Shown here: positions 1-64,000 of the stretch, piece by piece
How the letters are laid out: each line of letters opens with the position of its first letter
Numbering within the stretch: the first letter of the stretch is position 1
Assembly (NCBI GenBank): GCA_003136675.1
Contig: PLFE01000141.1
Coordinates: 17,829-81,828, forward strand
Direction of reading: 5' to 3'
Length of the DNA stretch: 64,000 nt
DNA from: Bryobacterales bacterium
GTDB lineage: Bacteria; Acidobacteriota; Terriglobia; Bryobacterales; Bryobacteraceae
Program-made: the position numbers and the translations under genes
The notes under the pieces: generated by a model
Told to the model about the DNA's origin: nothing
Databases searched by the model: none
The model's input: only the letters and a program-made list of their open reading frames with translations

Positions 1-27
1 GCGTCCAATGAAGTGTAAAATGACACC

Positions 28-228
28 TCAGTAGGATTTCAGGGAACCGGGATAATATTTGTCCTGCACCTTGTGAATCCAGCCCGCATCGTATGCGTGG
101 CTGAGGCTCTCCCGGAACGCTTCGCTACATTCCTCATTCATGGCCTGCGCCAGCCGTTCCTTGGTCAAACCTGGCTTGGTTTGCAACGCCTCGAGCAGCC
201 GTTCCTTGAACTGTTCCATGACACACAT
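28..228 (-). CDS. small hypothetical protein, 66 aa
   Basis: A short acidic/basic helical protein of unknown function. The ATG at 228 is preferred because GGGTGA lies about five bases upstream; a GTG at 243 (71 aa) and an ATG at 219 are the alternatives. The chain starts with an amphipathic helix (MEQFKERLLEALQ), then a segment like a helix-turn-helix (KPGLTKERLAQAMN) and a tyrosine-rich end. It could be a small winged-helix protein, but that is inference. It is divergent from the propeller gene that starts at 291, so the two share a promoter region of about 60 bases. Confidence 0.55.
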   Translation of the reverse strand: MCVMEQFKERLLEALQTKPGLTKERLAQAMNEECSEAFRESLSHAYDAGWIHKVQDKYYPGSLKSY

Positions 229-290
229 TAAATCACCCGCCACGCCGATTTCCTGGAACTTATGACGTCATACGTGTTCATTACAGAAAG

Positions 291-2480
291 GTGACAAGAC
301 CAAGAACTGTTTTCCTCCTCACTTGCATCGCACCGCTCTTCGCGCAAACAAACGTAACCACGTACCACAACGATAACGCACGCACTGGCCAATACCTCAC
401 CGAGGCACTGCTCTCGCCCACCACGGTTCAGCCCGGGCTTTTCGGGAGGCGGTTTGCGTACCTGGTGGACGGCAACATTTACGCGCAGCCGCTCTATCTG
501 TCTCGCGTCAACGTGGCCGGCGAGGGTCTCCACGACGTGGTTTTCTTGGCCACGACTCACGATAGCGTCTACGCCTTCGACGCCGACAGCCCTGGTCCGA
601 ATGCGGCGCCGCTGTGGCAAGTGAACTTCCTGGACGCCGCGAACGGCGTGAGCGCCATTCCCATGGCTGATGTGAACTGCCCGGTGATCGCTCCCGAACT
701 GGGCATTATTGGAACTCCGGTAATCGATCCGGCGGCGGGCACGCTCTATGCCATTGCCGCGACACGCGAACCCGGTCCTGCCTACGTCTACCGCCTGCAT
801 GCGCTCGACGTGACCAGCGGGGCGGAGCGGGCGGGCAGCCCGGTGGTGATCCAAGCCGCCGGCTTCGTCGCGCTCGCCGAGAAACAGCGCGGCGCACTGC
901 TGCTCTCGAACGGGGTCGTCTATTCTGAATGGTCGTCCAGTTGCGACCATGCTCCTTATCACGGATTTGTTCTCGCGCACGACGCGACCACGCTCAACCC
1001 GACTGGCGCCTTCAACTCCAGCCCGAACGGGAATGGGGCATCCTTCTGGAATGCCGGCTCCGGTCCCGCGGCCGACTCCGATGGGAATCTGTTCGTGGTT
1101 GCCGCCAATGGCGACTTCGACGCTGACGCCGGCGGTCCCGATTACGGCGAATCGGCTATCAAGCTCAGCCCCGGCAACCTGAACCTTGCCGATTACTTCA
1201 CGCCGTTCAACCAGAGCTATCTGGATGACCTCGACCTGGATGTCGGATCGAGCGGCGCGGTCCTGCTTCCGGATTCCGCTGGCAATGGCGCGCATCCACA
1301 CGTTCTTTTCACCGCCGGAAAGGAAGGACGCATGTATCTTCTCGATCGGGACAGTCTGGGCCACGCGCAAGTTCTGAGTGACACCTCCGCGTTGGCTTCA
1401 CTGCCCGCTTTCGCCAATGGCGCATTCGGCTCGGCCGCGTGGTTCAACGGCAGCCTTTTCGTGGCCAGCCAGAACGCGGCGCTGCAATCGTTCCCGATAT
1501 CGAACGCCACGCTCACGAACGCCCCCGCGGCGCAGTCTTCAAAGCTCTCGGGCTCTCTCGGGGCGGTGCCCAGCATCTCCGCGAATGGCACGGAGAACGG
1601 GATCGCGTGGATGCTGACCAATGATGCGGCCCTCAGTGCGTTCGATACCGCGTCGCTGAGCGAACTTTACGACAGCAATCTCCAGGCAACCGATGGACCG
1701 GGCACGTACGTTGAGTTTGCCGTGCCCACGGTGGCCGAGAGTAAAGTCTTCGTGGGAGGATTGGGAACGCTGATTGTCTACGGCGAGCTTTCCCAAACCC
1801 CTCCGGTTGTCGCTGCCGTGGCGAATGCGGCCAGCTTCGAACAAGCCGCCGTTGCGCCGGGCTCGCTGGTGGCGGTGTTCGGTTCCGGCTTGTCCCTAAC
1901 AACGGCCATCGCCCAATCGCTGCCCCTTCCTATTTCGCTCGACGATGTATCGGTCGCTTTCAACGGCATTCCCGCGCCGCTGCTCTATGTTTCCCCGGGG
2001 CAAATCAATGTAGAGGTTCCGGCCGCCACTCCCACTGGTCCCGTTTCGGTCAGCGTTCGCGTGGCCAACGCGTTTTCCGCCGCTTTCACGATTCAGGTCA
2101 AACCTTCCGCGCCGGGAATATTCCTGATTGGTTCATTCGCCGCTGTGGTCAATCAGGATGGCTCCGTCAACGGCAACGCGTCTCCCGCCGTGTCTGGATC
2201 GTACGTCTCGGTCTACCTTACCGGCGATAGCGCGCTCGATTCAAATGTAATCGATGGAGACCCCGCTTCGGGCGTGCCGCCGTCTCAGCCACCCACCGTT
2301 TCCGCTACAGTTAACGGCGTACCCGCAGGGGTCAGTTATGCCGGACCCGCGCCCGGGTATATTGGTCTCATTCAGATGAATCTTCAGCTTCCCGCGCTGG
2401 CCCCAGGAAATTACCCGCTGGTGGTCACCATCGACGGTCAAGCGAGCAACTCGGGCCTGGTGTCGGTGAGCGGAAGTTGA
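291..2480 (+). CDS. secreted beta-propeller protein with C-terminal TIGR03437 (Solibacter) domain
   Basis: A 729-residue exported protein. Residues 1-19 form a signal peptide ending near LFAQ. Residues 20-500 carry PQQ-propeller-like repeats (e.g. HDSVYAFDADS, GKEGRMYLLDRDS). From about residue 503 comes the domain with ANAASF and PGSLVAVFGSGLS, which matches the TIGR03437 family known almost only from Solibacter and relatives. The propeller may bind a ligand or only act as a scaffold; no PQQ-dehydrogenase active-site signature is obvious. The start is GTG, chosen for the signal peptide; the Shine-Dalgarno sequence is poor. The stop overlaps the TTG start of the methyltransferase downstream, so the two may be coupled. 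Confidence 0.8.
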   Translation: MTRPRTVFLLTCIAPLFAQTNVTTYHNDNARTGQYLTEALLSPTTVQPGLFGRRFAYLVDGNIYAQPLYLSRVNVAGEGLHDVVFLATTHDSVYAFDADSPGPNAAPLWQVNFLDAANGVSAIPMADVNCPVIAPELGIIGTPVIDPAAGTLYAIAATREPGPAYVYRLHALDVTSGAERAGSPVVIQAAGFVALAEKQRGALLLSNGVVYSEWSSSCDHAPYHGFVLAHDATTLNPTGAFNSSPNGNGASFWNAGSGPAADSDGNLFVVAANGDFDADAGGPDYGESAIKLSPGNLNLADYFTPFNQSYLDDLDLDVGSSGAVLLPDSAGNGAHPHVLFTAGKEGRMYLLDRDSLGHAQVLSDTSALASLPAFANGAFGSAAWFNGSLFVASQNAALQSFPISNATLTNAPAAQSSKLSGSLGAVPSISANGTENGIAWMLTNDAALSAFDTASLSELYDSNLQATDGPGTYVEFAVPTVAESKVFVGGLGTLIVYGELSQTPPVVAAVANAASFEQAAVAPGSLVAVFGSGLSLTTAIAQSLPLPISLDDVSVAFNGIPAPLLYVSPGQINVEVPAATPTGPVSVSVRVANAFSAAFTIQVKPSAPGIFLIGSFAAVVNQDGSVNGNASPAVSGSYVSVYLTGDSALDSNVIDGDPASGVPPSQPPTVSATVNGVPAGVSYAGPAPGYIGLIQMNLQLPALAPGNYPLVVTIDGQASNSGLVSVSGS

Positions 2481-3403
2481 AACCATCCTCCGCGGCGCCT
2501 AAGCATCTTCAGCTGGTGCGGGCGGCGTTGCGGCGGATGAACGCGTTTCTGAGCCGCCGCTATGAGCTCGCCGAAGCCCAACGGCACCCCGCGCCCGGAC
2601 GACAGCCAGTTCCGCGAATCGAGGAAGCGGAGCGGTTCTTGCGCCAGCTTGATGTCGAGCGCGGCGGGTCTCTCGATTACTTTGAAAAGCATCTTCCCCG
2701 CCTCGCACGTACGCTCACCATGGTTCCGGAATCCGGCATCCACGGTGCCGTTCTCGAACTCGGTTGCTACGGGCAGATCACCCCATTCCTGAAGGATTTC
2801 AGCGGCTATTCTTCCGTTCGCGGCGCACACTTCGGCCAGAGAGGCGTCACGGAAGACAAGTTCATGAAGGTGAGCGGGAAGTTCGTCAAGGTGAAGGTCG
2901 ATCTGTTCGACGCGGAGCGCGATCCTTTTCCCTACGGCGACGGCTCGTTTGAATCCGTCCTGGTTTGTGAAGTGATCGAGCACCTGCTGCACGACCCGAT
3001 CCAGATGCTGCTCGAATGCCGCCGAGTCTTAATCGAGGGCGGCCGTCTGCTGGTCACAACTCCCAACGCCGCGAGCCTCACTAGTGTTGCCCGCGTGTTG
3101 CATGGTTATGACAATCCGCAAATTTACTCCCACTACAGTGTTCCCACTCCCGGGGCCAACGAAATTCCACACGTAAGGGAGTATACGGCCGACGAGGTTC
3201 GCCGTGTGCTGGTAGCGGCCGGCTTCGAGATAGAAACGCTGATCACCGAACCTATCGCCGAATGGAGCAAGCATCTCCCCATGTGGAATTTTCTTGAGGA
3301 GCAGGGCTATCGCACTGCGCTACGCGGCGAACAAACATACTGCGTGGCGATTAAGCGCTCAGCCCTGCCCGTCGACCGTTACCCTACTTTTCTATACGCC
3401 TGA
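2477..3403 (+). CDS. class I SAM-dependent methyltransferase
   Basis: A 308-residue cytoplasmic protein with a Methyltransf_11-like fold. Visible elements are a motif I variant (VLELGCYGQITPFL, about residues 92-105), an acidic strand before CEVIEHLLHDP, and the GGRLLVTTPNAASL strand near residue 190. The first 60 residues are basic and helical. The TTG at 2477 overlaps the upstream stop by four bases; an internal ATG at 2537 would remove 20 residues. The substrate cannot be read; a glycan, lipid or small molecule is possible. It converges on the secreted protein gene that ends at 3411. Confidence 0.75.
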   Translation: MKPSSAAPKHLQLVRAALRRMNAFLSRRYELAEAQRHPAPGRQPVPRIEEAERFLRQLDVERGGSLDYFEKHLPRLARTLTMVPESGIHGAVLELGCYGQITPFLKDFSGYSSVRGAHFGQRGVTEDKFMKVSGKFVKVKVDLFDAERDPFPYGDGSFESVLVCEVIEHLLHDPIQMLLECRRVLIEGGRLLVTTPNAASLTSVARVLHGYDNPQIYSHYSVPTPGANEIPHVREYTADEVRRVLVAAGFEIETLITEPIAEWSKHLPMWNFLEEQGYRTALRGEQTYCVAIKRSALPVDRYPTFLYA

Positions 3404-3410
3404 CGATTCG

Positions 3411-3965
3411 TTACGCGCCCGTATACATTACGTGCACGTAAGTTCCCAGGCGCACATTGTAGGCGAGATACCAGCCCACGTGATCCGGATCATCGTAGAT
3501 GACGATCTGATCGGAATCCCACAGCCAGTCGGCGCAGTAACCAAGGTCAGGCCCCGCCACGCTGAAATAGAACCCGCCGAACCAGAAGCGATTCGGTCCG
3601 CCGCCGGCCAAGCGCCAGACATGCCCGCGTCCGATGCCGCCGGTAAACCGTCCGTGTTCCCAGGGATGGTCGAGATGGTAAGCGGCATCGTTCTTGCCCG
3701 TATCATGCCCGATCCACTTGCCATTCGCGTGAACGTGTGGCGCTTCGGGATGTCCCGCCTGGTCGGAGAAATGGCGCTGCTCGCCCTGTGCGGGCGGATG
3801 CGCGGAGGCTTTCGCCGGAGGAGGTCCGTGCGACGGAATGTGGCTGCCCGCGGGCGCGCCGTGCGATCCACCGCCTTCATGTCCGCCGCCGTGCTCCTGC
3901 GCTGGCAGGGTCGCGCCGAACAAAGCAACTGAAGAGATAAGCAAAACGTTGGTAATACGCTTCAT
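3411..3965 (-). CDS. secreted His/Gly-rich protein of unknown function
   Basis: A 184-residue exported protein. Residues 1-22 are a signal peptide ([23 protein letters not shown]). Residues 23-75 are low-complexity and rich in His, Gly, Pro and Ala, starting [13 protein letters not shown]; this could bind metal ions, which is inference. The C-terminal 90 residues are aromatic and look folded ([22 protein letters not shown]). Similar secreted proteins are common in Acidobacteria, but no function is known to me. It lies just downstream of the large membrane protein on the same strand, with about 30 bases between them. Confidence 0.7.
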
Positions 3966-3995
3966 AACTGAGGTGACGAGAGGTCCTTTCAGAGG

Positions 3996-5987
3996 TTACT
4001 TCCTCTTCGGTATTTTTATCACAACCGACCAGACAATCCAGAGGAGCCCAATGGCAAGCGCCGCTGGACTCAAGATGCGCGCTACGCGCATCTCCGCCCC
4101 ACCGTCCCAGACGAGTTCCACGGTACACGGTCCGCTGCAGCGCGGCTCAACCACCATCTGGCCCAGCGGGTCGGCCCAGGTCTTGCGCGGCTGGCCGTTT
4201 ACACGCGCGTTCCAGCCCTGGTCCCAGGAGACCTGCACGTAGAGCAACAGATCCGGGCGCAGGTCCGCCGAGATGATTGCCGCGCTGGAGTTGCGCCACC
4301 GGAACGCGGCAACGGGCAGAGACGGATCGTCCAACGCGGTGAGGAAAGGTTCCAGCGGTTTCACGTCGTGGGCGAGCGGCGCTTCGCGTACAAGGTCGCC
4401 CGGGCGCAATACATGGGCCAGCGAGGGGCGCGCCCGGGGCGCAGCGTAGATCACTTCGGGACCATCGCGCCAAAGTTCGTGCAGAGAGTGCAGCTTTTCC
4501 GGGTGCGCGTAAGGGTGATAGACCTCGCCTGTTCCTGGATCGCCCCCGACGATGGCGTCACAGCCCAGCGCCTTCAGCCAGGCGAGCGTCGTTTCGAGTT
4601 GATCGCCGGCGTTGATCTGGAAATTAACGCCCCAGAGTAGTTGATTGCGGATGCCGTTGTCGAAACCGCCGGAAAGAATGGGAGTGTCGCTGAAGGCGTT
4701 CATCCAGAAGCCCACCGAACCCGGAGCATAGACGCGCTGGCCGGGCATCTGTTCGCCCAGCCAATGCGAGATACGGTATTCGGCCGTGGTGGTGATGTCG
4801 ATCGACTTTTCGAGATTTCGCGCGAGCCGGTGCTGGTGAACGGCCACCGGCAGGCAGGCCAACGCGACGGCTACCCAGCCGTACTTGCGAAAGGCCGGCC
4901 ACGAAGGCAAACGCAGGCGCGCGGTCAGCGGTTCGGAGGCCATGATGACGCTAAGCCAGAAAGCCATGTCCATCTCCAGGTGGTAGCGCTCCGGCTGCGG
5001 AATCATCTTGATATTGAGCCAATAGGCACCCAGCGTGACCACGGCCATGCCCCAAAGGAACATGAGCGAGAAGCGCATTCGCGGCTCGACGCGCCACTGG
5101 CGGAGAATCCATGCCAGCAGAAGGAGTCCGGCGGCCATCACCGCCCAGAGCAAGCCTTCGGGAGCCGTGAAGTGCCAGTCCACCAGCTTGGGGGCGTTGA
5201 TCCGAATCGTCTGGATGGTGGAGGGCGTGGCCCACGGCATGGCCAGCGCGTAGGCATAGCATCCGATGGCGGCGGCTGCAAGCCAGCGCGCCCAGCGCGT
5301 TCTGTCCCAGCCGGCCAACAGGTAGCAGCCGACGGCCACGGCCAATGCGAAGGCACCAATCCAGTTGCTGAGCACCACGCACGCCAGCGCCAGCGCCGCG
5401 GCTAGATAAAGATGGGGACGGCGTTTCTCAAGCGCCAGGTGCAACGCTCCGACAGCCAAGGCAAAGAAGAGGAGTGAAGTGAGGTGCGGCCCTTCCCCGT
5501 AGGGAACCAGGTCGATTAGGCGGCGCGGGCCGAACCAGCCGCCCGAATCGGCGCGGATGTCGCGCACCAGCCAGCAAGAGGGTGACAGGACGGAATAGAG
5601 CAGGCTTCCCGTGAATGCCGCGGCGCGGCCCGCCCCCAGACGTCGCGCGGCCCAGTAGAGCGAGACAGGCCCCAGAGCATACACGGTGGCCACAACGGCG
5701 TGATAGGCGAGCCCGGGGGAGATATGCGCGGCCGCGGACACCGCGGCGTCGATGAAGTGCAGCAGGGGCGGGTAGCTATCGGGATACGGGATTCCGCCAT
5801 ACCAGAGGGGAAACCAGTTGAGCTCGCGGAAGTGACCGGTAATATATCGCGCCAGCCCGATGTAAGCGCCTTCGATGGAACCCATGTGCGCGGTGAACGG
5901 CGTGCGGAATAGCCAGATGGTGACCCAGGCGTTGATAGCGAAAAGCGTTACGGCGGCAAGGGCGCTCTTCCATTTGTCGCTGGGCAT
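3996..5987 (-). CDS. large polytopic membrane protein (PTPS-related/glycosyltransferase-like)
   Basis: A 663-residue protein with about ten hydrophobic segments in the first 450 residues and a soluble C-terminal domain ending in one more hydrophobic helix and a basic tail. The N-terminal pattern (a short TM, then GSIEGAYIGLARYI and WFPLWYGGIPYPDSYPPLLH) resembles membrane proteins with the 6-pyruvoyl-tetrahydropterin-synthase-related domain and GT-C type glycosyltransferases. The start is placed at the ATG at 5987; upstream in-frame codons run into fabD. TATAAT lies 5-11 bases before this ATG on the coding strand, so the message may be nearly leaderless. The sugar-transfer role is inferred from topology only. 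Confidence 0.7.
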   Translation of the reverse strand: MPSDKWKSALAAVTLFAINAWVTIWLFRTPFTAHMGSIEGAYIGLARYITGHFRELNWFPLWYGGIPYPDSYPPLLHFIDAAVSAAAHISPGLAYHAVVATVYALGPVSLYWAARRLGAGRAAAFTGSLLYSVLSPSCWLVRDIRADSGGWFGPRRLIDLVPYGEGPHLTSLLFFALAVGALHLALEKRRPHLYLAAALALACVVLSNWIGAFALAVAVGCYLLAGWDRTRWARWLAAAAIGCYAYALAMPWATPSTIQTIRINAPKLVDWHFTAPEGLLWAVMAAGLLLLAWILRQWRVEPRMRFSLMFLWGMAVVTLGAYWLNIKMIPQPERYHLEMDMAFWLSVIMASEPLTARLRLPSWPAFRKYGWVAVALACLPVAVHQHRLARNLEKSIDITTTAEYRISHWLGEQMPGQRVYAPGSVGFWMNAFSDTPILSGGFDNGIRNQLLWGVNFQINAGDQLETTLAWLKALGCDAIVGGDPGTGEVYHPYAHPEKLHSLHELWRDGPEVIYAAPRARPSLAHVLRPGDLVREAPLAHDVKPLEPFLTALDDPSLPVAAFRWRNSSAAIISADLRPDLLLYVQVSWDQGWNARVNGQPRKTWADPLGQMVVEPRCSGPCTVELVWDGGAEMRVARILSPAALAIGLLWIVWSVVIKIPKRK

Positions 5988-6052
5988 TGGTTGATTATAG
6001 AGGGGTTGATTATCGTGGGGTCGGTTGTAACCGCCCGTTAAAATAAACCCCG

Positions 6053-6994
6053 ATGAAGATCGCATTCGTTTTTCCCGGACAAGGTTCCCAATCCGCCGGA
6101 ATGGGCCGCTCCCTTGCCGCGACGTGGCCCGTCGCGCGGCGTGTTTTCGAGCAAGCCGACGAAACGCTGGGGTTCCCTCTGTCCAGACTTTGCTTCGAGG
6201 GTCCCGACGAGCAGTTGAAGCTCACTGAAAATACGCAGCCGGCTCTGCTGGCGGTTTCCGTTGCCGCTTTCGCGGTCTTGCGCGATTTGGGGGTGGAAGC
6301 CTCCATCGTGGCCGGGCATAGTCTGGGGGAATACTCGGCGCTGGTGGCCGCCGGGGCCATCGATTTCGAGGACGCGCTGCGCCTGGTGCGCAAGCGCGGC
6401 CAGTATATGCAGGAGGCCGTTCCGCCCGGCGCGGGCGCGATGGCCGCTCTTCTCCGCATGCCGGAAAACCTCCTGGCGGAGGTCCTCAATGAAGCCCAAC
6501 GAGGGTCGGAGGTGGTGGCCGCCGCCAACCTGAATTCGCCGGATCAGATTGTGATCGCCGGTGATCGGGACGCGGTGGAGCGGGCGATCGAACTGGCCAG
6601 GGCTGCGGGAGCGCGCCGCGCCGTTCTGCTACCGGTGAGCGCTCCTTTTCACTGCGCGCTGATGCGCCCCGCGCAGCAGAAGATGCGCCCGGAACTGGAT
6701 TCCACAACTTTCCACCCACTCCTGTGCCCGCTGGTCAACAACTGGCAGGCGCGCGAGATTCGGACCGCGGATGAGGCGCGCGAGGGGCTCTACCAGCAAA
6801 TCCCGAACCCCGTTCTGTGGACCGCCACCGTACGCCACATGGCTGCCGCCGGCGTCACGATTGCCGTAGAAGTAGGCACCGGAGCGGTACTCAGCGGACT
6901 CATCCGGCAGACCGAGCCGGCCATCAAAACCACCAGTTTTGGGGGCGCCGACGCCGCAGCCGATTGGGAAAGGCTCAGAGCCTTCATTTCCTGA
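6053..6994 (+). CDS. fabD: malonyl-CoA:ACP transacylase
   Basis: A 313-residue FabD, which moves malonyl from CoA to acyl carrier protein for fatty acid synthesis in the cytosol. The sequence shows the N-terminal FPGQGSQSAGMG motif, the nucleophile elbow GHSLGEYSAL (Ser about residue 91), the catalytic His in PVSAPFHCALM (about residue 200) and the C-terminal EVGTGAVLSGLI. The length is standard. The gene stands alone, without the usual fabH/fabG/acpP neighbours. It is divergent from the membrane protein, with 65 bases between the start codons. No clear Shine-Dalgarno sequence is seen. Confidence 0.95.
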   Translation: MKIAFVFPGQGSQSAGMGRSLAATWPVARRVFEQADETLGFPLSRLCFEGPDEQLKLTENTQPALLAVSVAAFAVLRDLGVEASIVAGHSLGEYSALVAAGAIDFEDALRLVRKRGQYMQEAVPPGAGAMAALLRMPENLLAEVLNEAQRGSEVVAAANLNSPDQIVIAGDRDAVERAIELARAAGARRAVLLPVSAPFHCALMRPAQQKMRPELDSTTFHPLLCPLVNNWQAREIRTADEAREGLYQQIPNPVLWTATVRHMAAAGVTIAVEVGTGAVLSGLIRQTEPAIKTTSFGGADAAADWERLRAFIS

Positions 6995-7026
6995 CGCCGC
7001 CCTAAAGTCGTGCGCGCCATCCGCCG

Positions 7027-9327
7027 ATGAAACATCTGAACGAGCCGGTGAACGCAACGGAAGCGCCATGCGGCTCTGGAGGTTTCGTGGGATTAGCGCT
7101 AGCCGCCCAAAAAGTCATCACCGCTCTCCGGCCTCAAGCCGATCACAGACGCCGCCTGGAAAGGCTGCTGGTCGTGGACGACGAACACATGGCCTGCAAT
7201 CTGATCTCGTTGCGTCTGCGGCAGAACGGATTTCAAGTAGAAACCGCGCATAGCGGCGCAGAGGCATTGGATACTCTCCATACCAAGAGTTTTGACCTGG
7301 TCCTTCTTGACCGGCTCATGCCGGGCTGGAGTGGGGATCGTGTGTTAAAGGAGTTGCGGCAGGCGCATTCCTCATCGGATCTGCCCGTCATCATGGTGAG
7401 CGCGGTGGACGACAGCGAACAGATCGCCGAGGCCCTCGAGATGGGCGCCAACGACTACATCACGAAACCCATCGATTTCACCGTGGCGCTCGCCCGTATC
7501 CGAACACAACTCATTCGAAATACGTCCGAAAATGCGGGGCGCAATGCCGCTCAACACCGCTTTGCAAACGAGGGCGAAGCCACTCCGCGCCCCGACGGCG
7601 ATGGCCTTTGGGATTGGAACCTCGATTCGGGCCGGATCTACTATTGCCCCCGCTGGGCCTCCATGCTTGGTCTTGCTCCCGAAGAAATCTCGAACGAGCC
7701 CGGCGCGTGGCTCTCCCGCGTGCATCCCCAGGACATTGGTCCACTTCGCAACGCTCTCCAGGCGCATCGCGACGGCAAGACCGAAACTTTTGAAATGGAG
7801 TACCGCATCCGTTGCAAGGACGGAGCTTTTCGATGGATGGCCAGCAAAGGCGTCGCGTTTCGCGATGCGGCCGGAAAAGCGATTCGCATGGCCGGGTCGC
7901 AAACCGACATTCACGAAATGAAAACGGTTGACGGATTAACCGGTCTTCCAAATCGAACATTATTTATAGAGCACCTCACCGAGGCACTCGAAGACAAGTG
8001 CCTCGACCCGGGCCACGGTCTCGCGATTCTCGTGATCAACGTGGACCGGTTCAAATTGGTGAACGATAGCCTTGGCCGCTCGGCCGGAGACCGCTTGCTG
8101 ATCGAGTTCGCCAGCCGGATTCGGGCGGTGGTGCTGAAGTGGCGCTCCGCGGCGGAGGGTAGGGAAGGCTCCCTCGTCAGTCGCCTGGGGGGAGACAAGT
8201 TCGCCGCGATGGTGGACGGGATCTCGAGCCCCTTACAGGCCGTAAGCGTCGCCGACCAGATGCTCCACGCACTCCGGCCGATGTTCGCGCTTGTTCCGGA
8301 AAGCGGGCACCCGGGAAACCTCCCCGGCGGCGACCTGCAAGAACGCGGGTTCCAGTGCACCGCAAGCATCGGTGTGGCTCTGTCGGGGTCCAGGTATCAG
8401 ACGGCGGAAGACATTGTGGAGGACGCCAACGCCGCTATGTGCTCGGCCAAGTCGCGCGAGAAGGACTGTTGGGCCTTATTCAGCGATTCGATGCACGATC
8501 TGCCGCGAGGCCGCGATGGGAGCACGGACGTGCGCAGCGATCTGCGAAGGAATGAAAATGAGCTCCGCGATGCCTTGCGGCAGGGCCAACTGAGGGTTTT
8601 CTACCAGCCACGGGTCGATCTGAATACCGAGAAAATCCTCGGATTTGAAGCTCTCGTCAGGTGGAGCCATCCTCGGCGCGGGTTGATCGTTCCCGCGGAT
8701 TTCATCCCGCTCGCTGAACAAACCGGACTGATCCGCGAAATCGGCTCGTGGGTGATGGAAGAGGCGTGCGCGCAGGTATCGCAGTGGCAGACGAAGTTCC
8801 CGATGGACCCGCCGCTCGATATGGCCGTTAACGTTTCGCCCGTGCAACTCCGCGAGCCAGACTTCGTTGGATTGGTTATGGGTATCCTTCAACGCACCGG
8901 CTTAGCCGCACCCGGTCTTCAACTTGAACTCACCGAGAGCGTGCCCGTCGAAGATCTGGACGGGGCCCGCCAGAAGCTTCTCGAACTAAAAGATTTCGGC
9001 GTGGGCTTGAAAATGGATGATTTTGCGACTGGCTATTCGAGCTTGAAGTACCTCAGCAAGCTCCCCTTCGACACACTCAAGATTGACCGGTCGTTCATCG
9101 GCGATCTCGACGACGATCGAGGGGTGACGAAGGAAATCGTGCGGACCATCCTGCAGCTCGCCGCTAATCTCAAGGTGGGCGTTATCGCCGAAGGCATCGA
9201 ACAGCCCGAGCACCTGAAGTGTTTACGCGAACTGGGATGCGAGTTCGGGCAGGGCTTCTATTTCTCGGAGCCGGTGGATGCCGCCGGCATTGAAAGGCTC
9301 CTGATGCAAGCCCGAACTGACGCGTAG
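7027..9327 (+). CDS. response regulator with PAS, GGDEF (degenerate) and EAL domains
   Basis: A 766-residue cytoplasmic signalling protein. The domains in order are receiver (about 45-165, phospho-acceptor in LVLLDRLMPG), PAS/PAC (about 190-295, ending FRWMASKG), GGDEF (about 300-480) and EAL (about 520-755). The GGDEF signature reads RLGGDKF, with Lys in place of Glu, so diguanylate cyclase activity is probably lost. The EAL domain looks complete: FEALVRW, NVSPVQL, ELTES, MDDFATGYSS, LKID, AEGIE and GQGFYFSEP. The likely net role is a c-di-GMP phosphodiesterase controlled by phosphorylation and by the PAS input. The start is uncertain because no strong ribosome site is seen. Confidence 0.9.
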   Translation: MKHLNEPVNATEAPCGSGGFVGLALAAQKVITALRPQADHRRRLERLLVVDDEHMACNLISLRLRQNGFQVETAHSGAEALDTLHTKSFDLVLLDRLMPGWSGDRVLKELRQAHSSSDLPVIMVSAVDDSEQIAEALEMGANDYITKPIDFTVALARIRTQLIRNTSENAGRNAAQHRFANEGEATPRPDGDGLWDWNLDSGRIYYCPRWASMLGLAPEEISNEPGAWLSRVHPQDIGPLRNALQAHRDGKTETFEMEYRIRCKDGAFRWMASKGVAFRDAAGKAIRMAGSQTDIHEMKTVDGLTGLPNRTLFIEHLTEALEDKCLDPGHGLAILVINVDRFKLVNDSLGRSAGDRLLIEFASRIRAVVLKWRSAAEGREGSLVSRLGGDKFAAMVDGISSPLQAVSVADQMLHALRPMFALVPESGHPGNLPGGDLQERGFQCTASIGVALSGSRYQTAEDIVEDANAAMCSAKSREKDCWALFSDSMHDLPRGRDGSTDVRSDLRRNENELRDALRQGQLRVFYQPRVDLNTEKILGFEALVRWSHPRRGLIVPADFIPLAEQTGLIREIGSWVMEEACAQVSQWQTKFPMDPPLDMAVNVSPVQLREPDFVGLVMGILQRTGLAAPGLQLELTESVPVEDLDGARQKLLELKDFGVGLKMDDFATGYSSLKYLSKLPFDTLKIDRSFIGDLDDDRGVTKEIVRTILQLAANLKVGVIAEGIEQPEHLKCLRELGCEFGQGFYFSEPVDAAGIERLLMQARTDA

Positions 9328-9341
9328 CCAGGGCGCCCGCG

Positions 9342-9956
9342 TCAGAAGAGCTTCACGACCATCGTGCTATCGCCTTCGCCGTAGATCAGATCGAGTGCTT
9401 TGATCTTCTTCGTGCTTCCCGGAAACGCAAAATAGAGGTAGCCGCCCTGGCCGCTGTGCATCAGGTCCTCCGGCAGCGCCATGCGGGTCACGACGTCCGT
9501 CACCGGTTCCGGCCCCGCGGACCGGGAATCGAGAGGCGCATTTTGGTCCGACGGCTGGGGCAGCGGTCCCCCTTGGACCGGCGCCGGTCGGCGCATCTCC
9601 GGGGGCACCGAGTTGATGGAACTCGTTATGGTGTAGGCCACCATCTGCGGAGCTTCCGGATGCAGAATAACAGTCTCATCAGCCTTCTTGCGATTTCCCT
9701 GCAAAGTGAGCCGCAGAGAAAACTGGCTCCTCTTCACATCCAATGCGCCGTGCGGGTAGACGGCGGTATCGACGATCAGGTACTGCGGACTGTCGTACAT
9801 CTGGCTCCCATTCGAGAAACTGTGCACCAGATATTCGGCCCCAATAGCCAGTTTCGTGGAATCGGCATGGGCTGGGTAATCCGTCGGTTTGGGCCGCGGG
9901 TCCACCGCGAACAGGCACGCGACGAAGAGCAGAGCAGGGAACAGAGCGCGGAGCAT
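9342..9956 (-). CDS. secreted protein of unknown function, 204 aa
   Basis: An exported protein with an N-terminal signal peptide (MLRALFPALLFVACLFAV). The body begins with an extended region (SNGSQMYDSPQYLIVDTAVYP) that resembles beta-sandwich secreted proteins and ends with YLYFAFPGSTKKIKALDLIYG. A proline-rich linker (PAPVQGGPLPQPSDQ) sits in the middle. I do not recognise the family. Its ATG lies only six bases from the first possible lepB ATG on the other strand, so each gene's promoter must sit inside the other's coding sequence. Confidence 0.65.
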   Translation of the reverse strand: MLRALFPALLFVACLFAVDPRPKPTDYPAHADSTKLAIGAEYLVHSFSNGSQMYDSPQYLIVDTAVYPHGALDVKRSQFSLRLTLQGNRKKADETVILHPEAPQMVAYTITSSINSVPPEMRRPAPVQGGPLPQPSDQNAPLDSRSAGPEPVTDVVTRMALPEDLMHSGQGGYLYFAFPGSTKKIKALDLIYGEGDSTMVVKLF

Positions 9957-9962
9957 CTACGT

Positions 9963-10697
9963 ATGATGTTAGCGAATATGCGAGCCAACTCTGTCGCTGA
10001 ATGGGTCTTCAATTTCATCGTCCTGATCTTCGCGACCAGCACGATCGCCCAGCCCTTCGTGATTCCTTCCGCGTCCATGGAAAGCACGCTGATGACCGGC
10101 GATCATGTCATTGTGGACAAACTCGCCTACGCTCCTTCCAACTCGTGGAGCGCGCGCTTACTGCCCTACGAACAGATCCAGCGCGGCGACATTATCGTCT
10201 TCCGCTATCCCGTGGATGAAAGGCAGAACTACATTAAACGCGTGATCGGCCTGCCCGGCGATCGCTTGAGGCTCGAAAATGGAGCCGTTTGGCGAAACGG
10301 CGTCCCCCTCGACGAAAAATATGTGCAGCACATCTTTCCCTTTGCGCCCAATCAGTATCGCGACAACTTCCCCGCCGGCACGCCAAACCCAGGTGAACTC
10401 GATTGGCGGGCGCAGCAGATGCTCGAATATTCGGTTCGCGGCGGAGAGCTGGTGGTTCCGCCGGGCAACGTCTTCGCCATGGGAGACAACCGCGATAACT
10501 CGCTCGACAGCCGGTACTGGGGCTTCGTGCCGGAAGAGAATATTGTCGGCAAACCGGTGCTGGTCTGGTGGTCGTATGAGGCGCCGGAGAACGAGTTGAC
10601 CGATTTCATCAACGTCCGCCACGTCTTCGATCTGGCGACGCATTTTTTCGTGAAGACAAGATGGAGCCGGACGATGCGGGTGGTACGTCCGGCCTAA
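9963..10697 (+). CDS. lepB: signal peptidase I
   Basis: A 244-residue (or slightly shorter) inner-membrane protease that removes signal peptides from exported proteins. An N-terminal helix (WVFNFIVLIFATSTIAQPF) anchors it. The catalytic Ser is in PSASMESTL (about residue 38) and the general-base Lys in YIKRVIGLPGDR (about residue 91). The family box GDNRDNSLDSRYWG follows near residue 180. ATG codons at 9963, 9966 and 9978 are all possible starts. The same frame is open far upstream, but that part is antisense to the secreted protein gene and was not included. A basic tail ends the protein. Confidence 0.93.
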   Translation: MMLANMRANSVAEWVFNFIVLIFATSTIAQPFVIPSASMESTLMTGDHVIVDKLAYAPSNSWSARLLPYEQIQRGDIIVFRYPVDERQNYIKRVIGLPGDRLRLENGAVWRNGVPLDEKYVQHIFPFAPNQYRDNFPAGTPNPGELDWRAQQMLEYSVRGGELVVPPGNVFAMGDNRDNSLDSRYWGFVPEENIVGKPVLVWWSYEAPENELTDFINVRHVFDLATHFFVKTRWSRTMRVVRPA

Positions 10698-10712
10698 AGC
10701 ACAATGTAAAGT

Positions 10713-11216
10713 TTGGTTAAACAACGGGAACGGGGGCTGCATTACCGGGAAGGAACGCGTCATCCTTGTGAAGAGGAGACACGCATTTCGACAATTTTCA
10801 ACATGGTGCGAGCCTTGGCGCAGTCGCCCCATTCGCTCGATGGCTACTGGCGTCTCAATCACGCGCTAGCGGAAGGGAAGCTACCGGCGAAGCTTCGGGA
10901 GCAGATTGCTTTGGTTGTCGCTCATACGAATCAGTGCGAATACTCTCTCGCGCAGCATGTCGCCCAGGCGAACCAACTCGGCCTCTCTGCTGAAGAAATC
11001 CGGCGAAGCCGTCGAGCCCGCACCCGGGACGCGAAAACAAACAAGGCGTTGTCGTTCGCGCGAGAACTGGCTGCCCGCAGCAGGGATGCGTCAATCCAGT
11101 CGTTGAGCGAGGCCGGGTATGACCAAGCTGAGATTGTCGAGATCGTCGCGAATGTGTCGTTGAACGTGTTCGAAAATCACTTCAACGACGTCCCCCAGCT
11201 AGCTGTTGGAAGTTGA
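10713..11216 (+). CDS. carboxymuconolactone decarboxylase/AhpD-like family protein
   Basis: A helical protein of up to 167 residues. The core (about 30-110: IFNMVRALAQSPHSLDGYW, then KLREQIALVVAHTNQCEY, then LAQHVAQANQLG) matches the CMD/AhpD alkylhydroperoxidase-like fold. The usual CxxC-type pair is here Cys-Glu-Tyr-Ser, so the second cysteine is missing and disulfide peroxidase chemistry is doubtful. No good start exists: TTG at 10713 gives an unusual basic N-terminus, while ATG at 10803 cuts into the domain. GAGGAG at about 10774 has no start codon at a normal distance. A frameshift or 5' decay is possible. It follows lepB by 15 bases. Confidence 0.65.
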   Translation: MVKQRERGLHYREGTRHPCEEETRISTIFNMVRALAQSPHSLDGYWRLNHALAEGKLPAKLREQIALVVAHTNQCEYSLAQHVAQANQLGLSAEEIRRSRRARTRDAKTNKALSFARELAARSRDASIQSLSEAGYDQAEIVEIVANVSLNVFENHFNDVPQLAVGS

Positions 11217-12725
11217 CCGGCTCTGCAGGTCAGGCCACCCGTTTTCAAGCGCGCGGCGGACGCGCGCAGCTAAGACAGCCGAGGTGAAAGGCTTTTGCAG
11301 CACTTCGATTTCGTCTGGTAATTGCCCGGTCTCTTGCAGCGACCGGTCCGTATACCCCGACATGAACAGCACGCGCGTTCCGGGACGGCTTTCGCGAACC
11401 CGCCGGGCAACTTCCATCCCGCTCATCTGGGGCATCACGAGGTCGGTCAGCACAAGATCGATATGCTCCGCCTGACGCTCAATTTGTAGCGCTTCGGGCC
11501 CGTCGGACGCCACCAGAACGTGGTACCCGCGACGCTCCAGCGTGGCCCGCACAAGGCGGCGCACGGCTTCCTCATCCTCAACCAGAAGAATAACTTCGCC
11601 GCTTCCCCGGTCGTCAAACACCTGGGTATCTGTGTTTTGGATCAGCGCCACTTCGCCCACCATCGGCAGGAACACCCTCACGGACGTTCCCCGCCCCGGC
11701 TCGCTGAAGAGGCTGACGTTTCCCCCGGCCTGCTTCACGATGCCCGACACCGTGGAGAGTCCCAGCCCCGTTCCACGGCCTTTCTCCTTAGTCGTGAAGA
11801 AAGGGTCGAAAGCGCGCTCCCGAGTTTCCCGATCCATTCCAGAGCCAGTGTCATTCACGGCGATCGTGACGTAAAGCCCAGGGCGAAGACCAGGCTGACG
11901 GTCAGCCTGGTCCTGATCCACGACCACGTTTGAAGTCTCGATCAGGAGTTTGCCACCGTTCGCCATGGCATCCCTGGCGTTGACCACCAGATTCATAATC
12001 ACCTGGTCGATCTGTCCGGGGTCGGCGTGAATCGCCCCCAGACCTGGAGCCAGCGAAAGCTGTAGCTCGATATGCTCGCCGATCAGACGTCTCAGCATCG
12101 TGGACATTCCAGACACAATGCCGTTCACGTCCAATCGCTTGGGCTGCATCTCCTGCCGCCGGGAGAAGGTCAGCAACTGCCCGGTCAGTTCCGCCGCGCG
12201 TTCGCTCGCTTTCAGCACCTGTTCCACCGAAACGCGCTCCGCTGCGGATACGGAGCTGAGCAACAACTGGGTATATCCGGAAATGATCGTCAGCAGGTTA
12301 TTGAAGTCGTGCGCAATTCCCCCGGCCAACATGCCGATGGCTTCCATCTTGCCCGCCTGCCGGAGCCGCTCCTCGAGGATCTTCCGGGCGCTCATGTCCA
12401 GCTCGCAAATCAGCAGGGCATCCTCGCCATCATGCTTCAGAAACCGGACGGAAAGATCCGTGTCGAGCGTGTGGCCGTCGGCGGTGCGGGCGTTCCAGCC
12501 GCGGAGTTCCGCCGACAGGGAGTCCTTCGCAGAGGCCGCCTGCAGCAGGCGCTGGATGTTCTGTTCGCTGTGAAAGTCGGAGAACTTCATCGCCAGAAAG
12601 CGTTCGCGGGAAAATCCAAACCGCTCGGTAGCCGACAGGTTCACATCAATGATCCGCAGGTCCCGCTGGCGCACCAGCCAGACCGGTTCGGGCACCTGGA
12701 GGAATAAATTTGCGGGGGCCTTCAT
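11199..12725 (-). CDS. PAS hybrid sensor histidine kinase with C-terminal receiver
   Basis: A 508-residue soluble kinase. A PAS domain (about 8-75, VWLVRQRDLRIIDVN) and a PAC-like stretch are followed by the H-box GGIAHDFNNLLTIISG, the N-box NLVVNARDAM, the G-boxes DTGSGMD and KGRGTGLGLSTV, and a receiver (about 390-505, acceptor in LVLTDLVMPQMSG). No membrane segment is present, so it senses a cytoplasmic cue. The ATG at 12725 overlaps the upstream stop as ATGA, which fixes the start and shows translational coupling to the HD-GYP regulator. Its 3' end overlaps the CMD gene from the other strand by 18 bases. Confidence 0.9.
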   Translation of the reverse strand: MKAPANLFLQVPEPVWLVRQRDLRIIDVNLSATERFGFSRERFLAMKFSDFHSEQNIQRLLQAASAKDSLSAELRGWNARTADGHTLDTDLSVRFLKHDGEDALLICELDMSARKILEERLRQAGKMEAIGMLAGGIAHDFNNLLTIISGYTQLLLSSVSAAERVSVEQVLKASERAAELTGQLLTFSRRQEMQPKRLDVNGIVSGMSTMLRRLIGEHIELQLSLAPGLGAIHADPGQIDQVIMNLVVNARDAMANGGKLLIETSNVVVDQDQADRQPGLRPGLYVTIAVNDTGSGMDRETRERAFDPFFTTKEKGRGTGLGLSTVSGIVKQAGGNVSLFSEPGRGTSVRVFLPMVGEVALIQNTDTQVFDDRGSGEVILLVEDEEAVRRLVRATLERRGYHVLVASDGPEALQIERQAEHIDLVLTDLVMPQMSGMEVARRVRESRPGTRVLFMSGYTDRSLQETGQLPDEIEVLQKPFTSAVLAARVRRALENGWPDLQSRSTSNS

Positions 12726-13801
12726 AGCGACACCGGATGGATCGCCTGCTGTGTCGCCAGCGTTTTTTCGCGAATGTCTTCCCACACCGAGTTGGGAATC
12801 TTGAGAAAGCACCGGGTCACTTCGGGATCGAATTGCGACCCGGCGTGCCGCGCGATCTCTTCGCGCGCGTGTTCACTGGTCTGTCCCCCGCGATAGGGTC
12901 TGTCGGAAAGGATCGCATCGAGACAATCGGCCACCGCGAAGACGCGAGCGCCCAATGGAATCCGCTGTCCCGAAACCGCCGCGGGATACCCCTTTCCATC
13001 GAACCGCTCATGATGCGAGATCACGATGTCAGCCGCCCGTTTCAGCGACTCCACACCGCTCACGATCCACGAGCCGATCTCCGGATGTTTGCGCATTTCC
13101 ACCCACTCATCCTCGCTGAGGCTTCCCGGCTTCAGCAGAATTCTGTCCGGCACGCCGATCTTGCCGATGTCGTGCAGCATCGAACCCTGGCGGATGACTT
13201 CCAGTTCGGCGCCCCCCACCCCCATGGCGCCCGCCAGGTGAACGGAGTATTCGCTCACGCGCTTGGAGTGTGCCTGCGTTTCTTTTTCGCGCGCATCCAG
13301 CGCCGTCACCAGCGCTTCCAGCGTCTCCTGGGACGCTTCCTGAAGCTGGTTCAAGGTACTCCGCAATGTAACCGATTGGTCCTGCAACGCCGCTTCGAGA
13401 CCCGCCAGGTAGCGCTCCCGTTCCATCCGCGCCTGCTTGCTCGCGATCGCACGGCCGATGGTGCCGGCCACTTCAGCCAGATCGAACGGCTTCACGATGT
13501 AATCGAGCGCGCCACCCTGCATGGCGCGGACAGCGAGTTTGATATCGCCGGACCCGCTGAGCATCACCACCGCGGTGTCTCCGCGATGGGTCGCGATCCA
13601 GTCGAGAAGTTCAAGTCCGTCCGGCCCCGGCATTCGCACATCCGTGAGCACGAGATCGAAAAATCGCCGCTCGATATGTTCAAGAGCCTGCGCCATATCC
13701 TGAGCTGAATCGACTTCATAGCCAAGGTTGCGAAGATGCCTGCCGAGCATCGTACGGATCGCCTCGTCGTCGTCGACGACCAAGACCCTGTAATGCTCCA
13801 T
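12722..13801 (-). CDS. response regulator with HD-GYP c-di-GMP phosphodiesterase domain
   Basis: A 359-residue protein. The receiver domain (1-120) has VVDDDEAIR and the acceptor in LVLTDVRMPGPDG. A helical linker (about 125-170) leads to the HD-GYP domain with MLHDIGKIGVPD, the HKPEIG-like site RKHPEIG and the signature HHERFDGKGYP, all intact. Such proteins hydrolyse c-di-GMP to GMP when the receiver is phosphorylated. It is the first gene of a two-gene unit with the hybrid kinase, which is the obvious candidate to phosphorylate it. The spacing upstream to the sugar isomerase-like gene is 136 bases with no further gene seen. Confidence 0.92.
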   Translation of the reverse strand: MEHYRVLVVDDDEAIRTMLGRHLRNLGYEVDSAQDMAQALEHIERRFFDLVLTDVRMPGPDGLELLDWIATHRGDTAVVMLSGSGDIKLAVRAMQGGALDYIVKPFDLAEVAGTIGRAIASKQARMERERYLAGLEAALQDQSVTLRSTLNQLQEASQETLEALVTALDAREKETQAHSKRVSEYSVHLAGAMGVGGAELEVIRQGSMLHDIGKIGVPDRILLKPGSLSEDEWVEMRKHPEIGSWIVSGVESLKRAADIVISHHERFDGKGYPAAVSGQRIPLGARVFAVADCLDAILSDRPYRGGQTSEHAREEIARHAGSQFDPEVTRCFLKIPNSVWEDIREKTLATQQAIHPVSL

Positions 13802-13937
13802 TTGAAATGTACCTTTATGCTACGCTAAATGGCCCAAACGCTCAATGTTGATCCGTGCGAACCGTAACAACGCAGGCGCGTCCTGGGTACTGAATTTGCG
13901 TAGAGTGTACCGCATACGGCCCTTGACTGAGCAGAAA

Positions 13938-14999
13938 TCAGGATAAACCAAGCAGCCGCTTCGTATAGTCGAGACTCGCTTCCAAGTCCTCACGCTCGCG
14001 TTCCTTCTGATTCGGTGTTTCCCAGGGATCCTCCGGGCGAGGCTTACCGCGCTCAGAAAGCCTGACGAACCGCTCGAAGCCCCACGCGGGCACGTCGCGA
14101 TAAGCTTCCCAGAACTTGTTATCGCGGTATGGGAACATGCGTGGTCCGAAGACAATGCACTCCATCGAGAGCGCGCGGCCGGGGCACAGCATGGCGTAGT
14201 CCTTCACGTAGGCATCGATGTCCACGTTTCCCTGCCCCATCCGAACCCACGACACCGCCGCGCCTTCCGCCGTGTTCCAAACCGCGCTATCGCGAACGTG
14301 GCTCGTCAGCACATAAGGCGCGAGGGCTTCGAGCGTGACATGCGGGTCTTCCAGCGTCCACAGCGGGTTTCCGGAGTCAAGACAAGCACCGACGAAGTCC
14401 GGTCCCGCTTCCTCAATCATCATCTTCAGCTCGTGGCCCTGCATGTCGCCCGCGTGGTTCTCAATGGCGATCCTGATGCCGTTATCAGAAGCCTTTGACC
14501 GCATATTCTTCAGCACCTGCACCGTGCTTTCAATGTGCTTTTCGATGGGAGCGGTGTGCCGGTCATCCATGCTTCCCAGCACCGCGCGTACGATCTTCGA
14601 ACCCACCTGATTGGCCGCGTCGATCATGCGCCCGAGCTGCTGTTCCGCCGTGCCTTCCTTGGGATCGAACATCTTCGAAGTCGGGCAGATCGATTTCATG
14701 CCGATCTCGATTTCGATTCCGAGCTCCTCCGCACGCCTGCGAACCAGCTTCAGATTCTCCGGATCGAGGCTGCCGATGAAACGGATTTCGGAAAAGTGTA
14801 CAACTTTGGCGTGCTGGCGGGCGCAGTAGTCCAGGTATTGAAAGGGCGTCCATCCCTGCGAGCGCAGGCTGAACAGGTCGATCCCCAGCTTGACCCCTGC
14901 CTTTACCCCGGGCTTCACCCCGGCCTTAAGCGCGGCCGGCGGTTCCCCTTGCAGAAGCGGTACCGCGGCGGCGCAGAGCAAGAAATTTCTTCGATGCAT
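13938..14999 (-). CDS. Tat-exported sugar phosphate isomerase/epimerase-like TIM-barrel protein
   Basis: A 353-residue protein. The N-terminus MHRRNFLLCAAAVPLL is Tat-like, and a four-unit repeat KAGV/KPGV/KAGV/KLGI follows at residues 25-40. The rest is an AP-endonuclease-2/xylose-isomerase-like TIM barrel: LFSLRSQGWTPFQYLDYCA, VVHFSEI, RIAIENHAGDMQG with a likely metal-binding Glu, and ACLDSGNPLWTLEDP. The family includes periplasmic sugar epimerases and 3-keto-sugar enzymes; the substrate is unknown here. It diverges from the GH95 fucosidase with 49 bases between the starts, which suggests shared control and a sugar-processing role. Confidence 0.82.
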   Translation of the reverse strand: MHRRNFLLCAAAVPLLQGEPPAALKAGVKPGVKAGVKLGIDLFSLRSQGWTPFQYLDYCARQHAKVVHFSEIRFIGSLDPENLKLVRRRAEELGIEIEIGMKSICPTSKMFDPKEGTAEQQLGRMIDAANQVGSKIVRAVLGSMDDRHTAPIEKHIESTVQVLKNMRSKASDNGIRIAIENHAGDMQGHELKMMIEEAGPDFVGACLDSGNPLWTLEDPHVTLEALAPYVLTSHVRDSAVWNTAEGAAVSWVRMGQGNVDIDAYVKDYAMLCPGRALSMECIVFGPRMFPYRDNKFWEAYRDVPAWGFERFVRLSERGKPRPEDPWETPNQKEREREDLEASLDYTKRLLGLS

Positions 15000-15048
15000 T
15001 GCGTCCGTGATTCTACCAGCCTCGGCGATTGCCGTATGATCTTTCTTC

Positions 15049-17472
15049 ATGCCCACTCGCCGAGAATTCCTCTCCGCCGTTCCGCTCGCCGTGGCGGCCG
15101 CGTCCCTGAAAGGCCAGCCGCCCACTCCAAACCCTCTGTCGCTCACGTTCGGCGAACCCGCGGCGGAGTGGGCGGATGCTCTCCCCATCGGCAACGGCCG
15201 TCTTGGCGCAATGGTCTTCGGAGGGGTCAAGAACGAACGCCTGCAGCTGAACGCGGACACACTCTGGTCAGGCGGCCCGCGTGACTGGAATAACTCCATG
15301 GCGAAGCAGTACCTTCCCGTTGTGCGGCGGCTGGTGCTGGAAGATGCCAACTATACAGAGGCCGATCGCACTTGCCAGAAAATGCAGGGCCCTTTCAACG
15401 AGTCCTATCAGCCGATGGCCGATTGTCACCTCGAATTCGATCATGGTGACGGGATAAAGGCTTACTCCCGCTCATTGGATCTGGATACCGCGATCACGGC
15501 GGTACGTTACGAGGCGGACGGAGTACTCATCACGCGGGAGGCGTTTGTCTCGGCCCCAGACCAACTGATTGCTCTTCGTATCTCCGCATCAAAGTCCGCG
15601 GGTTTGTCTTTCTCCGTTTCCCTCGACAGCCCGCACCATCCTGAAATTCGGTCGACTGGTTCCGGTGAGTTCACGCTCACCGGCAAGGTTCCAGAACACG
15701 TGGTGCCGAATTACTGGGGTGGAGAAAATCCGGTGACGTATAGCGATGAAGATGGCAGGGGCATGCGCTTCGCAACCCTCCTGCTGGCTCGCCCGGAAGG
15801 CGGCGAAATGCGGCTTGAAGGAGACAAGCTCAGAATTGCGGGAGCAAACGCATGCGTCATTCTTATTGCGGCGGGAACGGGTTTCATCACTTATCGGGAT
15901 GCTCCTGCACTTTCGGCGGAGGCAATTCACGCAAAGCCGCGCGCGCAACTCGACGCGGTCCGCAATAAACCCTGGGACGGGATCAAGGCGGACCACGTGC
16001 GGGACCATCAGGCGGTTTTCCGGCGCACGTCGCTCACCCTCGGAACCGGCGGGGATACGCGCACTACGCCGGAGCGACTGGCCGCAACCGCCGATCACGC
16101 CGACCCGAACTTACTCGCCCTCTACTTTCAGTTCGGACGCTATCTGCTGATCGCCAGTTCGCGAGAGGGTACGCAGGCGGCCAATCTCCAAGGCATCTGG
16201 AATGACAAGGTCCGGCCTCCGTGGAGTTCCAACTGGACGGCTAACATCAATGTCCAAATGAATTACTGGCTGGCGGAAACCTGTAACCTCTCCGAGTGCC
16301 ATCAGCCTTTGTTTGACCTGATCGAGGGGGTTCGCCACTTCGGCGTGGTGACGGCCCGAATTAACTACCGTGCCGACGGCTGGTGTTCCCACCATAATAT
16401 CGACGTATGGCGCCAGACGGGGCCCGTTGGCATGGCGTCAGGCAGCCCCACCTGGGCCAATTGGGGCATGAGCGGCCCATGGCTCTGCGCGCACCTCTGG
16501 GATCACTACCTGTTCACGGGCGACAAGGCATTTCTGAAAGAACGCGCTTACCCGATTATGCGGGGCGCGGCGGATTTCCTGTTGAGTTGGTTGATTGACG
16601 ACGGGCACGGCGGCCTGACGACTTGCCCTTCGTTTTCGACCGAGAATAACTTCCTGACGCCCGGCGGGAAGAAGGCGGAGACGAGCGCGGGTTGCACCAT
16701 GGATATGGCACTCACGCGGGAATTGTTCCAGCACACCATCGAAGCTTCTCAGATCCTCAAGTTCGACGCGGAATTCCGGACTCGGATGGAGCGCGCCGAG
16801 GAAAAGCTGCCGCACTATAAGATCGGCAGGTTTGGCCAGCTTCAAGAATGGTCGATTGATTTCGAAGAGGCGACGCCGGGCCAGCGGCATATGTCGCATC
16901 TCTACGGGCTGTATCCCGGCAGCGATATCTCGCCGCGGCTCACTCCGGAGATCGCCAAAGCCGCGCGGACGTCGCTTGAGCGCCGTCTGGCGAACGGGGG
17001 CGCTTATACAGGCTGGAGCCGCGCGTGGGCGGTTGGGTTGTGGGCCCGCCTGGGAGACGGCAACAAGGCCGAAGAATCGCTCACCAAGCTGATGCAGCAC
17101 AGCACGCAGAAGAATCTGCTGAACACGCACCCCGCGGAAGGAGGAAGCATTTTTCAGATCGACGGGAACTTCGGCGCGACGGCGGCGATTGCCGAGATGC
17201 TGCTGCAAAGCCATGACGGTGAGATCGCGTTGCTGCCCGCGCTGCCGGACTACTGGAAGTCGGGTGAGTTCCGGGGTTTGCGGGCGCGCGGCGGCGTGGA
17301 GGTGGATCTCTCATGGCGCGACGGGAAGGCCGAAACCGCGGTGCTGCGTGCGTCGCGCAAGGGAACTTTTCGGGTGCGTGCGCCCAAGGGGCAGCGGATC
17401 AAGCATGGAGAGGTGCTGGAGCTTACGATGCACGCCGGTTCATCCCACCAGATCCACTTCGCCAGTGCATAA
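15049..17472 (+). CDS. GH95 family glycoside hydrolase (alpha-L-fucosidase/galactosidase type)
   Basis: An 807-residue enzyme exported by Tat (MPTRREFLSAVPLAVAAAS contains TRREFL). The N-terminal beta domain starts with the family signature WADALPIGNGRLGAMVFGG and LNADTLWSGGPRDW. The (alpha/alpha)6 barrel contains NWTANINVQMNYWLAET, holding the conserved Asn pair, the acid Glu region in CPSFSTENNF and the Asp in FQIDGNFGATAAIAEM. GH95 enzymes remove L-fucose, or L-galactose in some members, from xyloglucan and other glycans by inversion. It lies seven bases from the alcohol dehydrogenase gene TTG (ten from its ATG), so the genes from 15049 to 19974 probably form one operon. Confidence 0.93.
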   Translation: MPTRREFLSAVPLAVAAASLKGQPPTPNPLSLTFGEPAAEWADALPIGNGRLGAMVFGGVKNERLQLNADTLWSGGPRDWNNSMAKQYLPVVRRLVLEDANYTEADRTCQKMQGPFNESYQPMADCHLEFDHGDGIKAYSRSLDLDTAITAVRYEADGVLITREAFVSAPDQLIALRISASKSAGLSFSVSLDSPHHPEIRSTGSGEFTLTGKVPEHVVPNYWGGENPVTYSDEDGRGMRFATLLLARPEGGEMRLEGDKLRIAGANACVILIAAGTGFITYRDAPALSAEAIHAKPRAQLDAVRNKPWDGIKADHVRDHQAVFRRTSLTLGTGGDTRTTPERLAATADHADPNLLALYFQFGRYLLIASSREGTQAANLQGIWNDKVRPPWSSNWTANINVQMNYWLAETCNLSECHQPLFDLIEGVRHFGVVTARINYRADGWCSHHNIDVWRQTGPVGMASGSPTWANWGMSGPWLCAHLWDHYLFTGDKAFLKERAYPIMRGAADFLLSWLIDDGHGGLTTCPSFSTENNFLTPGGKKAETSAGCTMDMALTRELFQHTIEASQILKFDAEFRTRMERAEEKLPHYKIGRFGQLQEWSIDFEEATPGQRHMSHLYGLYPGSDISPRLTPEIAKAARTSLERRLANGGAYTGWSRAWAVGLWARLGDGNKAEESLTKLMQHSTQKNLLNTHPAEGGSIFQIDGNFGATAAIAEMLLQSHDGEIALLPALPDYWKSGEFRGLRARGGVEVDLSWRDGKAETAVLRASRKGTFRVRAPKGQRIKHGEVLELTMHAGSSHQIHFASA

Positions 17473-17481
17473 TGGCTGTTG

Positions 17482-18438
17482 ATGAGGGCAGCAGTACTGG
17501 CTGGTCCGCGCGATCTGCGCATGGAGGATGTGCCGAAGCCGGAACCGCAACGCGGCCACGTTCTTCTGCGTGTGCTGGCTTGCGGCGTTTGCAGAACGGA
17601 CCTGCATATTCTGGATGGCGAACTGCCACCGCTTCATGCTCGCAACATCCCGGGCCATCAGATCGTCGGCGAAACCGAAGATGGCCGGCGCGTGGGCGTC
17701 TCGTGGATGGGCGGCGTCGACGGCACGTGTCCCTATTGCGTGCGCAAGATGGAAAACCTTTGCGACAATCCGGTCTTCACCGGATACACGGTGAATGGCG
17801 GGTATGCGGAATACGCGGTGGCGCGCGAGGACTTCACGTTTCCGCTGCCCGACGGGCTGGACCCGCTCCATGCGGCGCCGTTGCTCTGTGCCGGGATTAT
17901 CGGGTTCCGCAGCCTTCGCGTGGCCGGCGTAGAACCAGGCGATCGTGTGGGCTTATTTGGGTTCGGTTCTTCAGCGCATCTGACGATTGAGGTTTTGAAA
18001 CACTGGCACTGTGAGGTGTTCGTGGCAACGCGGGGCGCTTCGCACCAGCAACTCGCCCGCGACCTTGGCGCGAACTGGGTGGGTGGGGAAGTCGATAAGC
18101 CGCCCGCGCTTCTGGACCGCGCACTCACCTTCGCACCGAGTGGAGATGTGGTGGTGGCCGCACTGGCCAGTTTACGGAAGGGCGGCGTTGTAGCCATCAA
18201 CGCGATCCACCTCGACAGAATCCCGCAATTTGACTACGACACTTTACTTTGGGGCGAACGCCAGATCCGCAGCGTTGCGAACATGACGCGGGATGACGCC
18301 CACGCTTTCCTGAAGATCGCCGCCGAAATCAAGATGCATCCCAAAGTAACTCCATTCCCGCTGAGCCGCGCGCTGGAAGCGCTCGATGCGGTCAGAAAAG
18401 ACGCCGTCGATGGCGCGGCTGTGCTCATCCCCGACTGA
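17482..18438 (+). CDS. zinc-type alcohol dehydrogenase (MDR family)
   Basis: A 318-residue medium-chain dehydrogenase that oxidises alcohols with NAD(P). The catalytic zinc ligands are in ACGVCRTDLH and PGHQIVGE; the Rossmann part has RVGLFGFGSSAHL near residue 155. In the structural-zinc lobe (WMGGVDGTCPYCVRKMENLC) only three of the usual four Cys are present; Asp stands where the first Cys is expected. The length is near normal. The ATG at 17482 begins MRAAVLAG; a TTG sits just upstream. The stop TGA overlaps the ATG of the next gene by one base, which indicates coupling. Confidence 0.88.
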   Translation: MRAAVLAGPRDLRMEDVPKPEPQRGHVLLRVLACGVCRTDLHILDGELPPLHARNIPGHQIVGETEDGRRVGVSWMGGVDGTCPYCVRKMENLCDNPVFTGYTVNGGYAEYAVAREDFTFPLPDGLDPLHAAPLLCAGIIGFRSLRVAGVEPGDRVGLFGFGSSAHLTIEVLKHWHCEVFVATRGASHQQLARDLGANWVGGEVDKPPALLDRALTFAPSGDVVVAALASLRKGGVVAINAIHLDRIPQFDYDTLLWGERQIRSVANMTRDDAHAFLKIAAEIKMHPKVTPFPLSRALEALDAVRKDAVDGAAVLIPD

Positions 18439-19340
18439 TGCGCTTCATTGGTGAGGAAGAAGTACGAGAGGTGCTGAGCTTCCGGCAGCTCATCCCCGCC
18501 ATGCGGGAAGCTTTGCGCGCGTTTTCTTCCGGCCGCGTCCTGCAGCCGGTGCGGGGAATTATCCACGTGCCGGAGCACAACGGCTGGTTCGGCGTCATGC
18601 CTGCCGTTTACGAAGATGTGATGGGCGCGAAGTTAGTCACCTTCTATCCGGCGAACGCTCCTCTACACACTCACCAGGCGACGATCCAACTGTTCCGCGC
18701 TTCCACGGGTGAGCCGCTGGCTTGCATGGACGGCCGGGTGATCACGGAAATGCGAACGGCCGCGGTTTCCGCGATCGCTCTGGATCTTCTGGCGCCGCGC
18801 GTTCCGTTGGTGCTTGCCATTGCCGGCAGCGGAGTTCAGGCCCATTCGCATTTGGAGGCGTTCCGTCAGATTCGCGGGTTCACGGAGGTTCGCGTGTGGA
18901 GCCGCACGCGCGCTCATGCGGACAACTTCGCCGAGGCTCTTGGATCTCAGTCCTTTGAATCCGCGGAAGCGGCCGTCTGCAACGCGGATGTAGTTGTTAC
19001 CTTGACCAGCGCTTCGGAACCCATTCTGCGAGGCGCCTGGTTGAAAGCGTGCGCGACGGTGATCGCCGTGGGCTCAGTCGGGCCGAATCGGCGGGAACTG
19101 GACGACGACGTAATGCGAAGCCCCGTGATTGTGGAATCGCGCGAATCTGCCGTTCGCGAGGCGGGCGAATTGATTCAGTCCGGCGCCCAGGTTTACGCGG
19201 AGATCGGCGAACTCCTGAATGGCGCGAGGCAGATTCCGCCACCGCCCGTGGTTTATAAATCGCTCGGCATCGCAGTGGAGGACATCGCTGCGGCGCGCCT
19301 GGTTTATGACAGTATTTTGGGTCGTGATGTAGCAAACTAG
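18438..19340 (+). CDS. ornithine cyclodeaminase/mu-crystallin family protein
   Basis: A 300-residue NAD(P)-binding protein of the OCD/mu-crystallin family. The substrate half has VMPAVYEDVMGAKLVTFYP and the family hallmark GRVITEMRTAAVSAIA with its Lys/Arg/Thr residues. The Rossmann half has LAIAGSGVQAHSHLEAF and VRVWSRT near residues 130-155. Members act as ornithine cyclodeaminase, alanine dehydrogenase or imine/ketimine reductase; which applies here is not visible. It is translationally linked to the dehydrogenase upstream, and the carbonic anhydrase starts four bases after its stop. Confidence 0.88.
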   Translation: MRFIGEEEVREVLSFRQLIPAMREALRAFSSGRVLQPVRGIIHVPEHNGWFGVMPAVYEDVMGAKLVTFYPANAPLHTHQATIQLFRASTGEPLACMDGRVITEMRTAAVSAIALDLLAPRVPLVLAIAGSGVQAHSHLEAFRQIRGFTEVRVWSRTRAHADNFAEALGSQSFESAEAAVCNADVVVTLTSASEPILRGAWLKACATVIAVGSVGPNRRELDDDVMRSPVIVESRESAVREAGELIQSGAQVYAEIGELLNGARQIPPPPVVYKSLGIAVEDIAAARLVYDSILGRDVAN

Positions 19341-19344
19341 AACA

Positions 19345-19974
19345 ATGCGTTTACTTCGGGATTTATTCGACAAGAATGCGGAATGGGCCCGCCGCACGGA
19401 AGCCGAGGAGCCCGGTTTCTTTACGCGCCTTACCGGTGAGCAGACACCCCATTTCTTCTGGATCGGCTGTTCGGATAGCCGCGTCCCAGCCGAGCAGATC
19501 ACGGGACTGATGCCCGGAGATCTTTTTGTGCACCGGAATGTCGCAAACCTTGTCGCCCATCAGGACTTGAGCTGTCAGGCGGCGCTCCAATATGCCGTCG
19601 ATGTCCTGAGAATCCGGCATGTGTTAGTGGTTGGCCATCACGGTTGCGGCGGTGTTCGCGCGGCGATGAACAAACAGGAACTTTCCGGTCCGGCAGGCGA
19701 ATGGCTACGGCCGCTGCGCGAGCTTTACGAACAGAAGCGGGAGTATTTCGAGAGTTGGTCCGACGATCAGGCGCGTTGGGACAAACTTTGTGAATTGAAT
19801 GTAATCGCGCAGGTAGGCGCGCTCAGCCGCACCCCACTGATTGAACGCGCGTGGGATCGCGGACAAGAACTGGCTGTTCACGGCTGGATCTATGACTTGC
19901 GCGATGGCCGCCTGCAGGATCTGAATGTAACGATCACGTCAAAGGCGGAAGCCGAAAGCCTTAGTTCCTCATGA
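19345..19974 (+). CDS. can: beta-class carbonic anhydrase
   Basis: A 209-residue enzyme that interconverts carbon dioxide and bicarbonate in the cytosol. Zinc ligands are visible in WIGCSDSRVPAE (Cys, with the Asp-Arg dyad) and VLVVGHHGCGGVRAAM (His and Cys). HRNVANLV, between the two, is the usual active-site wall. The length is typical. It is the last gene of the apparent run that starts with GH95 and converges on lutC with only eight bases between stops; CCTCATGAGG at the junction is a short palindrome rather than a clear terminator. Confidence 0.95.
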   Translation: MRLLRDLFDKNAEWARRTEAEEPGFFTRLTGEQTPHFFWIGCSDSRVPAEQITGLMPGDLFVHRNVANLVAHQDLSCQAALQYAVDVLRIRHVLVVGHHGCGGVRAAMNKQELSGPAGEWLRPLRELYEQKREYFESWSDDQARWDKLCELNVIAQVGALSRTPLIERAWDRGQELAVHGWIYDLRDGRLQDLNVTITSKAEAESLSSS

Positions 19975-19982
19975 GGACTCCC

Positions 19983-20630
19983 TCATAAAGACACCAACAC
20001 AACCTCCATGGAGCGAGGGCCGTGGACACCCTGTATCCTCGTCATTTCTATATCGGCTGTGGCTGAGGGCCCGGATATGAGCGTAAGCGGGCGAGACATC
20101 GCTTCGGCTAACCGGTGCATAGCTTCGGGAACGGTTTCGACGATCTGGTCTTCAAAGGCAACGCACAGGTGATAGTCGGGCAGCAGCGTAAGGGCCCGGC
20201 GACCTTGAGAAGAACCGCCGTCGAGGATGATGGTGCCGGTGTCGGCAATAGCGACGGCGCAACCGGTGATCACCCCGTCGCAGCATTCGATTTGTGGGTA
20301 GGGGGAAGCATGATCCCGGATGAATTCAAATGGCTGCGGGAGCCAGTCGACGGGAATATCGTGAGGGACGGCGACGCTTTGAGCATTTCGCGCGTGTAGG
20401 CGTTCCGCTATGGTGGCCGCGATTTCCAGATGAGTGCATCGGTAGACTCCAGCTCCGTAATCAGTCAGCCGCTCAATGAATAAGTCGAGCTTCTGGCCCT
20501 TCTGCGCGGTCCCTGCGGATTCGTAACCGCGTTCGATGGCCTGGTATTCCTGCTCGGGATTGCCGGATGCTCCGATGGAAGCGAGAATCCGGTCACGCGC
20601 GGAAGCAGTCACTTTCGATCCCTCCACCAT
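19983..20630 (-). CDS. lutC: L-lactate utilization protein LutC (LUD domain)
   Basis: A 215-residue LUD-domain protein, the third subunit of the LutABC iron-sulfur complex that oxidises L-lactate to pyruvate. Visible features are the N-terminal helix (ARDRILASI), VITGCAVAIADTGTIILDGG (the typical LUD strand-loop) and the C-terminal ISGPSATADIEMTRIQGVHGP. The ATG at 20630 overlaps lutB by 22 bases; a GTG at 20612 overlaps the lutB stop as GTGA and may be the true start (209 aa). It is last in the lutA-lutB-lutC order and probably depends on lutB translation. Confidence 0.92.
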   Translation of the reverse strand: MVEGSKVTASARDRILASIGASGNPEQEYQAIERGYESAGTAQKGQKLDLFIERLTDYGAGVYRCTHLEIAATIAERLHARNAQSVAVPHDIPVDWLPQPFEFIRDHASPYPQIECCDGVITGCAVAIADTGTIILDGGSSQGRRALTLLPDYHLCVAFEDQIVETVPEAMHRLAEAMSRPLTLISGPSATADIEMTRIQGVHGPRSMEVVLVSL

Positions 20631-22024
20631 TCACGAAACGATTGCTCGGGAACCGTCATCAGATCGCGGACGGAACTCCATCCGCTGAGCATGCCCGGCA
20701 GGTTCTTGAGCACGCCTTCGCTGAGGAACGGCTTCTGGGCAATCCTCGCGAAGCCTTGCGCCGCTGCAAGTCGCCTGGGGCCCGCGAGAGCGAAAGCGGC
20801 GGCTCTCATCGCGAGCTGCTCTACTATTGGTGAATCTCCCTGCTCGACTACTTTCGCGCGTAAGTGGACCAATACCTCAGGGATATTAATCTTCACCGGG
20901 CAGATCTCATAGCACGCTCCACAGAGCGAGGAAGCGAAAGGCAGAGTTTCGGAGTGCCGCATGGATTGTAACTGCGGCGTGAGGATGGCGCCGATTGGAC
21001 CGGAGTAGATTGAGCCATACGCGTGGCCTCCGGTTTGACGGTAGACCGGGCAGATATTGAGGCACGCGCCGCAGCGGATACAATGCAGCGTTTGCCGGGC
21101 GGCTTCATCGGCCAGCACCTTGGTTCTTCCGTTATCGAGCAGAACGACGTGGAACTCACTGGGCCCATCGTTTGCTGAAACACCAGACCAGATGGACGAG
21201 TAAGGGCTCATGCGTTCGCCCGTCGCGGAGCGCGCCAGAATTTGCAGAAAGACCTCAAGATCCCGGAAACGCGGAATCACTTTTTCGATCCCGATCAGGC
21301 TGATCAGAACCTTCGGTAAAGTGAGGCACATGCGTGCATTCCCTTCGGACTCAACGATGCAGACCGATCCATTCTCGGCAATCGCGAAGTTCGCCCCACT
21401 AATGCCCACGCGCACCCGGAGAAACTTCTCGCGGAGATAACGGCGCGCGGCTTCGGCGAGATCTTTCGGCTCACGACCCAAGGTTTCGAGATGCATCTTG
21501 TCGAGAAATATCTGGCGGATCTGCATCCGGTTCTTATGCAGCGCCGGCACAACGATATGCGACGGGTGGTCGGATCCGAGTTGCACGATCAGATCGGCGA
21601 GATCTGTTTCGTAAGGCGTGATTCCGGCGGCTTCGAGCGCGGTGTTTAATTGCGTTTCATCCGATGTCATCGTTTTGACTTTGATGACTTCGGTCTCTCC
21701 GTGAGATTGGATGATGCCGGTGATGATCCGGTTGGCCTCATCCGCGTCCTCAGCCCAGTGGACTTTGCCGCCCGCGCGAACGCACGACTGCTCGAACTGG
21801 ACCAGATAGCGGTCCAGATACCGCATGGTGTGTTCTTTGATCCGGCTAGCGGCGGTACGGAGCTGCTGCCAATCGGCCTTTTCCTCGACGAGCAATGCGC
21901 GTTTGGCCCGAATCACGCCGGTGGCGTGCCTCACATTCTGTCGCAACTGCACATCCTCCATGGCCGCCTTTGCGGCCATGGGAAAGCTGGGTGATTCCGC
22001 GGCAGCCCCCACCCGGACACTCAT
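20609..22024 (-). CDS. lutB: lactate utilization iron-sulfur protein LutB
   Basis: A 471-residue subunit of the LutABC lactate oxidase. An N-terminal LUD domain (about 60-290) is followed by two 4Fe-4S motifs, CIRCGACLNICPVYRQTGG (about residue 305) and SLCGACYEICPVKINIP (about residue 355). The start is taken as the ATG at 22024, which overlaps the lutA stop as ATGA; the frame is open further upstream but only inside lutA. Electrons from lactate probably pass to the quinone pool. The end overlaps lutC. Confidence 0.95.
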   Translation of the reverse strand: MSVRVGAAAESPSFPMAAKAAMEDVQLRQNVRHATGVIRAKRALLVEEKADWQQLRTAASRIKEHTMRYLDRYLVQFEQSCVRAGGKVHWAEDADEANRIITGIIQSHGETEVIKVKTMTSDETQLNTALEAAGITPYETDLADLIVQLGSDHPSHIVVPALHKNRMQIRQIFLDKMHLETLGREPKDLAEAARRYLREKFLRVRVGISGANFAIAENGSVCIVESEGNARMCLTLPKVLISLIGIEKVIPRFRDLEVFLQILARSATGERMSPYSSIWSGVSANDGPSEFHVVLLDNGRTKVLADEAARQTLHCIRCGACLNICPVYRQTGGHAYGSIYSGPIGAILTPQLQSMRHSETLPFASSLCGACYEICPVKINIPEVLVHLRAKVVEQGDSPIVEQLAMRAAAFALAGPRRLAAAQGFARIAQKPFLSEGVLKNLPGMLSGWSSVRDLMTVPEQSFREWWRDRK

Positions 22025-22755
22025 CGCCGCTCCTCCGACGCGAGGATTTCCGCAAGATGCGCCACGCGGACCGGCTGCCTCTGGCGGTGTAAGCCTCCGT
22101 AGATGTGCATGAGGCATGAGTTATCGCATGCCGCGCAGACCTCTGCGCCGGTGGCCGCGACCGCCTGCATTTTATCGGCGAGCATCGCGGCGGAAACATC
22201 CGGATTCTTGATGGAAAACGTTCCGCCGAATCCGCAGCACTCGTCGGCGCCCGGTAGCTCGATATATCTTAAGCCGCGAACTTCCTTAAGCAACCGGATG
22301 GGCTTGTCGCCCAGTCCGAGCGTTCGCATGGAATGACAGGACGGGTGGTAAGTCACCTTGTGCGGGTAAAACGCCCCTGTGTCGGTGACACCGAGTCGAT
22401 CAACCAATAGTTCCGTAAACTCAAATACTCGCGGAAGCAGGTTCCGAACCTTGTCGCGCAGCGTGGGATCGCCAGTCTCCTCTGCGAGAATCGAATAGTG
22501 CTCGCGAATCATGGCGACGCACGAAGAGGACGGCGAACAAATCACTTCCGCGTCATCGAATACTTCAAGGAACCGCTGCATCAGGGGTAAAGCTTCCTTG
22601 CGGTAGCCGGTGTTTAGATGCATCTGCCCACAGCACGTTTGCTCGGCGCGGAACTCGACTGAATGCCCGAGGCGCTCCAGTACGTGGACAACGGCCTTGC
22701 CAGTCTCAGGGAAGAGAGTATCGTTATAGCAAGTAATGAACAGTGAGATCTTCAC
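22021..22755 (-). CDS. lutA: lactate utilization cysteine-rich protein LutA
   Basis: A 244-residue protein with two CCG-type cysteine-rich repeats that bind iron-sulfur clusters or act as an electron-transfer hub: EQTCCGQMHLNTG (about residue 40) and GADECCGFGGTFS (about residue 170), plus VTYHPSCHSMRTLG. It is the first gene of lutABC, starting at GTG with no evident ribosome site. The stop of the GH39 xylosidase gene lies only eight bases upstream on the same strand, so the lut genes may be read from the xylosidase promoter. Confidence 0.94.
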   Translation of the reverse strand: MKISLFITCYNDTLFPETGKAVVHVLERLGHSVEFRAEQTCCGQMHLNTGYRKEALPLMQRFLEVFDDAEVICSPSSSCVAMIREHYSILAEETGDPTLRDKVRNLLPRVFEFTELLVDRLGVTDTGAFYPHKVTYHPSCHSMRTLGLGDKPIRLLKEVRGLRYIELPGADECCGFGGTFSIKNPDVSAAMLADKMQAVAATGAEVCAACDNSCLMHIYGGLHRQRQPVRVAHLAEILASEERR

Positions 22756-22763
22756 GGGTGTGG

Positions 22764-24404
22764 TTACCAGCTCAACGCGAATAGCGATATACCTTGAAGC
22801 GGGATCGAGAATTTGACTTGCAACGTACTACTTTGCACCGGCGCGAAGTGTGGGGATTCCAGGAGTTGTAATTGACCGGCTTGTTCCAGCGATTTATATT
22901 GATCCGCGGACGGGGTTTGCGGCGATCCTAATCGCCTCCACTCGGTAAACGCGTTGCTGTGTGTATCATCAATGCGGTATTGCCTGACAAGAATGCGGCG
23001 CGCTTCCACGGGCAAGCCATGGATGGTTAGCTGAACCAACGCCGCGGGGCCGGGAACGTCGTCACTCTGGTAGTTCCAGACTAATACCGAGAGGTCGCGC
23101 CCGGCGCGCGTCGCTAGCGCATCCACGTTGGGCGTGCCCATGCTGACGGCCTTGAGATAATCCCCGCGAAGCCAGCCTGCCATGCGAAACACGTTCAGCA
23201 CCGGCTTATCCAGTCCATTAGTCGCCAACGTTCGCAGGCCATCGAAATAAGGCTGACCTTCAAATTCAAATGCCCAAGTCAGGAAGCCCTCCAGATTGAC
23301 GCCATAACGGTCCGCTAGTGTGAGAGTCGCCTTCAGAGCGGCGGCCGTATAGGCCGGATACAGTGTGCCGTTCCTGTATGCGTTTTGTGGGTAGACGCGA
23401 GCGGAACAAGCCGCGCAACCTTCCGGATCGGCTTCACTCAGCACAATGGGCAAGTGGCGGAATCTGGGGAAGGAACGAACGATTTGAAATCCAGTTTCCA
23501 CGTCATTCAACTCGTGCTCTAAACCCATTTGAACAATGCCGTCGGCCAAATGCGGACTTCCCTTGGCGTGAAAGCTGATGAAATCGAGCGGCGCGCCGGT
23601 ACCCCCGGTCACGTAGTTCTTTCCCGATGCGCAATGCTCGAGGAACTGCCTTAAGAAAGCAGCGGCTTTTGCGTTCGCCGGACCCGTGGACGCTGGCCCA
23701 CCGACTCGCGCCGCCGGTAGCGCTCGCTTCACAGCCGCGGCGGTGAAGTCGTAGAGCTTGTCATATTCTTCGGGAGTACCGTGCCAATAGCCTATATCGG
23801 GCTCATTCCAAACTTCCCAATCCCAACTTGCTACTTCCTGCCGCCCGTACTCTTTCAGGCTGTGTTTGACCCATTGAAAGATGAGTTCTTCCCACTTGGC
23901 ATAGTCCGTGGGAGGATAAGTCCAGCCGACGTAATAGCGGTCGAATTTGTCCCCCGGGCGCCAGACCGGCACATAAGGGTCGGGCTGAGTCGAGAGTGCC
24001 TTTGGCATGAAGCCAATCTCGACGAAAGGCTTCGCCCCCGCCTGGATATACGTCTTCAGTATGCGGTCAACGATTGTCCAATCGTAAACAGGCTTTCCGT
24101 TCGCATCCTCCGTGTAAGCGTTGGTCGAGCCCCACTTCAACGCCGCCGTGCCGTCGCCGCTGGTGAGCAGGTTATGCGTGCGGAAGTGCGCCGGAGAAGC
24201 GCTTGACAGCGCGATCTCGCCGATCAGTTTGCGGCCGTGCTCGATGTATGTATAGTTAGGCTCGTCGTACCCGAAGAAATTCCACACAGGTTTGACCGGC
24301 GCGATCTTCGACGCGGCGTCCACGCGGATCGCGATCGCATCTTGCGCGAATGCACGTAGAAGCGCGATGAGCACGCAGGATAGCAGCCAGGAGAAGCGTC
24401 GCAC
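22764..24404 (-). CDS. GH39 beta-xylosidase-like glycoside hydrolase
   Basis: A 546-residue exported enzyme. A signal peptide (FSWLLSCVLIALLRAFAQ) precedes a TIM barrel with the GH39 start VWNFFGYDEPNYTY, the acid/base Glu in WDWEVWNEPDIGYW (about residue 205) and the likely nucleophile Glu in PIVLSEADPEGC (about residue 310). A C-terminal beta domain (about 430-546) follows. GH39 enzymes release xylose from xylan oligosaccharides, or iduronate in the animal branch. It starts at GTG. It diverges from the GH51 gene (54 bases between starts) and is followed by lutABC after eight bases. Confidence 0.88.
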   Translation of the reverse strand: MRRFSWLLSCVLIALLRAFAQDAIAIRVDAASKIAPVKPVWNFFGYDEPNYTYIEHGRKLIGEIALSSASPAHFRTHNLLTSGDGTAALKWGSTNAYTEDANGKPVYDWTIVDRILKTYIQAGAKPFVEIGFMPKALSTQPDPYVPVWRPGDKFDRYYVGWTYPPTDYAKWEELIFQWVKHSLKEYGRQEVASWDWEVWNEPDIGYWHGTPEEYDKLYDFTAAAVKRALPAARVGGPASTGPANAKAAAFLRQFLEHCASGKNYVTGGTGAPLDFISFHAKGSPHLADGIVQMGLEHELNDVETGFQIVRSFPRFRHLPIVLSEADPEGCAACSARVYPQNAYRNGTLYPAYTAAALKATLTLADRYGVNLEGFLTWAFEFEGQPYFDGLRTLATNGLDKPVLNVFRMAGWLRGDYLKAVSMGTPNVDALATRAGRDLSVLVWNYQSDDVPGPAALVQLTIHGLPVEARRILVRQYRIDDTHSNAFTEWRRLGSPQTPSADQYKSLEQAGQLQLLESPHFAPVQSSTLQVKFSIPLQGISLFALSW

Positions 24405-24458
24405 GAGTTTGACATCCGAGTTTATCGCGCTCTGCGATACGATCCGTTAAGGAAGAGT

Positions 24459-26099
24459 ATGAACCACCAGACAATTTTTGGCCGGCCGTCAAGAAGAGAC
24501 GTTCTCCGGGGATTGGCGGCTTGCGCGGCGGCGCCGGCGCTCCGCGCGCAAACCTCCGTGAAGCAGGCCTCCTTTAAGCAAGCCTCGGCGCATATCGAGG
24601 TGATCACGGGCGAGCCCATTGGCACCATCGCTCCCGAGATCTATGGGCACTTCACCGAGCACCTCGGCGGGGTGATCTATGACGGCATCTGGGTGGGGCC
24701 AGGCTCGAAGATCCCAAACCAGGGCGGTATTCGAACCGCTGTGATCGATGCGCTGAGAGAAATTAAAGCGCCCGTGATCAGATGGCCGGGTGGATGCTTC
24801 GCGGATAGCTACGACTGGCATGACGGTGTGGGGGAGAACCGCAAGGCACGTACCAACTTCTGGGGCGGGACTGATTCCAACTCCTTCGGGACAGGCGAGT
24901 TCATGCGCTTCTGCGAACTAACGGGCGCCAAACCGTATCTTGCCGCAAACCTGAGAACCTTGCCAGGACGCGACTTCAACGAATGGATCGAGTACTGCAA
25001 CTCTGCCGCCGGCAGCACCACGGGCGCTGCTCGCCGGGCCGCAGCCGGTCATCCCGAACCCTACGATGTGCGTTACTGGGGGGTGGGGAATGAATCCTGG
25101 GGCTGCGGCGGGAACTTCACGCCTGAAGACTATGCTTCGGAATTCCGAAGGTTCACCGCCTGGGTTCCCACCTACGGGCATCCGCTTTCACTGATCGCAT
25201 CGGGACCGAATGAACACGAGGTGGATTGGACCCGCCGGTTGATGCGCTCGATGGCGGAGAAGCACCAGGTTGGGTCTATTTTTGGCTTGTCCGTGCATGA
25301 CTACACCTGGAACGTAAGTGGCGGGAAGACCACGGATTGGGATCGCGGCAAAGGCGACGCGCTCAACTTCGGAGAGATGGAATGGTACGAACTGCTGGCG
25401 CAAGGCAGTTACATGGAAACGATTGTTCGAGACCACTGGCTGGCGCTGGCGGAGTCAGACACAACGCATCACGTCAAACTGGTTGTGGATGAGTGGGGTG
25501 CCTGGTACGCTCCAGGGACGGAAATCGGCCCGAAGTACACGCTTTCGCAGCAGTCAACGCTGAGGGATGCTCTTCTGACGGGACTTACTTTAGATATCTT
25601 CCAACGTCATGCCGATAAGATCGCGATGGCGAACGCTGCTCAATTGATCAACTGCCTTCATTCGCTGATGCTCGCCAGCGAAGACAAGTTTACGCTAACG
25701 CCGACTTATCACGTCTTCAAAATGTACAGCGCTCATATGGGTGCGCAGGCAGTGCGGACAGAGTTTTCCGCAACGCCGATCAGTTACGATCGCAATGGAA
25801 AAGCGGCATCATTATGGGCGCTGAATGGTTCCGCTTCGCTTGCAGGAAAGGAGATGACGCTAACAGTTGTGAACCCACATATCACTCAGGAAATGGAGGC
25901 GGAAATCGTGGTGCGCGGCGCTGATGTTCAAACTGGAACGGGAACCATCTTAACCAATCCCGATATTCACAGCCACAATGATTTTCAGCACTCCCATGCC
26001 GTGGAGCCCGCGCCTACGAACGTCTCGGTCAGCAACGGCAGGGTGGTTCATACTTTCCCGCCCGCATCCGTTTCCGCGCTCTATCTGACGCTCGCGTGA
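24459..26099 (+). CDS. GH51 alpha-L-arabinofuranosidase
   Basis: A 546-residue enzyme that removes arabinofuranose side chains from arabinoxylan and arabinan. The N-terminus has a Tat motif (PSRRDVLRGLAACAAAP) and then a short duplicated KQAS unit. The barrel shows IYGHFTEHLGGVIYDGIWVG, VIRWPGGCFADSYDWHDG, the acid/base Glu in YWGVGNESWGCGGNF and the nucleophile Glu in LVVDEWGAWY. The C-terminal beta-sandwich (about 430-546) is typical. A good ribosome site (AAGGAAGAG) precedes the ATG. The divergent GH39 gene points to joint use on arabinoxylan. It converges on the PQQ-dehydrogenase gene five bases away. Confidence 0.95.
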   Translation: MNHQTIFGRPSRRDVLRGLAACAAAPALRAQTSVKQASFKQASAHIEVITGEPIGTIAPEIYGHFTEHLGGVIYDGIWVGPGSKIPNQGGIRTAVIDALREIKAPVIRWPGGCFADSYDWHDGVGENRKARTNFWGGTDSNSFGTGEFMRFCELTGAKPYLAANLRTLPGRDFNEWIEYCNSAAGSTTGAARRAAAGHPEPYDVRYWGVGNESWGCGGNFTPEDYASEFRRFTAWVPTYGHPLSLIASGPNEHEVDWTRRLMRSMAEKHQVGSIFGLSVHDYTWNVSGGKTTDWDRGKGDALNFGEMEWYELLAQGSYMETIVRDHWLALAESDTTHHVKLVVDEWGAWYAPGTEIGPKYTLSQQSTLRDALLTGLTLDIFQRHADKIAMANAAQLINCLHSLMLASEDKFTLTPTYHVFKMYSAHMGAQAVRTEFSATPISYDRNGKAASLWALNGSASLAGKEMTLTVVNPHITQEMEAEIVVRGADVQTGTGTILTNPDIHSHNDFQHSHAVEPAPTNVSVSNGRVVHTFPPASVSALYLTLA

Positions 26100-26104
26100 G
26101 CGGA

Positions 26105-27742
26105 CTATTCAAGCAGGAATGCGTAGAGCGAATCGCCCGCGCCAACCACCAGATATTGGTGGCCATCCAGCATGTATGTCTCGGGGCCGTTACTCACATC
26201 ATCGGAGAGGCCCGCATGCCAAAGTATCGATCCATTGGACGGGTCGAAAGCCAGCAGGTGTCCTAATCCGTCTCCAGCGAACAGTAACTTTCCCGCCGTG
26301 GTCAAGATCCCTATGGGTCCGCCGCCGAAGATATAGCTGTGCTTCCAACGGGTTTTCCCGGTCTGATAGTCAATTGCGAGGAGGCTGCCTCCGTAGGAAG
26401 TAATGTATTTCTCAGCAGCCGCATAACCCTCTGGGTGAGGGTCGGTATCTGTCAAATAATACTCACTGAATGACTCCTTGACCCCTACGTAAAACAAACC
26501 CGTGTCCGGGTCAAAACTGGGCGGCGGCCAGTTCGTTACGCCATCGCTTGGAGGGGAAACAAGAACGCCCGAGATAGTGGCTTCTTTGTCAGGGTTGGGA
26601 ATCGGCTGGCCATTCGCGTCGATACCTTTCGACCAGTTGATGGTATCCACCATAGGAGCCGTTAACAGGTTCTTTCCATTGGTGCGATCAAGCAGGAAGA
26701 AGTAGCCGTTTCGATTCGCTTGCGCCAGCATTTTACGCGGCTTTCCTTCGAAGAGCCCATCAATCAAAACCGTGGTCTGAGCGGCATCCCAATCATGCGT
26801 ATCGTGGGGCGAAGGCTGGAAATACCAGGCCAGCTTGCCCGTATCGACATTCAGTGCGACGATGGAACACGTGTAAAGGTCGGCGCCTTCGCGACCGCGC
26901 CCCGTAAGAACGGGATTCGGATTGCCGGTGCCCAGATAGTAGAGATGTAACTCCGGGTCGTAAGTGCCTGGGATCCAGGTCATGCCGCCGCCGTGCCGCA
27001 TGGAATATTCGTCGGGCCACGTTTCCGAACCGGGGTCGCCTTTCTTCAGGGGCTCGCTCCACCACTTCCATTGGATAGCGCCGGTTTCCGGATCATGGGA
27101 CTCCAGGAACCCAGGAACATCCAGCGAATCGCCTCCGGTTCCCACGAGCACGTGGTTGCCGACAACGATGGGCGCGGGTGTTGAGAAATACTCCTGTTTC
27201 ACATCGGCGATTTCAACATGCCAGCGCTCCTTGCCAGTGCGCGCGTCGAGAGAGACAAGGTAGTCGTCGGGCGTTTCAAAAAACAACCAATTGCCGTACA
27301 TGCCCACGCCGCGATTGCCAATATGAATCCCGCCCTTTGTTTTCCAAAAGTAATGCCATAACTCGTGGCCCGACCTGGCGTCCACAGCCCACGCGTTATC
27401 GGGCGTAGCGAAGTAGAGGATGCCATTCACCATCAGGGGCGTGGCTTTGATGGTGGAAAGATCGGGGTTAGGCGGACCGCCTTCCACGGGCGCTGGTCCC
27501 TCTCCCCCTACAATCGCGCCTGGAACGGCTCCGGCCCTTACGCGAAATACCCAGCCCAGCGTCAGGTGCATCACGTTTGATTGGTCGATTTGGTTGAGGG
27601 TGCTGAATCGCCGGCCGGAATAGTCGCCGTTGTAAGTGGGCCAAGCGTCGGTTGCCGGCTTAGTGAGCACGACAGGGTCAAGAATTTGGGCGCCGAGGGC
27701 AATGGGTAAGAGGGCAAATAGGAGTAGCTGCTTGGTCATCAT
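26105..27742 (-). CDS. PQQ-dependent dehydrogenase (quinoprotein, alcohol/sugar type)
   Basis: A 545-residue periplasmic quinoprotein: a signal peptide (QLLLFALLPIALGAQ) and an eight-bladed propeller. Repeats include WPTYNGDYSGRRFSTLNQI at the start, WAVDARSGHELWHYFW, SLDARTGKERWHVEI, LDRTNGKNLLTAPM and AIDYQTGKTRWKH, all of the W-docking type seen in methanol/ethanol/glucose dehydrogenases. The substrate (alcohol or aldose) is not evident. The ATG overlaps the stop of the cytochrome c gene as ATGA, so the cytochrome is probably its electron acceptor. No heme motif lies within this protein itself. Confidence 0.9.
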   Translation of the reverse strand: MMTKQLLLFALLPIALGAQILDPVVLTKPATDAWPTYNGDYSGRRFSTLNQIDQSNVMHLTLGWVFRVRAGAVPGAIVGGEGPAPVEGGPPNPDLSTIKATPLMVNGILYFATPDNAWAVDARSGHELWHYFWKTKGGIHIGNRGVGMYGNWLFFETPDDYLVSLDARTGKERWHVEIADVKQEYFSTPAPIVVGNHVLVGTGGDSLDVPGFLESHDPETGAIQWKWWSEPLKKGDPGSETWPDEYSMRHGGGMTWIPGTYDPELHLYYLGTGNPNPVLTGRGREGADLYTCSIVALNVDTGKLAWYFQPSPHDTHDWDAAQTTVLIDGLFEGKPRKMLAQANRNGYFFLLDRTNGKNLLTAPMVDTINWSKGIDANGQPIPNPDKEATISGVLVSPPSDGVTNWPPPSFDPDTGLFYVGVKESFSEYYLTDTDPHPEGYAAAEKYITSYGGSLLAIDYQTGKTRWKHSYIFGGGPIGILTTAGKLLFAGDGLGHLLAFDPSNGSILWHAGLSDDVSNGPETYMLDGHQYLVVGAGDSLYAFLLE

Positions 27743-28539
27743 TTCAGGGTCACCAGGTACGCCGTGAGGTTATGGATTTCCGCGTCCGAGAAGTGTAGGA
27801 TCATATCGGAGTGCGGCTTGAAAGGATTGTGTACTTCGACTTGCGGGATCACATCACTTTTGCGCGCGAACGATACGTAGGTTCCTTGGCTGTTGCGCAG
27901 GGCCACCGTGAAGTCGTCGATCCATAGTAAGGGGCCGCTGACAGCTTCGCCGGACGGGGTTGTCACCGTTACAGTGACGACCGCTTTAGTCGAGGCGGAT
28001 GGACCAAAGTCGAGCGGCATCAACAGACGGTCCTGCAAGGTAACCGGTTCATACTTCGCCCCGATACCCTTCAAGTCGCCGGTTACCGAATGGCACGAGC
28101 CACAATTCCCGGCCCCGTTGAAGTATGCTTTTCCCGCACTGGCATCGCCCGTGACGATGTTGAGTGTCTGGTAGCTATCGCGGTCCGCGGCGGAGTAGAT
28201 CGATTGGTGAAGAAAGTTGGCGATATCAACGATCTGGTCTTCCGTCATAGCGAATTTGGGCATGCCTTTCTCGGGACGTCCCTTTAAAATCACGCGCCCA
28301 ATTCCTTTGCCATTCTCGTCGTCAAGCACGACGACGGAGCGTAGCAGGTCCGGCCCCTTCTCACCACCCTTCGCGCGAGAGCCGTGGCAGAAGCCGCAAC
28401 TGGCAACGAAGGCCTGTTGGCCGCGGGCGACCGAGACGGGATCGTACTTGGGAGGTGCGGGTTGTGCGGCAAGGGCCACGCAAATCGAAAACCCTGCGAT
28501 CGCGCGCAGGGTCCGTTGTAAGAGGATTCTCATATCCAT
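27739..28539 (-). CDS. exported diheme cytochrome c
   Basis: About 266 residues, with a signal peptide (RTLRAIAGFSICVALAAQ) and two CxxCH heme sites: VASCGFCHGSR (about residue 45) and NCGSCHSVTG (about residue 140). Met candidates for the sixth ligands lie in KGMPKFAMTEDQI and in RLLMPLD. The C-terminal domain (about 175-266) is beta-rich and ends with DMILHFSDAEIHNLTAYLVTLK, as in PQQ-dehydrogenase-linked cytochromes. The start is chosen at the ATG at 28539; 28533 is equally possible. It is the first gene of a two-gene operon with the quinoprotein, accepting electrons in the periplasm. Confidence 0.9.
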   Translation of the reverse strand: MDMRILLQRTLRAIAGFSICVALAAQPAPPKYDPVSVARGQQAFVASCGFCHGSRAKGGEKGPDLLRSVVVLDDENGKGIGRVILKGRPEKGMPKFAMTEDQIVDIANFLHQSIYSAADRDSYQTLNIVTGDASAGKAYFNGAGNCGSCHSVTGDLKGIGAKYEPVTLQDRLLMPLDFGPSASTKAVVTVTVTTPSGEAVSGPLLWIDDFTVALRNSQGTYVSFARKSDVIPQVEVHNPFKPHSDMILHFSDAEIHNLTAYLVTLK

Positions 28540-28636
28540 TGGGAAAAAGACCACCGCATTCCAATAGATCACACTCGTTGGAAGGATTCACAAACTCGCC
28601 GCGTGCCTGCTAAAATTGGGGTGTTGTGCGCACGAA

Positions 28637-28712
28637 GCCGGTGTAGCTCAGTTGGTAGAGCATCTGATTTGTAATCAGAGGGTCGCAGGTTCAATTCCTG
28701 TCGCCGGCTCCA
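28637..28712 (+). tRNA. tRNA-Thr (anticodon UGU)
   Basis: A 76-nt tRNA with the 3' CCA encoded. The acceptor arm GCCGGTG pairs with CGCCGGC (one G-T pair). The D-arm is GCTCAGTTGGTAGAGC, the anticodon stem TCTGA/TCAGA encloses the loop TTTGTAA with anticodon TGT, and the T-arm has the GGTTCAATTCC core. UGU reads ACA and other threonine codons by wobble. No other tRNA is seen in the window. Confidence 0.97.
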
Positions 28713-28731
28713 ATAAATCAGACCCACCCCA

Positions 28732-29292
28732 TCACGAGTGCGGCTTCACTTCGTACAAATACACAACATGCACCACGCCCATGCTGGTGACCTTGAAAAC
28801 CTGGGCGGGAGTCCAGCCGCGAATGGCGTAGTCGTGTGAAACCACCCGCGCTCCCGGGTGCAGTTTAGCCAGCAAAGGCTTCAACCGTTCGTTGGAACTG
28901 GTGAGGAAGTAAAGCGTGACCACGTCGGCGGGGGTCAGATCCGTGTGCAGCGCGTTGCCGTGGATCACCTGGATCTTGCCATCGAGACCCATAGCCTTTA
29001 CTCGCGCGGCGGTCTTCTCGTAGATGTCACGCGACATCTCGACACCCACCCCTTTGGCGTCGTACTTCTGCGCCGCGGTGATCAGGATGCGGCCATCGCC
29101 GCAACCGAGGTCGTAGACCGTTTCCCCCGGCTTCACGCGCGCCACCTTCAACATTTCATCCACAACGGATTGCGGTGTCGGGACATCCGGGCCGAGGTTG
29201 TCCGGGTTCTTAAACTGCTGGCCAAAAGTTTGCTGGGTCAGTGCAACGGAAGCCAGCAGGATTGCGCGAATAACGGTAGTGGAAGCTCGCAT
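28732..29292 (-). CDS. exported class I SAM-dependent methyltransferase-like protein
   Basis: A 186-residue protein with a clear signal peptide (MRASTTVIRAILLASVALTQQTFGQ) in front of a complete Rossmann methyltransferase core: VYDLGCGDGRILITAAQ (motif I, about residue 60), GVGVEMS (motif II), GNALHTDLTPADVVTLYFLTS and GARVVSHDY. Cytosolic relatives use S-adenosylmethionine, which is not known to be present in the periplasm, so either the leader is a membrane anchor with the domain inside or the protein uses another ligand. Similar exported proteins are known in Acidobacteria and Planctomycetes. It lies right after the tRNA on the opposite strand. Confidence 0.85.
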   Translation of the reverse strand: MRASTTVIRAILLASVALTQQTFGQQFKNPDNLGPDVPTPQSVVDEMLKVARVKPGETVYDLGCGDGRILITAAQKYDAKGVGVEMSRDIYEKTAARVKAMGLDGKIQVIHGNALHTDLTPADVVTLYFLTSSNERLKPLLAKLHPGARVVSHDYAIRGWTPAQVFKVTSMGVVHVVYLYEVKPHS

Positions 29293-29299
29293 GCCAGTG

Positions 29300-30568
29300 T
29301 CAGCGCGTAGCTGACGGCATCGTCGCCACCCGCGCCACCTTTAATTTTACAATACGCGACATGATCTCGGACCATGCATTCCAAAGATCCTGGGGGCGAG
29401 AGATCGTGTACTCGAATCCGCGCAGCCGCTTCACCACATCCCCAATCGCATCGCGCCATGGACTCTGCACGGGATTCAAGTTATAGTTCATGTAAAAAAC
29501 GGGATAGCTCAGGTCCCCGCTCAGCGCTCGAACCGATTCGGTCGGAACCCCTTGCTCCATCATGACCTTAGGGCCCGCGAAAATCACCGCATCGGGGTGG
29601 TCGTGCGCCATTTCATTGGTGATCAGTTGGGTCAAAAACTCCGTGTCGGAGTGCTTCTGGTTCAGTTGGCCAACCCGGACGGTTCCCAATTTCACTGAAT
29701 TCAGGCTGTCGCCGATGGCCGGGAAATCGATCTGATCGGCGGCGTCCTGGCGGTAAACGACGCGCTGCTCCTGCATATTGAAGGCGACCACCGAGAACTT
29801 TCCGATCTTCGGCTCGCGAGAAATGTTGCGCAGGATGGAAACCAGCGCCTCGGTGTCCACCGGCTGCATCGCGGCGGCCAGGAAGCGCTGAGGCGCAAAA
29901 TTGACCAGAACCTTTACGTTCAGCCCGTTGTTTTTCTCCCGGGAGATCGGCGGCTCCTGGCGAAAGGGCTCGGGATCCATGGCCTCCACGCGATCCGGCT
30001 CGATCGACAGTTTAATATCGTGTTCCTTGGGCAGGAGGGCGGCGGTGTAGGACCAATAGGAACTACAGACGCGCTCGGAGCGGTCGCGCATCAGCCAATC
30101 TACCTGGTAATTCCCAGGGCCCAGCACGAACGAGCCTTGCAGATAAGCGTCGCCACCGACCTTTTCATCGAGCTTTGGCACGTCAATCTTCTGGGAGAAG
30201 TACACAGGTGAATCGGTTCGGTCCGCCGGCGTCACCCGGAAGATCATGGTCAGCAAATCTTCTCCGCCGTTGAGCTCATGCATGGGTACCGAGACGTCGT
30301 AGGTCGCGTGGAATTTCAGATCGAAACCGAGTACCGGCTTCCCAGGGGTAACGGTGCAGGGGATATCCTTGCGCGGTTCCTTCGTCTCCAGAATCGCGTT
30401 ATCGCCGCCGAGAACGATGACGCGCCCGTTTGGCCCCGCGCCCTGAATCAGGTCCTGCGCCCGACAGATCGAGGCGCAGCAAAAAGCGCTCGCGCCCACG
30501 ACGAGAAATGTCGCAAGAGGCCGTGCGAGTCGAATCTGCCCAAGTTGCGAACCGCCACGGTGCTCCAT
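29300..30568 (-). CDS. exported acidobacterial protein of unknown function, about 422 aa
   Basis: A secreted protein with a late signal peptide (RPLATFLVVGASAFCCASICRAQ). The first domain looks beta-rich (TVTPGKPVLGFDLKFHATYDVSVPM, VYFSQKIDVPKL), and the middle region resembles a degenerate von Willebrand A fold (NVKVLVNFAPQRFLAAAM, IGKFSVVAFNMQEQRVVY, PDAVIFAGPKVMM) without a recognisable MIDAS site. The start at 30568 is preferred because GGGGAAG lies seven bases upstream; 30604 is also open. Similar proteins seem frequent in Acidobacteria; I know no function. It diverges from the egt operon, so the two share about 170 bases of upstream DNA. Confidence 0.68.
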   Translation of the reverse strand: MEHRGGSQLGQIRLARPLATFLVVGASAFCCASICRAQDLIQGAGPNGRVIVLGGDNAILETKEPRKDIPCTVTPGKPVLGFDLKFHATYDVSVPMHELNGGEDLLTMIFRVTPADRTDSPVYFSQKIDVPKLDEKVGGDAYLQGSFVLGPGNYQVDWLMRDRSERVCSSYWSYTAALLPKEHDIKLSIEPDRVEAMDPEPFRQEPPISREKNNGLNVKVLVNFAPQRFLAAAMQPVDTEALVSILRNISREPKIGKFSVVAFNMQEQRVVYRQDAADQIDFPAIGDSLNSVKLGTVRVGQLNQKHSDTEFLTQLITNEMAHDHPDAVIFAGPKVMMEQGVPTESVRALSGDLSYPVFYMNYNLNPVQSPWRDAIGDVVKRLRGFEYTISRPQDLWNAWSEIMSRIVKLKVARVATMPSATR

Positions 30569-30737
30569 TTTTGGCTTCCCCAGCCGACCGTTGTTGACAA
30601 ACATAGCTGACCATCGGGCCGGATGCAAGGGGTGTAGCGTACCGAACCTCTCTTTATCACAAACTTTTGACGGTGGCCCGTACATCCCGAGGCGTTAAGC
30701 TTTCATCAATAGCAGGGTGATACGAAAGGTGAGACCG

Positions 30738-31943
30738 ATGAAAGAGAGACTTTCGGAATCTGACGGCCTGGCCGAATCGCGAGCGGAAACGGACCGTTTA
30801 TTCGGGCTTTTGACGGATGGCGACCTCATGATTCGGCCCTTGCCCCAGCGGCACCGCTTGATTTTCTATTTGGGACACCTCGAAGCCTTCGACTGGAACC
30901 AGGCCGGGCGCCTGGCCTTGGGTGAACCGCACATCGAAAAGAGTCTGGACCAGCTTTTTGCGCGCGGAATCGATCCCGAGCCCGGTCAGTTGCCAGCCGA
31001 TCAGCCATCCGACTGGCCCTCAGTGGAGCAGGCTTATGGCTACGTCGCCCAAGTCCGCGAGCGCCTAGACGAAATCTGGAGCGAAGTTCCGCCGGAGATC
31101 CAGCAAACTGCAATCGAGCACCGCTGGATGCACGCGGAGACGCTGGCCTATCAGCTGCATAATCTGCCGTTCGAGATGAAGCGAAAGCCGGCGGTAGCAC
31201 GGGAGTCGTCCGGCCCGCCTCCGGAAAGTCGATTTCTGACCATTCCAGCCGGGAAGGCCACGATGGGCCGGAGGCCCGGCACGCAATTCGGTTGGGACAA
31301 TGAGTTTAATGAATTTTCAGTGAACGTGCCTGAGTTCTCCGTGGCGGAGCACAAAGTCACCAATGCCGAGTATCTGGAATTTGTGAATCAAGGCCATCCG
31401 CCTCCTTTCTTCTGGACGCGTGAAGGCGATCGGTGGTTCTACCGCGGCATGTTCGAATCACTACCTTTGCCGCTCAACGCGCCGGTTTACGCGACCCAGA
31501 CGGAAGCAACTGAGTACGCCAAGTGGCGCGGCGCGGACGTGATGACGGAGGCGCAATTTCATCGCGCCGCATATGGAACAACCGGCGAAGGCGAACGGGA
31601 ATATCCGTGGGGCGACGAACCCGGAGTACGCGGTAATTTTGATTTCCGGCACTGGGACCCTACTGCGGTTACCGAGGATAGCGGCGGCCGCAGCGCGTTC
31701 GGCGTGGCGCAGTTAGTTGGAAACGGCTGGGAGTGGACCAAAACACCGTTCGGTCCGTTTCCCGGATTTCAGCCGCGCCCGAACTATCCCGGCTATTCGG
31801 CGGACTTCTTCGACGACAGCCACTTCGTTTTGAAAGGAGCATCGCCGCGCACCGCAAAGGTACTTACGCGACGATCGCTCAGAAACTGGTTTCGTCCGGA
31901 GTATCCCTATCTCTATGCGACCTTTCGCCTGGTGGAAAACTAG
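30738..31943 (+). CDS. egtB: EgtB-type nonheme iron sulfoxide synthase (DinB + FGE/SUMF1 domains)
   Basis: A 401-residue enzyme. EgtB joins hercynine to a thiol (gamma-glutamylcysteine or cysteine) using oxygen and Fe(II). The DinB-like half carries the iron site: YLGHLEAFDW (first His, about residue 47) and EHRWMHAETLAYQ, the HxxxHxE motif (about residues 122-128). The FGE-sulfatase half has FSVAEHKVTNAEYLEFV, YPWGDEP, GNGWEWTKTPFGPFPGF and the end NWFRPEYPYLYATFRLV. The ATG at 30738 has AAAGGTG upstream. The stop overlaps egtD (TAGTG). Without egtA or egtC nearby, direct use of cysteine, as known for another acidobacterial EgtB, is possible. Confidence 0.87.
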   Translation: MKERLSESDGLAESRAETDRLFGLLTDGDLMIRPLPQRHRLIFYLGHLEAFDWNQAGRLALGEPHIEKSLDQLFARGIDPEPGQLPADQPSDWPSVEQAYGYVAQVRERLDEIWSEVPPEIQQTAIEHRWMHAETLAYQLHNLPFEMKRKPAVARESSGPPPESRFLTIPAGKATMGRRPGTQFGWDNEFNEFSVNVPEFSVAEHKVTNAEYLEFVNQGHPPPFFWTREGDRWFYRGMFESLPLPLNAPVYATQTEATEYAKWRGADVMTEAQFHRAAYGTTGEGEREYPWGDEPGVRGNFDFRHWDPTAVTEDSGGRSAFGVAQLVGNGWEWTKTPFGPFPGFQPRPNYPGYSADFFDDSHFVLKGASPRTAKVLTRRSLRNWFRPEYPYLYATFRLVEN

Positions 31944-32938
31944 TGACTAAACAGCAACTCGCAGTCCGATTTGACCGGCGGCTCGCCCAGCAGTTCGCCC
32001 TCCAATTCAACCAGGATGTGTTGCGCGGATTGACCAGTGAGCCGCAGAAATGGCTTTCCGCACAATATTTCTATGACGAGGTGGGGTCGGCTCTTTTCGA
32101 GGCCATCACCGCTCTACCGGAATATGGGCTCACGCGTGCCGATTCACGCCTGTTGCAGCGGCACGCGGCGGAGATGGTTCGCTTCCGTCCTGAACCGCTT
32201 CACATCATCGAACTCGGAAGCGGATCGGGCGCGAAGACGCGCTGGCTGCTGGAGGCCGAGGCAACCCGGCATGGAACCGCACGCTATACAGCGATCGATG
32301 TTTCGGCAGCCGCGCTTGAAATGTGCCGGACCACGCTGGGCCGGATACCCGCGGTCGAAATCGAAACCGAGAACGCCACTTATCTGGACGGTGTACGGGT
32401 CGCCTTGCGGAATCGGCAGCCGGGCGAACGGGTTCTGATTCTGTTTCTGGGCAGCACAATCGGTAACTTCCCGCTACCCGATGCGGTACAACTCCTGATC
32501 GAATTGCGAGGCTCTCTACAATTCGGAGACGGACTTTTGCTGGGTACAGACCTGATGAAGCCCATCGAACAGCTCCTTCTGGCTTATGACGATCCGGCCG
32601 GGGTCACGGCGGCGTTTAACCGCAATCTGCTGGCCCACATTAATCGGGAGCTGGGCGGCAAGTTCGATCTGGGAGCGTTTCAACATGACGTACGGTTCGA
32701 TTCGGAGGAGAGCCGCATCGAGATGCACTTACGGAGTGTACGGCCCCAGACGGTTTGGATCGAGGCGCTCGACCGGGGGTTCCGTTTTGGGGCCGGCGAA
32801 ACCATCTGGACGGAATCCAGCAGAAAGTTCACTATGGATGGCGTGAAGCAACTGGCTGCCGCGTCGGGTTTTGAACCGCGCATGCACTGGACGGATGACG
32901 AATGGCCTTTTGCGGAAAGTTTACTCGTTGCCGAGTGA
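31943..32938 (+). CDS. egtD: L-histidine N-alpha-methyltransferase (hercynine synthase)
   Basis: A 331-residue EgtD that trimethylates histidine to hercynine with S-adenosylmethionine. Typical stretches are GLTSEPQKWLSAQYFYDEVGSALFEAI, LPEYGLTRADSRLL with the substrate Tyr, the SAM motif IIELGSGSGAKTRWLL, ATYLDGV, ILFLGSTIGNF, and the C-terminal IWTESSRKFTMDGVKQLA with Glu/Ser residues for substrate binding. The GTG start at 31943 overlaps the egtB stop by one base. The pairing of egtB and egtD defines an ergothioneine-type pathway. Its end overlaps the ABC ATPase gene. Confidence 0.93.
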   Translation: MTKQQLAVRFDRRLAQQFALQFNQDVLRGLTSEPQKWLSAQYFYDEVGSALFEAITALPEYGLTRADSRLLQRHAAEMVRFRPEPLHIIELGSGSGAKTRWLLEAEATRHGTARYTAIDVSAAALEMCRTTLGRIPAVEIETENATYLDGVRVALRNRQPGERVLILFLGSTIGNFPLPDAVQLLIELRGSLQFGDGLLLGTDLMKPIEQLLLAYDDPAGVTAAFNRNLLAHINRELGGKFDLGAFQHDVRFDSEESRIEMHLRSVRPQTVWIEALDRGFRFGAGETIWTESSRKFTMDGVKQLAAASGFEPRMHWTDDEWPFAESLLVAE

Positions 32939-33665
32939 GCCGTTAGCGGTCGAATTTCGCGACGTAAGCTATCTGGCCTCAGGCCGGCCGATTCTGAATC
33001 ATCTGTCCTTTCAAGTTCCGGCTGGACAGACTCTCATCCTGCTGGGACGCAGCGGCTCCGGGAAAACCACGGCGCTCCGGTTGATCAACGGATTGCTCAT
33101 GCCATCGAGCGGCCAGGTTCTTGTCGGAGGGCGTCCCGTTTCCGAATGGGACCTGATCGACCTGCGACGCAAAACGGGGTATGTGATTCAGGAGTCGGGT
33201 CTTTTCCCGCACTTCACGGTGGAGCGGAATGTAGGCTTGGTGCCTTCGCTCTTGAAATGGGCGGCTCCGGAGCAAGGCGCGCGCGTTCGCGAACTTCTGG
33301 ATCAAATTGGGCTGCCGCATGCGGAGTTCGGCCGGCGCAGGCCGGGTGAACTCTCCGGCGGGCAGCGGCAGCGGGTGGGGGTAGCCCGCGCGCTGGCCGC
33401 GCGGCCCGGTTTGATGCTGCTGGATGAACCGTTCGGAGCTCTCGATCCGGTGACGCGCCTGGAACTGCAGCGGCAGCTTCTGGACCTGCGGGAACGCGAA
33501 CTCATCACCTCGGTCTTCGTCACGCACGATGTCCGGGAAGCATTGAAACTCGGCACGGTGATTGGATTGCTAAACCGCGGCGAACTGGAATTCTTCGGGT
33601 CACCAGCGGAGTTTCAGGAGTCGGAGGGGGATGAGGCGCGCCGTTTTCTGGAGGTGCTCAAGTGA
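32928..33665 (+). CDS. ABC transporter ATP-binding protein, OpuCA/ProV type
   Basis: A 245-residue ATPase of the glycine-betaine/choline/carnitine importer class: Walker A LLGRSGSGKTTALRLINGL, Q-loop VIQESGLFPHF, signature ELSGGQRQRVGVARAL, Walker B LMLLDEPFGALDP and H-loop VFVTHDVREAL. It lacks the C-terminal CBS pair of osmoregulated OpuCA proteins, so it may not be controlled by ionic strength. The TTG at 32928 is preferred (GGAAAG nine bases upstream, short overlap with egtD); an ATG at 32895 would overlap by 44 bases. Its end overlaps the permease gene as GTGA. The chaining to egtBD suggests the cargo is ergothioneine or a related betaine. Confidence 0.92.
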   Translation: MPSEPLAVEFRDVSYLASGRPILNHLSFQVPAGQTLILLGRSGSGKTTALRLINGLLMPSSGQVLVGGRPVSEWDLIDLRRKTGYVIQESGLFPHFTVERNVGLVPSLLKWAAPEQGARVRELLDQIGLPHAEFGRRRPGELSGGQRQRVGVARALAARPGLMLLDEPFGALDPVTRLELQRQLLDLRERELITSVFVTHDVREALKLGTVIGLLNRGELEFFGSPAEFQESEGDEARRFLEVLK

Positions 33666-34273
33666 TTCCGCACGGAATGCTGGAAGACCTCGGTGAACTG
33701 TCCCTGGAGCATCTGGAGATGGTGTTCATTGCGATGCTGGCTGCGGCGGCGATCGCGATTCCCGGGGCCATTCTGCTTTCTCGCAAACCGCGCATCAGCC
33801 GCTGGGGATTAGGATTCGCCAACATCCTCCAAACCGTCCCCAGCCTCGCGCTGTTCGGGTTTCTGATCCCCATTCCATTCCTGGGCGTTGGCAAAGCAAC
33901 GGCGGTAGTCGCGCTCACTCTCTACGCGCTGCTACCCATTCTGCGCAACACGCTGGTGGGAATCACGGGAGTGGACGCGGCGGTTCGCGAATCGGCCGTT
34001 GCCATGGGGATGACGCCGGGGCAGATTCTGTGGCAGGTGGAATTGCCGCTGGGCGCGAAGGCGATTCTGGCCGGAGTGCGCATCGCCACCGTGACCACCA
34101 TCGGCACAGCCACCATTGCGGCCGCCATCGGCGCGGGCGGCCTGGGCGTTTTCATCTTTCGCGGGATTGCCGAATTTGACACGGTCCAGATTCTGGCTGG
34201 GGCAATTCCCGCTGCTCTGATGGCGCTGCTGGCGGATGAGTTACTTGGATGGGTGGAGCGACGAGTCGCATGA
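33662..34273 (+). CDS. ABC transporter permease, OpuCB type
   Basis: A 203-residue membrane protein with about five to six helices, the normal size for OpuCB/OpuCD permeases. The first helix follows EDLGELSLEHLEMVFIAML, and the coupling region is the EAA-like loop GVDAAVRESAVAMGMTPGQILWQVELPLG. Further helices include ILAGVRIATVTTIGTATIAAAIGAGGLG and a C-terminal one near ALMALLADELLGW. The start is GTG, four bases inside the ATPase gene; the stop overlaps the ATG of the binding-protein gene. Only one permease gene is present, so a homodimer is expected. Confidence 0.92.
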   Translation: MIPHGMLEDLGELSLEHLEMVFIAMLAAAAIAIPGAILLSRKPRISRWGLGFANILQTVPSLALFGFLIPIPFLGVGKATAVVALTLYALLPILRNTLVGITGVDAAVRESAVAMGMTPGQILWQVELPLGAKAILAGVRIATVTTIGTATIAAAIGAGGLGVFIFRGIAEFDTVQILAGAIPAALMALLADELLGWVERRVA

Positions 34274-35139
34274 AAGCGCCGCTGGCCCTTTTGTGCCTCT
34301 TGATGCTCGGTTGTTCGGGGAAGCCGCGCATCACGGTCGGCTCGAAAAACTTCACCGAACAACTTATTCTGGGCGAAATCATCGCTCAGCAGATTGAGCG
34401 CGAACTGCACACCGACGTGCGGCGCAAGCTGGATTTGGGCGGAACATTTCTGGCGCACCGGGCGATGGTGAGCGGATCGATCGACCTCTATCCGGAATAT
34501 ACCGGCACGGCGCTCACAGCGGTTCTGAAGCAGCCGGTGGTAAAAGATCCGGCCGAGGCTCTGGCTCGCGTTCGGAAGGGCTATGCACCATGGCACATCC
34601 GCTGGATGGACCCGCTGGGGTTCGAGAACACGTTTGCCATGGCAATAAGGCGGGCGGACGCGCAATCCCGCAATGTTCGCACTCTCAGCGACGCCGGAGC
34701 TGATCAAGCGGGATGGCGCATGGGCGCGGGCTACGAATTCGAGCAGCGCCCCGACGGGCTCCCGGGTTTAGTTAAGACGTATGGCTTGCGCGTCGATGGC
34801 GCGGTGAAAACGATGGATCTTGGTCTGCTCTACAGGGCGCTGGCGCAGAATGACGTGGATATGGTGGCCGGCAATTCCACCGACGGCGCACTGAGCGTTC
34901 TACCGGTCGAGGTGCTGAAGGATGACAAGCGCTATTTCCCGCCGTATGAAGTGGCGATTATTGTCCGGGAACAGGCCTTGGCCGAGTTTCCGGGGCTCGA
35001 AACAGCACTCGCAAAGCTGAGTGGAAAAATCACCACCGGGATGATGCGCAAGTGGAATTACGAGGTGGATGGGAAACATCGACCGGTCCGCGAGGTTGCA
35101 GCGACGGCTTTGGGGGAGATCGAACGCCGCGGGCCGTGA
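34270..35139 (+). CDS. substrate-binding lipoprotein of an OpuCC/EgtU-like importer
   Basis: A 289-residue periplasmic binding protein. A lipobox (LLMLGC) follows the leader, so it is lipid-anchored. The type II fold starts with ITVGSKNFTEQLILGEIIAQ, then GSIDLYPEYTGTALTAVL, GYEFEQRPDGLPGLVKTYGL, and NDVDMVAGNSTDGAL, all conserved in OpuCC-class proteins that bind quaternary amines such as betaine, choline and carnitine. EgtU of pneumococcus, where the domain is fused to the permease, binds ergothioneine; here permease and binding protein are separate. The ATG overlaps the permease stop as ATGA. The ligand is inferred from context, not shown. Confidence 0.88.
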   Translation: MKAPLALLCLLMLGCSGKPRITVGSKNFTEQLILGEIIAQQIERELHTDVRRKLDLGGTFLAHRAMVSGSIDLYPEYTGTALTAVLKQPVVKDPAEALARVRKGYAPWHIRWMDPLGFENTFAMAIRRADAQSRNVRTLSDAGADQAGWRMGAGYEFEQRPDGLPGLVKTYGLRVDGAVKTMDLGLLYRALAQNDVDMVAGNSTDGALSVLPVEVLKDDKRYFPPYEVAIIVREQALAEFPGLETALAKLSGKITTGMMRKWNYEVDGKHRPVREVAATALGEIERRGP

Positions 35140-35155
35140 TGCTGCCTCACGCCGG

Positions 35156-35656
35156 CTATTTCGCCTCAAACTGCGCCAGTTCCCGATTCTTCCGCACCTG
35201 ATCAATTGGGAAAACCTGGTTGTGGATCACCAGCCAGATTCCCGCGGGAAGAATCCTCGCCGCCAGCAAACTCTCCGTAAGATTCTGCAATCCATCCGAC
35301 CGTTCAAAACCAAGCGGCGTCATGGCCCCGGTGAAAACAATAGGCACGCGTAGATCCTGCAAATGCACCTTCAGATAAATCCCTGTGTCGACCAGCGTAT
35401 CCGTGCCATGCGTGATGACGATTGGACCCGGATCTTGCAGCGCCGATTCCACCGCTTGCAACACCTGCCTCCGGTCGCCGTCCGTCATCTCCAGACTGTC
35501 CTTGTTCATCAGATGGCGTACTGAGATATGCGAATCCGGAAGACGCAGCTGACTCAAATAGCGGTCGATCTTGGTCTCCAGATTCTGCACCTGGCCAGAC
35601 TGTTCCGAATAGATTTTCTCAATGGTGCCGCCCGTGGAAAGCAAATGGATTTTCAC
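35156..35656 (-). CDS. single-domain asparaginase-like protein
   Basis: A 166-residue protein that contains only the N-terminal catalytic domain of the L-asparaginase family: LLSTGGTIEKIY with the nucleophile Thr (about residue 10), the second catalytic motif ITHGTDTLVDT (about residue 82) and FTGAMTPLGFERSDGLQNL. Full enzymes have about 330 residues; the C-terminal domain that completes the active site of the tetramer is absent, and the end (NRELAQFEAK) is not abrupt. Short forms of this kind exist in databases as asparaginase-domain proteins of unknown activity. It converges on the binding-protein gene with 16 bases between stops. Confidence 0.83.
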   Translation of the reverse strand: MKIHLLSTGGTIEKIYSEQSGQVQNLETKIDRYLSQLRLPDSHISVRHLMNKDSLEMTDGDRRQVLQAVESALQDPGPIVITHGTDTLVDTGIYLKVHLQDLRVPIVFTGAMTPLGFERSDGLQNLTESLLAARILPAGIWLVIHNQVFPIDQVRKNRELAQFEAK

Positions 35657-35695
35657 TTGATTCGATTATCTCCATTACAAATCCCGTTACTCCCC

Positions 35696-35743
35696 TTGTC
35701 AAACTAGGAGAGCGCAGGATATACTCCTAGTTAGGCTAGGAGG
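35696..35743 (+). promoter_or_regulatory. padR promoter with three CTAGGAG-type half-sites overlapping it
   Basis: A sigma-70-like promoter: TTGTCA (35696-35701), an 18-base spacer and TATACT (35720-35725). CTAGGAG at 35704-35710 sits next to the -35 box. CTCCTAG (35724-35730) and CTAGGAG (35736-35742) form a perfect inverted repeat with a five-base spacer; its left arm overlaps the -10 box and its right arm contains the AGGAGG ribosome site (35738-35743) of the padR gene. A dimeric repressor, most simply PadR itself, bound here would block transcription. That reading is inference. Confidence 0.7.
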
Positions 35744-35753
35744 CCATCGTAAC

Positions 35754-36095
35754 TTGGGCAAGACCGTAGACCTGCTCCCGGGCACTCTGGACATGCTGAT
35801 CCTGAAAGCCGTGTCCCTGAAGCCGCTTCACGGGTACGGAGTCTTACTGCGCATCCGCCAGATTTCAGGCGAGGCGCTGGAGATTCCACAGGGGTCGCTT
35901 TACCCCGCCCTTTACCGATTGGAGCATCACGATTTGATCACGGCGGAATGGGCGCAAAGCGAGAACAACCGCCGGGCCAAATACTACACCTTAACGGCCG
36001 CGGGGCGACGCCGCCTTCGGGAAGAGACCGCCGGATGGAACCGGCTGGCTTGTGCGATTGCCGCCGCGTTGAATACGACGCCGGAGGAACTCTGA
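35754..36095 (+). CDS. PadR family transcriptional regulator
   Basis: A 113-residue winged-helix repressor. The fold reads LLPGTLDMLILKAVSLKPLHGYGVLLRI (helices 1-2), then IPQGSLYPALYRLEHHDLI (recognition helix) and the wing NNRRAKYYTLTAAGRRRL. A short C-terminal helix completes it. The TTG start at 35754 has AGGAGG ten bases upstream. In Acidobacteria small PadR genes of this type are regularly followed by an ADOP permease gene, as here (three bases between stop and ATG). Ligand unknown. Confidence 0.93.
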   Translation: MGKTVDLLPGTLDMLILKAVSLKPLHGYGVLLRIRQISGEALEIPQGSLYPALYRLEHHDLITAEWAQSENNRRAKYYTLTAAGRRRLREETAGWNRLACAIAAALNTTPEEL

Positions 36096-36097
36096 GC

Positions 36098-38734
36098 ATG
36101 AGACGCCGCCGGGATTTTGAATACAACATGGCCCAGGAACTGCGCTTCCACATTGAGCGGTACGCGGAGGATCTGGTGCGCTCAGGCGTTTCCCCGGAAG
36201 AAGCGTCACGCCGCGCGCGTATCGAATTCGGGGGCGTCAATACCGTAAAAGGCGAGTGCCGCGAGGCGCGCGGATTGCAGTTCCTCGACGAGCTTTCGAG
36301 GGAACTGCGCTATGCCGCCCGGTTGCTGCGGAAAACACCGGGATTCACGGTCACCGCTCTGCTGACGACTGCCGTCTGTCTTGGCGCGAACCTGGCCGTA
36401 TTTGCCGTCATCGACTCAATTTTGCTTCGCCCGCTGCCCTTTCCACGCGCTAACCGCCTCGTTACGCTGTTTAACACTTACCCGAAGGCCGGCGTCGAGC
36501 GCGATGGCTCCTCCATCACCAATTACTATGAACGCCGTGGTCAGATCCCCGCTTTCGGTTCGCTCTCCATCTATCGTTACGGGACGGCGACCCTTGGTGA
36601 GCCCGGGTTCACGGAACGCGAACAGATTACGCGCGTATCTCCTGAGTTTTTCTCCACCCTGGGCGTGGGTCCGGCGATGGGCCGCACCTTCACAGAGGCG
36701 GAAACCACCTATGAGACGAATAGCGTGGCCCTGCTTACCGATGCCTGTTGGCGTCAGCAGTACAGCGCCGACCCGCACGTGATCGGGAAGCAGATTCGCG
36801 TCGACGGCCTTCCCGTAACGGTGATCGGAGTCTTACCGCCCGCCTTCCGTTTCCTCTCGTCCGAGGCGCGCATCTACTTCCCCCTGGCGTCGCACCCCCA
36901 GGATCGCATCCCGTTGCAACGCCACTCGGGCGGGAATGTAACGCAGATGATCGCGCGGCTCAGACCCGGCGCAACCCTCGCGCAAGCGCAATCCCAGATC
37001 GACGCGCAGAATGCCGTGCTGGAAGTTGACGATCCAGAGGCCCGCATGATGGCCGACGCGGGCTTTCGAACAATGGTGGTTCCCCTTCACGCCGACCATG
37101 TGGCCGCCGTGCGCCCCACGCTACTGCTACTGCAAGCTGGCGTGCTGGCGCTTCTTTTGATCGGCGCAGTCAATCTCGTGAATCTGCTTCTGATCCGCGC
37201 GGGCAGTCGCGTCAAGGAACTGGCTGTCAGGCAGGCTCTCGGCGCGAGCCGCGGCCATGTGATCAGCGAAACCCTGGTTGAAACGATGTTACTCACCTTG
37301 GCTGGGGGATTACTGGGTGTCGTGGTGGCGGCCGGCGGAATCCGCCTTCTGAGCATTTTGGGTACAGATAGCCTGCCTCTCGCAAGCGGCATTACCTTCA
37401 ATGCGCGGATGGCAATGGTTGCGATTGCCGCTTCGGCGGCGTTGGGGATCGTGCTCGCCGCTCCGATCGCATGGTTCAACATCAGAGGCCATCTGGCAAA
37501 CGCGCTTCAATCCATTGCCCGCGGGGGCACAGGAAGCCACGCCGCTCAACGACTGCGACACAGCTTCATCGTCGCTCAGATCGCGCTGGCCTTCATACTT
37601 CTGTCCGGGGCAGGCCTGCTCGGGCTCAGTCTCAAACGGGCGATGGCTGTCTCGCCTGGATTTCGCCCCGACCACATCCTGACCGGACAAATCTCGTTGC
37701 CCTTCAAAAACTATCCGGATGAAGCGGCGCGCCTGGCGTTCACGGAGAAATTGATCCGGCGGATCGACGCTCAACCGGGCGTTGTCGCCGCCGGCGTTGC
37801 CAGCAATGTTCCGCTTAGCGGGAAGAGTGGCAAGAGCGCGGTAAAGGTGAAGGGCCGCTTGGCCAGGCCAGGTGAATCCCCACGCGCCCTCTACTCCTAT
37901 TGGGTCGGAGGCGATTACTTCACCGCCCTGGGATTCACGTTGCGAGAAGGCCGATTCCTCACGGCGGCCGATTCACGAAGCGCGGAGCGCGTCTGCGCGG
38001 TGGACGAGGATTTCGCCCGCTACTATTTTCCGGATGGCAACGCCCTGGGCAAACACTTGTTCCTTGGGTCCAACGAGGGTAGCGATGCGGAGGCGTTCGC
38101 GATTGTCGGCGTGGTTGGCAACGTGAAGCAGGCTGGCCTCACAGATGATACAGCGCAAGGCGCGGTTTATTATCCCTACGCCTTTCGCACTGATAACGAT
38201 GTCTTTGTCGCTGTCCGGACAGCCTTTCCGCCGCAATCCCTCGAATCGGCCCTCCAGAGGATAGTTCGTCAGATCGACCCTGACCTGCCGGTAAACGACA
38301 TTCAGTCGATGGAGGCGCGCATTTCCGACAGCCTGACCACCCGCCGCTCCCCCGCGCTGCTGGCCGGACTCTTCTCCGCGATTGCGCTGCTGCTTACGGC
38401 CATTGGAACCTATGGCGTATTGAGCTACGCCGTCGCGCAGCGCCGTCGCGAGATCGGTTTGCGCATGGCACTGGGCGCTCAGCCGGCCCAGATTCGAAGT
38501 CAGTTCCTTTCTCTCGCTTTCCGGCTGCTCGCGTGTGGGATGTTGCTGGGGTTCGCGGGGGCTTGGGCTGCGGGACGAGCGATGGGCACGGTTCTCTACC
38601 ATGTGCCGGCGCTTGACTTATCAATCCTCGCGGGGGCTGCCGGAGTCATGTGCTTTGTCTCATTAGCGGCGTGCCTCGTCCCATCCCAGCGCGCGGCGCG
38701 GATTTCTCCGATGGAATCATTAGCGGAGGAATAG
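36098..38734 (+). CDS. acidobacterial duplicated permease (ADOP, MacB/FtsX type)
   Basis: An 878-residue membrane protein made of two MacB-like halves. The N-terminal helical cap (residues 1-60, MAQELRFHIERYAEDLV and SPEEASRRARIEFGG) is the PadR-linked extension. Then TM1 (TVTALLTTAVCLGANLAVFAVI), a long periplasmic domain, three TMs around residues 340-480 (LLLQAGVLALLLIGAVNLVNLLLI and following), a second TM/periplasmic unit from about residue 490, and a final three-TM bundle ending PSQRAARISPMESLAEE. No ATPase gene is adjacent, so it is an orphan permease; export of a peptide or toxic compound is a guess from MacB relatives. Confidence 0.92.
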   Translation: MRRRRDFEYNMAQELRFHIERYAEDLVRSGVSPEEASRRARIEFGGVNTVKGECREARGLQFLDELSRELRYAARLLRKTPGFTVTALLTTAVCLGANLAVFAVIDSILLRPLPFPRANRLVTLFNTYPKAGVERDGSSITNYYERRGQIPAFGSLSIYRYGTATLGEPGFTEREQITRVSPEFFSTLGVGPAMGRTFTEAETTYETNSVALLTDACWRQQYSADPHVIGKQIRVDGLPVTVIGVLPPAFRFLSSEARIYFPLASHPQDRIPLQRHSGGNVTQMIARLRPGATLAQAQSQIDAQNAVLEVDDPEARMMADAGFRTMVVPLHADHVAAVRPTLLLLQAGVLALLLIGAVNLVNLLLIRAGSRVKELAVRQALGASRGHVISETLVETMLLTLAGGLLGVVVAAGGIRLLSILGTDSLPLASGITFNARMAMVAIAASAALGIVLAAPIAWFNIRGHLANALQSIARGGTGSHAAQRLRHSFIVAQIALAFILLSGAGLLGLSLKRAMAVSPGFRPDHILTGQISLPFKNYPDEAARLAFTEKLIRRIDAQPGVVAAGVASNVPLSGKSGKSAVKVKGRLARPGESPRALYSYWVGGDYFTALGFTLREGRFLTAADSRSAERVCAVDEDFARYYFPDGNALGKHLFLGSNEGSDAEAFAIVGVVGNVKQAGLTDDTAQGAVYYPYAFRTDNDVFVAVRTAFPPQSLESALQRIVRQIDPDLPVNDIQSMEARISDSLTTRRSPALLAGLFSAIALLLTAIGTYGVLSYAVAQRRREIGLRMALGAQPAQIRSQFLSLAFRLLACGMLLGFAGAWAAGRAMGTVLYHVPALDLSILAGAAGVMCFVSLAACLVPSQRAARISPMESLAEE

Positions 38735-38775
38735 GGCAACCCATCTGGTCCATAATTAGAGAGGGGTCGGTCTTA

Positions 38776-38928
38776 GTGACCATTCAGATTACGAAACCGG
38801 AGATCGAGGCGCTCATCGAGCAGCGCCTGCGGAGCGGCGCATTCAAGGATGCCGAGGATGTCATCCTGCAAGCGCTTCAGTCAATGCGGGCAATCAACAT
38901 CAGACCTCTTGGAACATTGGACAGCTAA
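38776..38928 (+). CDS. possible orphan antitoxin, ParD-like ribbon-helix-helix
   Basis: A 50-residue product starting at GTG, with AGAGGGG about 11 bases upstream. The pattern TIQITKPEIEALIEQRLRSGAFKDAEDVILQALQSM is that of ParD/CopG-type antitoxins: a beta strand, a helix, the turn SGAFKDAEDVI and a second helix. No ParE, PIN or other toxin gene follows within the 120 bases before the next gene, so either the toxin was lost or this is an orphan regulator. Confidence 0.55.
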   Translation: MTIQITKPEIEALIEQRLRSGAFKDAEDVILQALQSMRAINIRPLGTLDS

Positions 38929-39051
38929 CGCCTTGGACGTGAACTTCACTTCATCGAGGCTGGTTCTGTTGGTGGATGCGCTAAATGGTTTGGTTGTAGC
39001 CGCCGAGCAGTTCGCGAATGATCTTTCTGACGTATCAGCGCTTGCAGCCCG

Positions 39052-39951
39052 TTATCCGTTCGGGAACAAGAACATCAACATGCCGCCAACGCGCGCGCCC
39101 CAGGCGCCCTCATTATGCCCCGCGCCATCGTCTTCCACGTAGCAAAGATCCTCACCCTGCCGCCAACCCTTACGCAGCATTACATCCCGCAAGGTGCGGA
39201 CATCCGCAAGAATTCTTGCCGGCCGGTTTCCTTCCGCCGTTCCAATATCCAGCCACACCCTCACCGCGGGCTTCTGCCGCAAGCGTCGAACATCCTTCAA
39301 AATTATCCGGCGATCCCACCACACCGAAGGCGACATCACCGCGAGCTTTCCAAAAACATCGGGCCGCATCAACCCCACGAATAGCGCCAGCAATCCGCCT
39401 AAGGAGGATCCGCCCAGAGCGGTATGCGCGGCATCGTTCCGCGTTCGGTAGTGGCTGTCGATGAAGGGTTTCAATTCTTCCACCAGCATCCGCGCGTAAA
39501 GATCGGCCTTACCCCCACGCCCTACGCGCCGGTCCGCCGTGGGCGTGTATTCATCCATGCGCGCCATGCCGGTGTTATAGATCCCCACGATGATGATTGG
39601 CTGGATGACGCCGCGCGAGATCATGTCCTCCGCGGTCTCGTCCACATGCCATTCCTGCCCGGGAACAAAAGATGTCGCACCGTCAAAAAGATTCTGCCCG
39701 TCGTTCAAATAGAGAACGGGATAATGGCGCTGTCTCTCCTGGTCATAGCCCGGCGGCAGATACACCAGCACGTCGCGATCGTCCGCCAGAAAACCGGAGT
39801 GGAACCGGCGGTGAATGCGAAACGCGCCTGTCAGCGTGTGCTGTCTTCCGTCCTGATGATCTGAATGAGGTTCCGGCGGCGGCTGCTGATAGGGGGGGAA
39901 CGGTGTTTGAATTGGAACCATCCTGCAATTGAATTGCAACTCAGATTCCAT
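39052..39951 (-). CDS. alpha/beta-hydrolase esterase (Fes/esterase D-like, PF00756 type)
   Basis: A 299-residue hydrolase. Visible are VLVYLPPGYDQ, YPVLYLNDGQNLFDG, the acyl-binding region IIIVGIYNTG, the nucleophile elbow ALGGSSLGGLLAL (Ser about residue 195) and SPSVWWD; the C-terminal His is in DGAGHNEGAW. Such enzymes cleave feruloyl, siderophore or other esters. No signal peptide is evident, so it may be cytosolic. Its ATG at 39951 follows the TAG stop of the zinc-ribbon gene with no base between, so the two are cotranslated; an ATG at 39921 is possible. Confidence 0.85.
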   Translation of the reverse strand: MESELQFNCRMVPIQTPFPPYQQPPPEPHSDHQDGRQHTLTGAFRIHRRFHSGFLADDRDVLVYLPPGYDQERQRHYPVLYLNDGQNLFDGATSFVPGQEWHVDETAEDMISRGVIQPIIIVGIYNTGMARMDEYTPTADRRVGRGGKADLYARMLVEELKPFIDSHYRTRNDAAHTALGGSSLGGLLALFVGLMRPDVFGKLAVMSPSVWWDRRIILKDVRRLRQKPAVRVWLDIGTAEGNRPARILADVRTLRDVMLRKGWRQGEDLCYVEDDGAGHNEGAWGARVGGMLMFLFPNG

Positions 39952-40293
39952 CTAGTCTAAATCAAAAGCGCGCTTCGGTGGGCCCTGATCGGGACTTTCC
40001 TTGGCTTGGCGGAGCAGTTCGTCGAACTTGCTCTCCAGTACCTTGCCGTGCTTCTGGTGGTCGGCGAAGCTTTTCTGGAATGCCTCTTCGCGGCGGCCGG
40101 CATCGCCCTTCAACCGCTGCACAGCCGCCGCCAGATCCTCAATCACCGGCGGCTTTTCCGGCTGCTTGTGGGCGATCACGGCGCGCGTCGCCGGATCGAT
40201 CTTCAGCACCGCGTCGCAGCACGGACATGTCACTTCAAATAAGTCTTGGACTTTCGCCATTTCTTCATGGTACCCTGCTACACTGGAAAACAT
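39952..40293 (-). CDS. small zinc-ribbon/helical protein, 113 aa
   Basis: The protein starts MFSSVAGYHEEMAKVQDLFE, contains a CPCCDAVLKIDP metal-binding-like knuckle (only one CxxC pair) and then a charged helical region of about 60 residues (LAAAVQRLKGDAGRREEAFQKSF) ending KRAFDLD. A strong ribosome site (AAAAGGGAGGT) lies four bases before the ATG at 40293; an internal ATG at 40260 is less likely. It diverges from recA with 64 bases between start codons and is directly followed by the esterase gene. Function unknown; similar small proteins are common in Acidobacteria. Confidence 0.75.
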   Translation of the reverse strand: MFSSVAGYHEEMAKVQDLFEVTCPCCDAVLKIDPATRAVIAHKQPEKPPVIEDLAAAVQRLKGDAGRREEAFQKSFADHQKHGKVLESKFDELLRQAKESPDQGPPKRAFDLD

Positions 40294-40357
40294 ATTACCT
40301 CCCTTTTGATTTTTGGTCGTTGAGGAGTACCGGAACCTTCTCGAGGAGAAACGAAAC

Positions 40358-41428
40358 ATGGACGAACGTGAACGCTCGCGCGCATTGGAACAAACGCTCG
40401 GGCAGATAGAAAAGCAATTTGGTAAAGGCTCGATCCTGCGCCTTGGCGGAAAAGACGTGGTACCGGTTTCCGTGATTTCAACCGGGTCGATCGGGCTCGA
40501 CGCGGCGCTCGGGATGGGCGGCTTTCCGCGCGGACGCATCTGCGAGATCTTCGGTCCGGAATCTTCCGGCAAAACCACCATTGCGCTCCAGGTAGTCGCG
40601 GAGGCGCAAAAAGTGGGCGGCATGGCGGCGTTCATCGACGTGGAACATGCGCTCGATCCGGCCTATGCGCGCAAACTGGGCGTCGATGTGGATAACCTCC
40701 TGGTCTCGCAGCCGGATTACGGCGAACAAGCTCTCGAAATCACAGCCGCTCTGGTCACCTCCGGGTCCATCGATGTGCTTGTGGTCGATTCGGTGGCGGC
40801 TTTGGTGCCGAAGGCCGAACTCGACGGCGAAATGGGCGATAGCCACATGGGCTTGCAGGCGCGGCTGATGTCGCAGGCGCTCCGCAAACTCACCGGGATT
40901 GTGTCCAAGTCGAACACCTGTCTGATCTTCATCAATCAGATTCGCGACAAAATCGGCGTGATGTTCGGCAGTCCCGAAACCACTACGGGCGGCCGCGCGC
41001 TGAAGTTCTACTCTTCCGTGCGCCTCGATATCCGGCGCATCGCCGCCATCAAAGATGGCGACGCAATTGTCGGCAACCGGACCAAGGTGAAGGTGGTGAA
41101 GAATAAGCTGGCGTCACCTTTCCGCGAAGCGGAGTTCGACATCATCTACGGCGAAGGAGTATCGCGCGAAGGGGACCTGATCGATCTGGGAGTGCTTCAC
41201 AACGCCATCGAGAAATCGGGGTCATGGTTCAGCTATAAGGGCGAACGCATCGGGCAGGGCCGCGAGAACGCACGGCAATTCCTCAAAGACAACGCCGATA
41301 TCCGGATGGCCGTGGATACGGAACTGCGCAAGGTTCTTGGACTGATCAAGTCCGAACCCGTCAACGGAATGCCGGTGCCCGAACCGGTGCAGATTTCGAA
41401 ACCCGCAGCGGCCGGGCGCAGAACCTAA
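40358..41428 (+). CDS. recA: DNA recombination protein RecA
   Basis: A 356-residue RecA ATPase for homologous recombination and SOS induction. The N-terminus [22 protein letters not shown], Walker [13 protein letters not shown], Walker [10 protein letters not shown], loop L1 [19 protein letters not shown], loop L2 ([20 protein letters not shown]) and a shortened C-terminal tail are all present. The ATG at 40358 is chosen for GAGGAG nine bases upstream and the expected length. The frame is open for 45 bases more upstream. TTCTCGAGGAGAA, an inverted repeat at 40338-40350, covers the ribosome site. Confidence 0.98.
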
Positions 41429-41443
41429 TCTGGTTCCGTGATT

Positions 41444-42106
41444 TCAGGGAAGTGGCTTCATCGCCACTTCCTTGAAAAACACGATGTCATTGTTGCTGTG
41501 GTTCTGTAGTCCGAACCATCCCTTGTCGGGCCGCGGACCACGCTGCGGCTCGAAGGTGAACTTCATTGCGGGCACCGCGTCGCCTTCGTGGTAATCCGTC
41601 ACCTTTATTCCGTTTACGAACACCACGGTATGCGGCCCATCGATGGTGATCTCCATCGTGTTCCATTCCGGCCCCGGCTTGCCCGATCTGGCCAGCGGCT
41701 TCGTCAACGAATAAAGAGTACCCGTCGCGTGATATTCATCCTCCGGTTCCTTGCCTTCTTCCGGATGGTTGTCAATCTGCACCTCGAAGCCATAATTGAC
41801 GGGCATCCATTCCTCGCGCGGCTCTATGGGGATGCGGATAAAAACTCCTGAGTTGTCGTTTCGATCGCGCATTTTGTAAACCACGCGCAGCTTGCAATGG
41901 CCGATCGGTCCGCCCGTCCAATAGAGCAGGCCCATCCCTCCGCTGGTCTTGATGAGTCCATCGACCACTGAATCCGATCCTGGGCCGACGTGTTTCCAAC
42001 CCGTCAGGTCCTTGCCATCGAAGAGCTGCTTCCAGCCCTGATTGTCGTCGGCGGCGCCTAAATTCATGGCTGCGCCAGCGACCAATAAAAGAGTTGCGAT
42101 TCGCAT
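41444..42106 (-). CDS. secreted DUF1080 (3-keto-disaccharide hydrolase-like) protein
   Basis: A 220-residue exported protein with a signal peptide (MRIATLLLVAGAAMNLGAAD). The jelly-roll domain typical of DUF1080 shows WKQLFDGKDLTGWKHVG at the start, NSGVFIRIPIE in the middle and WFGLQNHSNNDIVFFKEVAMKPLP at the end. Relatives hydrolyse 3-keto-disaccharides or bind glycans; they are abundant in soil Acidobacteria, Planctomycetes and Verrucomicrobia. Start at ATG 42106; the longer frame lacks a leader at its N-terminus. It converges on recA with 15 bases between stops. Confidence 0.87.
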   Translation of the reverse strand: MRIATLLLVAGAAMNLGAADDNQGWKQLFDGKDLTGWKHVGPGSDSVVDGLIKTSGGMGLLYWTGGPIGHCKLRVVYKMRDRNDNSGVFIRIPIEPREEWMPVNYGFEVQIDNHPEEGKEPEDEYHATGTLYSLTKPLARSGKPGPEWNTMEITIDGPHTVVFVNGIKVTDYHEGDAVPAMKFTFEPQRGPRPDKGWFGLQNHSNNDIVFFKEVAMKPLP

Positions 42107-42116
42107 GAGCTTTACA

Positions 42117-42150
42117 TTACAACAAAGGCCCACCTGGCGAAGATGGGCCT
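42117..42150 (-). terminator. rho-independent terminator after the 61-aa gene
   Basis: On the minus strand AGGCCCA and TGGGCCT (42126-42150) form a 7-bp stem with an 11-base loop, followed by TTTGTTGT. It lies just downstream of the stop at 42168 and ahead of the DUF1080 start. Confidence 0.65.
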
Positions 42151-42167
42151 CGTGATCGCCGGAAAAT

Positions 42168-42353
42168 TTAGCTTGGTTGTTCGCTGCCGTCTTCTTTCTT
42201 TTCGAAATGGTCGGCAATAGCGCCGGCGCCTTCAAATCCAGTAATCGCGGCAGCGGCTTCCGTCACCATCGATGCATTCGGATCCAGCTTTTTCATGCCC
42301 TCCACTGCCGCCACAGCTCCCGCGATTTTCTCTGCGTCTTCCAAAAACCCCAT
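42168..42353 (-). CDS. small helical protein, 61 aa
   Basis: A short protein that starts MGFLEDAEKIAGAVAAVEG, continues with a helical alanine-rich stretch (MVTEAAAAITGFEGAGAIADHF) and ends with a charged tail (EKKEDGSEQPS). AGGAGA lies seven bases before the ATG at 42353 and a terminator follows the stop, so it is a real transcription unit. I do not recognise it. Similar length and composition to small soluble stress-type proteins, but no function should be read from that. Confidence 0.72.
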   Translation of the reverse strand: MGFLEDAEKIAGAVAAVEGMKKLDPNASMVTEAAAAITGFEGAGAIADHFEKKEDGSEQPS

Positions 42354-42462
42354 GCCCGCTCTCCTTGCATTCTCTTGTGATGAAATTTCCGCCCCTCTTC
42401 GGGGCGTCAATCAGCATAACACTGCAAGCGGATCGGGAGACGCTCCACCCAGAACGCTTCTC

Positions 42463-44994
42463 TCAGAACAACCGCTCCTGCTTCCGCATATTCCCAAACT
42501 GACCAACGTTCGCAATCGTAAACGCGATCCGGTACTGCGTATCGTCGCGCACCGTCGTCCCGGTCGCACTCACAATATCGAAGTTATACCGGCGATATTG
42601 CATGGTGAAACCGCAGCAGTCCGTGTTGTAAGTGGCCTGGAAAATCGCCGCCTGCAGTAAACCCAATCGCAAATCGTAGACTCCTATCACACCCGCATTC
42701 CAACCGCGCCGGTTTGTATCTCCGAACCCGCCATAAAACCGGAGCTGATTGGCCGGCGGCGAAAGATAACTCTGATTCTGCGACTGCGCCACGCCGCTGG
42801 CCGAGTACAGATACACCGCGCGGACGTCGTTATTCCCCGCGGAAAGGTTGTAGTGCCTGTAGTGAAAGTCCGCCGTGAAGCCCGAATCGATGACTCCGCC
42901 GCGAAGCGGATCGTAATCCGCCCGCCAGTCAAAGGAAATACCAGGGCGCGGAGTAATACGCAGCCACGAATCAATCGGCGAGTAATTCCGAGGCCGGTCA
43001 AGAAACGCATAAGCCGTCAACTCAATCGATTCCAATGTGACGTTACGCTCCCCGGTGAGAATCGCTCCTCCGAACGTGGGGTCAAAGTAGCGCTCCTGCG
43101 ATACTTCCCAGCTGAACACTTCGTTAATGACGTCGCCTTTCTTGGCGTAGAGCCGGTTGGTTACCGTAAACTCAGCCTGGTTTGTATCGGTCAGCAGCTC
43201 AGTCGTATCGAACCGGATGAGCCGGTTGAAGTCATTCACTCCCGTGACGTACTTATAATTGGCGCGGGTCTCGATCACATGCTTCAATTTGTCGCCCAGA
43301 AATGTCTTCTTGTTATAAACTCGCTCGATCGATGGGAATATCAGATCTATATTGGCTTCTTCCGCCCGGCGATTAATGGCTTCGTTGGTGATGGCGTTCG
43401 GGATGATGCCGCTCCCCGATTCGGCGCCGTTGGCGAAGCTCTGCCCGAAATAGCTCTCGTGGAACGTGAAGCTCGGCACCACGGAGAAGCCATCCCAATG
43501 CAGATCCGTCATAACGCGCGGGGCGACGTCGATGCGCGGCATGAAGGCCTGCGTGGAGTAAGCGTTCTCGGTCGCCACCGTTCCATCGGGCGCTGTCACG
43601 GTCTCCAGGGGATCGCTGCGGTGCAGCAGCGCGGCGCTGGTGTCGAATGAAAACCACAAAGGCAGAACCGCGTCGCTGATTTCCTTATCGCGGGAACCGA
43701 AGTCCACCTCGGGAAGCTTGTGAAGAATCACGTAATTCTTGGGCGTCGCGTCCTGGAACAACTGCGTTCGTTGCGCGATCACCTGAAAAGTATACGAATC
43801 AAAATGCTTACTCAGAGCTCCGCTGGAGACGGATTCGGAAAAGATGGCCTGGTCGAATGATTCGGAAAACTCCTGCCGGAATGCGAGCGAACTGAGATAG
43901 TTGATACTGCCTCGTGCAAACCAGCCATCGCCAAGGTCCGATTTTCCGACCACCGTTGCGTCGCTACCGCTGTAAGTCTGTCCGTTTATCTTTTGAGTGT
44001 CGTAAACACCGTACACCAGCGCATTGAAGTCTGTTTTGTCATTGGGTTTACCACGAAAATCGAGCGTGTGGGTTGTCCCGACGGCGCTGAAATCCTGGAA
44101 GCGATAGGTTAAGTCGTAACTGCGGCTGATCGCCCAGTAGTAGCCGAACCCAACCATGAAACCACGCAATGAGCTATGACCGATGTTGGGAGTCAGAAAT
44201 CCGCTTTGCCGAGGATTCCGTTTTAGGGACTTATAAAAAAACGGCATGTAGAAAACCGGGAAGCTCTTGATATAAAACCAGGAGCGATACGCCAGCGCGC
44301 GCTGCCCTGGGATCACATCGAATTTCGGCCCGTGCAAGGTCCACCACGGGCGCGGAAGCCGGCATCCCGTGACCATGCCGTCGTGGACGATGTACTTGTC
44401 CTGAATGCGATCTGCCCATTTCCCCTCGAAATAAAACGGGTTGTTCGATGTCAACATGCCGGGCCGCGCATCCACTCGGGATTTCACGTAGCCCTTTACG
44501 TTGTAGTATTTGCCTCGCTGCGTGTCGAGGTTGTACTCCACCTTGTCACAGGTGATCTGCTCGTTCTGGACGAAACTCTGGTAAAAGACGTGGCCCTCGG
44601 CGACCACGTCTCCCGTGTCCTCGTTGTAGTCGATCGAGTCGGCTTTCACGATGCTGTCGTTGAGTTCGATGACCGCGTGCCCGCGCAGGTGGCGGACAGA
44701 TCCGTCTGAAGTCTGCGTGAGAGCCGTGATGTTCACGCGGTCCAGCTGCGGAGCGTCGGGCCTGAGGATATGATCCAGTTTGTCCGGAGTCAGTTCGCTG
44801 GGCGGCGTCGGTTCAGGCGCCGCCGGCAGATTGATAATTCTACTGAATTGCGGTAGCAGAATTTGGGGTACAGTGAGGCCTAAAGCGCACACGAGCAGCA
44901 GTTTCCGAGGTGCCGGCCGGTGACAAGCCCGGTCGATTATGTTACTCAACAAGTAGGGGAAAGCTTTGCAGGAAAGAGCTTTTAGGGGAAACAT
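42463..44994 (-). CDS. lptD: LPS-assembly outer-membrane protein LptD
   Basis: An 843-residue protein that, with LptE, inserts lipopolysaccharide into the outer leaflet. After an unusually long N-terminal leader with a hydrophobic segment (PRKLLLVCALGLTVPQILL, about residues 29-47) comes the periplasmic OstA/LptA-like domain (about 95-220: HLRGHAVIELNDSIVKADSIDYNEDTG, EGHVFYQSF, VEYNLDTQRGKYYNVKGYV). The 26-stranded barrel follows, including FPVFYMPFFYKSLKRNPRQSGFL and NIGHSSLRGFMVG. The presence of the gene implies an LPS-bearing outer membrane. ATG 44994 is the best start; it diverges from the RDD gene with 50 bases between starts. Confidence 0.9.
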   Translation of the reverse strand: MFPLKALSCKAFPYLLSNIIDRACHRPAPRKLLLVCALGLTVPQILLPQFSRIINLPAAPEPTPPSELTPDKLDHILRPDAPQLDRVNITALTQTSDGSVRHLRGHAVIELNDSIVKADSIDYNEDTGDVVAEGHVFYQSFVQNEQITCDKVEYNLDTQRGKYYNVKGYVKSRVDARPGMLTSNNPFYFEGKWADRIQDKYIVHDGMVTGCRLPRPWWTLHGPKFDVIPGQRALAYRSWFYIKSFPVFYMPFFYKSLKRNPRQSGFLTPNIGHSSLRGFMVGFGYYWAISRSYDLTYRFQDFSAVGTTHTLDFRGKPNDKTDFNALVYGVYDTQKINGQTYSGSDATVVGKSDLGDGWFARGSINYLSSLAFRQEFSESFDQAIFSESVSSGALSKHFDSYTFQVIAQRTQLFQDATPKNYVILHKLPEVDFGSRDKEISDAVLPLWFSFDTSAALLHRSDPLETVTAPDGTVATENAYSTQAFMPRIDVAPRVMTDLHWDGFSVVPSFTFHESYFGQSFANGAESGSGIIPNAITNEAINRRAEEANIDLIFPSIERVYNKKTFLGDKLKHVIETRANYKYVTGVNDFNRLIRFDTTELLTDTNQAEFTVTNRLYAKKGDVINEVFSWEVSQERYFDPTFGGAILTGERNVTLESIELTAYAFLDRPRNYSPIDSWLRITPRPGISFDWRADYDPLRGGVIDSGFTADFHYRHYNLSAGNNDVRAVYLYSASGVAQSQNQSYLSPPANQLRFYGGFGDTNRRGWNAGVIGVYDLRLGLLQAAIFQATYNTDCCGFTMQYRRYNFDIVSATGTTVRDDTQYRIAFTIANVGQFGNMRKQERLF

Positions 44995-45044
44995 CAACGA
45001 GCTGCCATTGCGCGGCAAGTTCTCAGAGTAGCAAGTACAAGACC

Positions 45045-46037
45045 ATGACGTGCGGGTACTGCCAGTTTTCGAATGGGAAGGACGATCACCGCTGCCGGCG
45101 TTGTGGGCGACGCCTGCACTCCTCTCCCATGCCGTCCCATCAAACTGCTGCTCCCCAGCACCAGGCTCAAGAGAACGTTCGGGTGGCGATGCGCGCCCTG
45201 GGCGCGAACGCATTAGCAGCAGAGGCCGCGCACGCCCCTGCTGCGAAAGCGGCACCGCGCCATGCAAAAACGATCTCACCCGCGAAAGCAATCTTTATGG
45301 ACGCAGCACGGACACTTGACTCTCTGCCGCGCCCGCGCGTCACCAGTGTTCAACCGTCGCTGTTCGGAACCGAACTACAGCCCAAGATCATTCCTTTCGA
45401 CCGGGTTCCCCGGCAGGCCGCTCCGGCCCCGCAACCTGCCGCCCCGGCCCCCGCAAATCCTCAGGCGCAGCGCACTGCGCCCCGCAAGAGCCGGACCGTT
45501 GATGAATCACAAGCAACGCTCGATTTTCTGCAACCCGCCAAGACAGTATCGAAGACTCTCAAAACCAGTGCCGAAGCGGTGATCTACTGCGATGCGATTG
45601 CTGCCGCTCCGATGCATCGCAGCGCCGCTGCCGCCTTGGACGCTTCCATGGTGCTGGTAGGATTCGGAATCATCCTGGCCATCTTTCAGCTAGTGGCCAA
45701 ACCGACGGGATTGAGCAGAAACGCCTTTCTCATGCTGGGCGGCATGTTGGTGCTCACCGCGCTGTTCTATAGCCTGCTGTTCGCCATTGCCGGAGCGCTG
45801 ACGCCGGGACTGCGCTGGACTGAATTGCGGCTAATCAATTTCGACGGATTTCCGCCGGATGCGCGGAGCCGCGCCTTCCGCCTCGTGGGTGGCTGGATCA
45901 GCGTCCTCTCCGGAGGCCTCGGCTTGGTGTGGGCCCTTCTGGACGAGGAAGGCCTGACGTGGCACGACCACATGTCGAAAACATTCCCGACGCTTCGGGA
46001 GTCGAATTCGATTGTGGTACGCCACCACTCCCGCTAG
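45045..46037 (+). CDS. RDD-domain membrane protein with N-terminal zinc ribbon
   Basis: A 330-residue protein in three parts. Residues 1-25 form a zinc ribbon with two CxxC knuckles (CGYCQFSNGKDDHRCRRCG). Residues 26-190 are a disordered Ala/Pro/Gln-rich linker (AAPAPQPAAPAPANPQAQ). Residues 200-320 are an RDD domain with three TM helices (AALDASMVLVGFGIILAIF, FLMLGGMLVLTALFYSLLF, and one near WISVLSGGLGLVWALL) and the Arg/Asp-bearing turn. RDD proteins are of mixed or unknown function, some linked to ion or solute transport. A palindrome containing the stop codon (46028-46045) follows. Confidence 0.83.
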   Translation: MTCGYCQFSNGKDDHRCRRCGRRLHSSPMPSHQTAAPQHQAQENVRVAMRALGANALAAEAAHAPAAKAAPRHAKTISPAKAIFMDAARTLDSLPRPRVTSVQPSLFGTELQPKIIPFDRVPRQAAPAPQPAAPAPANPQAQRTAPRKSRTVDESQATLDFLQPAKTVSKTLKTSAEAVIYCDAIAAAPMHRSAAAALDASMVLVGFGIILAIFQLVAKPTGLSRNAFLMLGGMLVLTALFYSLLFAIAGALTPGLRWTELRLINFDGFPPDARSRAFRLVGGWISVLSGGLGLVWALLDEEGLTWHDHMSKTFPTLRESNSIVVRHHSR

Positions 46038-46045
46038 CGCGGGAG
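46028..46045 (+). terminator. possible stem-loop at the RDD gene stop codon
   Basis: CTCCCGC and GCGGGAG form a perfect 7-bp stem whose four-base loop TAGC holds the stop codon TAG. There is no downstream T-run, so it is at best a rho-assisted terminator or an mRNA-end stabiliser. Confidence 0.4.
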
Positions 46046-46083
46046 GAACATGCGGCGGTTCGCCGCGTTCTTGATAGATCCCG

Positions 46084-46287
46084 TTACGCCGCCGCGATGG
46101 ATTTTGGCTGCGAAGTCTTATTTTTGCTGCCCGGTGGGCGTCCACGACGTTTCTCGACCGCCAGCCATGCCGGTGGGCGCCCGCGACGCTTGCCTCGTCC
46201 CCGCGCGAGACGTTCCAGACTTTGTATTGCTTCTTCGAGTTGTTCTCTCTCTTGTTTGAGTTCTGTGAGAATTTTCGTGACGTCCAT
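46084..46287 (-). CDS. AT-hook-like mini-protein with coiled coil, 67 aa
   Basis: The N-terminal half is a predicted coiled coil (MDVTKILTELKQEREQLEEA). The C-terminal half is basic with two GRPP cores, KRRGRPPAWLAVEKRRGRPPG, typical of AT-hooks that grip the minor groove of AT-rich DNA. Two copies in tandem and a dimerising helix suggest a small DNA architectural or regulatory protein; similar ones seem to occur in several copies in Solibacter relatives, from memory. AGAGG lies eight bases before the ATG. Its leader (46288-46545) is less GC-rich than the rest. Confidence 0.78.
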   Translation of the reverse strand: MDVTKILTELKQEREQLEEAIQSLERLARGRGKRRGRPPAWLAVEKRRGRPPGSKNKTSQPKSIAAA

Positions 46288-46545
46288 TAAATGCCTCTTC
46301 TTTCGCGCGATCGGCTCGCCGGAGTTGGTAGCTCGGGAACCCTAAGTGTTCCATTACTGGAACGACACTGGAAGCTTCCGTTGGCCCCTTTAGCTTTTTT
46401 ACAGCAAGTTCATATTCAACGCAAGAGATTTGTTCTGATTTCAGAACACTTTTTGTAACCCGTACCTTTTCCTGCAATCGGAAGGCTGAAATCCCGCTTC
46501 AGGCGGGTGCCCCAGAGCGAATAACGCCTGCGGCCGGCGGAAATG
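46288..46545. other. 258-bp leader region of the AT-hook gene, no gene seen
   Basis: An intergenic stretch between the AT-hook gene start and the end of the amino acid permease gene. It has T/A-rich blocks, the inverted repeat GTTCTGATTTCAGAAC (46432-46447) and, on the minus strand, a possible promoter TTGCGT-N17-TAAAAA downstream of that repeat. A small hairpin CCCGC-TTCAG-GCGGG lies near 46493-46507. An open frame on the minus strand (46118-46477) overlaps the AT-hook gene in another frame and is not accepted as a gene. Confidence 0.45.
46432..46447. repeat. perfect inverted repeat upstream of AT-hook gene
   Basis: GTTCTGA and TCAGAAC separated by TT. It is upstream of a candidate minus-strand promoter, so it could be an operator or the end of a hairpin; nothing more can be read from sequence. 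Confidence 0.5.
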
Positions 46546-47916
46546 TCACGCCTTTTTGGATTTCCAATAGAAATAGAACGGTAAGCCAAGCATAATCAGC
46601 ACAATTCCGGACACCGCTTCCCGCGGCGAATTGCGCAGCGTGAACACTTCCAGCACCACCGCCGCCGCTACGAACAGGATGGGAACCACCGGATAACCGA
46701 GCGTGTGGTACGGCCGCGGCATTTGGGGTTTGGTACGGCGTAGTACGATTACAGCGGCCGTTGTCATGCCGTACAGCAGCCAACTGGCGAAAATCACGTA
46801 ATTGTAGAGCTGATCGTAGCGCCCGGAAAACACCAGCACTGCCGACCATGCGCTCAGCCCGAGTATCGAAACCGAAGGCGTGGCGAAGCGCGGATGGACG
46901 TGCGCGAAACTGTGGAAGAAAAGGCGGTCCCTCGCCATCGCGTACGGCACGCGGGCGCCCGAAAGGATCGATCCGTTCAGCGCCGCGAAAATCGAGATCA
47001 TCACCGCGATGGAGACCGCACCCGCTCCCCATGGACCCACAATCCGCTCCATCATCGCCGCGGCAACGCGCTTATTGGCCCCGACTTCGGCGGCGGAAAG
47101 AACATGGAAGTAGGCTGAATTGGCCAGCAGATAGAGCACCATCACCGCGGCCGTCCCGCCAATGAGGGCCAGCGGGAGGTAACGCTGGGGCCGTTTGATC
47201 TCGCTTGCCACCATGCTGACGTTATTCCACCCATCGTAGGCCCAAAGAGCGGCCACCAGCGCCGCGAAGAAGCCGGCGACAGTAATCGGCACCAGCGGAA
47301 CTTGTGGCGCGGCGGCCTGCCCCGTCACGCCGGCGCTCCCATGCCAACTGAGGCCCGCCACAATGATCACAAGAATCGCGCCGATCTTGACTGCCGTGAG
47401 CACCACCTGGACGTCGCCCCCCGCTTTGACCCCGAAATAATTGATCAGCGCCAGGAATAAGATCAGCGCCATGGCCAGCAACTGGCCGTACTTTAGCGGC
47501 AGCGGCGCCCCGTGTTCCCCAATCGGCAGTGGAATGGTGTAAAAAATCTGCTCCAGTTCAGGCCGGAAGTTCGCCAGATATTCGAAGAAGGCGGTCGCGA
47601 GCGTAGCCACGGAACCGCTTTTCGCTACCCACATCTGCGTCCAGCCATAAAGGAACCCCCAGACCGGCCCGTAAGCCTCGGTGAGATAAACGTACTCGCC
47701 TCCCGCCCCAGGCATGGCGGCGGCCAGTTCCGCGTAGCTGAGCGCGCCACAGAGAGAAAGAATTCCGCCGACCACGAAGACCAGCAGCACCCAGCCGCCG
47801 GTTCCCACGTTCAGCACCATGGTCTGCGGCACGCGGAATAGCCCGCTCCCGATCACCGTGCCGATCACTATGGCAACGGCTGCCCAAAGGCCAAGATCCC
47901 GTTTCAGTTCTGTCAC
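46546..47916 (-). CDS. APC-family amino acid permease (LAT-like)
   Basis: A 456-residue transporter with twelve TM helices, of the amino acid-polyamine-organocation superfamily. The first helix carries IGTVIGSGLFRVPQ, the unwound substrate site of the LAT branch; further marks are LCGALSYAELAAAMPGAGGEYVYLTEAYG, VAALWAYDGWNNVSMVASEIKRPQRYLP and the C-terminal GYPVVPILFVAAAVVLEV. It probably exchanges or imports neutral amino acids. It starts at GTG and overlaps the stop of the symporter gene upstream by four bases (GTGA), so the two transporters are cotranslated. Confidence 0.92.
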   Translation of the reverse strand: MTELKRDLGLWAAVAIVIGTVIGSGLFRVPQTMVLNVGTGGWVLLVFVVGGILSLCGALSYAELAAAMPGAGGEYVYLTEAYGPVWGFLYGWTQMWVAKSGSVATLATAFFEYLANFRPELEQIFYTIPLPIGEHGAPLPLKYGQLLAMALILFLALINYFGVKAGGDVQVVLTAVKIGAILVIIVAGLSWHGSAGVTGQAAAPQVPLVPITVAGFFAALVAALWAYDGWNNVSMVASEIKRPQRYLPLALIGGTAAVMVLYLLANSAYFHVLSAAEVGANKRVAAAMMERIVGPWGAGAVSIAVMISIFAALNGSILSGARVPYAMARDRLFFHSFAHVHPRFATPSVSILGLSAWSAVLVFSGRYDQLYNYVIFASWLLYGMTTAAVIVLRRTKPQMPRPYHTLGYPVVPILFVAAAVVLEVFTLRNSPREAVSGIVLIMLGLPFYFYWKSKKA

Positions 47917-49361
47917 ACGCCCGCCTTTTCCCGAAATATTCTAGAGGCCGCCACTCCGCCGGCAAACGTGGCCAAGCTGCAAATCAGCACCCACCACGTG
48001 AAAGCGATGCTCGTTCCAAACCGGACAGAGAGGATCGTCGCGAGGCCGATCAGCAATCCGCCAATGGCCCCGCGCTCGCCCACATGTTTCGTGAGCACCC
48101 CGAGCAGAAACACGCCCAGTAACAAACCAAGCGTGACGGAGGCGATGGAGAGTCCGGATTCGAGCACCCCGCCCCAGTGGTGCGCCACCGCGCCGATGGC
48201 CACCAGAACGAACGCCCAGAATACCGTAGCGCCATGAGCCAGGGCCATAGACTGCGACACGCCGGTACGAGGCCGGAAAATGTCCATCACCGTTGTGGAG
48301 GCCAGCGCGTTCAGTGCGGCGCTCAGATTCGCCATTGCCGCGGCAAGAATGGCCGCGATGACTAATCCCCGCACACCGGTCGGCAGCGAGTTCCAGACGA
48401 ATGCCGGATAAAGCCGGTCGAGCGGGTTCGGAGCGGCAAGTCCGGAATCGCGGTAAAGCACCCACAACGAAAGCCCGATGAACAGAAATAAAGTGAACTG
48501 GAAGAACACCACCAACCAACTGGCGAGAAGGGCCTTGCGGCTTTCGCTTTCCAAGCGCGCGCTCAACAGGCGCTGCACAATCAGTTGGTCCGTCCCATGG
48601 CTCGCCAAGGTGAGGAAGCAGCCGCCAATGATGCCCGCCCAAAATGTATAAGGCGCAGTAAACCCGCCCCGGAAGTCAAGAACCTGCAGTTTGCCCTGCG
48701 CGCCGGCCTCAACGATCAAATGTGGCCAGCCGCCGGGGATATGATGGAGGATCACAAAGAAGCTGATGAGCGCGCCAACCACGTACATCCCCATCTGGAG
48801 CACATCGGTCCAGATGACCGCCGCCATCCCACCCTCGAAGGTATAAAAAAGGGTCAGCGCGACGATGAGGATGATGGAGACCAGTTCGCCGGTGCCGAGA
48901 ACGATGGAGATCACAATGGAGATGGCAAAGACCCGGACGCCCTCCGCCATCGCCCGGGTGAAGAGGAAAATGAAGGCGGTGAGTTTGCGGACGCGCTCGC
49001 CGAAACGAACTTCCATCAGTTGATACGCGGTGAACATTTGTCCGCGAAAGTAGGCCGGAAGGAAGAGAATGGAAATCAGAATGCGAGCAATCAGGTAGCC
49101 GAAGACCACTTGAAGGAATGCAAGGTTATGGCCGTAGCTCAGAGCCGGTGTTCCAATGATGGTTAGCGTGCTAGTTTCAGCAGAGACGATGGAAAGCGAA
49201 ATGGCCCACCAGGGCACGGTCTGGCCGGCAAGAAAATATTGTTTCAGGCTGCCCTCACCGGGCCGGCTGCGGAAGCGGGCCCCGAACCAGGTGACGGCCC
49301 CAAGGTACAGCGCGATGATGCCAAGGTCGATCCAAGGGCCGCCGGGACGCAGCAAGGGCAT
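47913..49361 (-). CDS. sodium:solute symporter (SSS family)
   Basis: A 482-residue symporter with about thirteen TMs. The N-terminal helix (WIDLGIIALYLGAVTWFGARFRSRPG) and the SLKQYFLAGQTVPWWAISLSIVSAETSTLTIIGTPALSYG stretch (split TM1 with the Na+ site) are typical, as is ASHGTDQLIVQRLLSA in the middle. The family carries sugars, amino acids, acetate, sialic acid or others; the substrate cannot be assigned. It starts with ATG at 49361 and is the first gene of the pair with the APC permease. Confidence 0.93.
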   Translation of the reverse strand: MPLLRPGGPWIDLGIIALYLGAVTWFGARFRSRPGEGSLKQYFLAGQTVPWWAISLSIVSAETSTLTIIGTPALSYGHNLAFLQVVFGYLIARILISILFLPAYFRGQMFTAYQLMEVRFGERVRKLTAFIFLFTRAMAEGVRVFAISIVISIVLGTGELVSIILIVALTLFYTFEGGMAAVIWTDVLQMGMYVVGALISFFVILHHIPGGWPHLIVEAGAQGKLQVLDFRGGFTAPYTFWAGIIGGCFLTLASHGTDQLIVQRLLSARLESESRKALLASWLVVFFQFTLFLFIGLSLWVLYRDSGLAAPNPLDRLYPAFVWNSLPTGVRGLVIAAILAAAMANLSAALNALASTTVMDIFRPRTGVSQSMALAHGATVFWAFVLVAIGAVAHHWGGVLESGLSIASVTLGLLLGVFLLGVLTKHVGERGAIGGLLIGLATILSVRFGTSIAFTWWVLICSLATFAGGVAASRIFREKAGV

Positions 49362-49540
49362 GAATCGCCTGATGCTAGCACACCAGGGCCTCGGGCAAGA
49401 CAGGCCGGCCGCTGGGAACCCGCGAACGTACGAAAGCGTCTTTATGTTGCAGCAGCAGAAGATGTTCCGCTATACTCCGCAAGTATCCCCATTTGTTGAC
49501 TCAGTTCGCCGGGGATCGCGACCGAATCATAGATAGAGAG

Positions 49541-50821
49541 ATGAGAAGGGGGAAGTTCCGAGTGTTTGATCGATTAGTAAAGGTAGTAGTCGGGGCGTCG
49601 ATGGCGCTTGTCCTTGGGGTGCCCGTTCTCAGCTTGACAGCGGGCGCCGCTGCCGCTCAGACTGCGGCTCCGGCCGCGCCGGCGGCGCCAACGGTGAAGG
49701 ATCAAGGCGAGTATGATGCCATCCAGGCCGTCCAAAAAGAGACCGACCCTGTCAAGAAGTTGGACCTGCTCAAAGCCTGGCAGGATAAATACCCGGACTC
49801 GCAGTTCAAGAATGCGCGCCTGCTGCAGTTCATGGACACCTGGAGCAAAATAGCCACCAAGGCGTTGACCTCAACCGCCCCAACCCCGGACGTGCTGAGT
49901 GCGGCCAAAGATGCGGCGACTAACCTGCTCACCAATCTGGACGCGGCCTTTTCGAGCGGCGCCAAGCCCGCCCAGGTGACCGACGACGCCTGGAAGCAGG
50001 CTCGGGGGCAGGTGGAGCAGCAGGCCCATATGGTTCTGGGATATGTCGCATTGCAGCAGAAAGACTATCCGACGGCTGAAGCCGAGTTTAAGAAGTTTGT
50101 CCAACTCAACGACCAGAACGCCCAGGTGGCTTACTGGTGGGGAACCGCCATCGCCAGCGAGCATCAGATCCAGCGCACGCCCGAAGCCCTGTACCAGTTC
50201 GCGCGCGCGGTGACGATTACCGGGCCAGCAGCACTCGGCGCCGCGGGCAAGAAATCCGCCGACGATTACTTAACCAGAGCGTGGAACGGGTATTGCGGCG
50301 CAGATGTTCCCAAGGAGTTGACCGATCTCAAGGCCATGGCCGCCAAGAGCGGTATTCCTCCTGATGACATCGACAAGACCATAAAGAGCGTAGTGGAACG
50401 GGAGAAAGAGAAGGCCGGAAGCGAAGAGGCATTCCTGGCACAGCATCCCGATATCAAGCTTTGGCGCGACCTGAAGGCGCAGTTGACCGCGCCGGACGGC
50501 GATACGTATTTCACCAACAGCATGAAAGGAATGCTGATTCCGCAGGAGTTCAAAGCCAAGATCGTCTCCTGGAACCCGGATACGAATCCGACCGAGATCA
50601 AGATTTCGATTGACGATCCCTCCGGCGATGCTGTGATCAAGTATGAAAAGCCACTGCATGCAAAGTTGAACGCCGGGGACGCCATCACCATCCAGGGCAA
50701 CGCCGCGGCGTTTACAAAAGATCCTTTCCTGGTCACTTTTGACGGCGACCAGTCGAAGATCACTGGCATCACAGTCGAGAAGCCACCGGCCAAGAAGCCG
50801 GTTGTTCACCGCAAGAAATAA
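49541..50821 (+). CDS. exported TPR-like helical protein of unknown function
   Basis: About 426 residues. A signal peptide (FDRLVKVVVGASMALVLGVPVLSLTAGAAAAQ) is followed by helical repeats (DPVKKLDLLKAWQDKYPDSQF, MVLGYVALQQKDYPTAEAEFKKFVQLN) and a beta-rich C-terminal domain (FKAKIVSWNPDTNPTEIKISI, DAITIQGNAAAFTKDPFLVTF). Repeats suggest protein-protein contacts in the periplasm. Both ATG 49541 and GTG 49562, the latter with AAGGGGGAAG upstream, are possible starts. A strong terminator follows. Confidence 0.78.
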   Translation: MRRGKFRVFDRLVKVVVGASMALVLGVPVLSLTAGAAAAQTAAPAAPAAPTVKDQGEYDAIQAVQKETDPVKKLDLLKAWQDKYPDSQFKNARLLQFMDTWSKIATKALTSTAPTPDVLSAAKDAATNLLTNLDAAFSSGAKPAQVTDDAWKQARGQVEQQAHMVLGYVALQQKDYPTAEAEFKKFVQLNDQNAQVAYWWGTAIASEHQIQRTPEALYQFARAVTITGPAALGAAGKKSADDYLTRAWNGYCGADVPKELTDLKAMAAKSGIPPDDIDKTIKSVVEREKEKAGSEEAFLAQHPDIKLWRDLKAQLTAPDGDTYFTNSMKGMLIPQEFKAKIVSWNPDTNPTEIKISIDDPSGDAVIKYEKPLHAKLNAGDAITIQGNAAAFTKDPFLVTFDGDQSKITGITVEKPPAKKPVVHRKK

Positions 50822-50842
50822 GCGCTGATTCGAATCAGAGGC

Positions 50843-50873
50843 GGGCAGGCCACGCAAGTGGCCTGCCCTTTTT
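50843..50873 (+). terminator. rho-independent terminator of the TPR-like gene
   Basis: A perfect 11-bp stem (GGGCAGGCCAC / GTGGCCTGCCC) with a GCAA tetraloop is followed by five T residues. It ends the unit that stops at 50821. The 14-base palindrome CTGATTCGAATCAG lies just before it (50825-50838). Confidence 0.92.
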
Positions 50874-50903
50874 CACGCCCTTTGTTAGAATCGGATTAGC
50901 TGT

Positions 50904-51266
50904 ATGCCCCTGTACGAATATAAGTGTGCGAACTGCGGTAAGAAGTTTGAGAAGATCCAAAAGTTCTCCGATGAGCCGCTGACTGTGCATGAAGAGTGCG
51001 GTTCCGGGCCCGTTGAGCGACTGATTTCGGTATCGGCCCTGCAGTTCAAAGGGTCGGGATGGTATGTGAACGACTACGCCAAGAACGGCGGCCCCTCCAA
51101 GGAATCTGGCTCAAAAGAAGGCAAAGAAGGCAAGGAATCAAAAGAAAAATCCGGTTCCGAAGCCAAGTCGGAGAGTTCCTCGGAATCGAAACAGTCGGAA
51201 TCAAGCACCAAGACTGAGACGTCGAAGCCCGCAACCCCGGTGCCCGCCACCAGTTCCGACAAGTGA
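50904..51266 (+). CDS. FmdB-type zinc-ribbon protein with long charged tail
   Basis: A 120-residue protein. Residues 1-50 are the FmdB/CxxC_CxxC_SSSS regulatory domain: MPLYEYKCANCGKKFEKIQ, the second knuckle HEECGSGPVERLIS, in which His replaces the usual first Cys, and FKGSGWYVNDYAK. Residues 60-120 are a low-complexity Ser/Lys/Glu/Thr tail. Members are thought to bind zinc or nucleic acid; one acts in formamide metabolism control. The gene stands alone after a terminator and converges on the GH3 gene. Confidence 0.88.
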   Translation: MPLYEYKCANCGKKFEKIQKFSDEPLTVHEECGSGPVERLISVSALQFKGSGWYVNDYAKNGGPSKESGSKEGKEGKESKEKSGSEAKSESSSESKQSESSTKTETSKPATPVPATSSDK

Positions 51267-51284
51267 TTTCAGGCGTCACGGCAT

Positions 51285-53111
51285 TTAGTACGTAAGCCCA
51301 AATCCCAAGGCGAACATTGTCTGATAACCGGGATCGCCGATGTGCAATGAAGTGGAGCTCGACTTAGGCCACGTAAACGATAGCTTCCCCTGAAACTTCC
51401 GGTCTCCGAACAGGACATCCGTGACGCCTTCACCCTCGGTGCCGGGAAGCCATGCGGCCACCCACGCGCCCGCCTGATCCATCACGTCGTCGATCAGCAG
51501 CGGTCGCCCCGATATCACAACCACAACAACTGGAATTCCCGCGGCCTTCATGTTCGCGAGGGCCGATTTATCCTCCGCATCCAGATGCAGTCCTTCGATC
51601 GTGCGGTCGCCGAACATCTCCGCATAAGGCTTTTCGCCAATCACCAGGATTCCCGCATCCGCACCCTCCGCGCCGGTTCCATCTTTGGAGTAAGTCACCT
51701 TCGTGTTCGGGGCGGCTTTGACTAATGCCTCGCGAATTGTCGTGCCGGTCGTCGGCGTTCCGCTCTTGCCTTGCCACGTGATGGTCCAGCCCCCGCATTG
51801 GTTGCCTAAGTCATCCGCACTCTTCCCCGCGATGTGAATCCGCTTCGCGCTCCTCGAAAGCGGCAGCACCTGATTATCGTTCTTTAGCAACACCAGCGAT
51901 TCCTGCACGGCCTGCCGCGCGACGGCGCGATGCTCGGGGGAACCGAACTCCTTCTGTAGATTCCGGTCGGCCATTTGCGAGTGCTTCCCGTCCAGCATTC
52001 CCATGGCGGCTTTCACGCGAAGAATGCGCAGGACAGCATCGTCGATCCGGGATTCCGGCACGGTCTTGTCAGTCACAAGCCGCTTCAAGTCATCGAAGAA
52101 TTCGGCGTAGCGCTCGGGAATCATGAACATGTCCATACCGGCCATTACAGAGAGGCGAATCTTCTCCTTGTAACTATCGGCGGGAATCTCATCGATCGCG
52201 TTGTAATCCGAAATCAGGAAGCCTTCAAAGCCAAAATCGTTCTTCAGAATGTCCGTGAGCAGGTGCTTGTTGGAACTGCAGCGAACGCCGTTCCAGGAAC
52301 TGTAGCTGGGCATGATGGTGGCCGCGCCTTGCTGAATCGCAGTCTTGTAAGCCGCCAAATGGATGCGCCGGAAATCAGCCTCGTCCAGTACCGTATCGCC
52401 ATGATCCATGAGATGCTTGAGGCCGGTTCCGTAGACGGTTCCGCCATCGCCGGCAGCGTGCTTGATGCAGGCGGCCACTTGCTCTGGACCGCTGATGTCA
52501 GACCCTTGAAGCCCGCGCACCGCCGCGTCACCCAGCAGCTTTACGATGTCGGCGGACTCGCTGTAACCCTCATACGTGCGGCCCCATCGAATATCCTGCG
52601 GCACGGTGATGCAGGGCGAAAAAGCCCATTGAATCCCCGTTGCGCGCGTCTCCTCGGCAATGATCGCGCCGATCTTCTCCACAAGCCGTGCGTCGCGCGT
52701 CGCACCCAGCCCGATGTTATGCGGAAAAATCACCGCCCCTTCGAGGTTGCTGTTGCCGTGCACCGAGTCAATGCCATAGATCAGCGGGATCTTCAGCCGG
52801 GTATCCATCGCGCGGGATTGAAGGTGTTCGTAGAGATTGGTCCATGAAGTGAGATCGTTGCCGGTCTTGGGGTCGGAATCCCCGCCACTGAGCACCGAGC
52901 CGAAATGGTATTTCTCAATGTCGTCGAGGCTCTTGAGGAACGCCTGATCCGGCTGCAGCATCTGCCCGATTTTCTCGTCGAGCGTCATCTTCTGAAGCAC
53001 CGCCTTGGCCTTCGCATCGAACCGCGAGTATTTGGACGAGTTCGCGGCGTCGGCGTGGCATGTCGTGAATCCCAGAGCCAGCAGGAAGAGAAAAGAGCGT
53101 CTTATGCGCAT
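51285..53111 (-). CDS. GH3 beta-glucosidase
   Basis: A 608-residue exported enzyme with a signal peptide (RSFLFLLALGFTTCHADA). The first domain is a TIM barrel with the GH3 start MTLDEKIGQMLQPDQAFL, IPLIYGIDSVHGNSNL, the nucleophile Asp in GFEGFLISDYNAID (about residue 300) and the second domain with VVVVISGRPLLIDDVM and AWVAAWLPGTEGEGVTDVLFG. It releases glucose from beta-glucans or cello-oligosaccharides, perhaps also xylose. The protein ends soon after the alpha/beta domain and lacks the fibronectin-like third domain. Confidence 0.94.
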   Translation of the reverse strand: MRIRRSFLFLLALGFTTCHADAANSSKYSRFDAKAKAVLQKMTLDEKIGQMLQPDQAFLKSLDDIEKYHFGSVLSGGDSDPKTGNDLTSWTNLYEHLQSRAMDTRLKIPLIYGIDSVHGNSNLEGAVIFPHNIGLGATRDARLVEKIGAIIAEETRATGIQWAFSPCITVPQDIRWGRTYEGYSESADIVKLLGDAAVRGLQGSDISGPEQVAACIKHAAGDGGTVYGTGLKHLMDHGDTVLDEADFRRIHLAAYKTAIQQGAATIMPSYSSWNGVRCSSNKHLLTDILKNDFGFEGFLISDYNAIDEIPADSYKEKIRLSVMAGMDMFMIPERYAEFFDDLKRLVTDKTVPESRIDDAVLRILRVKAAMGMLDGKHSQMADRNLQKEFGSPEHRAVARQAVQESLVLLKNDNQVLPLSRSAKRIHIAGKSADDLGNQCGGWTITWQGKSGTPTTGTTIREALVKAAPNTKVTYSKDGTGAEGADAGILVIGEKPYAEMFGDRTIEGLHLDAEDKSALANMKAAGIPVVVVVISGRPLLIDDVMDQAGAWVAAWLPGTEGEGVTDVLFGDRKFQGKLSFTWPKSSSTSLHIGDPGYQTMFALGFGLTY

Positions 53112-53269
53112 GTGTTAGAAGCAGTTTATAACGTCGGCGGGGCAGTAGCGATGAACGGGAGGGGAAGCAACAATAACGAAGCAGCGGGAAAACCCGGCGG
53201 GCTAGGCGCGGGCATCTCGCAGTAACGGCATCCCGCGCCCATCAAAAAACGACACAATCGACCCTCGGT

Positions 53270-54109
53270 TCAGGCCGTGGCTGATTTTTCTTGTGCAATG
53301 AAAGCGAGCAACTCCGCGTTCACCCGGTCTTTCAACGTCGAACACATTCCATGCGGCGCACCTGCGTAAATCTTAAGCGTGGCGCCCTTGACAATCTTCG
53401 AAGAAAGCAGCGCCGAGGCAACGATAGGGACAATCTGATCGTCATCGCCGTGAAGAATCAGCGTCGGCACGTCGAACTTCTTCAGGTCTTCGGTATGATC
53501 GGTCTCTGAAAACGCCTTGACGCAGTCGAAGACCGCATTATGACCGGCAAGCATGCCCTGCCGCCAGAAGGAGTCTCGAAGGCCTTGCGACACCTTGGCG
53601 CCGGGACGATTGGCGCCGTAGAAAGGAGCGCTAAGATCCTTGAAAAACTGCGCCCGGTCCGCCAGCACATTGGCGCGTATGTCATCGAAAGCGGCCATCG
53701 GCAAGCCGGCTGGGTTCGCATCCGTCTTTAGCATCAGCGGTGGTGTCGCACCGATCAGGACGGCTTTGGCGACCCGCGCAGTTCCGTGACGGCCGATGTA
53801 ACGGGCCACTTCGCCGCCGCCGGTGGAGTGTCCCACGTGGATGGCTTCTCGAAGATCGAGCGCGGTAACCAACTCAGCGAGATCATCGGCATAGGTGTCC
53901 ATGTCGTTGGCATCCCAGGGTTGACCCGACCGCCCATGGCCGCGGCGGTCGTGCGCGATACAGCGATACCCGCGGTTTGCCAGAAAAATCATCTGGTCCT
54001 CAAACGCGTCCGCGCTTAACGGCCAGCCGTGGCTGAAGACGATAGGTTGCCCTTCGCCCCAATCTTTGTAGTAGATACTCGCACCATCTTTCGTCGTAAT
54101 GTTCGGCAT
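53270..54109 (-). CDS. alpha/beta hydrolase (non-heme chloroperoxidase/arylesterase type)
   Basis: A 279-residue hydrolase with the signature [35 protein letters not shown] and the elbow [15 protein letters not shown] (Ser about residue 100). The Asp is in [13 protein letters not shown] (about residue 232) and the His in GAPHGMCS (about residue 259). Relatives are cofactor-free perhydrolases or esterases. A ribosome site (AAAGGAA) precedes the ATG. Upstream begins a stretch of gene remnants. Confidence 0.94.
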
Positions 54110-54151
54110 GTGTTCCTTTCTGTAACTGACATACTGTGCATCGAAGCTGAC

Positions 54152-54364
54152 TTACCCTTCGCAGCCAGAACTGCCGGTGCTTGTCAACGCCTGAACTTCC
54201 AGGTAAAGCGGAATGTTCCTCCCGTGGTCGTACATCAGGTCTGCCTGATATTCGCGTTGCAGGGACGTGCCCGATCTGATCCGGGTCCAGGCCGCTGGGT
54301 CCAGCAACGTTTTATCGCTGACACCATTCTCATCCTGCCGCCGCGTCTGGTTGGAATCGACCAT
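54152..54364 (-). pseudogene. remnant of an alpha/beta hydrolase C-terminus
   Basis: A 71-codon open stretch on the minus strand contains KTLLDPAAWTRI and REYQADLMYDHGRNIPLYLE, which resembles the cap/C-terminal region of haloalkane dehalogenase-like alpha/beta hydrolases. No catalytic motif, no upstream part and no start context are present, so it is read as a fragment. The match is by eye and moderately sure. Confidence 0.5.
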
Positions 54365-54558
54365 GTGCGCAATCGCACACGGGTATTACGCTATGCATCG
54401 CAGGCGCCGCCGGCCCCGGATTGGTCCGCGAAGGCATTGAGTTGTCTCATCGCATCCGCGAGCGTGGCAGTTTCATCCGCATCCGTCGACGTTGCGTCTC
54501 GCCCGCGCGCTGAAGGGAACCCCATCGCGGTGAATCGCTCTCACCCCGGACTGGGCAG

Positions 54559-54756
54559 TCACACTGCGTTTTGCGGACTCCCAACCGACTCCAACGGCGG
54601 CGCACCTGGCGAACGAAGCGTCCGAATATCCCGCATCGGCGGTTGTCCGAAGAACCGGCTGTACTCGCGATTGAATTGGCTGGCGCTTTCGTACCCCACC
54701 TCAAAGGCCGCGGTCGCAGCGTCGAGTCCTTCCACCAGCATGCGTCTGGCCCGCAT
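54559..54756 (-). pseudogene. remnant of an AraC-family regulator (C-terminal HTH)
   Basis: The last 65 codons of an AraC/XylS regulator on the minus strand. [42 protein letters not shown] is the second helix-turn-helix with its usual [16 protein letters not shown] core (all shorter pieces here). The N-terminal ligand domain and first HTH are gone; the homology stops where the VWFA-type frame begins on the other strand. Confidence 0.72.
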
Positions 54757-54766
54757 GATACTGAAC

Positions 54767-56224
54767 ATGCTCCAGTTGACGCAGCGTTCCGAACTCGCAC
54801 AACCGGGACGCAGCGCCGTCTGGGGACTGATGTCGGCGGTGGAGGGCCAAACGGACCTGCCGGGCCGTAAATCGATTCTGCTATTCTCATCGGGTTTTGG
54901 CGTGCCGCAAGGCATGGAGGAACCCTGGAAGATGCTGATCAGTACAGCCAACCGCTTCAATGTCACCTTCTACTCGATCGACGCGCGCGGGCTTGACACC
55001 GCTGGTGCCAACGACGAAGCCGTCGCGGGATTGAAGGACGCGTCTTCAGCCTCCCGCGCCAGCGCGATGACAGGCGCGGGAACGGTGACGCCGGCAATGG
55101 CCAATGGCATCGACACGGCGATCAACGCAGGGAAGAGCAACGGCCAGGACACGCTCGCCGATCTGGCACAATCCACCGGCGGCTTTCTGATTGCGAACTC
55201 GAACGACTTTCGCGAAGGGCTGCGCAAGGTGAGCGAGGATATCGAGAGCTATTACGAAGTCACGTACAACCCGCAAATCACCTCGTACGATGGCTCGTAT
55301 CGAAAGATAGAGGTGCGGTCTTCGCGCGCGGGTTTGCGCATCCACTCGCGCGCCGGCTACTTCGCCCTGCCCGCCTCCGCTGGTAACCGCGAGATTCTGG
55401 CGCCTTATGAGATACCGCTGATGCGGGCTCTGAACATCAGCCCACTGCCGCATTCCTTCGATTTTCAATCAGCGGGACTGCATTTCCGCGGACCACACGA
55501 GGAATCGACGTGCAGCGTGGTTCTTGATATTCCTCTGGCCAGTGTGACGCTCCGGCAAGCCAACGCGCAAAACCCCTATCAAGGCGACCTGGCCTACGTC
55601 GCGATCGTGAAGAGCATGCAGGGCGAAGTGGTGGAGAAGTTCCGGGGCAACGTTCCTTTAGCCGGGGCGGCGGCACAGGTGCAGACCCTGAAGAACAGTC
55701 ACTTTATATTTTCGCGTAACCTGCCGTTACCGCCGGGGCGATACACGCTGGAAGCCGCGGTGATCGATCGGATGGACAACCGGATCAGCGCCCGCAAATC
55801 GGGGTTCCTCGTACCTGAGTCGCAATCGAAACTCGAGATCAGCAGCGTGGTCATGGTGCGCAGCGTGCGGGATCAATTAGAAGCAACTTCGCCGGACGAC
55901 CCGTTTCAGGTGGGCGCCAAGGTGATCACACCCAGTTTGGGCCCTGTGGCGAAGACCGACCCGCAGGGGTTGCGTTTCTACATGGTGATCTTCGCCGACA
56001 GGAACAACAGCAGGAAACCCGAGTTGATGATGAAGTTCAGTCGGGACGAAGTTCCAGTGGGCAGTGGATCGGCGCTTTTGCCCGAGCCCGATGCCGGCGG
56101 CCGTATTCAGTATGTCGCCAGCGCATTTCCCGGCAGGATGGAGTCCGGAAATTACGAGGCCCAGTTCTTCGTGTTGCAGGGAGCCGAGACGGTTAGTCAG
56201 ACCGTTGCGTTCACGCTCAATTGA
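54767..56224 (+). pseudogene. 5'-truncated VWFA-related acidobacterial domain protein
   Basis: About 485 residues of a VWFA-related (TIGR03436-type) protein typical of Acidobacteria: [56 protein letters not shown] and ESYYEVTYNP, then C-terminal beta domains (about 230-485). A signal peptide and the VWA N-terminus with its MIDAS Asp motif, normally about 150-200 residues upstream, are missing. The frame is open further upstream but encodes the antisense of the AraC fragment. An ATG at 54767 could still give a product, but it would lack a leader. It is most likely nonfunctional. Confidence 0.72.
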
Positions 56225-56245
56225 GACAAGTGAAAGAATTTAAGA

Positions 56246-56641
56246 ATGGATATCAAGAGAGTTGGCTCACAGCCTTCTGGCAAGGGACCGGCGGATTATT
56301 TTACAGGCACGGTTCGCGTCGATCCGCTGTTCAGTGCACCCGCTCCGGCGCGCGTCGTGGGTGCGAGCGTCACGTTCGAACCTGGCGCACGGACAGCATG
56401 GCACACGCACCCGCTGGGCCAGAGCCTGATTGTGACCGCGGGTTGTGGCCGGGCGCAGCGTTGGGGCGGACCGGTCGAGGAAATCCGCCCGGGCGATGTG
56501 ATCTGGTTTTCACCGGGCGAGAAACATTGGCACGGAGCCGCCGCGGCAACGGCGGTGACCCATATCGCCATTCAGGAGCAGCTCGACGGTAAGACCGCCG
56601 AGTGGCTGGAACAGGTGAGCGACGAACAGTACAGGGCCTGA
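56246..56641 (+). CDS. cupin-domain protein (quercetinase-like fold)
   Basis: A 131-residue single-domain cupin. The metal-binding motif 1 is [23 protein letters not shown] (His pair and Glu/Gln position) and motif 2 is [19 protein letters not shown] with the third His. The length is typical of small cupins linked to carboxymuconolactone-type or dehydrogenase genes. The substrate is unknown. It stands 21 bases after the VWFA remnant and about 75 bases before iorA-like; the same strand suggests common transcription with the oxidoreductase pair. Confidence 0.88.
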
Positions 56642-56716
56642 ACTGCCGAGTAATAACGAACGCTGGGCGAAGGCGGATAATGATTCTAGTTGAGGCGACG
56701 CCCAAAGGAGATTGGA

Positions 56717-57241
56717 ATGACCACTGTCACCGTGAACGGAGTGAGACGCGAGATTCAGGCGCCGACGGATACTCCTTTGCTTTATGTGCTGCGAAACGAT
56801 CTTGAGCTCACCGGGCCGCAGTTCGGTTGCGGGCTCGCGCAGTGCGGCGCTTGTTCCGTTCTGCTCAACGGTAAGGAAGTACGTTCCTGCATCATGACCC
56901 TGGGCTCGGCGGCCGGTAAGGAAGTGACCACGCTGGAAGGCCTCCCGGCGCGCTGGGCGAAACAAAAGGGGCTCCCCGACGAAGAAGCGGCGAAGACGCT
57001 TCACCCCGTCCAGGAAGCTTGGATCGAGGAACAAACTCCTCTATGCGGGTTCTGCCAGAACGGCATGATGATCAAAGCCACCGAACTTCTGGAGCGCGTT
57101 TCGTCGCCAACGGTCACAGAGATCAAAGATGCCTTTACCTCCGGCGTTTCCCCGCATCTCTGCCGTTGCGGGAGTTATACGGCCATCATCCAGGCTGTGC
57201 AACGGGCTGGTGCGGCGATGGCGAAAAGGAGCCAGGCATGA
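56717..57241 (+). CDS. 2Fe-2S subunit of a molybdenum hydroxylase (IorA-like)
   Basis: A 174-residue small subunit that carries electrons for a xanthine-dehydrogenase-family enzyme. The plant-type cluster is in GCGLAQCGACSVLLNG (with a further Cys in VRSCIMTLG) and the second cluster in PLCGFCQNGMMIKA and HLCRCGSYTAI. AAAGGAG lies six bases before the ATG at 56717. The stop overlaps the ATG of the large subunit as ATGA. Isoquinoline 1-oxidoreductase and nicotinate-type hydroxylases share this two-subunit layout; no FAD subunit is present. Confidence 0.93.
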   Translation: MTTVTVNGVRREIQAPTDTPLLYVLRNDLELTGPQFGCGLAQCGACSVLLNGKEVRSCIMTLGSAAGKEVTTLEGLPARWAKQKGLPDEEAAKTLHPVQEAWIEEQTPLCGFCQNGMMIKATELLERVSSPTVTEIKDAFTSGVSPHLCRCGSYTAIIQAVQRAGAAMAKRSQA

Positions 57242-59550
57242 GCGATCGAACCAAGGTTCTTGGAGCGGCACTCTCTCGCCGCGGTTTCGTAAAGACCGGC
57301 GGAGTCTTACTGGCGGGCTTCGCATTGCCCAAGGTCGAAGGCCAGCAGAAGCCCGGCCTTGTCGATGCGCTCAATCCCGGCCGGCCCGAATCCTGGATTG
57401 AAATTCATGCGGACAACACGATCCTGATCCGTACCGGCAGGTCGGATTTCGGGCAGGGCACCATATTCACAGCCTACCGTCAGATTGTGGCCGAAGAACT
57501 CAGCGCACGGTTTGAGGCCATAGCGACGGTTGTTTCGGGCGACACCGACCGTACGCCCGATGGGGGCGGCACGTTTGATCTGCTGTCGCACGGCATGCCC
57601 AATGTTCGAAAAGCCGGCGCCTACGTTTATCAGGCGCTACTCAGTTTAGCTTCCGATCGCCTTGGCGTGCCAAAGGACCAACTCACCGTCGAAGACGGCG
57701 TCGTCTCCGGTGGTGGTAGGAGCGTGTCCTATGGAGACCTCGTTAAGAATCAGACTTTGAACCTCACGATACCCGTGAAGGGCGATATCTCCAGCATGTT
57801 CGGCCTCACAGTAGAAGGGGACCCTCCGCTAAAGCCAGTAAGTCAATACACCGTGGTCGGCAAGTCATTCCCCAATTCCGTTACCGTCTCGAAGGTTACA
57901 GCGAAGGAGACGTGGGTGACGGATGTGCGCCTTCCCGGGATGCTGCATGCCCGCATGGTTCACCCACGGACGCTGGGCTCAAAGTTAATTTCCGTCGGCG
58001 CCCTGGATAAAAACCGGTTTCCAAACTCGCAAGTGGTCGTGAAGGGAAATCTCGTCGGCGTCGTTGCGCCCACTGAATGGGAAGCCATCAAGGCCGCTCA
58101 ACAAGTTGCGTCAGCCACCACATGGTCCGATTGGAAAGGCCTTCCCGGCGATCAGCGTCTCTTCCAATTCCTCAAGGAAGACGCGGATTGGAAAAAGGCT
58201 CCCGTAGCCACCGCCAGGACAAACAGAGGCGACGTGCCATCCGCCATCGCAGCCTCGTCCAAGAAGCTCTCGGCGACGTACCAGCTTCCATTCCTGAAGC
58301 ATGCGCCGATTGGCCCCACCATGGCGGTTGCCGACGTTCGTTCCGACGGCGCCGTGTACGTCTACACCCATACCCAAAACCCGCAGGCACTCCGTTCCGG
58401 GATCGCGTTGATGCTCGCCACGCCTGTGGATCACGTCGTCGTGCGCACCTTCGCCGGCGCTGGTCATTACGGGCGCTCCAACGGAGGTAACGCCGGCGCG
58501 GAAGACGAGGCGGTCATCCTCTCGCAGGCCCTGGGCAAGCCCGTTCGCGTGCAATGGACCCGTCAGGATGACCTGCAATGGTCCACGCAATCCTCGGCCG
58601 CGATTTCCGAAGTTGAACTCGGTGTGGATGCCAAAGGCGCTTTGACCGCGTACAAGATCAATCACTTCATGCCTGCCATGCAGGATGACCGCTTAGTGGG
58701 TGCGATCCTCGCCGGCCTCCCGACAATTCCCGCACCGAATGAAATAGGGTCTCTCTTCGGAATCGCCAACAGCATGCACGACCCATGGGTTTACGAAGCG
58801 ACACCGGCGGTACTGGAAAGCTCGTTCGGGACAATGCAGATCGGGCAAAGTTCTTCGCCTCTGAACGTTGGATTGCGCGACCACAGTTTAAGAACTCCCG
58901 GACAGTATCAGCAGAACTTCCCGCGCGAAGTGGCCATCACCGAGGCGGCTGTGCTCGCCGGAGTAGACCCCCTTCAGTTTCGGATTCAACACGCGCGCGA
59001 GAAGCGGGTGATTGGCGTGCTGGAGTCCGTTCGCCAGAATTCGGGTTGGGAAACCCGTACTCACCGCCCAGGCGCTGGTGAGGGTGTGAGCCGGGGCCAG
59101 GGCGTCTCGGTCATGTTTCGGTCCGGAACCTACTGGGCTTGCGTCGCGCAGATTGCGGTGAACATGACCAGCGGCGCAATCAAAGTTGAAAAGATCACGG
59201 TCGCGGTAGACCCCGGTATTGTGATCAACCCCGCCCAGTTAAAGCGCCAGGTGGAGGGTGGCGCAGTGATGGGTGTGAGCATCGCGTTGCTGGAGGAATT
59301 GCGCTTCGATGAAAGCGGCGTAACCTCAGCCGACTGGCGAAGCTACCCGATCGCGACGATGGCCGATTTGCCGGAGATCAAAGTTGTGCTGATCAACCGT
59401 CCCGAGGTGGGATCGTACGGCCAGGGTTCCGAGGCAGCCAATGCGCTGGCTGCTCCAGCGATTGCGGGAGCACTCCTGGACGCGACGGGCAAGGTTGCGC
59501 GCCGCCTCCCCATGAAACCGGACTACGTTCAATCGCTGCTACGAGCCTGA
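57238..59550 (+). CDS. molybdopterin-binding subunit of a molybdenum hydroxylase (IorB-like)
   Basis: A 770-residue large subunit. A Tat signal (SRRGFVKTGGVLLAGFALP, about residues 13-31) exports it to the periplasm with its small partner. Typical stretches are SDFGQGTIFTAYRQIVAEELS, GTFDLLSHGMPNVRKAGAYV, FAGAGHYGRSNGGNAGAEDE, LNVGLRDHSLRTPGQYQ and INPAQLKRQVEGGAVMG. Near the end, where the family has a GxGE motif with the catalytic Glu, this protein reads YGQGSEAAN, with Ser at the expected place and Glu one residue later. It hydroxylates a N-heterocycle or aldehyde; electrons probably pass to a cytochrome c. Confidence 0.93.
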   Translation: MSDRTKVLGAALSRRGFVKTGGVLLAGFALPKVEGQQKPGLVDALNPGRPESWIEIHADNTILIRTGRSDFGQGTIFTAYRQIVAEELSARFEAIATVVSGDTDRTPDGGGTFDLLSHGMPNVRKAGAYVYQALLSLASDRLGVPKDQLTVEDGVVSGGGRSVSYGDLVKNQTLNLTIPVKGDISSMFGLTVEGDPPLKPVSQYTVVGKSFPNSVTVSKVTAKETWVTDVRLPGMLHARMVHPRTLGSKLISVGALDKNRFPNSQVVVKGNLVGVVAPTEWEAIKAAQQVASATTWSDWKGLPGDQRLFQFLKEDADWKKAPVATARTNRGDVPSAIAASSKKLSATYQLPFLKHAPIGPTMAVADVRSDGAVYVYTHTQNPQALRSGIALMLATPVDHVVVRTFAGAGHYGRSNGGNAGAEDEAVILSQALGKPVRVQWTRQDDLQWSTQSSAAISEVELGVDAKGALTAYKINHFMPAMQDDRLVGAILAGLPTIPAPNEIGSLFGIANSMHDPWVYEATPAVLESSFGTMQIGQSSSPLNVGLRDHSLRTPGQYQQNFPREVAITEAAVLAGVDPLQFRIQHAREKRVIGVLESVRQNSGWETRTHRPGAGEGVSRGQGVSVMFRSGTYWACVAQIAVNMTSGAIKVEKITVAVDPGIVINPAQLKRQVEGGAVMGVSIALLEELRFDESGVTSADWRSYPIATMADLPEIKVVLINRPEVGSYGQGSEAANALAAPAIAGALLDATGKVARRLPMKPDYVQSLLRA

Positions 59551-59614
59551 GAGCGGGGCCACTGAGGACTTTCACCGCGCGAATCTGCGACGTATCATCA
59601 GGAAAGGAACGTCC

Positions 59615-60220
59615 GTGCCCGCTGCTCTCAAGTTTCAGCCCACAAAATCCGCTCCCCCTCGTAAGCGCTGGACCCGAAGCGGGTATGAGGCCCTCACCTC
59701 GCCCACTCTGAGCGAGCAGAGCCTCGAGTTGGTGGAAGGTGATCTGATATCCAAGACGGGTAAGAAGCGCCCGCACGTGATCGGCATGAGCCTGATGCTG
59801 AAATGGCTCGTTCAGACCTTCACCTTTCCGTTCGTCAATTCCGAGGCACCAATCGACGTGGCTCTGCAGGACAATCCCTCGACCGAACCGGAACCCGACC
59901 TGATTGTCCTCAACCGCGACCAAGCCGAATTCCTTCACTCCAACCCGGAACCAGAAAATCTGCATCTGGTGATCGAAGTAGCTGACACTACACTCGCCTT
60001 CGATCTCTCCACCAAGGCTCGCCTGTATGCAAGAGCGGGGATTATCGAGTATTGGGTCCTCGACCTTCACGGCCGCCGTATTGTTGTTCACCGAGATCCC
60101 CGAAACGGACGGTATTCGTCGGTCGCGGCTTATCAGGAGAAAGAATCGGTGTCGCCCCTCGCCGCCCCAGGCGCGGAACTCCGGGTACGAAGCGTGCTCC
60201 CGCCGATCAGCGTCGTCTAA
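59615..60220 (+). CDS. Uma2-family (DUF820) restriction-endonuclease-like protein
   Basis: A 201-residue protein of the Uma2 family, common in cyanobacteria and Acidobacteria, with a PD-(D/E)XK-type fold. The first part holds the family's LELVEGDLISKTGKKRPHV. Catalytic-type residues are in STEPEPDLIVLN (Asp) and LHLVIEVADTTLAFDLSTKARLYARAG (Glu and Lys), followed by IIEYWVLDLHGRRIVVHR. Function unknown; a mobile or defence role has been suggested for the family. GTG start with GGAAAGGA upstream. It stands alone, 64 bases after iorB-like. Confidence 0.87.
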   Translation: MPAALKFQPTKSAPPRKRWTRSGYEALTSPTLSEQSLELVEGDLISKTGKKRPHVIGMSLMLKWLVQTFTFPFVNSEAPIDVALQDNPSTEPEPDLIVLNRDQAEFLHSNPEPENLHLVIEVADTTLAFDLSTKARLYARAGIIEYWVLDLHGRRIVVHRDPRNGRYSSVAAYQEKESVSPLAAPGAELRVRSVLPPISVV

Positions 60221-60253
60221 TGCTCCCGCAACGGCGGCGCATAATAGCAGAAC

Positions 60254-63200
60254 ATGCTCTCGACCTGGTTATCCCGCTCGTTCCTGGTTTCCGCCGCCCT
60301 CGTTTCCGTCTCCTCACCCGCCCAGCAAATCTCTTCCGACATCTTTCACGACCTCCATTGGCGCAACATCGGCCCGTTCCGCGGTGGCCGCACGCGCGCC
60401 GCCGCCGGTGTCCCCGCGCAGCCCAACGTCTTCTATGCCGCGCAAGTGAACGGCGGCGTCTGGAAAACGGACGACTACGGCCGCACGTGGAACCCCATCT
60501 TCGATAGCCAACCCACCGGGTCCATTGGCGCCATCGCCGTCGCTCCCTCCGATCCCAACATCCTCTACGTCGCCAGCGGCGAAGGTCTCCAGCGCCCCGA
60601 TCTTTCTGTCGGCAACGGGATCTATAAGTCCACCGACGCCGGCAAGACCTGGGTTCACCTCGGCCTGCGCGACGGCCAGCAGATTCCAGCCCTCGCCATC
60701 GATCCTCGCGACCCCAACCACCTCTACGCCGCCGTCCTCGGGCATCCCTACGGTCCTAACGAAGAGCGCGGCGTCTACGCATCCCGCAATGGCGGCAAGA
60801 CCTGGGAGCGGCTCTTGTTCATCGACGCCAACACAGGCGCATCCGACATCGCGATGGACCCCAACAATCCCGAAGTTCTCTACGCCTCCATGTGGGAAGC
60901 CCGCGAAGGCCCTTGGGAATTCGGCAACACCTACGCGGGCAAGCACGGAGGCATCTTCAAATCAGTGGACTCCGGCAAGACGTGGACCAAGCTCACCAAA
61001 GGCCTTCCCGACGTGGAGCAGGCTTACGTCGCCATCGCGCCCACCGATTCGCGCCGGCTCTACGCCACCGCCGCTTTCGGCCACGAGGTCGGCATCTTCC
61101 GGTCCGATGACGCCGGCGAAAACTGGAGCCGCATCACTACCGATCCCCGTCCCGCTAACCGCATCGGTGGCGGCGATCTGCCCGTCCCACGCGTCGACCC
61201 CAAAGACGCCGACACAGTCTACAGCGCCAGCGTTGTAACCTGGCGTTCCTCCGACGGAGCCAAAACCTGGACCGCCCTGAAAGGCGCGCCCGGCGGCGAC
61301 GACTACCAGAACATCTGGATCAACCCCACAAACCCCGACATTATCCTCCTGGTCGGCGACCAGGGTTCGCTCGTCAGCGTCAATCGCGGCCGCACCTGGA
61401 GTTCCTGGTACAACCAGCCCACCGCGCAGCTTTATCATGCCATCGCCGACAACGCATTCCCCTATCGCGTCTGCGGCGCGCAGCAGGAAAGCGGCTCGGT
61501 TTGCGTGTCCAGCCGCGGCAATGACGGCCTCATTACCTATCGCGAGTGGCATCCCATCGGCGTCATCGAGTACGGTTACGTCGCGCCCGCCCCGCGCGAT
61601 CCAGACACCATTTACGGAGCCGGACGCGGCCAGGTCTCTAAGTTTCACCGTGCCACCGGGCAGGTGGAAATCATCAGCCCCGGCCCGCTCACTACCGGTC
61701 CTCCCGAATCCCGCACCCTGCGCGCGGATCGCACCGCGCCGCTCATGTTCTCTCCGCTCGATCCTCGTGTCCTCTACTACGCCACGCAGGTGCTGCTCAA
61801 GACTCTCGATGGCGGACATTCCTGGCAGGTCATGAGTCCTGACCTCACTCGTCCCCAACCCGGCATCCCCGCGAGCCTCGGCAATCTCGCCGCGAAAGAC
61901 CCCGGCGCGCTCAAGCAGCGGGGCGTCATCTACGCACTCGCGCCATCCTTCAAGAACCCCAATACCATCTGGGCCGGGACCGATGACGGCCTCATCTGGC
62001 GTACTGCCGACGCGGGCAAAAACTGGAAAGACATCACGCCGCCCGCGCTCAACGCGTGGAGCAAAGTCACGCAACTCGAAGCCTCCCATTTCGACGACCA
62101 GACCGCCTACGCCTCGGTCAGCCGCTTCCGCGTTGACGATCTGAAGCCGTATATTTACCGCACCTACGATCGCGGCAAGACCTGGCAGCTCATCACAGAG
62201 GGCCTTCCGCCTGACGCACCGGTCGATACCGTCCGTCAAGATCCCGTCCGCAAAGGCCTGTTGTTCGCCGGAACCGAGAACGCCGTCTGGGTTTCCTTGG
62301 ACGATGGCGACCACTGGCAGTCGCTGCAGTTCAACCTGCCGCACACCTCCATGCGCGATCTTTGGATCAAGGACGGCGACTTGATCGTTGCCACGCACGG
62401 CCGTTCGTTCTGGATTCTCGACGACATCACTCCGCTGCGCCAGTTCGACTCGAAAGCCATACAAAACGCCGCCTGGCTCTCGACGCCCGCCACGGCATTC
62501 CGCGTCCAGCGCGACACCAATCCCGACACGCCCATCCCGCCCGACGAGCCCATCGCCGAGAACCCGCCGGATGGCGCTGTGATCGATTTCTTCCTGGCGC
62601 AGAAGCCTTCGGGCCCCGTAAAACTCGAGATCCTCGATGGCGCCGGTAAAGTGATCCGCCGGTACTCCAGCGCCGACGCCCCGCAGCTGACCGCTGCGGA
62701 TCTCAAAGCCTTGAGCATTCCGGCGTTCTGGGTGGAACCCTCCCGCGTTCTGCCCGATTCAATCGGCCTGCATCGCTGGGTTTGGGATCTTCACGAGACC
62801 GCGCCCGTATCCCTGCGGCATGACTATCCCATTTCGGCTGTTCCCTTCCGCACGCCAGCCAGCCCCGAAGGGCCGCTCGCGACTCCCGGCGTATACACCG
62901 TTCAGCTCATCGCCAACGGACAGACCTATAAAGCGCCGTTGACCGTCAAGCTCGATCCACGCGTAAGGATTTCGCCCCTCGATCTGCGCAAGCAGCTCGA
63001 CGCGCAACGCCTGCTCGCCTCCGCGATCTCAAAGACCACGGCCGCCATCCGTGAAGCCCGATCGGTGCAGGAGCAAATCGAAAAAGCGGAGCATGACGCA
63101 CCTGGTCCGTTGAAGGACCGCCTCACCGCGCTCGGCGCGAAGGTCAAGACCGTCGTCGGTTCCGGAGGCGCGTTCGGACCCGCGCCCACCAAGCCCACGC

Positions 63201-63460
63201 TCGCGTCTGTCAACGGACAGGCATCCGGGCTCTACGGCCAGCTCGGCGGCGCGGACGTCGCGCCCACCATCGCGCAATCCAGCGCCATATCCAAAATCGG
63301 ACGCGACGCCCCGGTCGCGATTGGGGCATGGGAAAAACTTCGCACCGGCGAAATCGAGCCGCTCAATCAGGAACTCAAGTCCGCCGGCCTGCCCGCGATC
63401 CTCATTGCCCCGCCTGCCGCCCAGCCCGACGATAGCGACGATTCTGACGATATCGAGTAG
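60254..63460 (+). CDS. exported BNR/sortilin-type beta-propeller protein, 1068 aa
   Basis: A secreted protein with a signal peptide (LSRSFLVSAALVSVSSPAQ). At least ten BNR/VPS10-like repeats follow: GGVWKTDDYGRTWNPI, IYKSTDAGKTWVHLGL, RNGGKTWERLLF, SVDSGKTWTKLT, SDDAGENWSRIT, DQGSLVSVNRGRTWSSW, TLDGGHSWQVMS, TADAGKNWKDIT, YDRGKTWQLIT and SLDDGDHWQSLQF. A beta domain (about 770-900) and a helical tail with an acidic end (DDSDDSDDIE) finish it. Family members are annotated as glycosyl hydrolase-like or WD40/YVTN/BNR proteins; no catalytic residues of a sialidase (Arg triad) are seen. Probably a binding or processing protein at the cell surface. Confidence 0.92.
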   Translation: MLSTWLSRSFLVSAALVSVSSPAQQISSDIFHDLHWRNIGPFRGGRTRAAAGVPAQPNVFYAAQVNGGVWKTDDYGRTWNPIFDSQPTGSIGAIAVAPSDPNILYVASGEGLQRPDLSVGNGIYKSTDAGKTWVHLGLRDGQQIPALAIDPRDPNHLYAAVLGHPYGPNEERGVYASRNGGKTWERLLFIDANTGASDIAMDPNNPEVLYASMWEAREGPWEFGNTYAGKHGGIFKSVDSGKTWTKLTKGLPDVEQAYVAIAPTDSRRLYATAAFGHEVGIFRSDDAGENWSRITTDPRPANRIGGGDLPVPRVDPKDADTVYSASVVTWRSSDGAKTWTALKGAPGGDDYQNIWINPTNPDIILLVGDQGSLVSVNRGRTWSSWYNQPTAQLYHAIADNAFPYRVCGAQQESGSVCVSSRGNDGLITYREWHPIGVIEYGYVAPAPRDPDTIYGAGRGQVSKFHRATGQVEIISPGPLTTGPPESRTLRADRTAPLMFSPLDPRVLYYATQVLLKTLDGGHSWQVMSPDLTRPQPGIPASLGNLAAKDPGALKQRGVIYALAPSFKNPNTIWAGTDDGLIWRTADAGKNWKDITPPALNAWSKVTQLEASHFDDQTAYASVSRFRVDDLKPYIYRTYDRGKTWQLITEGLPPDAPVDTVRQDPVRKGLLFAGTENAVWVSLDDGDHWQSLQFNLPHTSMRDLWIKDGDLIVATHGRSFWILDDITPLRQFDSKAIQNAAWLSTPATAFRVQRDTNPDTPIPPDEPIAENPPDGAVIDFFLAQKPSGPVKLEILDGAGKVIRRYSSADAPQLTAADLKALSIPAFWVEPSRVLPDSIGLHRWVWDLHETAPVSLRHDYPISAVPFRTPASPEGPLATPGVYTVQLIANGQTYKAPLTVKLDPRVRISPLDLRKQLDAQRLLASAISKTTAAIREARSVQEQIEKAEHDAPGPLKDRLTALGAKVKTVVGSGGAFGPAPTKPTLASVNGQASGLYGQLGGADVAPTIAQSSAISKIGRDAPVAIGAWEKLRTGEIEPLNQELKSAGLPAILIAPPAAQPDDSDDSDDIE

Positions 63461-63486
63461 TGCGAGATCGACTGGGTTGACCAGGT

Positions 63487-64000
63487 TCACTCACAGGTAA
63501 CCGTGAACCGCTGGACCGTATTGCCCGGCCAACCTTGCGATGAACCGAAGGTGAAGTACACGTAGAACTGCGTCCCGAGCACATTGGGATCCTCGCCCGT
63601 CCCGATGGGCACTGCGTAATCGAAACTGGTCTGCGTGTTCGGGTCCTCGACAAGCAACAGACTGGTGCTCCACGTGAGGCCGTCCATGGATTCGGAATAG
63701 GAAATATGCTGGGTATCGTCAGCAATCCGCACGAAGCGCTGCAGCACGTCATTAAACGCGACGTTTGACGAACCGGCGTACGCCGCGGTTGGGTCCAGGT
63801 CCGTCGAGAGGCCTCCGATCCCCGGCTGACTCCATGCACCCTGGTAATATTTCTCGAAAGCTGCTGCATGAGGCGTCGCGTCAGCCGCAGCGGCCAGCAC
63901 CGCGTTAATCGGCGCGCGCGCGACCGAAATGACGGTCACTGTGGTCGGCTGGGTGGTGCCGTTGGCAATCCAATCCGGGAAATAAACGTAGAAGTACTGC
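63487..64000 (-). CDS. C-terminal part of a larger secreted-type protein (runs past window end)
   Basis: The reading frame is open through 64000 and begins beyond it; 170 codons plus stop are seen. A GTG at 63939 is only internal, because the upstream codons continue in frame with a coding-like composition (QYFYVYFPDWIANGTTQPTT). The segment has a beta-propeller or glycan-binding look: FVRIADDTQHISYSESMDGLTW, LGTQFYVYFTFGS and WPGNTVQRFTV. The overlap of HISYSESMDGLTWS with sialidase/GH43-type blades suggests a five-bladed propeller, but I cannot name a family. Confidence 0.65.
   Translation of the reverse strand, partial: QYFYVYFPDWIANGTTQPTTVTVISVARAPINAVLAAAADATPHAAAFEKYYQGAWSQPGIGGLSTDLDPTAAYAGSSNVAFNDVLQRFVRIADDTQHISYSESMDGLTWSTSLLLVEDPNTQTSFDYAVPIGTGEDPNVLGTQFYVYFTFGSSQGWPGNTVQRFTVTCE

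Follow-up and report, generated by a model that had tools for sequence, protein, structure and literature searches.

A five-gene operon in the window, by which we mean the whole 64,000-nucleotide stretch of Bryobacterales DNA that was analysed, is best explained as one transcript for the manufacture and recapture of ergothioneine. As far as its sequence can tell, the importer encoded there probably recaptures ergothioneine in bacteria that produce it, working like EgtU though of separate descent. EgtU, the characterised bacterial ergothioneine importer, comes from organisms with no ergothioneine synthesis of their own (PMC9732360). The tie between synthesis and import proposed by the sequence-only reading is strongly supported, because the synteny is conserved across gene orders and phyla and because co-occurrence with egtD is very strong; that the ligand is ergothioneine or hercynine we can only infer, and the specificity residues of EgtU are absent. 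The conserved pairing suggests a kind of ergothioneine (or hercynine) uptake system not described before, working in bacteria that are themselves producers, and we found no prior account of the egt-importer linkage in the open-access literature.

Operon layout and biosynthetic enzymes

Gene calls, together with domain matches from Pfam and NCBIfam, bear out the earlier description of five same-strand genes (positions 30738-35139, + strand) that overlap at every junction. An egtB-like sulfoxide synthase gene (30738..31943, +) shares one G, within TAGTG, with egtD (31943..32938, +; GTG start), which encodes the hercynine-making histidine N-alpha-trimethyltransferase. An 11-base overlap leads into the gene for a ProV/OpuCA-like ABC transporter ATPase (32928..33665, +; TTG start, ABC_tran domain), which is joined through GTGA to that for a permease with a single BPD_transp_1 domain, presumably a homodimer (33662..34273, +). 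The latter is joined through ATGA to the gene for a substrate-binding protein (SBP) with an OpuAC domain and a lipobox-like LMLGC near its N terminus (34270..35139, +). ABC systems with an SBP are importers, and by its domain content (OpuAC SBP, BPD_transp_1 permease and ABC ATPase) this one is a member of the OpuC/ProX class of quaternary-amine importers, albeit with an altered aromatic cage. In the window genome (6.1 Mb, 93% complete) the SBP is the only OpuAC protein, and a search for BCCT carriers found none.

Two structural features had been given weight by the sequence-only reading. The domain search confirmed that the ATPase has no CBS domain, but the argument drawn from this against an osmotic role is weak, because the ATPase adjoining an EgtU-type protein of Enterococcus likewise has no CBS match. 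Similarly, the permease and SBP are indeed separate genes here, unlike the fused EgtU, but this is not diagnostic since relatives of the window SBP occur both separate and fused.

EgtD passes the curated TIGR03438 cut-off (303.1 bits against 290.9) and aligns full-length to mycobacterial EgtD (4uy5/4pim), from which it shows no notable difference. The first gene is less canonical. Its product has the DinB_2 and FGE-sulfatase domains and the iron-site histidines expected of a sulfoxide synthase, but scores 158.9 bits against the 360 required by the curated EgtB model, TIGR03440; its scores of 190 bits with the OvoA N-terminal model and 166 bits with the SenA model are also below the curated cut-offs. 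The closest solved relative is EgtB-IV (8vih, 178 bits); His47, His128 and His132 align with the iron-site histidines of OvoA and EgtB-IV in the pattern GH...EHxxxH, and the protein ends in RNWFRP as EgtB-IV does. This 401-residue protein is placed in the EgtB/OvoA sulfoxide synthase superfamily, nearest to type IV, and not above the EgtB equivalog cut-off. A dedicated C-S lyase gene, egtE, was not found above cut-off in the window genome; there were sub-cut-off matches only, and the EgtE model also matches in unrelated genomes.

Linkage and co-occurrence with egtD

The pairing of egtB and egtD with an OpuC-class importer is not confined to the window. We compared OpuAC and EgtD matches across 396 genomes of the phylum, counting genes within 3 kb of each other as linked. 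Among the matches listed, OpuAC lay within 3 kb of EgtD in 16 of the 109 genomes that had both (16 of 396 overall), against a chance expectation, roughly estimated from genome size, of about 0.13 of 109 genomes. When GTDB representatives were scanned with the window SBP and the 80 closest relatives were taken, egtB and/or egtD lay in the fetched flank of 20, two of which (L109 and L148) were weak or partial. These linked relatives belong to Acidobacteriota, Gemmatimonadota, Binatia and two Nitrospirota MAGs, and a looser linkage was seen in Cyanobacteria, where one Nostocales locus has an egt gene at 5 kb; the nearest named relatives are mostly Bryobacterales (Acidobacteriota). The synteny that the sequence-only reading proposed thus recurs across Acidobacteriota and in other phyla, and the possibility that it occurs only here is excluded.

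The window order, egtB-egtD-ATP-PERM-SBP, is repeated exactly in three Bryobacterales loci (L090, L092 and L094). Elsewhere we found egtD-ATP-PERM-SBP, ATP-PERM-SBP-egtB-egtD, ATP-SBP-PERM-egtB-egtD (in which the SBP precedes the permease within one frame), and divergent and convergent arrangements, so that the pairing is seen in five or more gene orders and spans at least four phyla. Around the SBP relatives, egtB/egtD recurs far more often than any other neighbour, although most neighbour clusters carry no annotation. The linked EgtBs are of differing types, whereas EgtD is common to nearly all linked loci, a pattern that suggests the hercynine/ergothioneine pathway as such to be the partner.

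Co-occurrence tells the same story without regard to distance. Strong EgtD is present in 86 of 97 genomes with an SBP of the window clade, which is defined below, but in 72 of the 299 other genomes of the phylum (odds ratio 25; Fisher p-values ignore phylogeny), and was not found in the remaining 11 of the 97. Counted by genus, 45 of 51 with a clade SBP have strong EgtD, against 102 of 211 overall, and for SBPs with Asn202 alone EgtD is found in 67 of 71 genomes. In an independent check on 146 cyanobacterial genomes, EgtD was present in all 32 that carry a close relative of the SBP (at least 51% identical), against a base rate of 63/146 (p 5e-15, phylogeny ignored), and in 8 of these 32 the SBP gene is no more than about 8 kb away from egtD. 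A set of 38 named genomes carrying SBP relatives, drawn from several phyla, includes 31 with strong EgtD.

The binding pocket and its lineage

Pocket residues were mapped by aligning the window SBP to SpEgtUC (32% identity), with residue roles taken from PMC9732360. The predicted pocket is formed by Lys26, Phe28, Thr59, Tyr77, Thr80, Phe118, Asn120, Phe122, Glu156, Arg160, Tyr188 and Asn202. The SpEgtU residues Lys242, Thr275, Thr296, Asn339, Glu375, Arg379 and Tyr419 are kept; of these, the carboxylate and imidazole contacts Lys242, Thr275, Thr296, Glu375 and Arg379 correspond to Lys26, Thr59, Thr80, Glu156 and Arg160, and Asn120 is also among the kept ergothioneine head-group contacts (PMC9732360). 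The kept Glu and Arg are not specific to ergothioneine, because the betaine binder AfProX has both. At other positions the two proteins differ, SpEgtU Gly244, Phe293, Tyr337, Tyr341 and Tyr443 being Phe28, Tyr77, Phe118, Phe122 and Asn202 in the window SBP. Gly244 and Phe293 with Tyr337 (a Y-to-F switch) define the SpEgtU subcluster (PMC9732360). The window SBP does not carry this signature and so lies outside the subcluster; in the alignment, Gly28 with Phe77 is found in no SBP of the phylum set, and Phe28/Tyr77/Phe118 is the ProX-type state by the mapping of the same paper. At the level of sequence this lowers the case that the SBP is EgtU, not that it works like EgtU. For H. pylori transporters that do not belong to this subcluster either, ergothioneine uptake of lower affinity has been noted (PMC9732360).

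Position 202, in the hinge, is Tyr in EgtU, OpuCC and AfProX, and no solved reference in the comparison has Asn there. The four-aromatic cage of AfProX (Tyr63, Tyr111, Tyr190 and Tyr214) is incomplete in the window SBP: Tyr77, Phe122 and Tyr188 are present, but Tyr214 is replaced by Asn202. Aligned with EgtU and OpuCC, as the sequence-only reading had proposed, the pocket keeps the head-group contacts, but lacks the EgtU specificity residues and is unlike both at 202. Relatives of the window SBP have Asn, Asp, Ser, Thr and, in one case, Gly at this position, and we therefore define the clade, hereafter polar-202, as non-aromatic at 202. In a tree of 226 SBPs built with columns 122 and 202 left out, a split with support 97 places 178 SBPs that are non-aromatic at 202, the window SBP included, on one side; on the other are EgtU, OpuCC, every protein with Tyr or Phe at 202, and two plasmid-encoded rhizobial proteins with Ala and Gln. 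Plasmid SBPs of Rhizobium and Sinorhizobium thus lie outside the clade. An AlphaFold2 model of the window SBP (pLDDT 93) has OpuBC/choline-sensor proteins, OpuCC and H. pylori EgtU (8dp6, TM 0.87) as its closest folds.

Relation to known systems and choice of ligand

The window importer shares with EgtU/EgtUV (Streptococcus pneumoniae, Listeria BilEB and H. pylori EgtU) the OpuC class, the fold and the Lys/Thr/Asn/Glu/Arg contacts. It differs in its missing signature, in Asn202 where EgtU has Tyr443, in its separate branch of the tree, in its separate SBP and permease genes and in its setting, since importers of this type sit in ergothioneine producers, chained to the biosynthesis genes. The best reading of these sequences is that it probably resembles EgtU in role, while by descent and pocket it belongs to a different OpuC-class lineage. 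With the betaine-choline binders AfProX, OpuCC and OpuBC the SBP has in common the OpuAC family, the overall fold and the positions of Tyr77 and Phe118; these proteins have Tyr at both 122 and 202, in contrast to the clade-typical Phe122 and Asn202, and the genomic partner of the window SBP is egtD.

The likeness to the betaine binders raises the question of whether the operon encodes a general importer of glycine betaine, choline or proline betaine for osmoprotection or nutrition, kept beside egt genes, for example, as stress genes. In both sequence and fold the SBP is indeed nearest to solved structures of the choline/acetylcholine, OpuC and ProX types, Phe28/Tyr77/Phe118 is in the ProX-type state, and, with the SBP as the genome's sole OpuAC protein and no BCCT carrier found, betaine uptake would otherwise lack an obvious route of these two classes. 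Yet such an importer would not be expected to track egtD so closely in both the phylum and Cyanobacteria, nor to have been re-linked to egtB/egtD repeatedly in differing orders; no other family approaches egtB/egtD in how often it recurs as a neighbour, though most neighbour clusters are without annotation; hinge residue 202 differs from all betaine binders compared; and the ATPase, as a weak point, has no CBS domain. We consider a general amine importer unlikely.

Within the ergothioneine pathway, hercynine (histidine betaine) is the second most likely ligand. An importer supplying EgtB with this ready precursor would suit the physical egtB-egtD-importer chain and the constancy of EgtD, rather than of one EgtB type, as partner, and hercynine carries the same betaine and imidazole groups that the kept residues contact. 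However, the operon itself makes hercynine through EgtD, and EgtU, although of another lineage, binds hercynine about 10,000-fold more weakly than ergothioneine (PMC9732360). The cyanobacterial endosymbiont of Rhopalodia gibberula offers a natural experiment: a permease-SBP fusion is intact (L144, 7278-8840), whereas egtD has decayed into pseudogene fragments interrupted by stop codons and egtB was not found. That the fusion persists where synthesis has been lost agrees with import of the end product, ergothioneine, rather than with supply of a precursor, but is suggestive only, because the matching ATPase was not found there at 1e-60. We regard hercynine import as doubtful. More improbable still is another molecule of the thiol pathway, such as a sulfur donor (cysteine or a gamma-glutamyl peptide), a hercynyl-cysteine intermediate, selenoneine or a thiohistidine. 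In its favour, the OvoA and SenA models match the EgtB-like enzyme as closely as the EgtB model does, cage residue 202 is altered, and genes for phytochelatin synthase and gamma-glutamyltranspeptidase come after the importer in a relative from Nostoc; against this, the protein class binds quaternary amines, three cage aromatics are kept and EgtD, the partner across loci, yields a trimethylated histidine.

Proposed model and implications

In our model for ergothioneine recapture, EgtD would trimethylate histidine to hercynine, the EgtB-like enzyme would add sulfur as a sulfoxide, from cysteine or gamma-glutamylcysteine, and a putative PLP C-S lyase encoded elsewhere in the genome would release ergothioneine. 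The SBP would capture ergothioneine that has leaked from the cell or comes from fungi or other soil producers. A predicted aromatic cage of Tyr77, Phe122 and Tyr188 would surround the trimethylammonium group, Lys26, Thr80 and Arg160 would hold the carboxylate and Glu156 the imidazole, and the permease and ATPase would carry the captured molecule into the cell. We see an even chance that the polar-202 proteins, usually with Phe122, form a second lineage of ergothioneine importers, recapturing their own or environmental ergothioneine in producers among Acidobacteriota, Cyanobacteria, Nitrospirota and Gemmatimonadota, and that OpuC-class importers became linked with egt genes on two or more independent occasions, in this clade and in a Tyr202 group with the order ATP-SBP-PERM-egtB-egtD.

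If true, a make-and-recapture unit in producers such as Cyanobacteria and soil Acidobacteriota would suggest that organisms in soils and mats exchange ergothioneine, as an antioxidant that is shared or leaks out, and many 'glycine betaine transporter' annotations would need correcting. The clade also supplies binding proteins, ready for testing, whose pocket differs from that of EgtU.

A second lineage of OpuAC-type substrate-binding proteins (SBPs), with tyrosine at position 202, is likewise chained to egtB-egtD (fetched loci L068, L069, L072, L074, L075, and L076), with the SBP gene placed ahead of the permease gene; this linkage apparently arose independently. Four related Acidobacteriota genomes, placed in family f25 in the OpuAC search (G107, G285, G293, and G301), retain an SBP of the window clade, which has a non-aromatic residue at position 202, and have no strong EgtD match. 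Possibly these organisms are ergothioneine salvagers, or else their SBP has a different substrate.

The cyanobacterial endosymbiont of Rhopalodia gibberula (L144, 7278-8840; L306) keeps an intact fused permease-SBP gene; several stops interrupt its egtD, now a pseudogene, and no egtB was found in this endosymbiont. In Nostoc sp. LEGE 06077 (L101, 8849-12373), phytochelatin synthase lies downstream of the importer genes, with gamma-glutamyltranspeptidase beyond one intervening gene, all on the same strand; a cluster that includes the phytochelatin synthase is also present in L099, L128, and L146.

On Rhizobium ruizarguesonis plasmid pRL12 (L084, 3539-6810), hutC, a histidine ammonia-lyase-like gene, and CoA-transferase, SDR, and MaoC genes adjoin an OpuAC-type SBP gene, and this group may be a histidine-betaine catabolism island. 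Beside the operon in the window, a type I asparaginase-like ORF (35156-35656, reverse strand; 166 aa) looks truncated, covering the N-terminal part of the 337-position model.

Follow-up and report, generated by a model that had tools for sequence, protein, structure and literature searches.

The window, a 64,000-nt stretch of DNA (G000:C205:17829-81828 in genome coordinates), carries a padR gene followed closely by an ADOP permease gene (Table 1). The PadR protein belongs to the Acidobacterial PadR family (TIGR03433, 136.9 bits against a cut-off of 101.8; PF03551, 75.8 against 27), and the permease scores 772.3 bits with TIGR03434 (cut-off 622.3) and has domains PF12704 and PF02687 (MacB-like core, FtsX). 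A divergent ORF of 166 aa (35156–35656, minus strand) matches the N-terminal part of asparaginase.

One sigma-70-like promoter is found between positions 35550 and 35850 (TTGTCA-N18-TATACT, 10/12 match; mean of 0.2 in shuffled sequences), and it is the one proposed in the initial annotation. The perfect CTCCTAG-N5-CTAGGAG inverted repeat described there is present without mismatch (operator 2) and spans the end of the -10 box, the expected transcription start and the Shine-Dalgarno (SD) sequence, so that its right arm (CTAGGAG, 35736–35742) does double as part of the ribosome site. The left arm (CTCCTAG, 35724–35730) had been placed over the -10 box; it overlaps the box, but only by the final two bases. 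Three half-sites had been counted, whereas there are four: the seemingly lone CTAGGAG at 35704–35710 forms the right arm of a further, overlooked dyad, and the promoter therefore holds two candidate operators. Operator 1 differs at two positions from CTCCTAG-N5-CTAGGAG, and its consensus among relatives is CTCCTTGACANNCTAGGAG. The two dyads lie 32 bp apart (start to start), close to three helical turns, and are the only matches to CTCCTAG-N5-CTAGGAG in the window when up to two mismatches are allowed (0.07 expected). The classical PadR operator, the type used by Bacillus subtilis PadR, is ATGT-N8-ACAT; inspection by eye of 35680–35760 found no ATGT and no ACAT.

Table 1. Genes and control elements of the padR-ADOP locus (window positions).
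Feature	Position	Strand	Basis and remarks
-35 box TTGTCA	35696..35701	+	Promoter search
-10 box TATACT	35720..35725	+	Promoter search; final two bases inside operator 2
Operator 1, imperfect 7-5-7 dyad CCCCTTG-TCAAA-CTAGGAG (CCCCTTGTCAAACTAGGAG)	35692..35710	+	Pattern search; encloses the -35 box
Operator 2, perfect 7-5-7 dyad CTCCTAG-TTAGG-CTAGGAG	35724..35742	+	Sequence and pattern search
Shine-Dalgarno AGGAGG	35738..35743	+	Read from sequence; within/adjoining right arm of operator 2
padR, 113 aa	35754..36095	+	TTG start at 35754; TIGR03433, PF03551; Ser48, Tyr28/Tyr50 in winged helix-turn-helix
ADOP permease gene, 878 aa	36098..38734	+	TIGR03434; starts two bases past the padR stop codon

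The PadR-2 subfamily comprises proteins of about 100 residues with one winged-helix domain and flanking dimer helices. The window's PadR belongs with these by its length and, in a predicted single-chain model (pLDDT 89.8; H11-22, H27-37, H46-58, E62-68, E74-80, H82-106), in having one winged-helix domain with flanking helices. Single-domain PadR-like chains head the list of fold matches to the model; the fifth is 6abq, a Listeria monocytogenes transcription factor that we take to be LftR (rmsd 1.9). A profile match also identifies the 5x11 group, presumably Bacillus subtilis PadR, as a sequence relative. In the model, the recognition helix is H3 (46–58), and residue 48 is third in it.

The window's own genome (6.1 Mb) has 24 PadR matches, 19 of them above the TIGR03433 family cut-off. 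When this genome is searched with R1, a model of the operator pair made from 57 sequences and using sequence alone, four full sites are found at E < 1e-4, all ahead of a padR gene: the window's, C123:17430, C205:8126 and the weaker C155:35530. The remaining PadR paralogues have different upstream sequences. One PadR of this genome (L015) has Ala48 where the window's protein has Ser48.

Among 150 genomes of the order, 110 PadR places from the matches listed were scored for dyads 28–39 bp apart, a pair being called at a score of at least 22 of 28. The sample consisted of 30 loci and 80 further ones, and left out some near-duplicates and all weaker rows. Among these listed matches, the pair is present at 15 of the 16 PadRs with at least 76% identity to the window's PadR and at 28 of the 41 with 61–75% identity; the other 13 lack a full pair, and 37 of the 41 have at least one dyad scoring 12 of 14. 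At 51–60% identity it is found at only 1 of 53 (1/30 at 56–60%, 0/23 at 51–55%), again among the matches listed. None of 3300 mononucleotide shuffles and none of 110 gene-body controls reached 22, and the maximum in 2660 dinucleotide shuffles was 21. The spacing between operators is usually 31–32 or 34–35 bp. The candidate operator pair is thus tied, at the level of sequence, to one PadR subfamily with about 61% or more identity to the window's PadR. The motif does recur upstream of other padR-ADOP pairs, as the sequence check proposed in the initial annotation required, and the suggestion that CTCCTAG-N5-CTAGGAG serves the whole PadR-ADOP family is contradicted by the 1/53 figure.

Conservation is concentrated in the arms of the dyads. 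Across 23 promoters whose PadRs are less than 75% identical (mean 65%), the operator 1 arms agree at 81–91% and the operator 2 arms at 76–80%, figures that lean upward because operator 1 partly guided the choice of promoter and operator 2 is the best of ten offsets. The flanks of the same promoters agree at 26%, which is chance level and free of this selection bias, and the spacers at 28–32%.

Given that the right arm of operator 2 includes AGGAG and could pair with the left arm, the 7-5-7 repeat might fold in the RNA and mask the ribosome site, i.e., translational control by a hairpin. This is very improbable. With the -10 box at 35720–35725, transcription would start at about 35731–35733, leaving the left arm (35724–35730) outside the RNA, so a two-arm hairpin is unlikely to form; and operator 1, which lies entirely upstream of the start, is conserved equally strongly.

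Distant PadR clades have different half-sites at the same places, i.e., after the -35 box and after the -10 box. Those following the -35 box are CTAGGAG, TTAGGAG, CTAGGG, CTAGGC, CTAGGT, CTACAT, CTACCT, CTACAA, CTACAG and TTACCC, to which TTACCGAG, GGGAAAGGAG and TCAGTWACTGA (the last mostly over the -10 box and SD only) were added by eye. A single motif for all padR-ADOP pairs is ruled out by these clade-specific half-sites at equal positions. Of 34 promoters not in the GGA class, 26 repeat their first half-site downstream as its reverse complement, with at most one mismatch; random pairing of half-sites and promoters gave a mean of 7.7 and a maximum of 16 of 34 in 5000 trials, although the significance of this difference is overstated because promoters of the same clade are not independent. 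At two loci upstream of padR (L159, L166), operator 2 repeats operator 1 at length in inverted form, which makes an inverted repeat of almost everything from the -35 box up to the start codon. The TCAGTWACTGA class (L113, L115, L117 and nine more) belongs to PadRs with Trp28 and Ala48 and appears as a one-operator version, mostly over the -10 box and SD.

The arms overlap the -35 box, -10 box and SD, and PadRs and their promoters are inherited together, so the similarity could in principle reflect only a shared promoter consensus and common descent. This explanation is very improbable, though slightly less so than the hairpin: in these promoters flanks and spacers agree no better than by chance, half-sites differ in distant clades although the promoter boxes are the same, and the two operators of one promoter match each other more often than in the shuffled pairings. 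It also does not account for permease genes that carry the pair without a padR gene, found when genomes were searched for the sites themselves.

Allowing one mismatch at most, CTCCTTGACANNCTAGGAG occurs at 28 places in the 150 genomes, 21 of them directly ahead of padR. The other seven comprise five ahead of an ADOP gene without an intact padR, one in a DUF4097-padR-ADOP run and one (G085) with neither. One of the five solo ADOP loci has an apparent padR remnant. Three of the solo permeases (L245, L246, L249) exceed the ADOP cut-off, L250 is cut by the end of the fetched stretch and L248 was recognised by similarity only; L198/L250 and L240/L248, whose contigs are equally long, are apparently the same two loci. 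A wider scan of 84,980 species genomes with CTTGNCANNCTAGGAG-N10-16-CTCCTAG returned 48 stretches, of which 42 lie ahead of padR, two ahead of ADOP without padR, three end within 46–124 bases and one (titled Mollicutes) has neither. Most of these records are titled Acidobacteriota, three are Opitutaceae/Opitutus and one Betaproteobacteria. The Opitutaceae/Opitutus records (L220, L239, L241) hold the operator together with padR-ADOP, representing either phylum-to-phylum transfer or misbinned contigs. A stricter pattern is present in 17 of 396 genomes of the phylum.

Matches to CTCCTTGACANNCTAGGAG with two mismatches (70 of 98 rows) were kept out of the main count because the reversed control pattern also matches in many genomes; 24 of the 70 lie directly ahead of padR and 22 are not among the fetched loci. 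Such sites also precede genes for secreted proteins with a Soli_cterm domain (L252, L263; L262 is similar by eye). These operators are near padR or ADOP genes, and the three proteins are possible extra members of the regulon. A CTAGGAG-type pair is found upstream of a GntR-aminotransferase (MocR-type) gene at L312 (G121:C90:4228-4279) and L313 (G128:C473:1613-1664), with no padR or ADOP gene found nearby (by family scan at L313 only). At L141, L142 (G029:C45, G027:C140) and other rows of g55, from several genomes of a single genus, padR is linked to a frame of about 1010 aa through one in-frame stop. This stop is TAG (TAA in one case), and the arrangement might reflect tight coupling or read-through into ADOP.

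The first base of the half-site varies with the PadR protein. Promoters were compared using the pattern TTG-N5-[CT]TA[GC] plus a -10 box, which 127 of 212 PadRs fit. Of these, 97 combine C with Ser48 and 29 combine T with Ala48; the one remaining promoter has T together with Ser48 (126/127 consistent). A fresh set of 134 loci, taken mostly in listing order and for the most part from outside the window's family, gave 133 new PadRs, with four dropped as previously seen. The pattern is present for 29 of the 133 (C/Ser 25, T/Ala 3, C/Thr 1; Fisher 3e-4), the three T rows looking like one clade, and 28 of the 29 follow the exact Ser/C and Ala/T sense. With both sets pooled, all but one of the 156 promoters (155) obey the rule that Ala48 is present when the base is T and only then. 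Operator 2, which is outside the definition of the label, concurs (92/97 promoters scored): its left arm has G/Ser in 71, A/Ala in 18, G/Ala in 2 and A/Ser in 1, and its right arm C/Ser in 71, T/Ala in 16, A/Ala in 4 and A/Ser in 1.

Column 48 predicts the half-site base with an MCC of 0.98. Residue 45 (Glu with T) was rejected as the base reader, being weaker (MCC 0.65, the next-best PadR column). Residue 28 shows a weaker association with GG or CA that follows clades and is a lead only. A tree from which columns 45 and 48 were left out implies at most seven changes of the base and six of residue 48; well-supported branches force three base switches, too few for a sign test. The TTACCGAG class (11 promoters), which is outside the tested pattern, combines Ser48 with T at the first base by eye. 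For nine promoters, five of solo ADOP genes, one of the DUF4097 run and three of the Soli_cterm type, a PadR with the residue matching the base is encoded in the same genome, a weak indication because several genomes hold both types and only PadRs among the matches listed were considered. In these alignments, residue 48 tracks the first half-site base, T occurring with Ala48 and C otherwise.

This association bears on the possibility that the dyads are binding sites for a regulator of padR-ADOP other than the neighbouring PadR. PadR binding is itself a prediction, and the two MocR-type genes carry a similar pair with no padR found nearby. A different regulator is nevertheless unlikely, if somewhat less so than the hairpin or simple descent, as it would leave unexplained the agreement between base and residue 48 in 155 of 156 promoters, the gap between column 48 and the best competing PadR column (0.98 vs 0.65) and the shift of half-site type with PadR clade.

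Very likely, a PadR dimer binds each candidate operator and represses its own padR-ADOP operon until a signal releases it, with residue 48 of the recognition helix reading the first base of the half-site (Ser for C, Ala for T). Two dimers bound to the same face of the DNA, perhaps cooperatively, would occupy the -35 box, the end of the -10 box, the transcription start and the SD. The shut-off by a single repressor suggested in the initial annotation fits this layout, since a repressor bound at the candidate dyads would block the promoter. In some relatives, ADOP genes at other loci that have the operator pair and no padR would be repressed likewise. PadRs of this group may instead activate, or act together with a ligand.

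It seems rather probable that PadR-ADOP paralogues are modules that regulate themselves, are insulated from one another and follow a readable code, most clades sharing the two-operator layout and a few residues setting the letters of the half-sites. Under such a code, Ser or Ala at position 48 would read C or T, and Tyr or Trp at position 28 would go with GG or CA. A new permease would enter a module by gaining an operator pair, and one helix residue plus one base change would re-address the regulator. Acidobacteriota genomes hold many copies of ADOP permeases and their PadRs (the window's genome has 19 PadRs above the cut-off), and the candidate operators allow regulons to be listed from sequence and cross-talk between paralogues to be predicted. 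The one-residue, one-base rule is testable, in a family that also serves protein design (LmrR), and the recurrent sites and the residue-base link suggest a simple target-finding rule for this group of regulators.

That PadRs bind their own promoters is already known from LmrR and LftR. Among openly licensed PubMed Central papers, no report was found of Acidobacterial PadR operators, the cross-clade two-dyad layout or the residue 48 rule. According to the available sections of its description, LftR of L. monocytogenes is a PadR-2 protein, a single-domain winged-helix dimer whose own promoter contains an operator that is palindromic in part, and is presumably autoregulated; its Tyr28 and Tyr48, counterparts of B. 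subtilis PadR Tyr20 and Tyr42, are important for DNA binding (PMC6457526). The window's PadR is similar in having a single winged-helix domain and a dyad in its own promoter, and alignment offsets match its Tyr28 and Tyr50 to these LftR tyrosines and to Tyr20 and Tyr42 of the B. subtilis protein. In contrast, those sections describe one operator for LftR and mention neither a residue-base code nor a link to ADOP (PMC6457526), and B. subtilis PadR is a PadR-1 protein with two domains. LmrR of Lactococcus lactis, as far as the accessible part of its description extends, is a drug-responsive PadR repressor that controls the ABC transporter LmrCD and binds both the transporter promoter and its own, possibly as several dimers, its own promoter having an incomplete motif (PMC4534193). 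Unlike in that system as described there, the padR promoter of the window has two dyads, which are interwoven with the -35 box and the SD.
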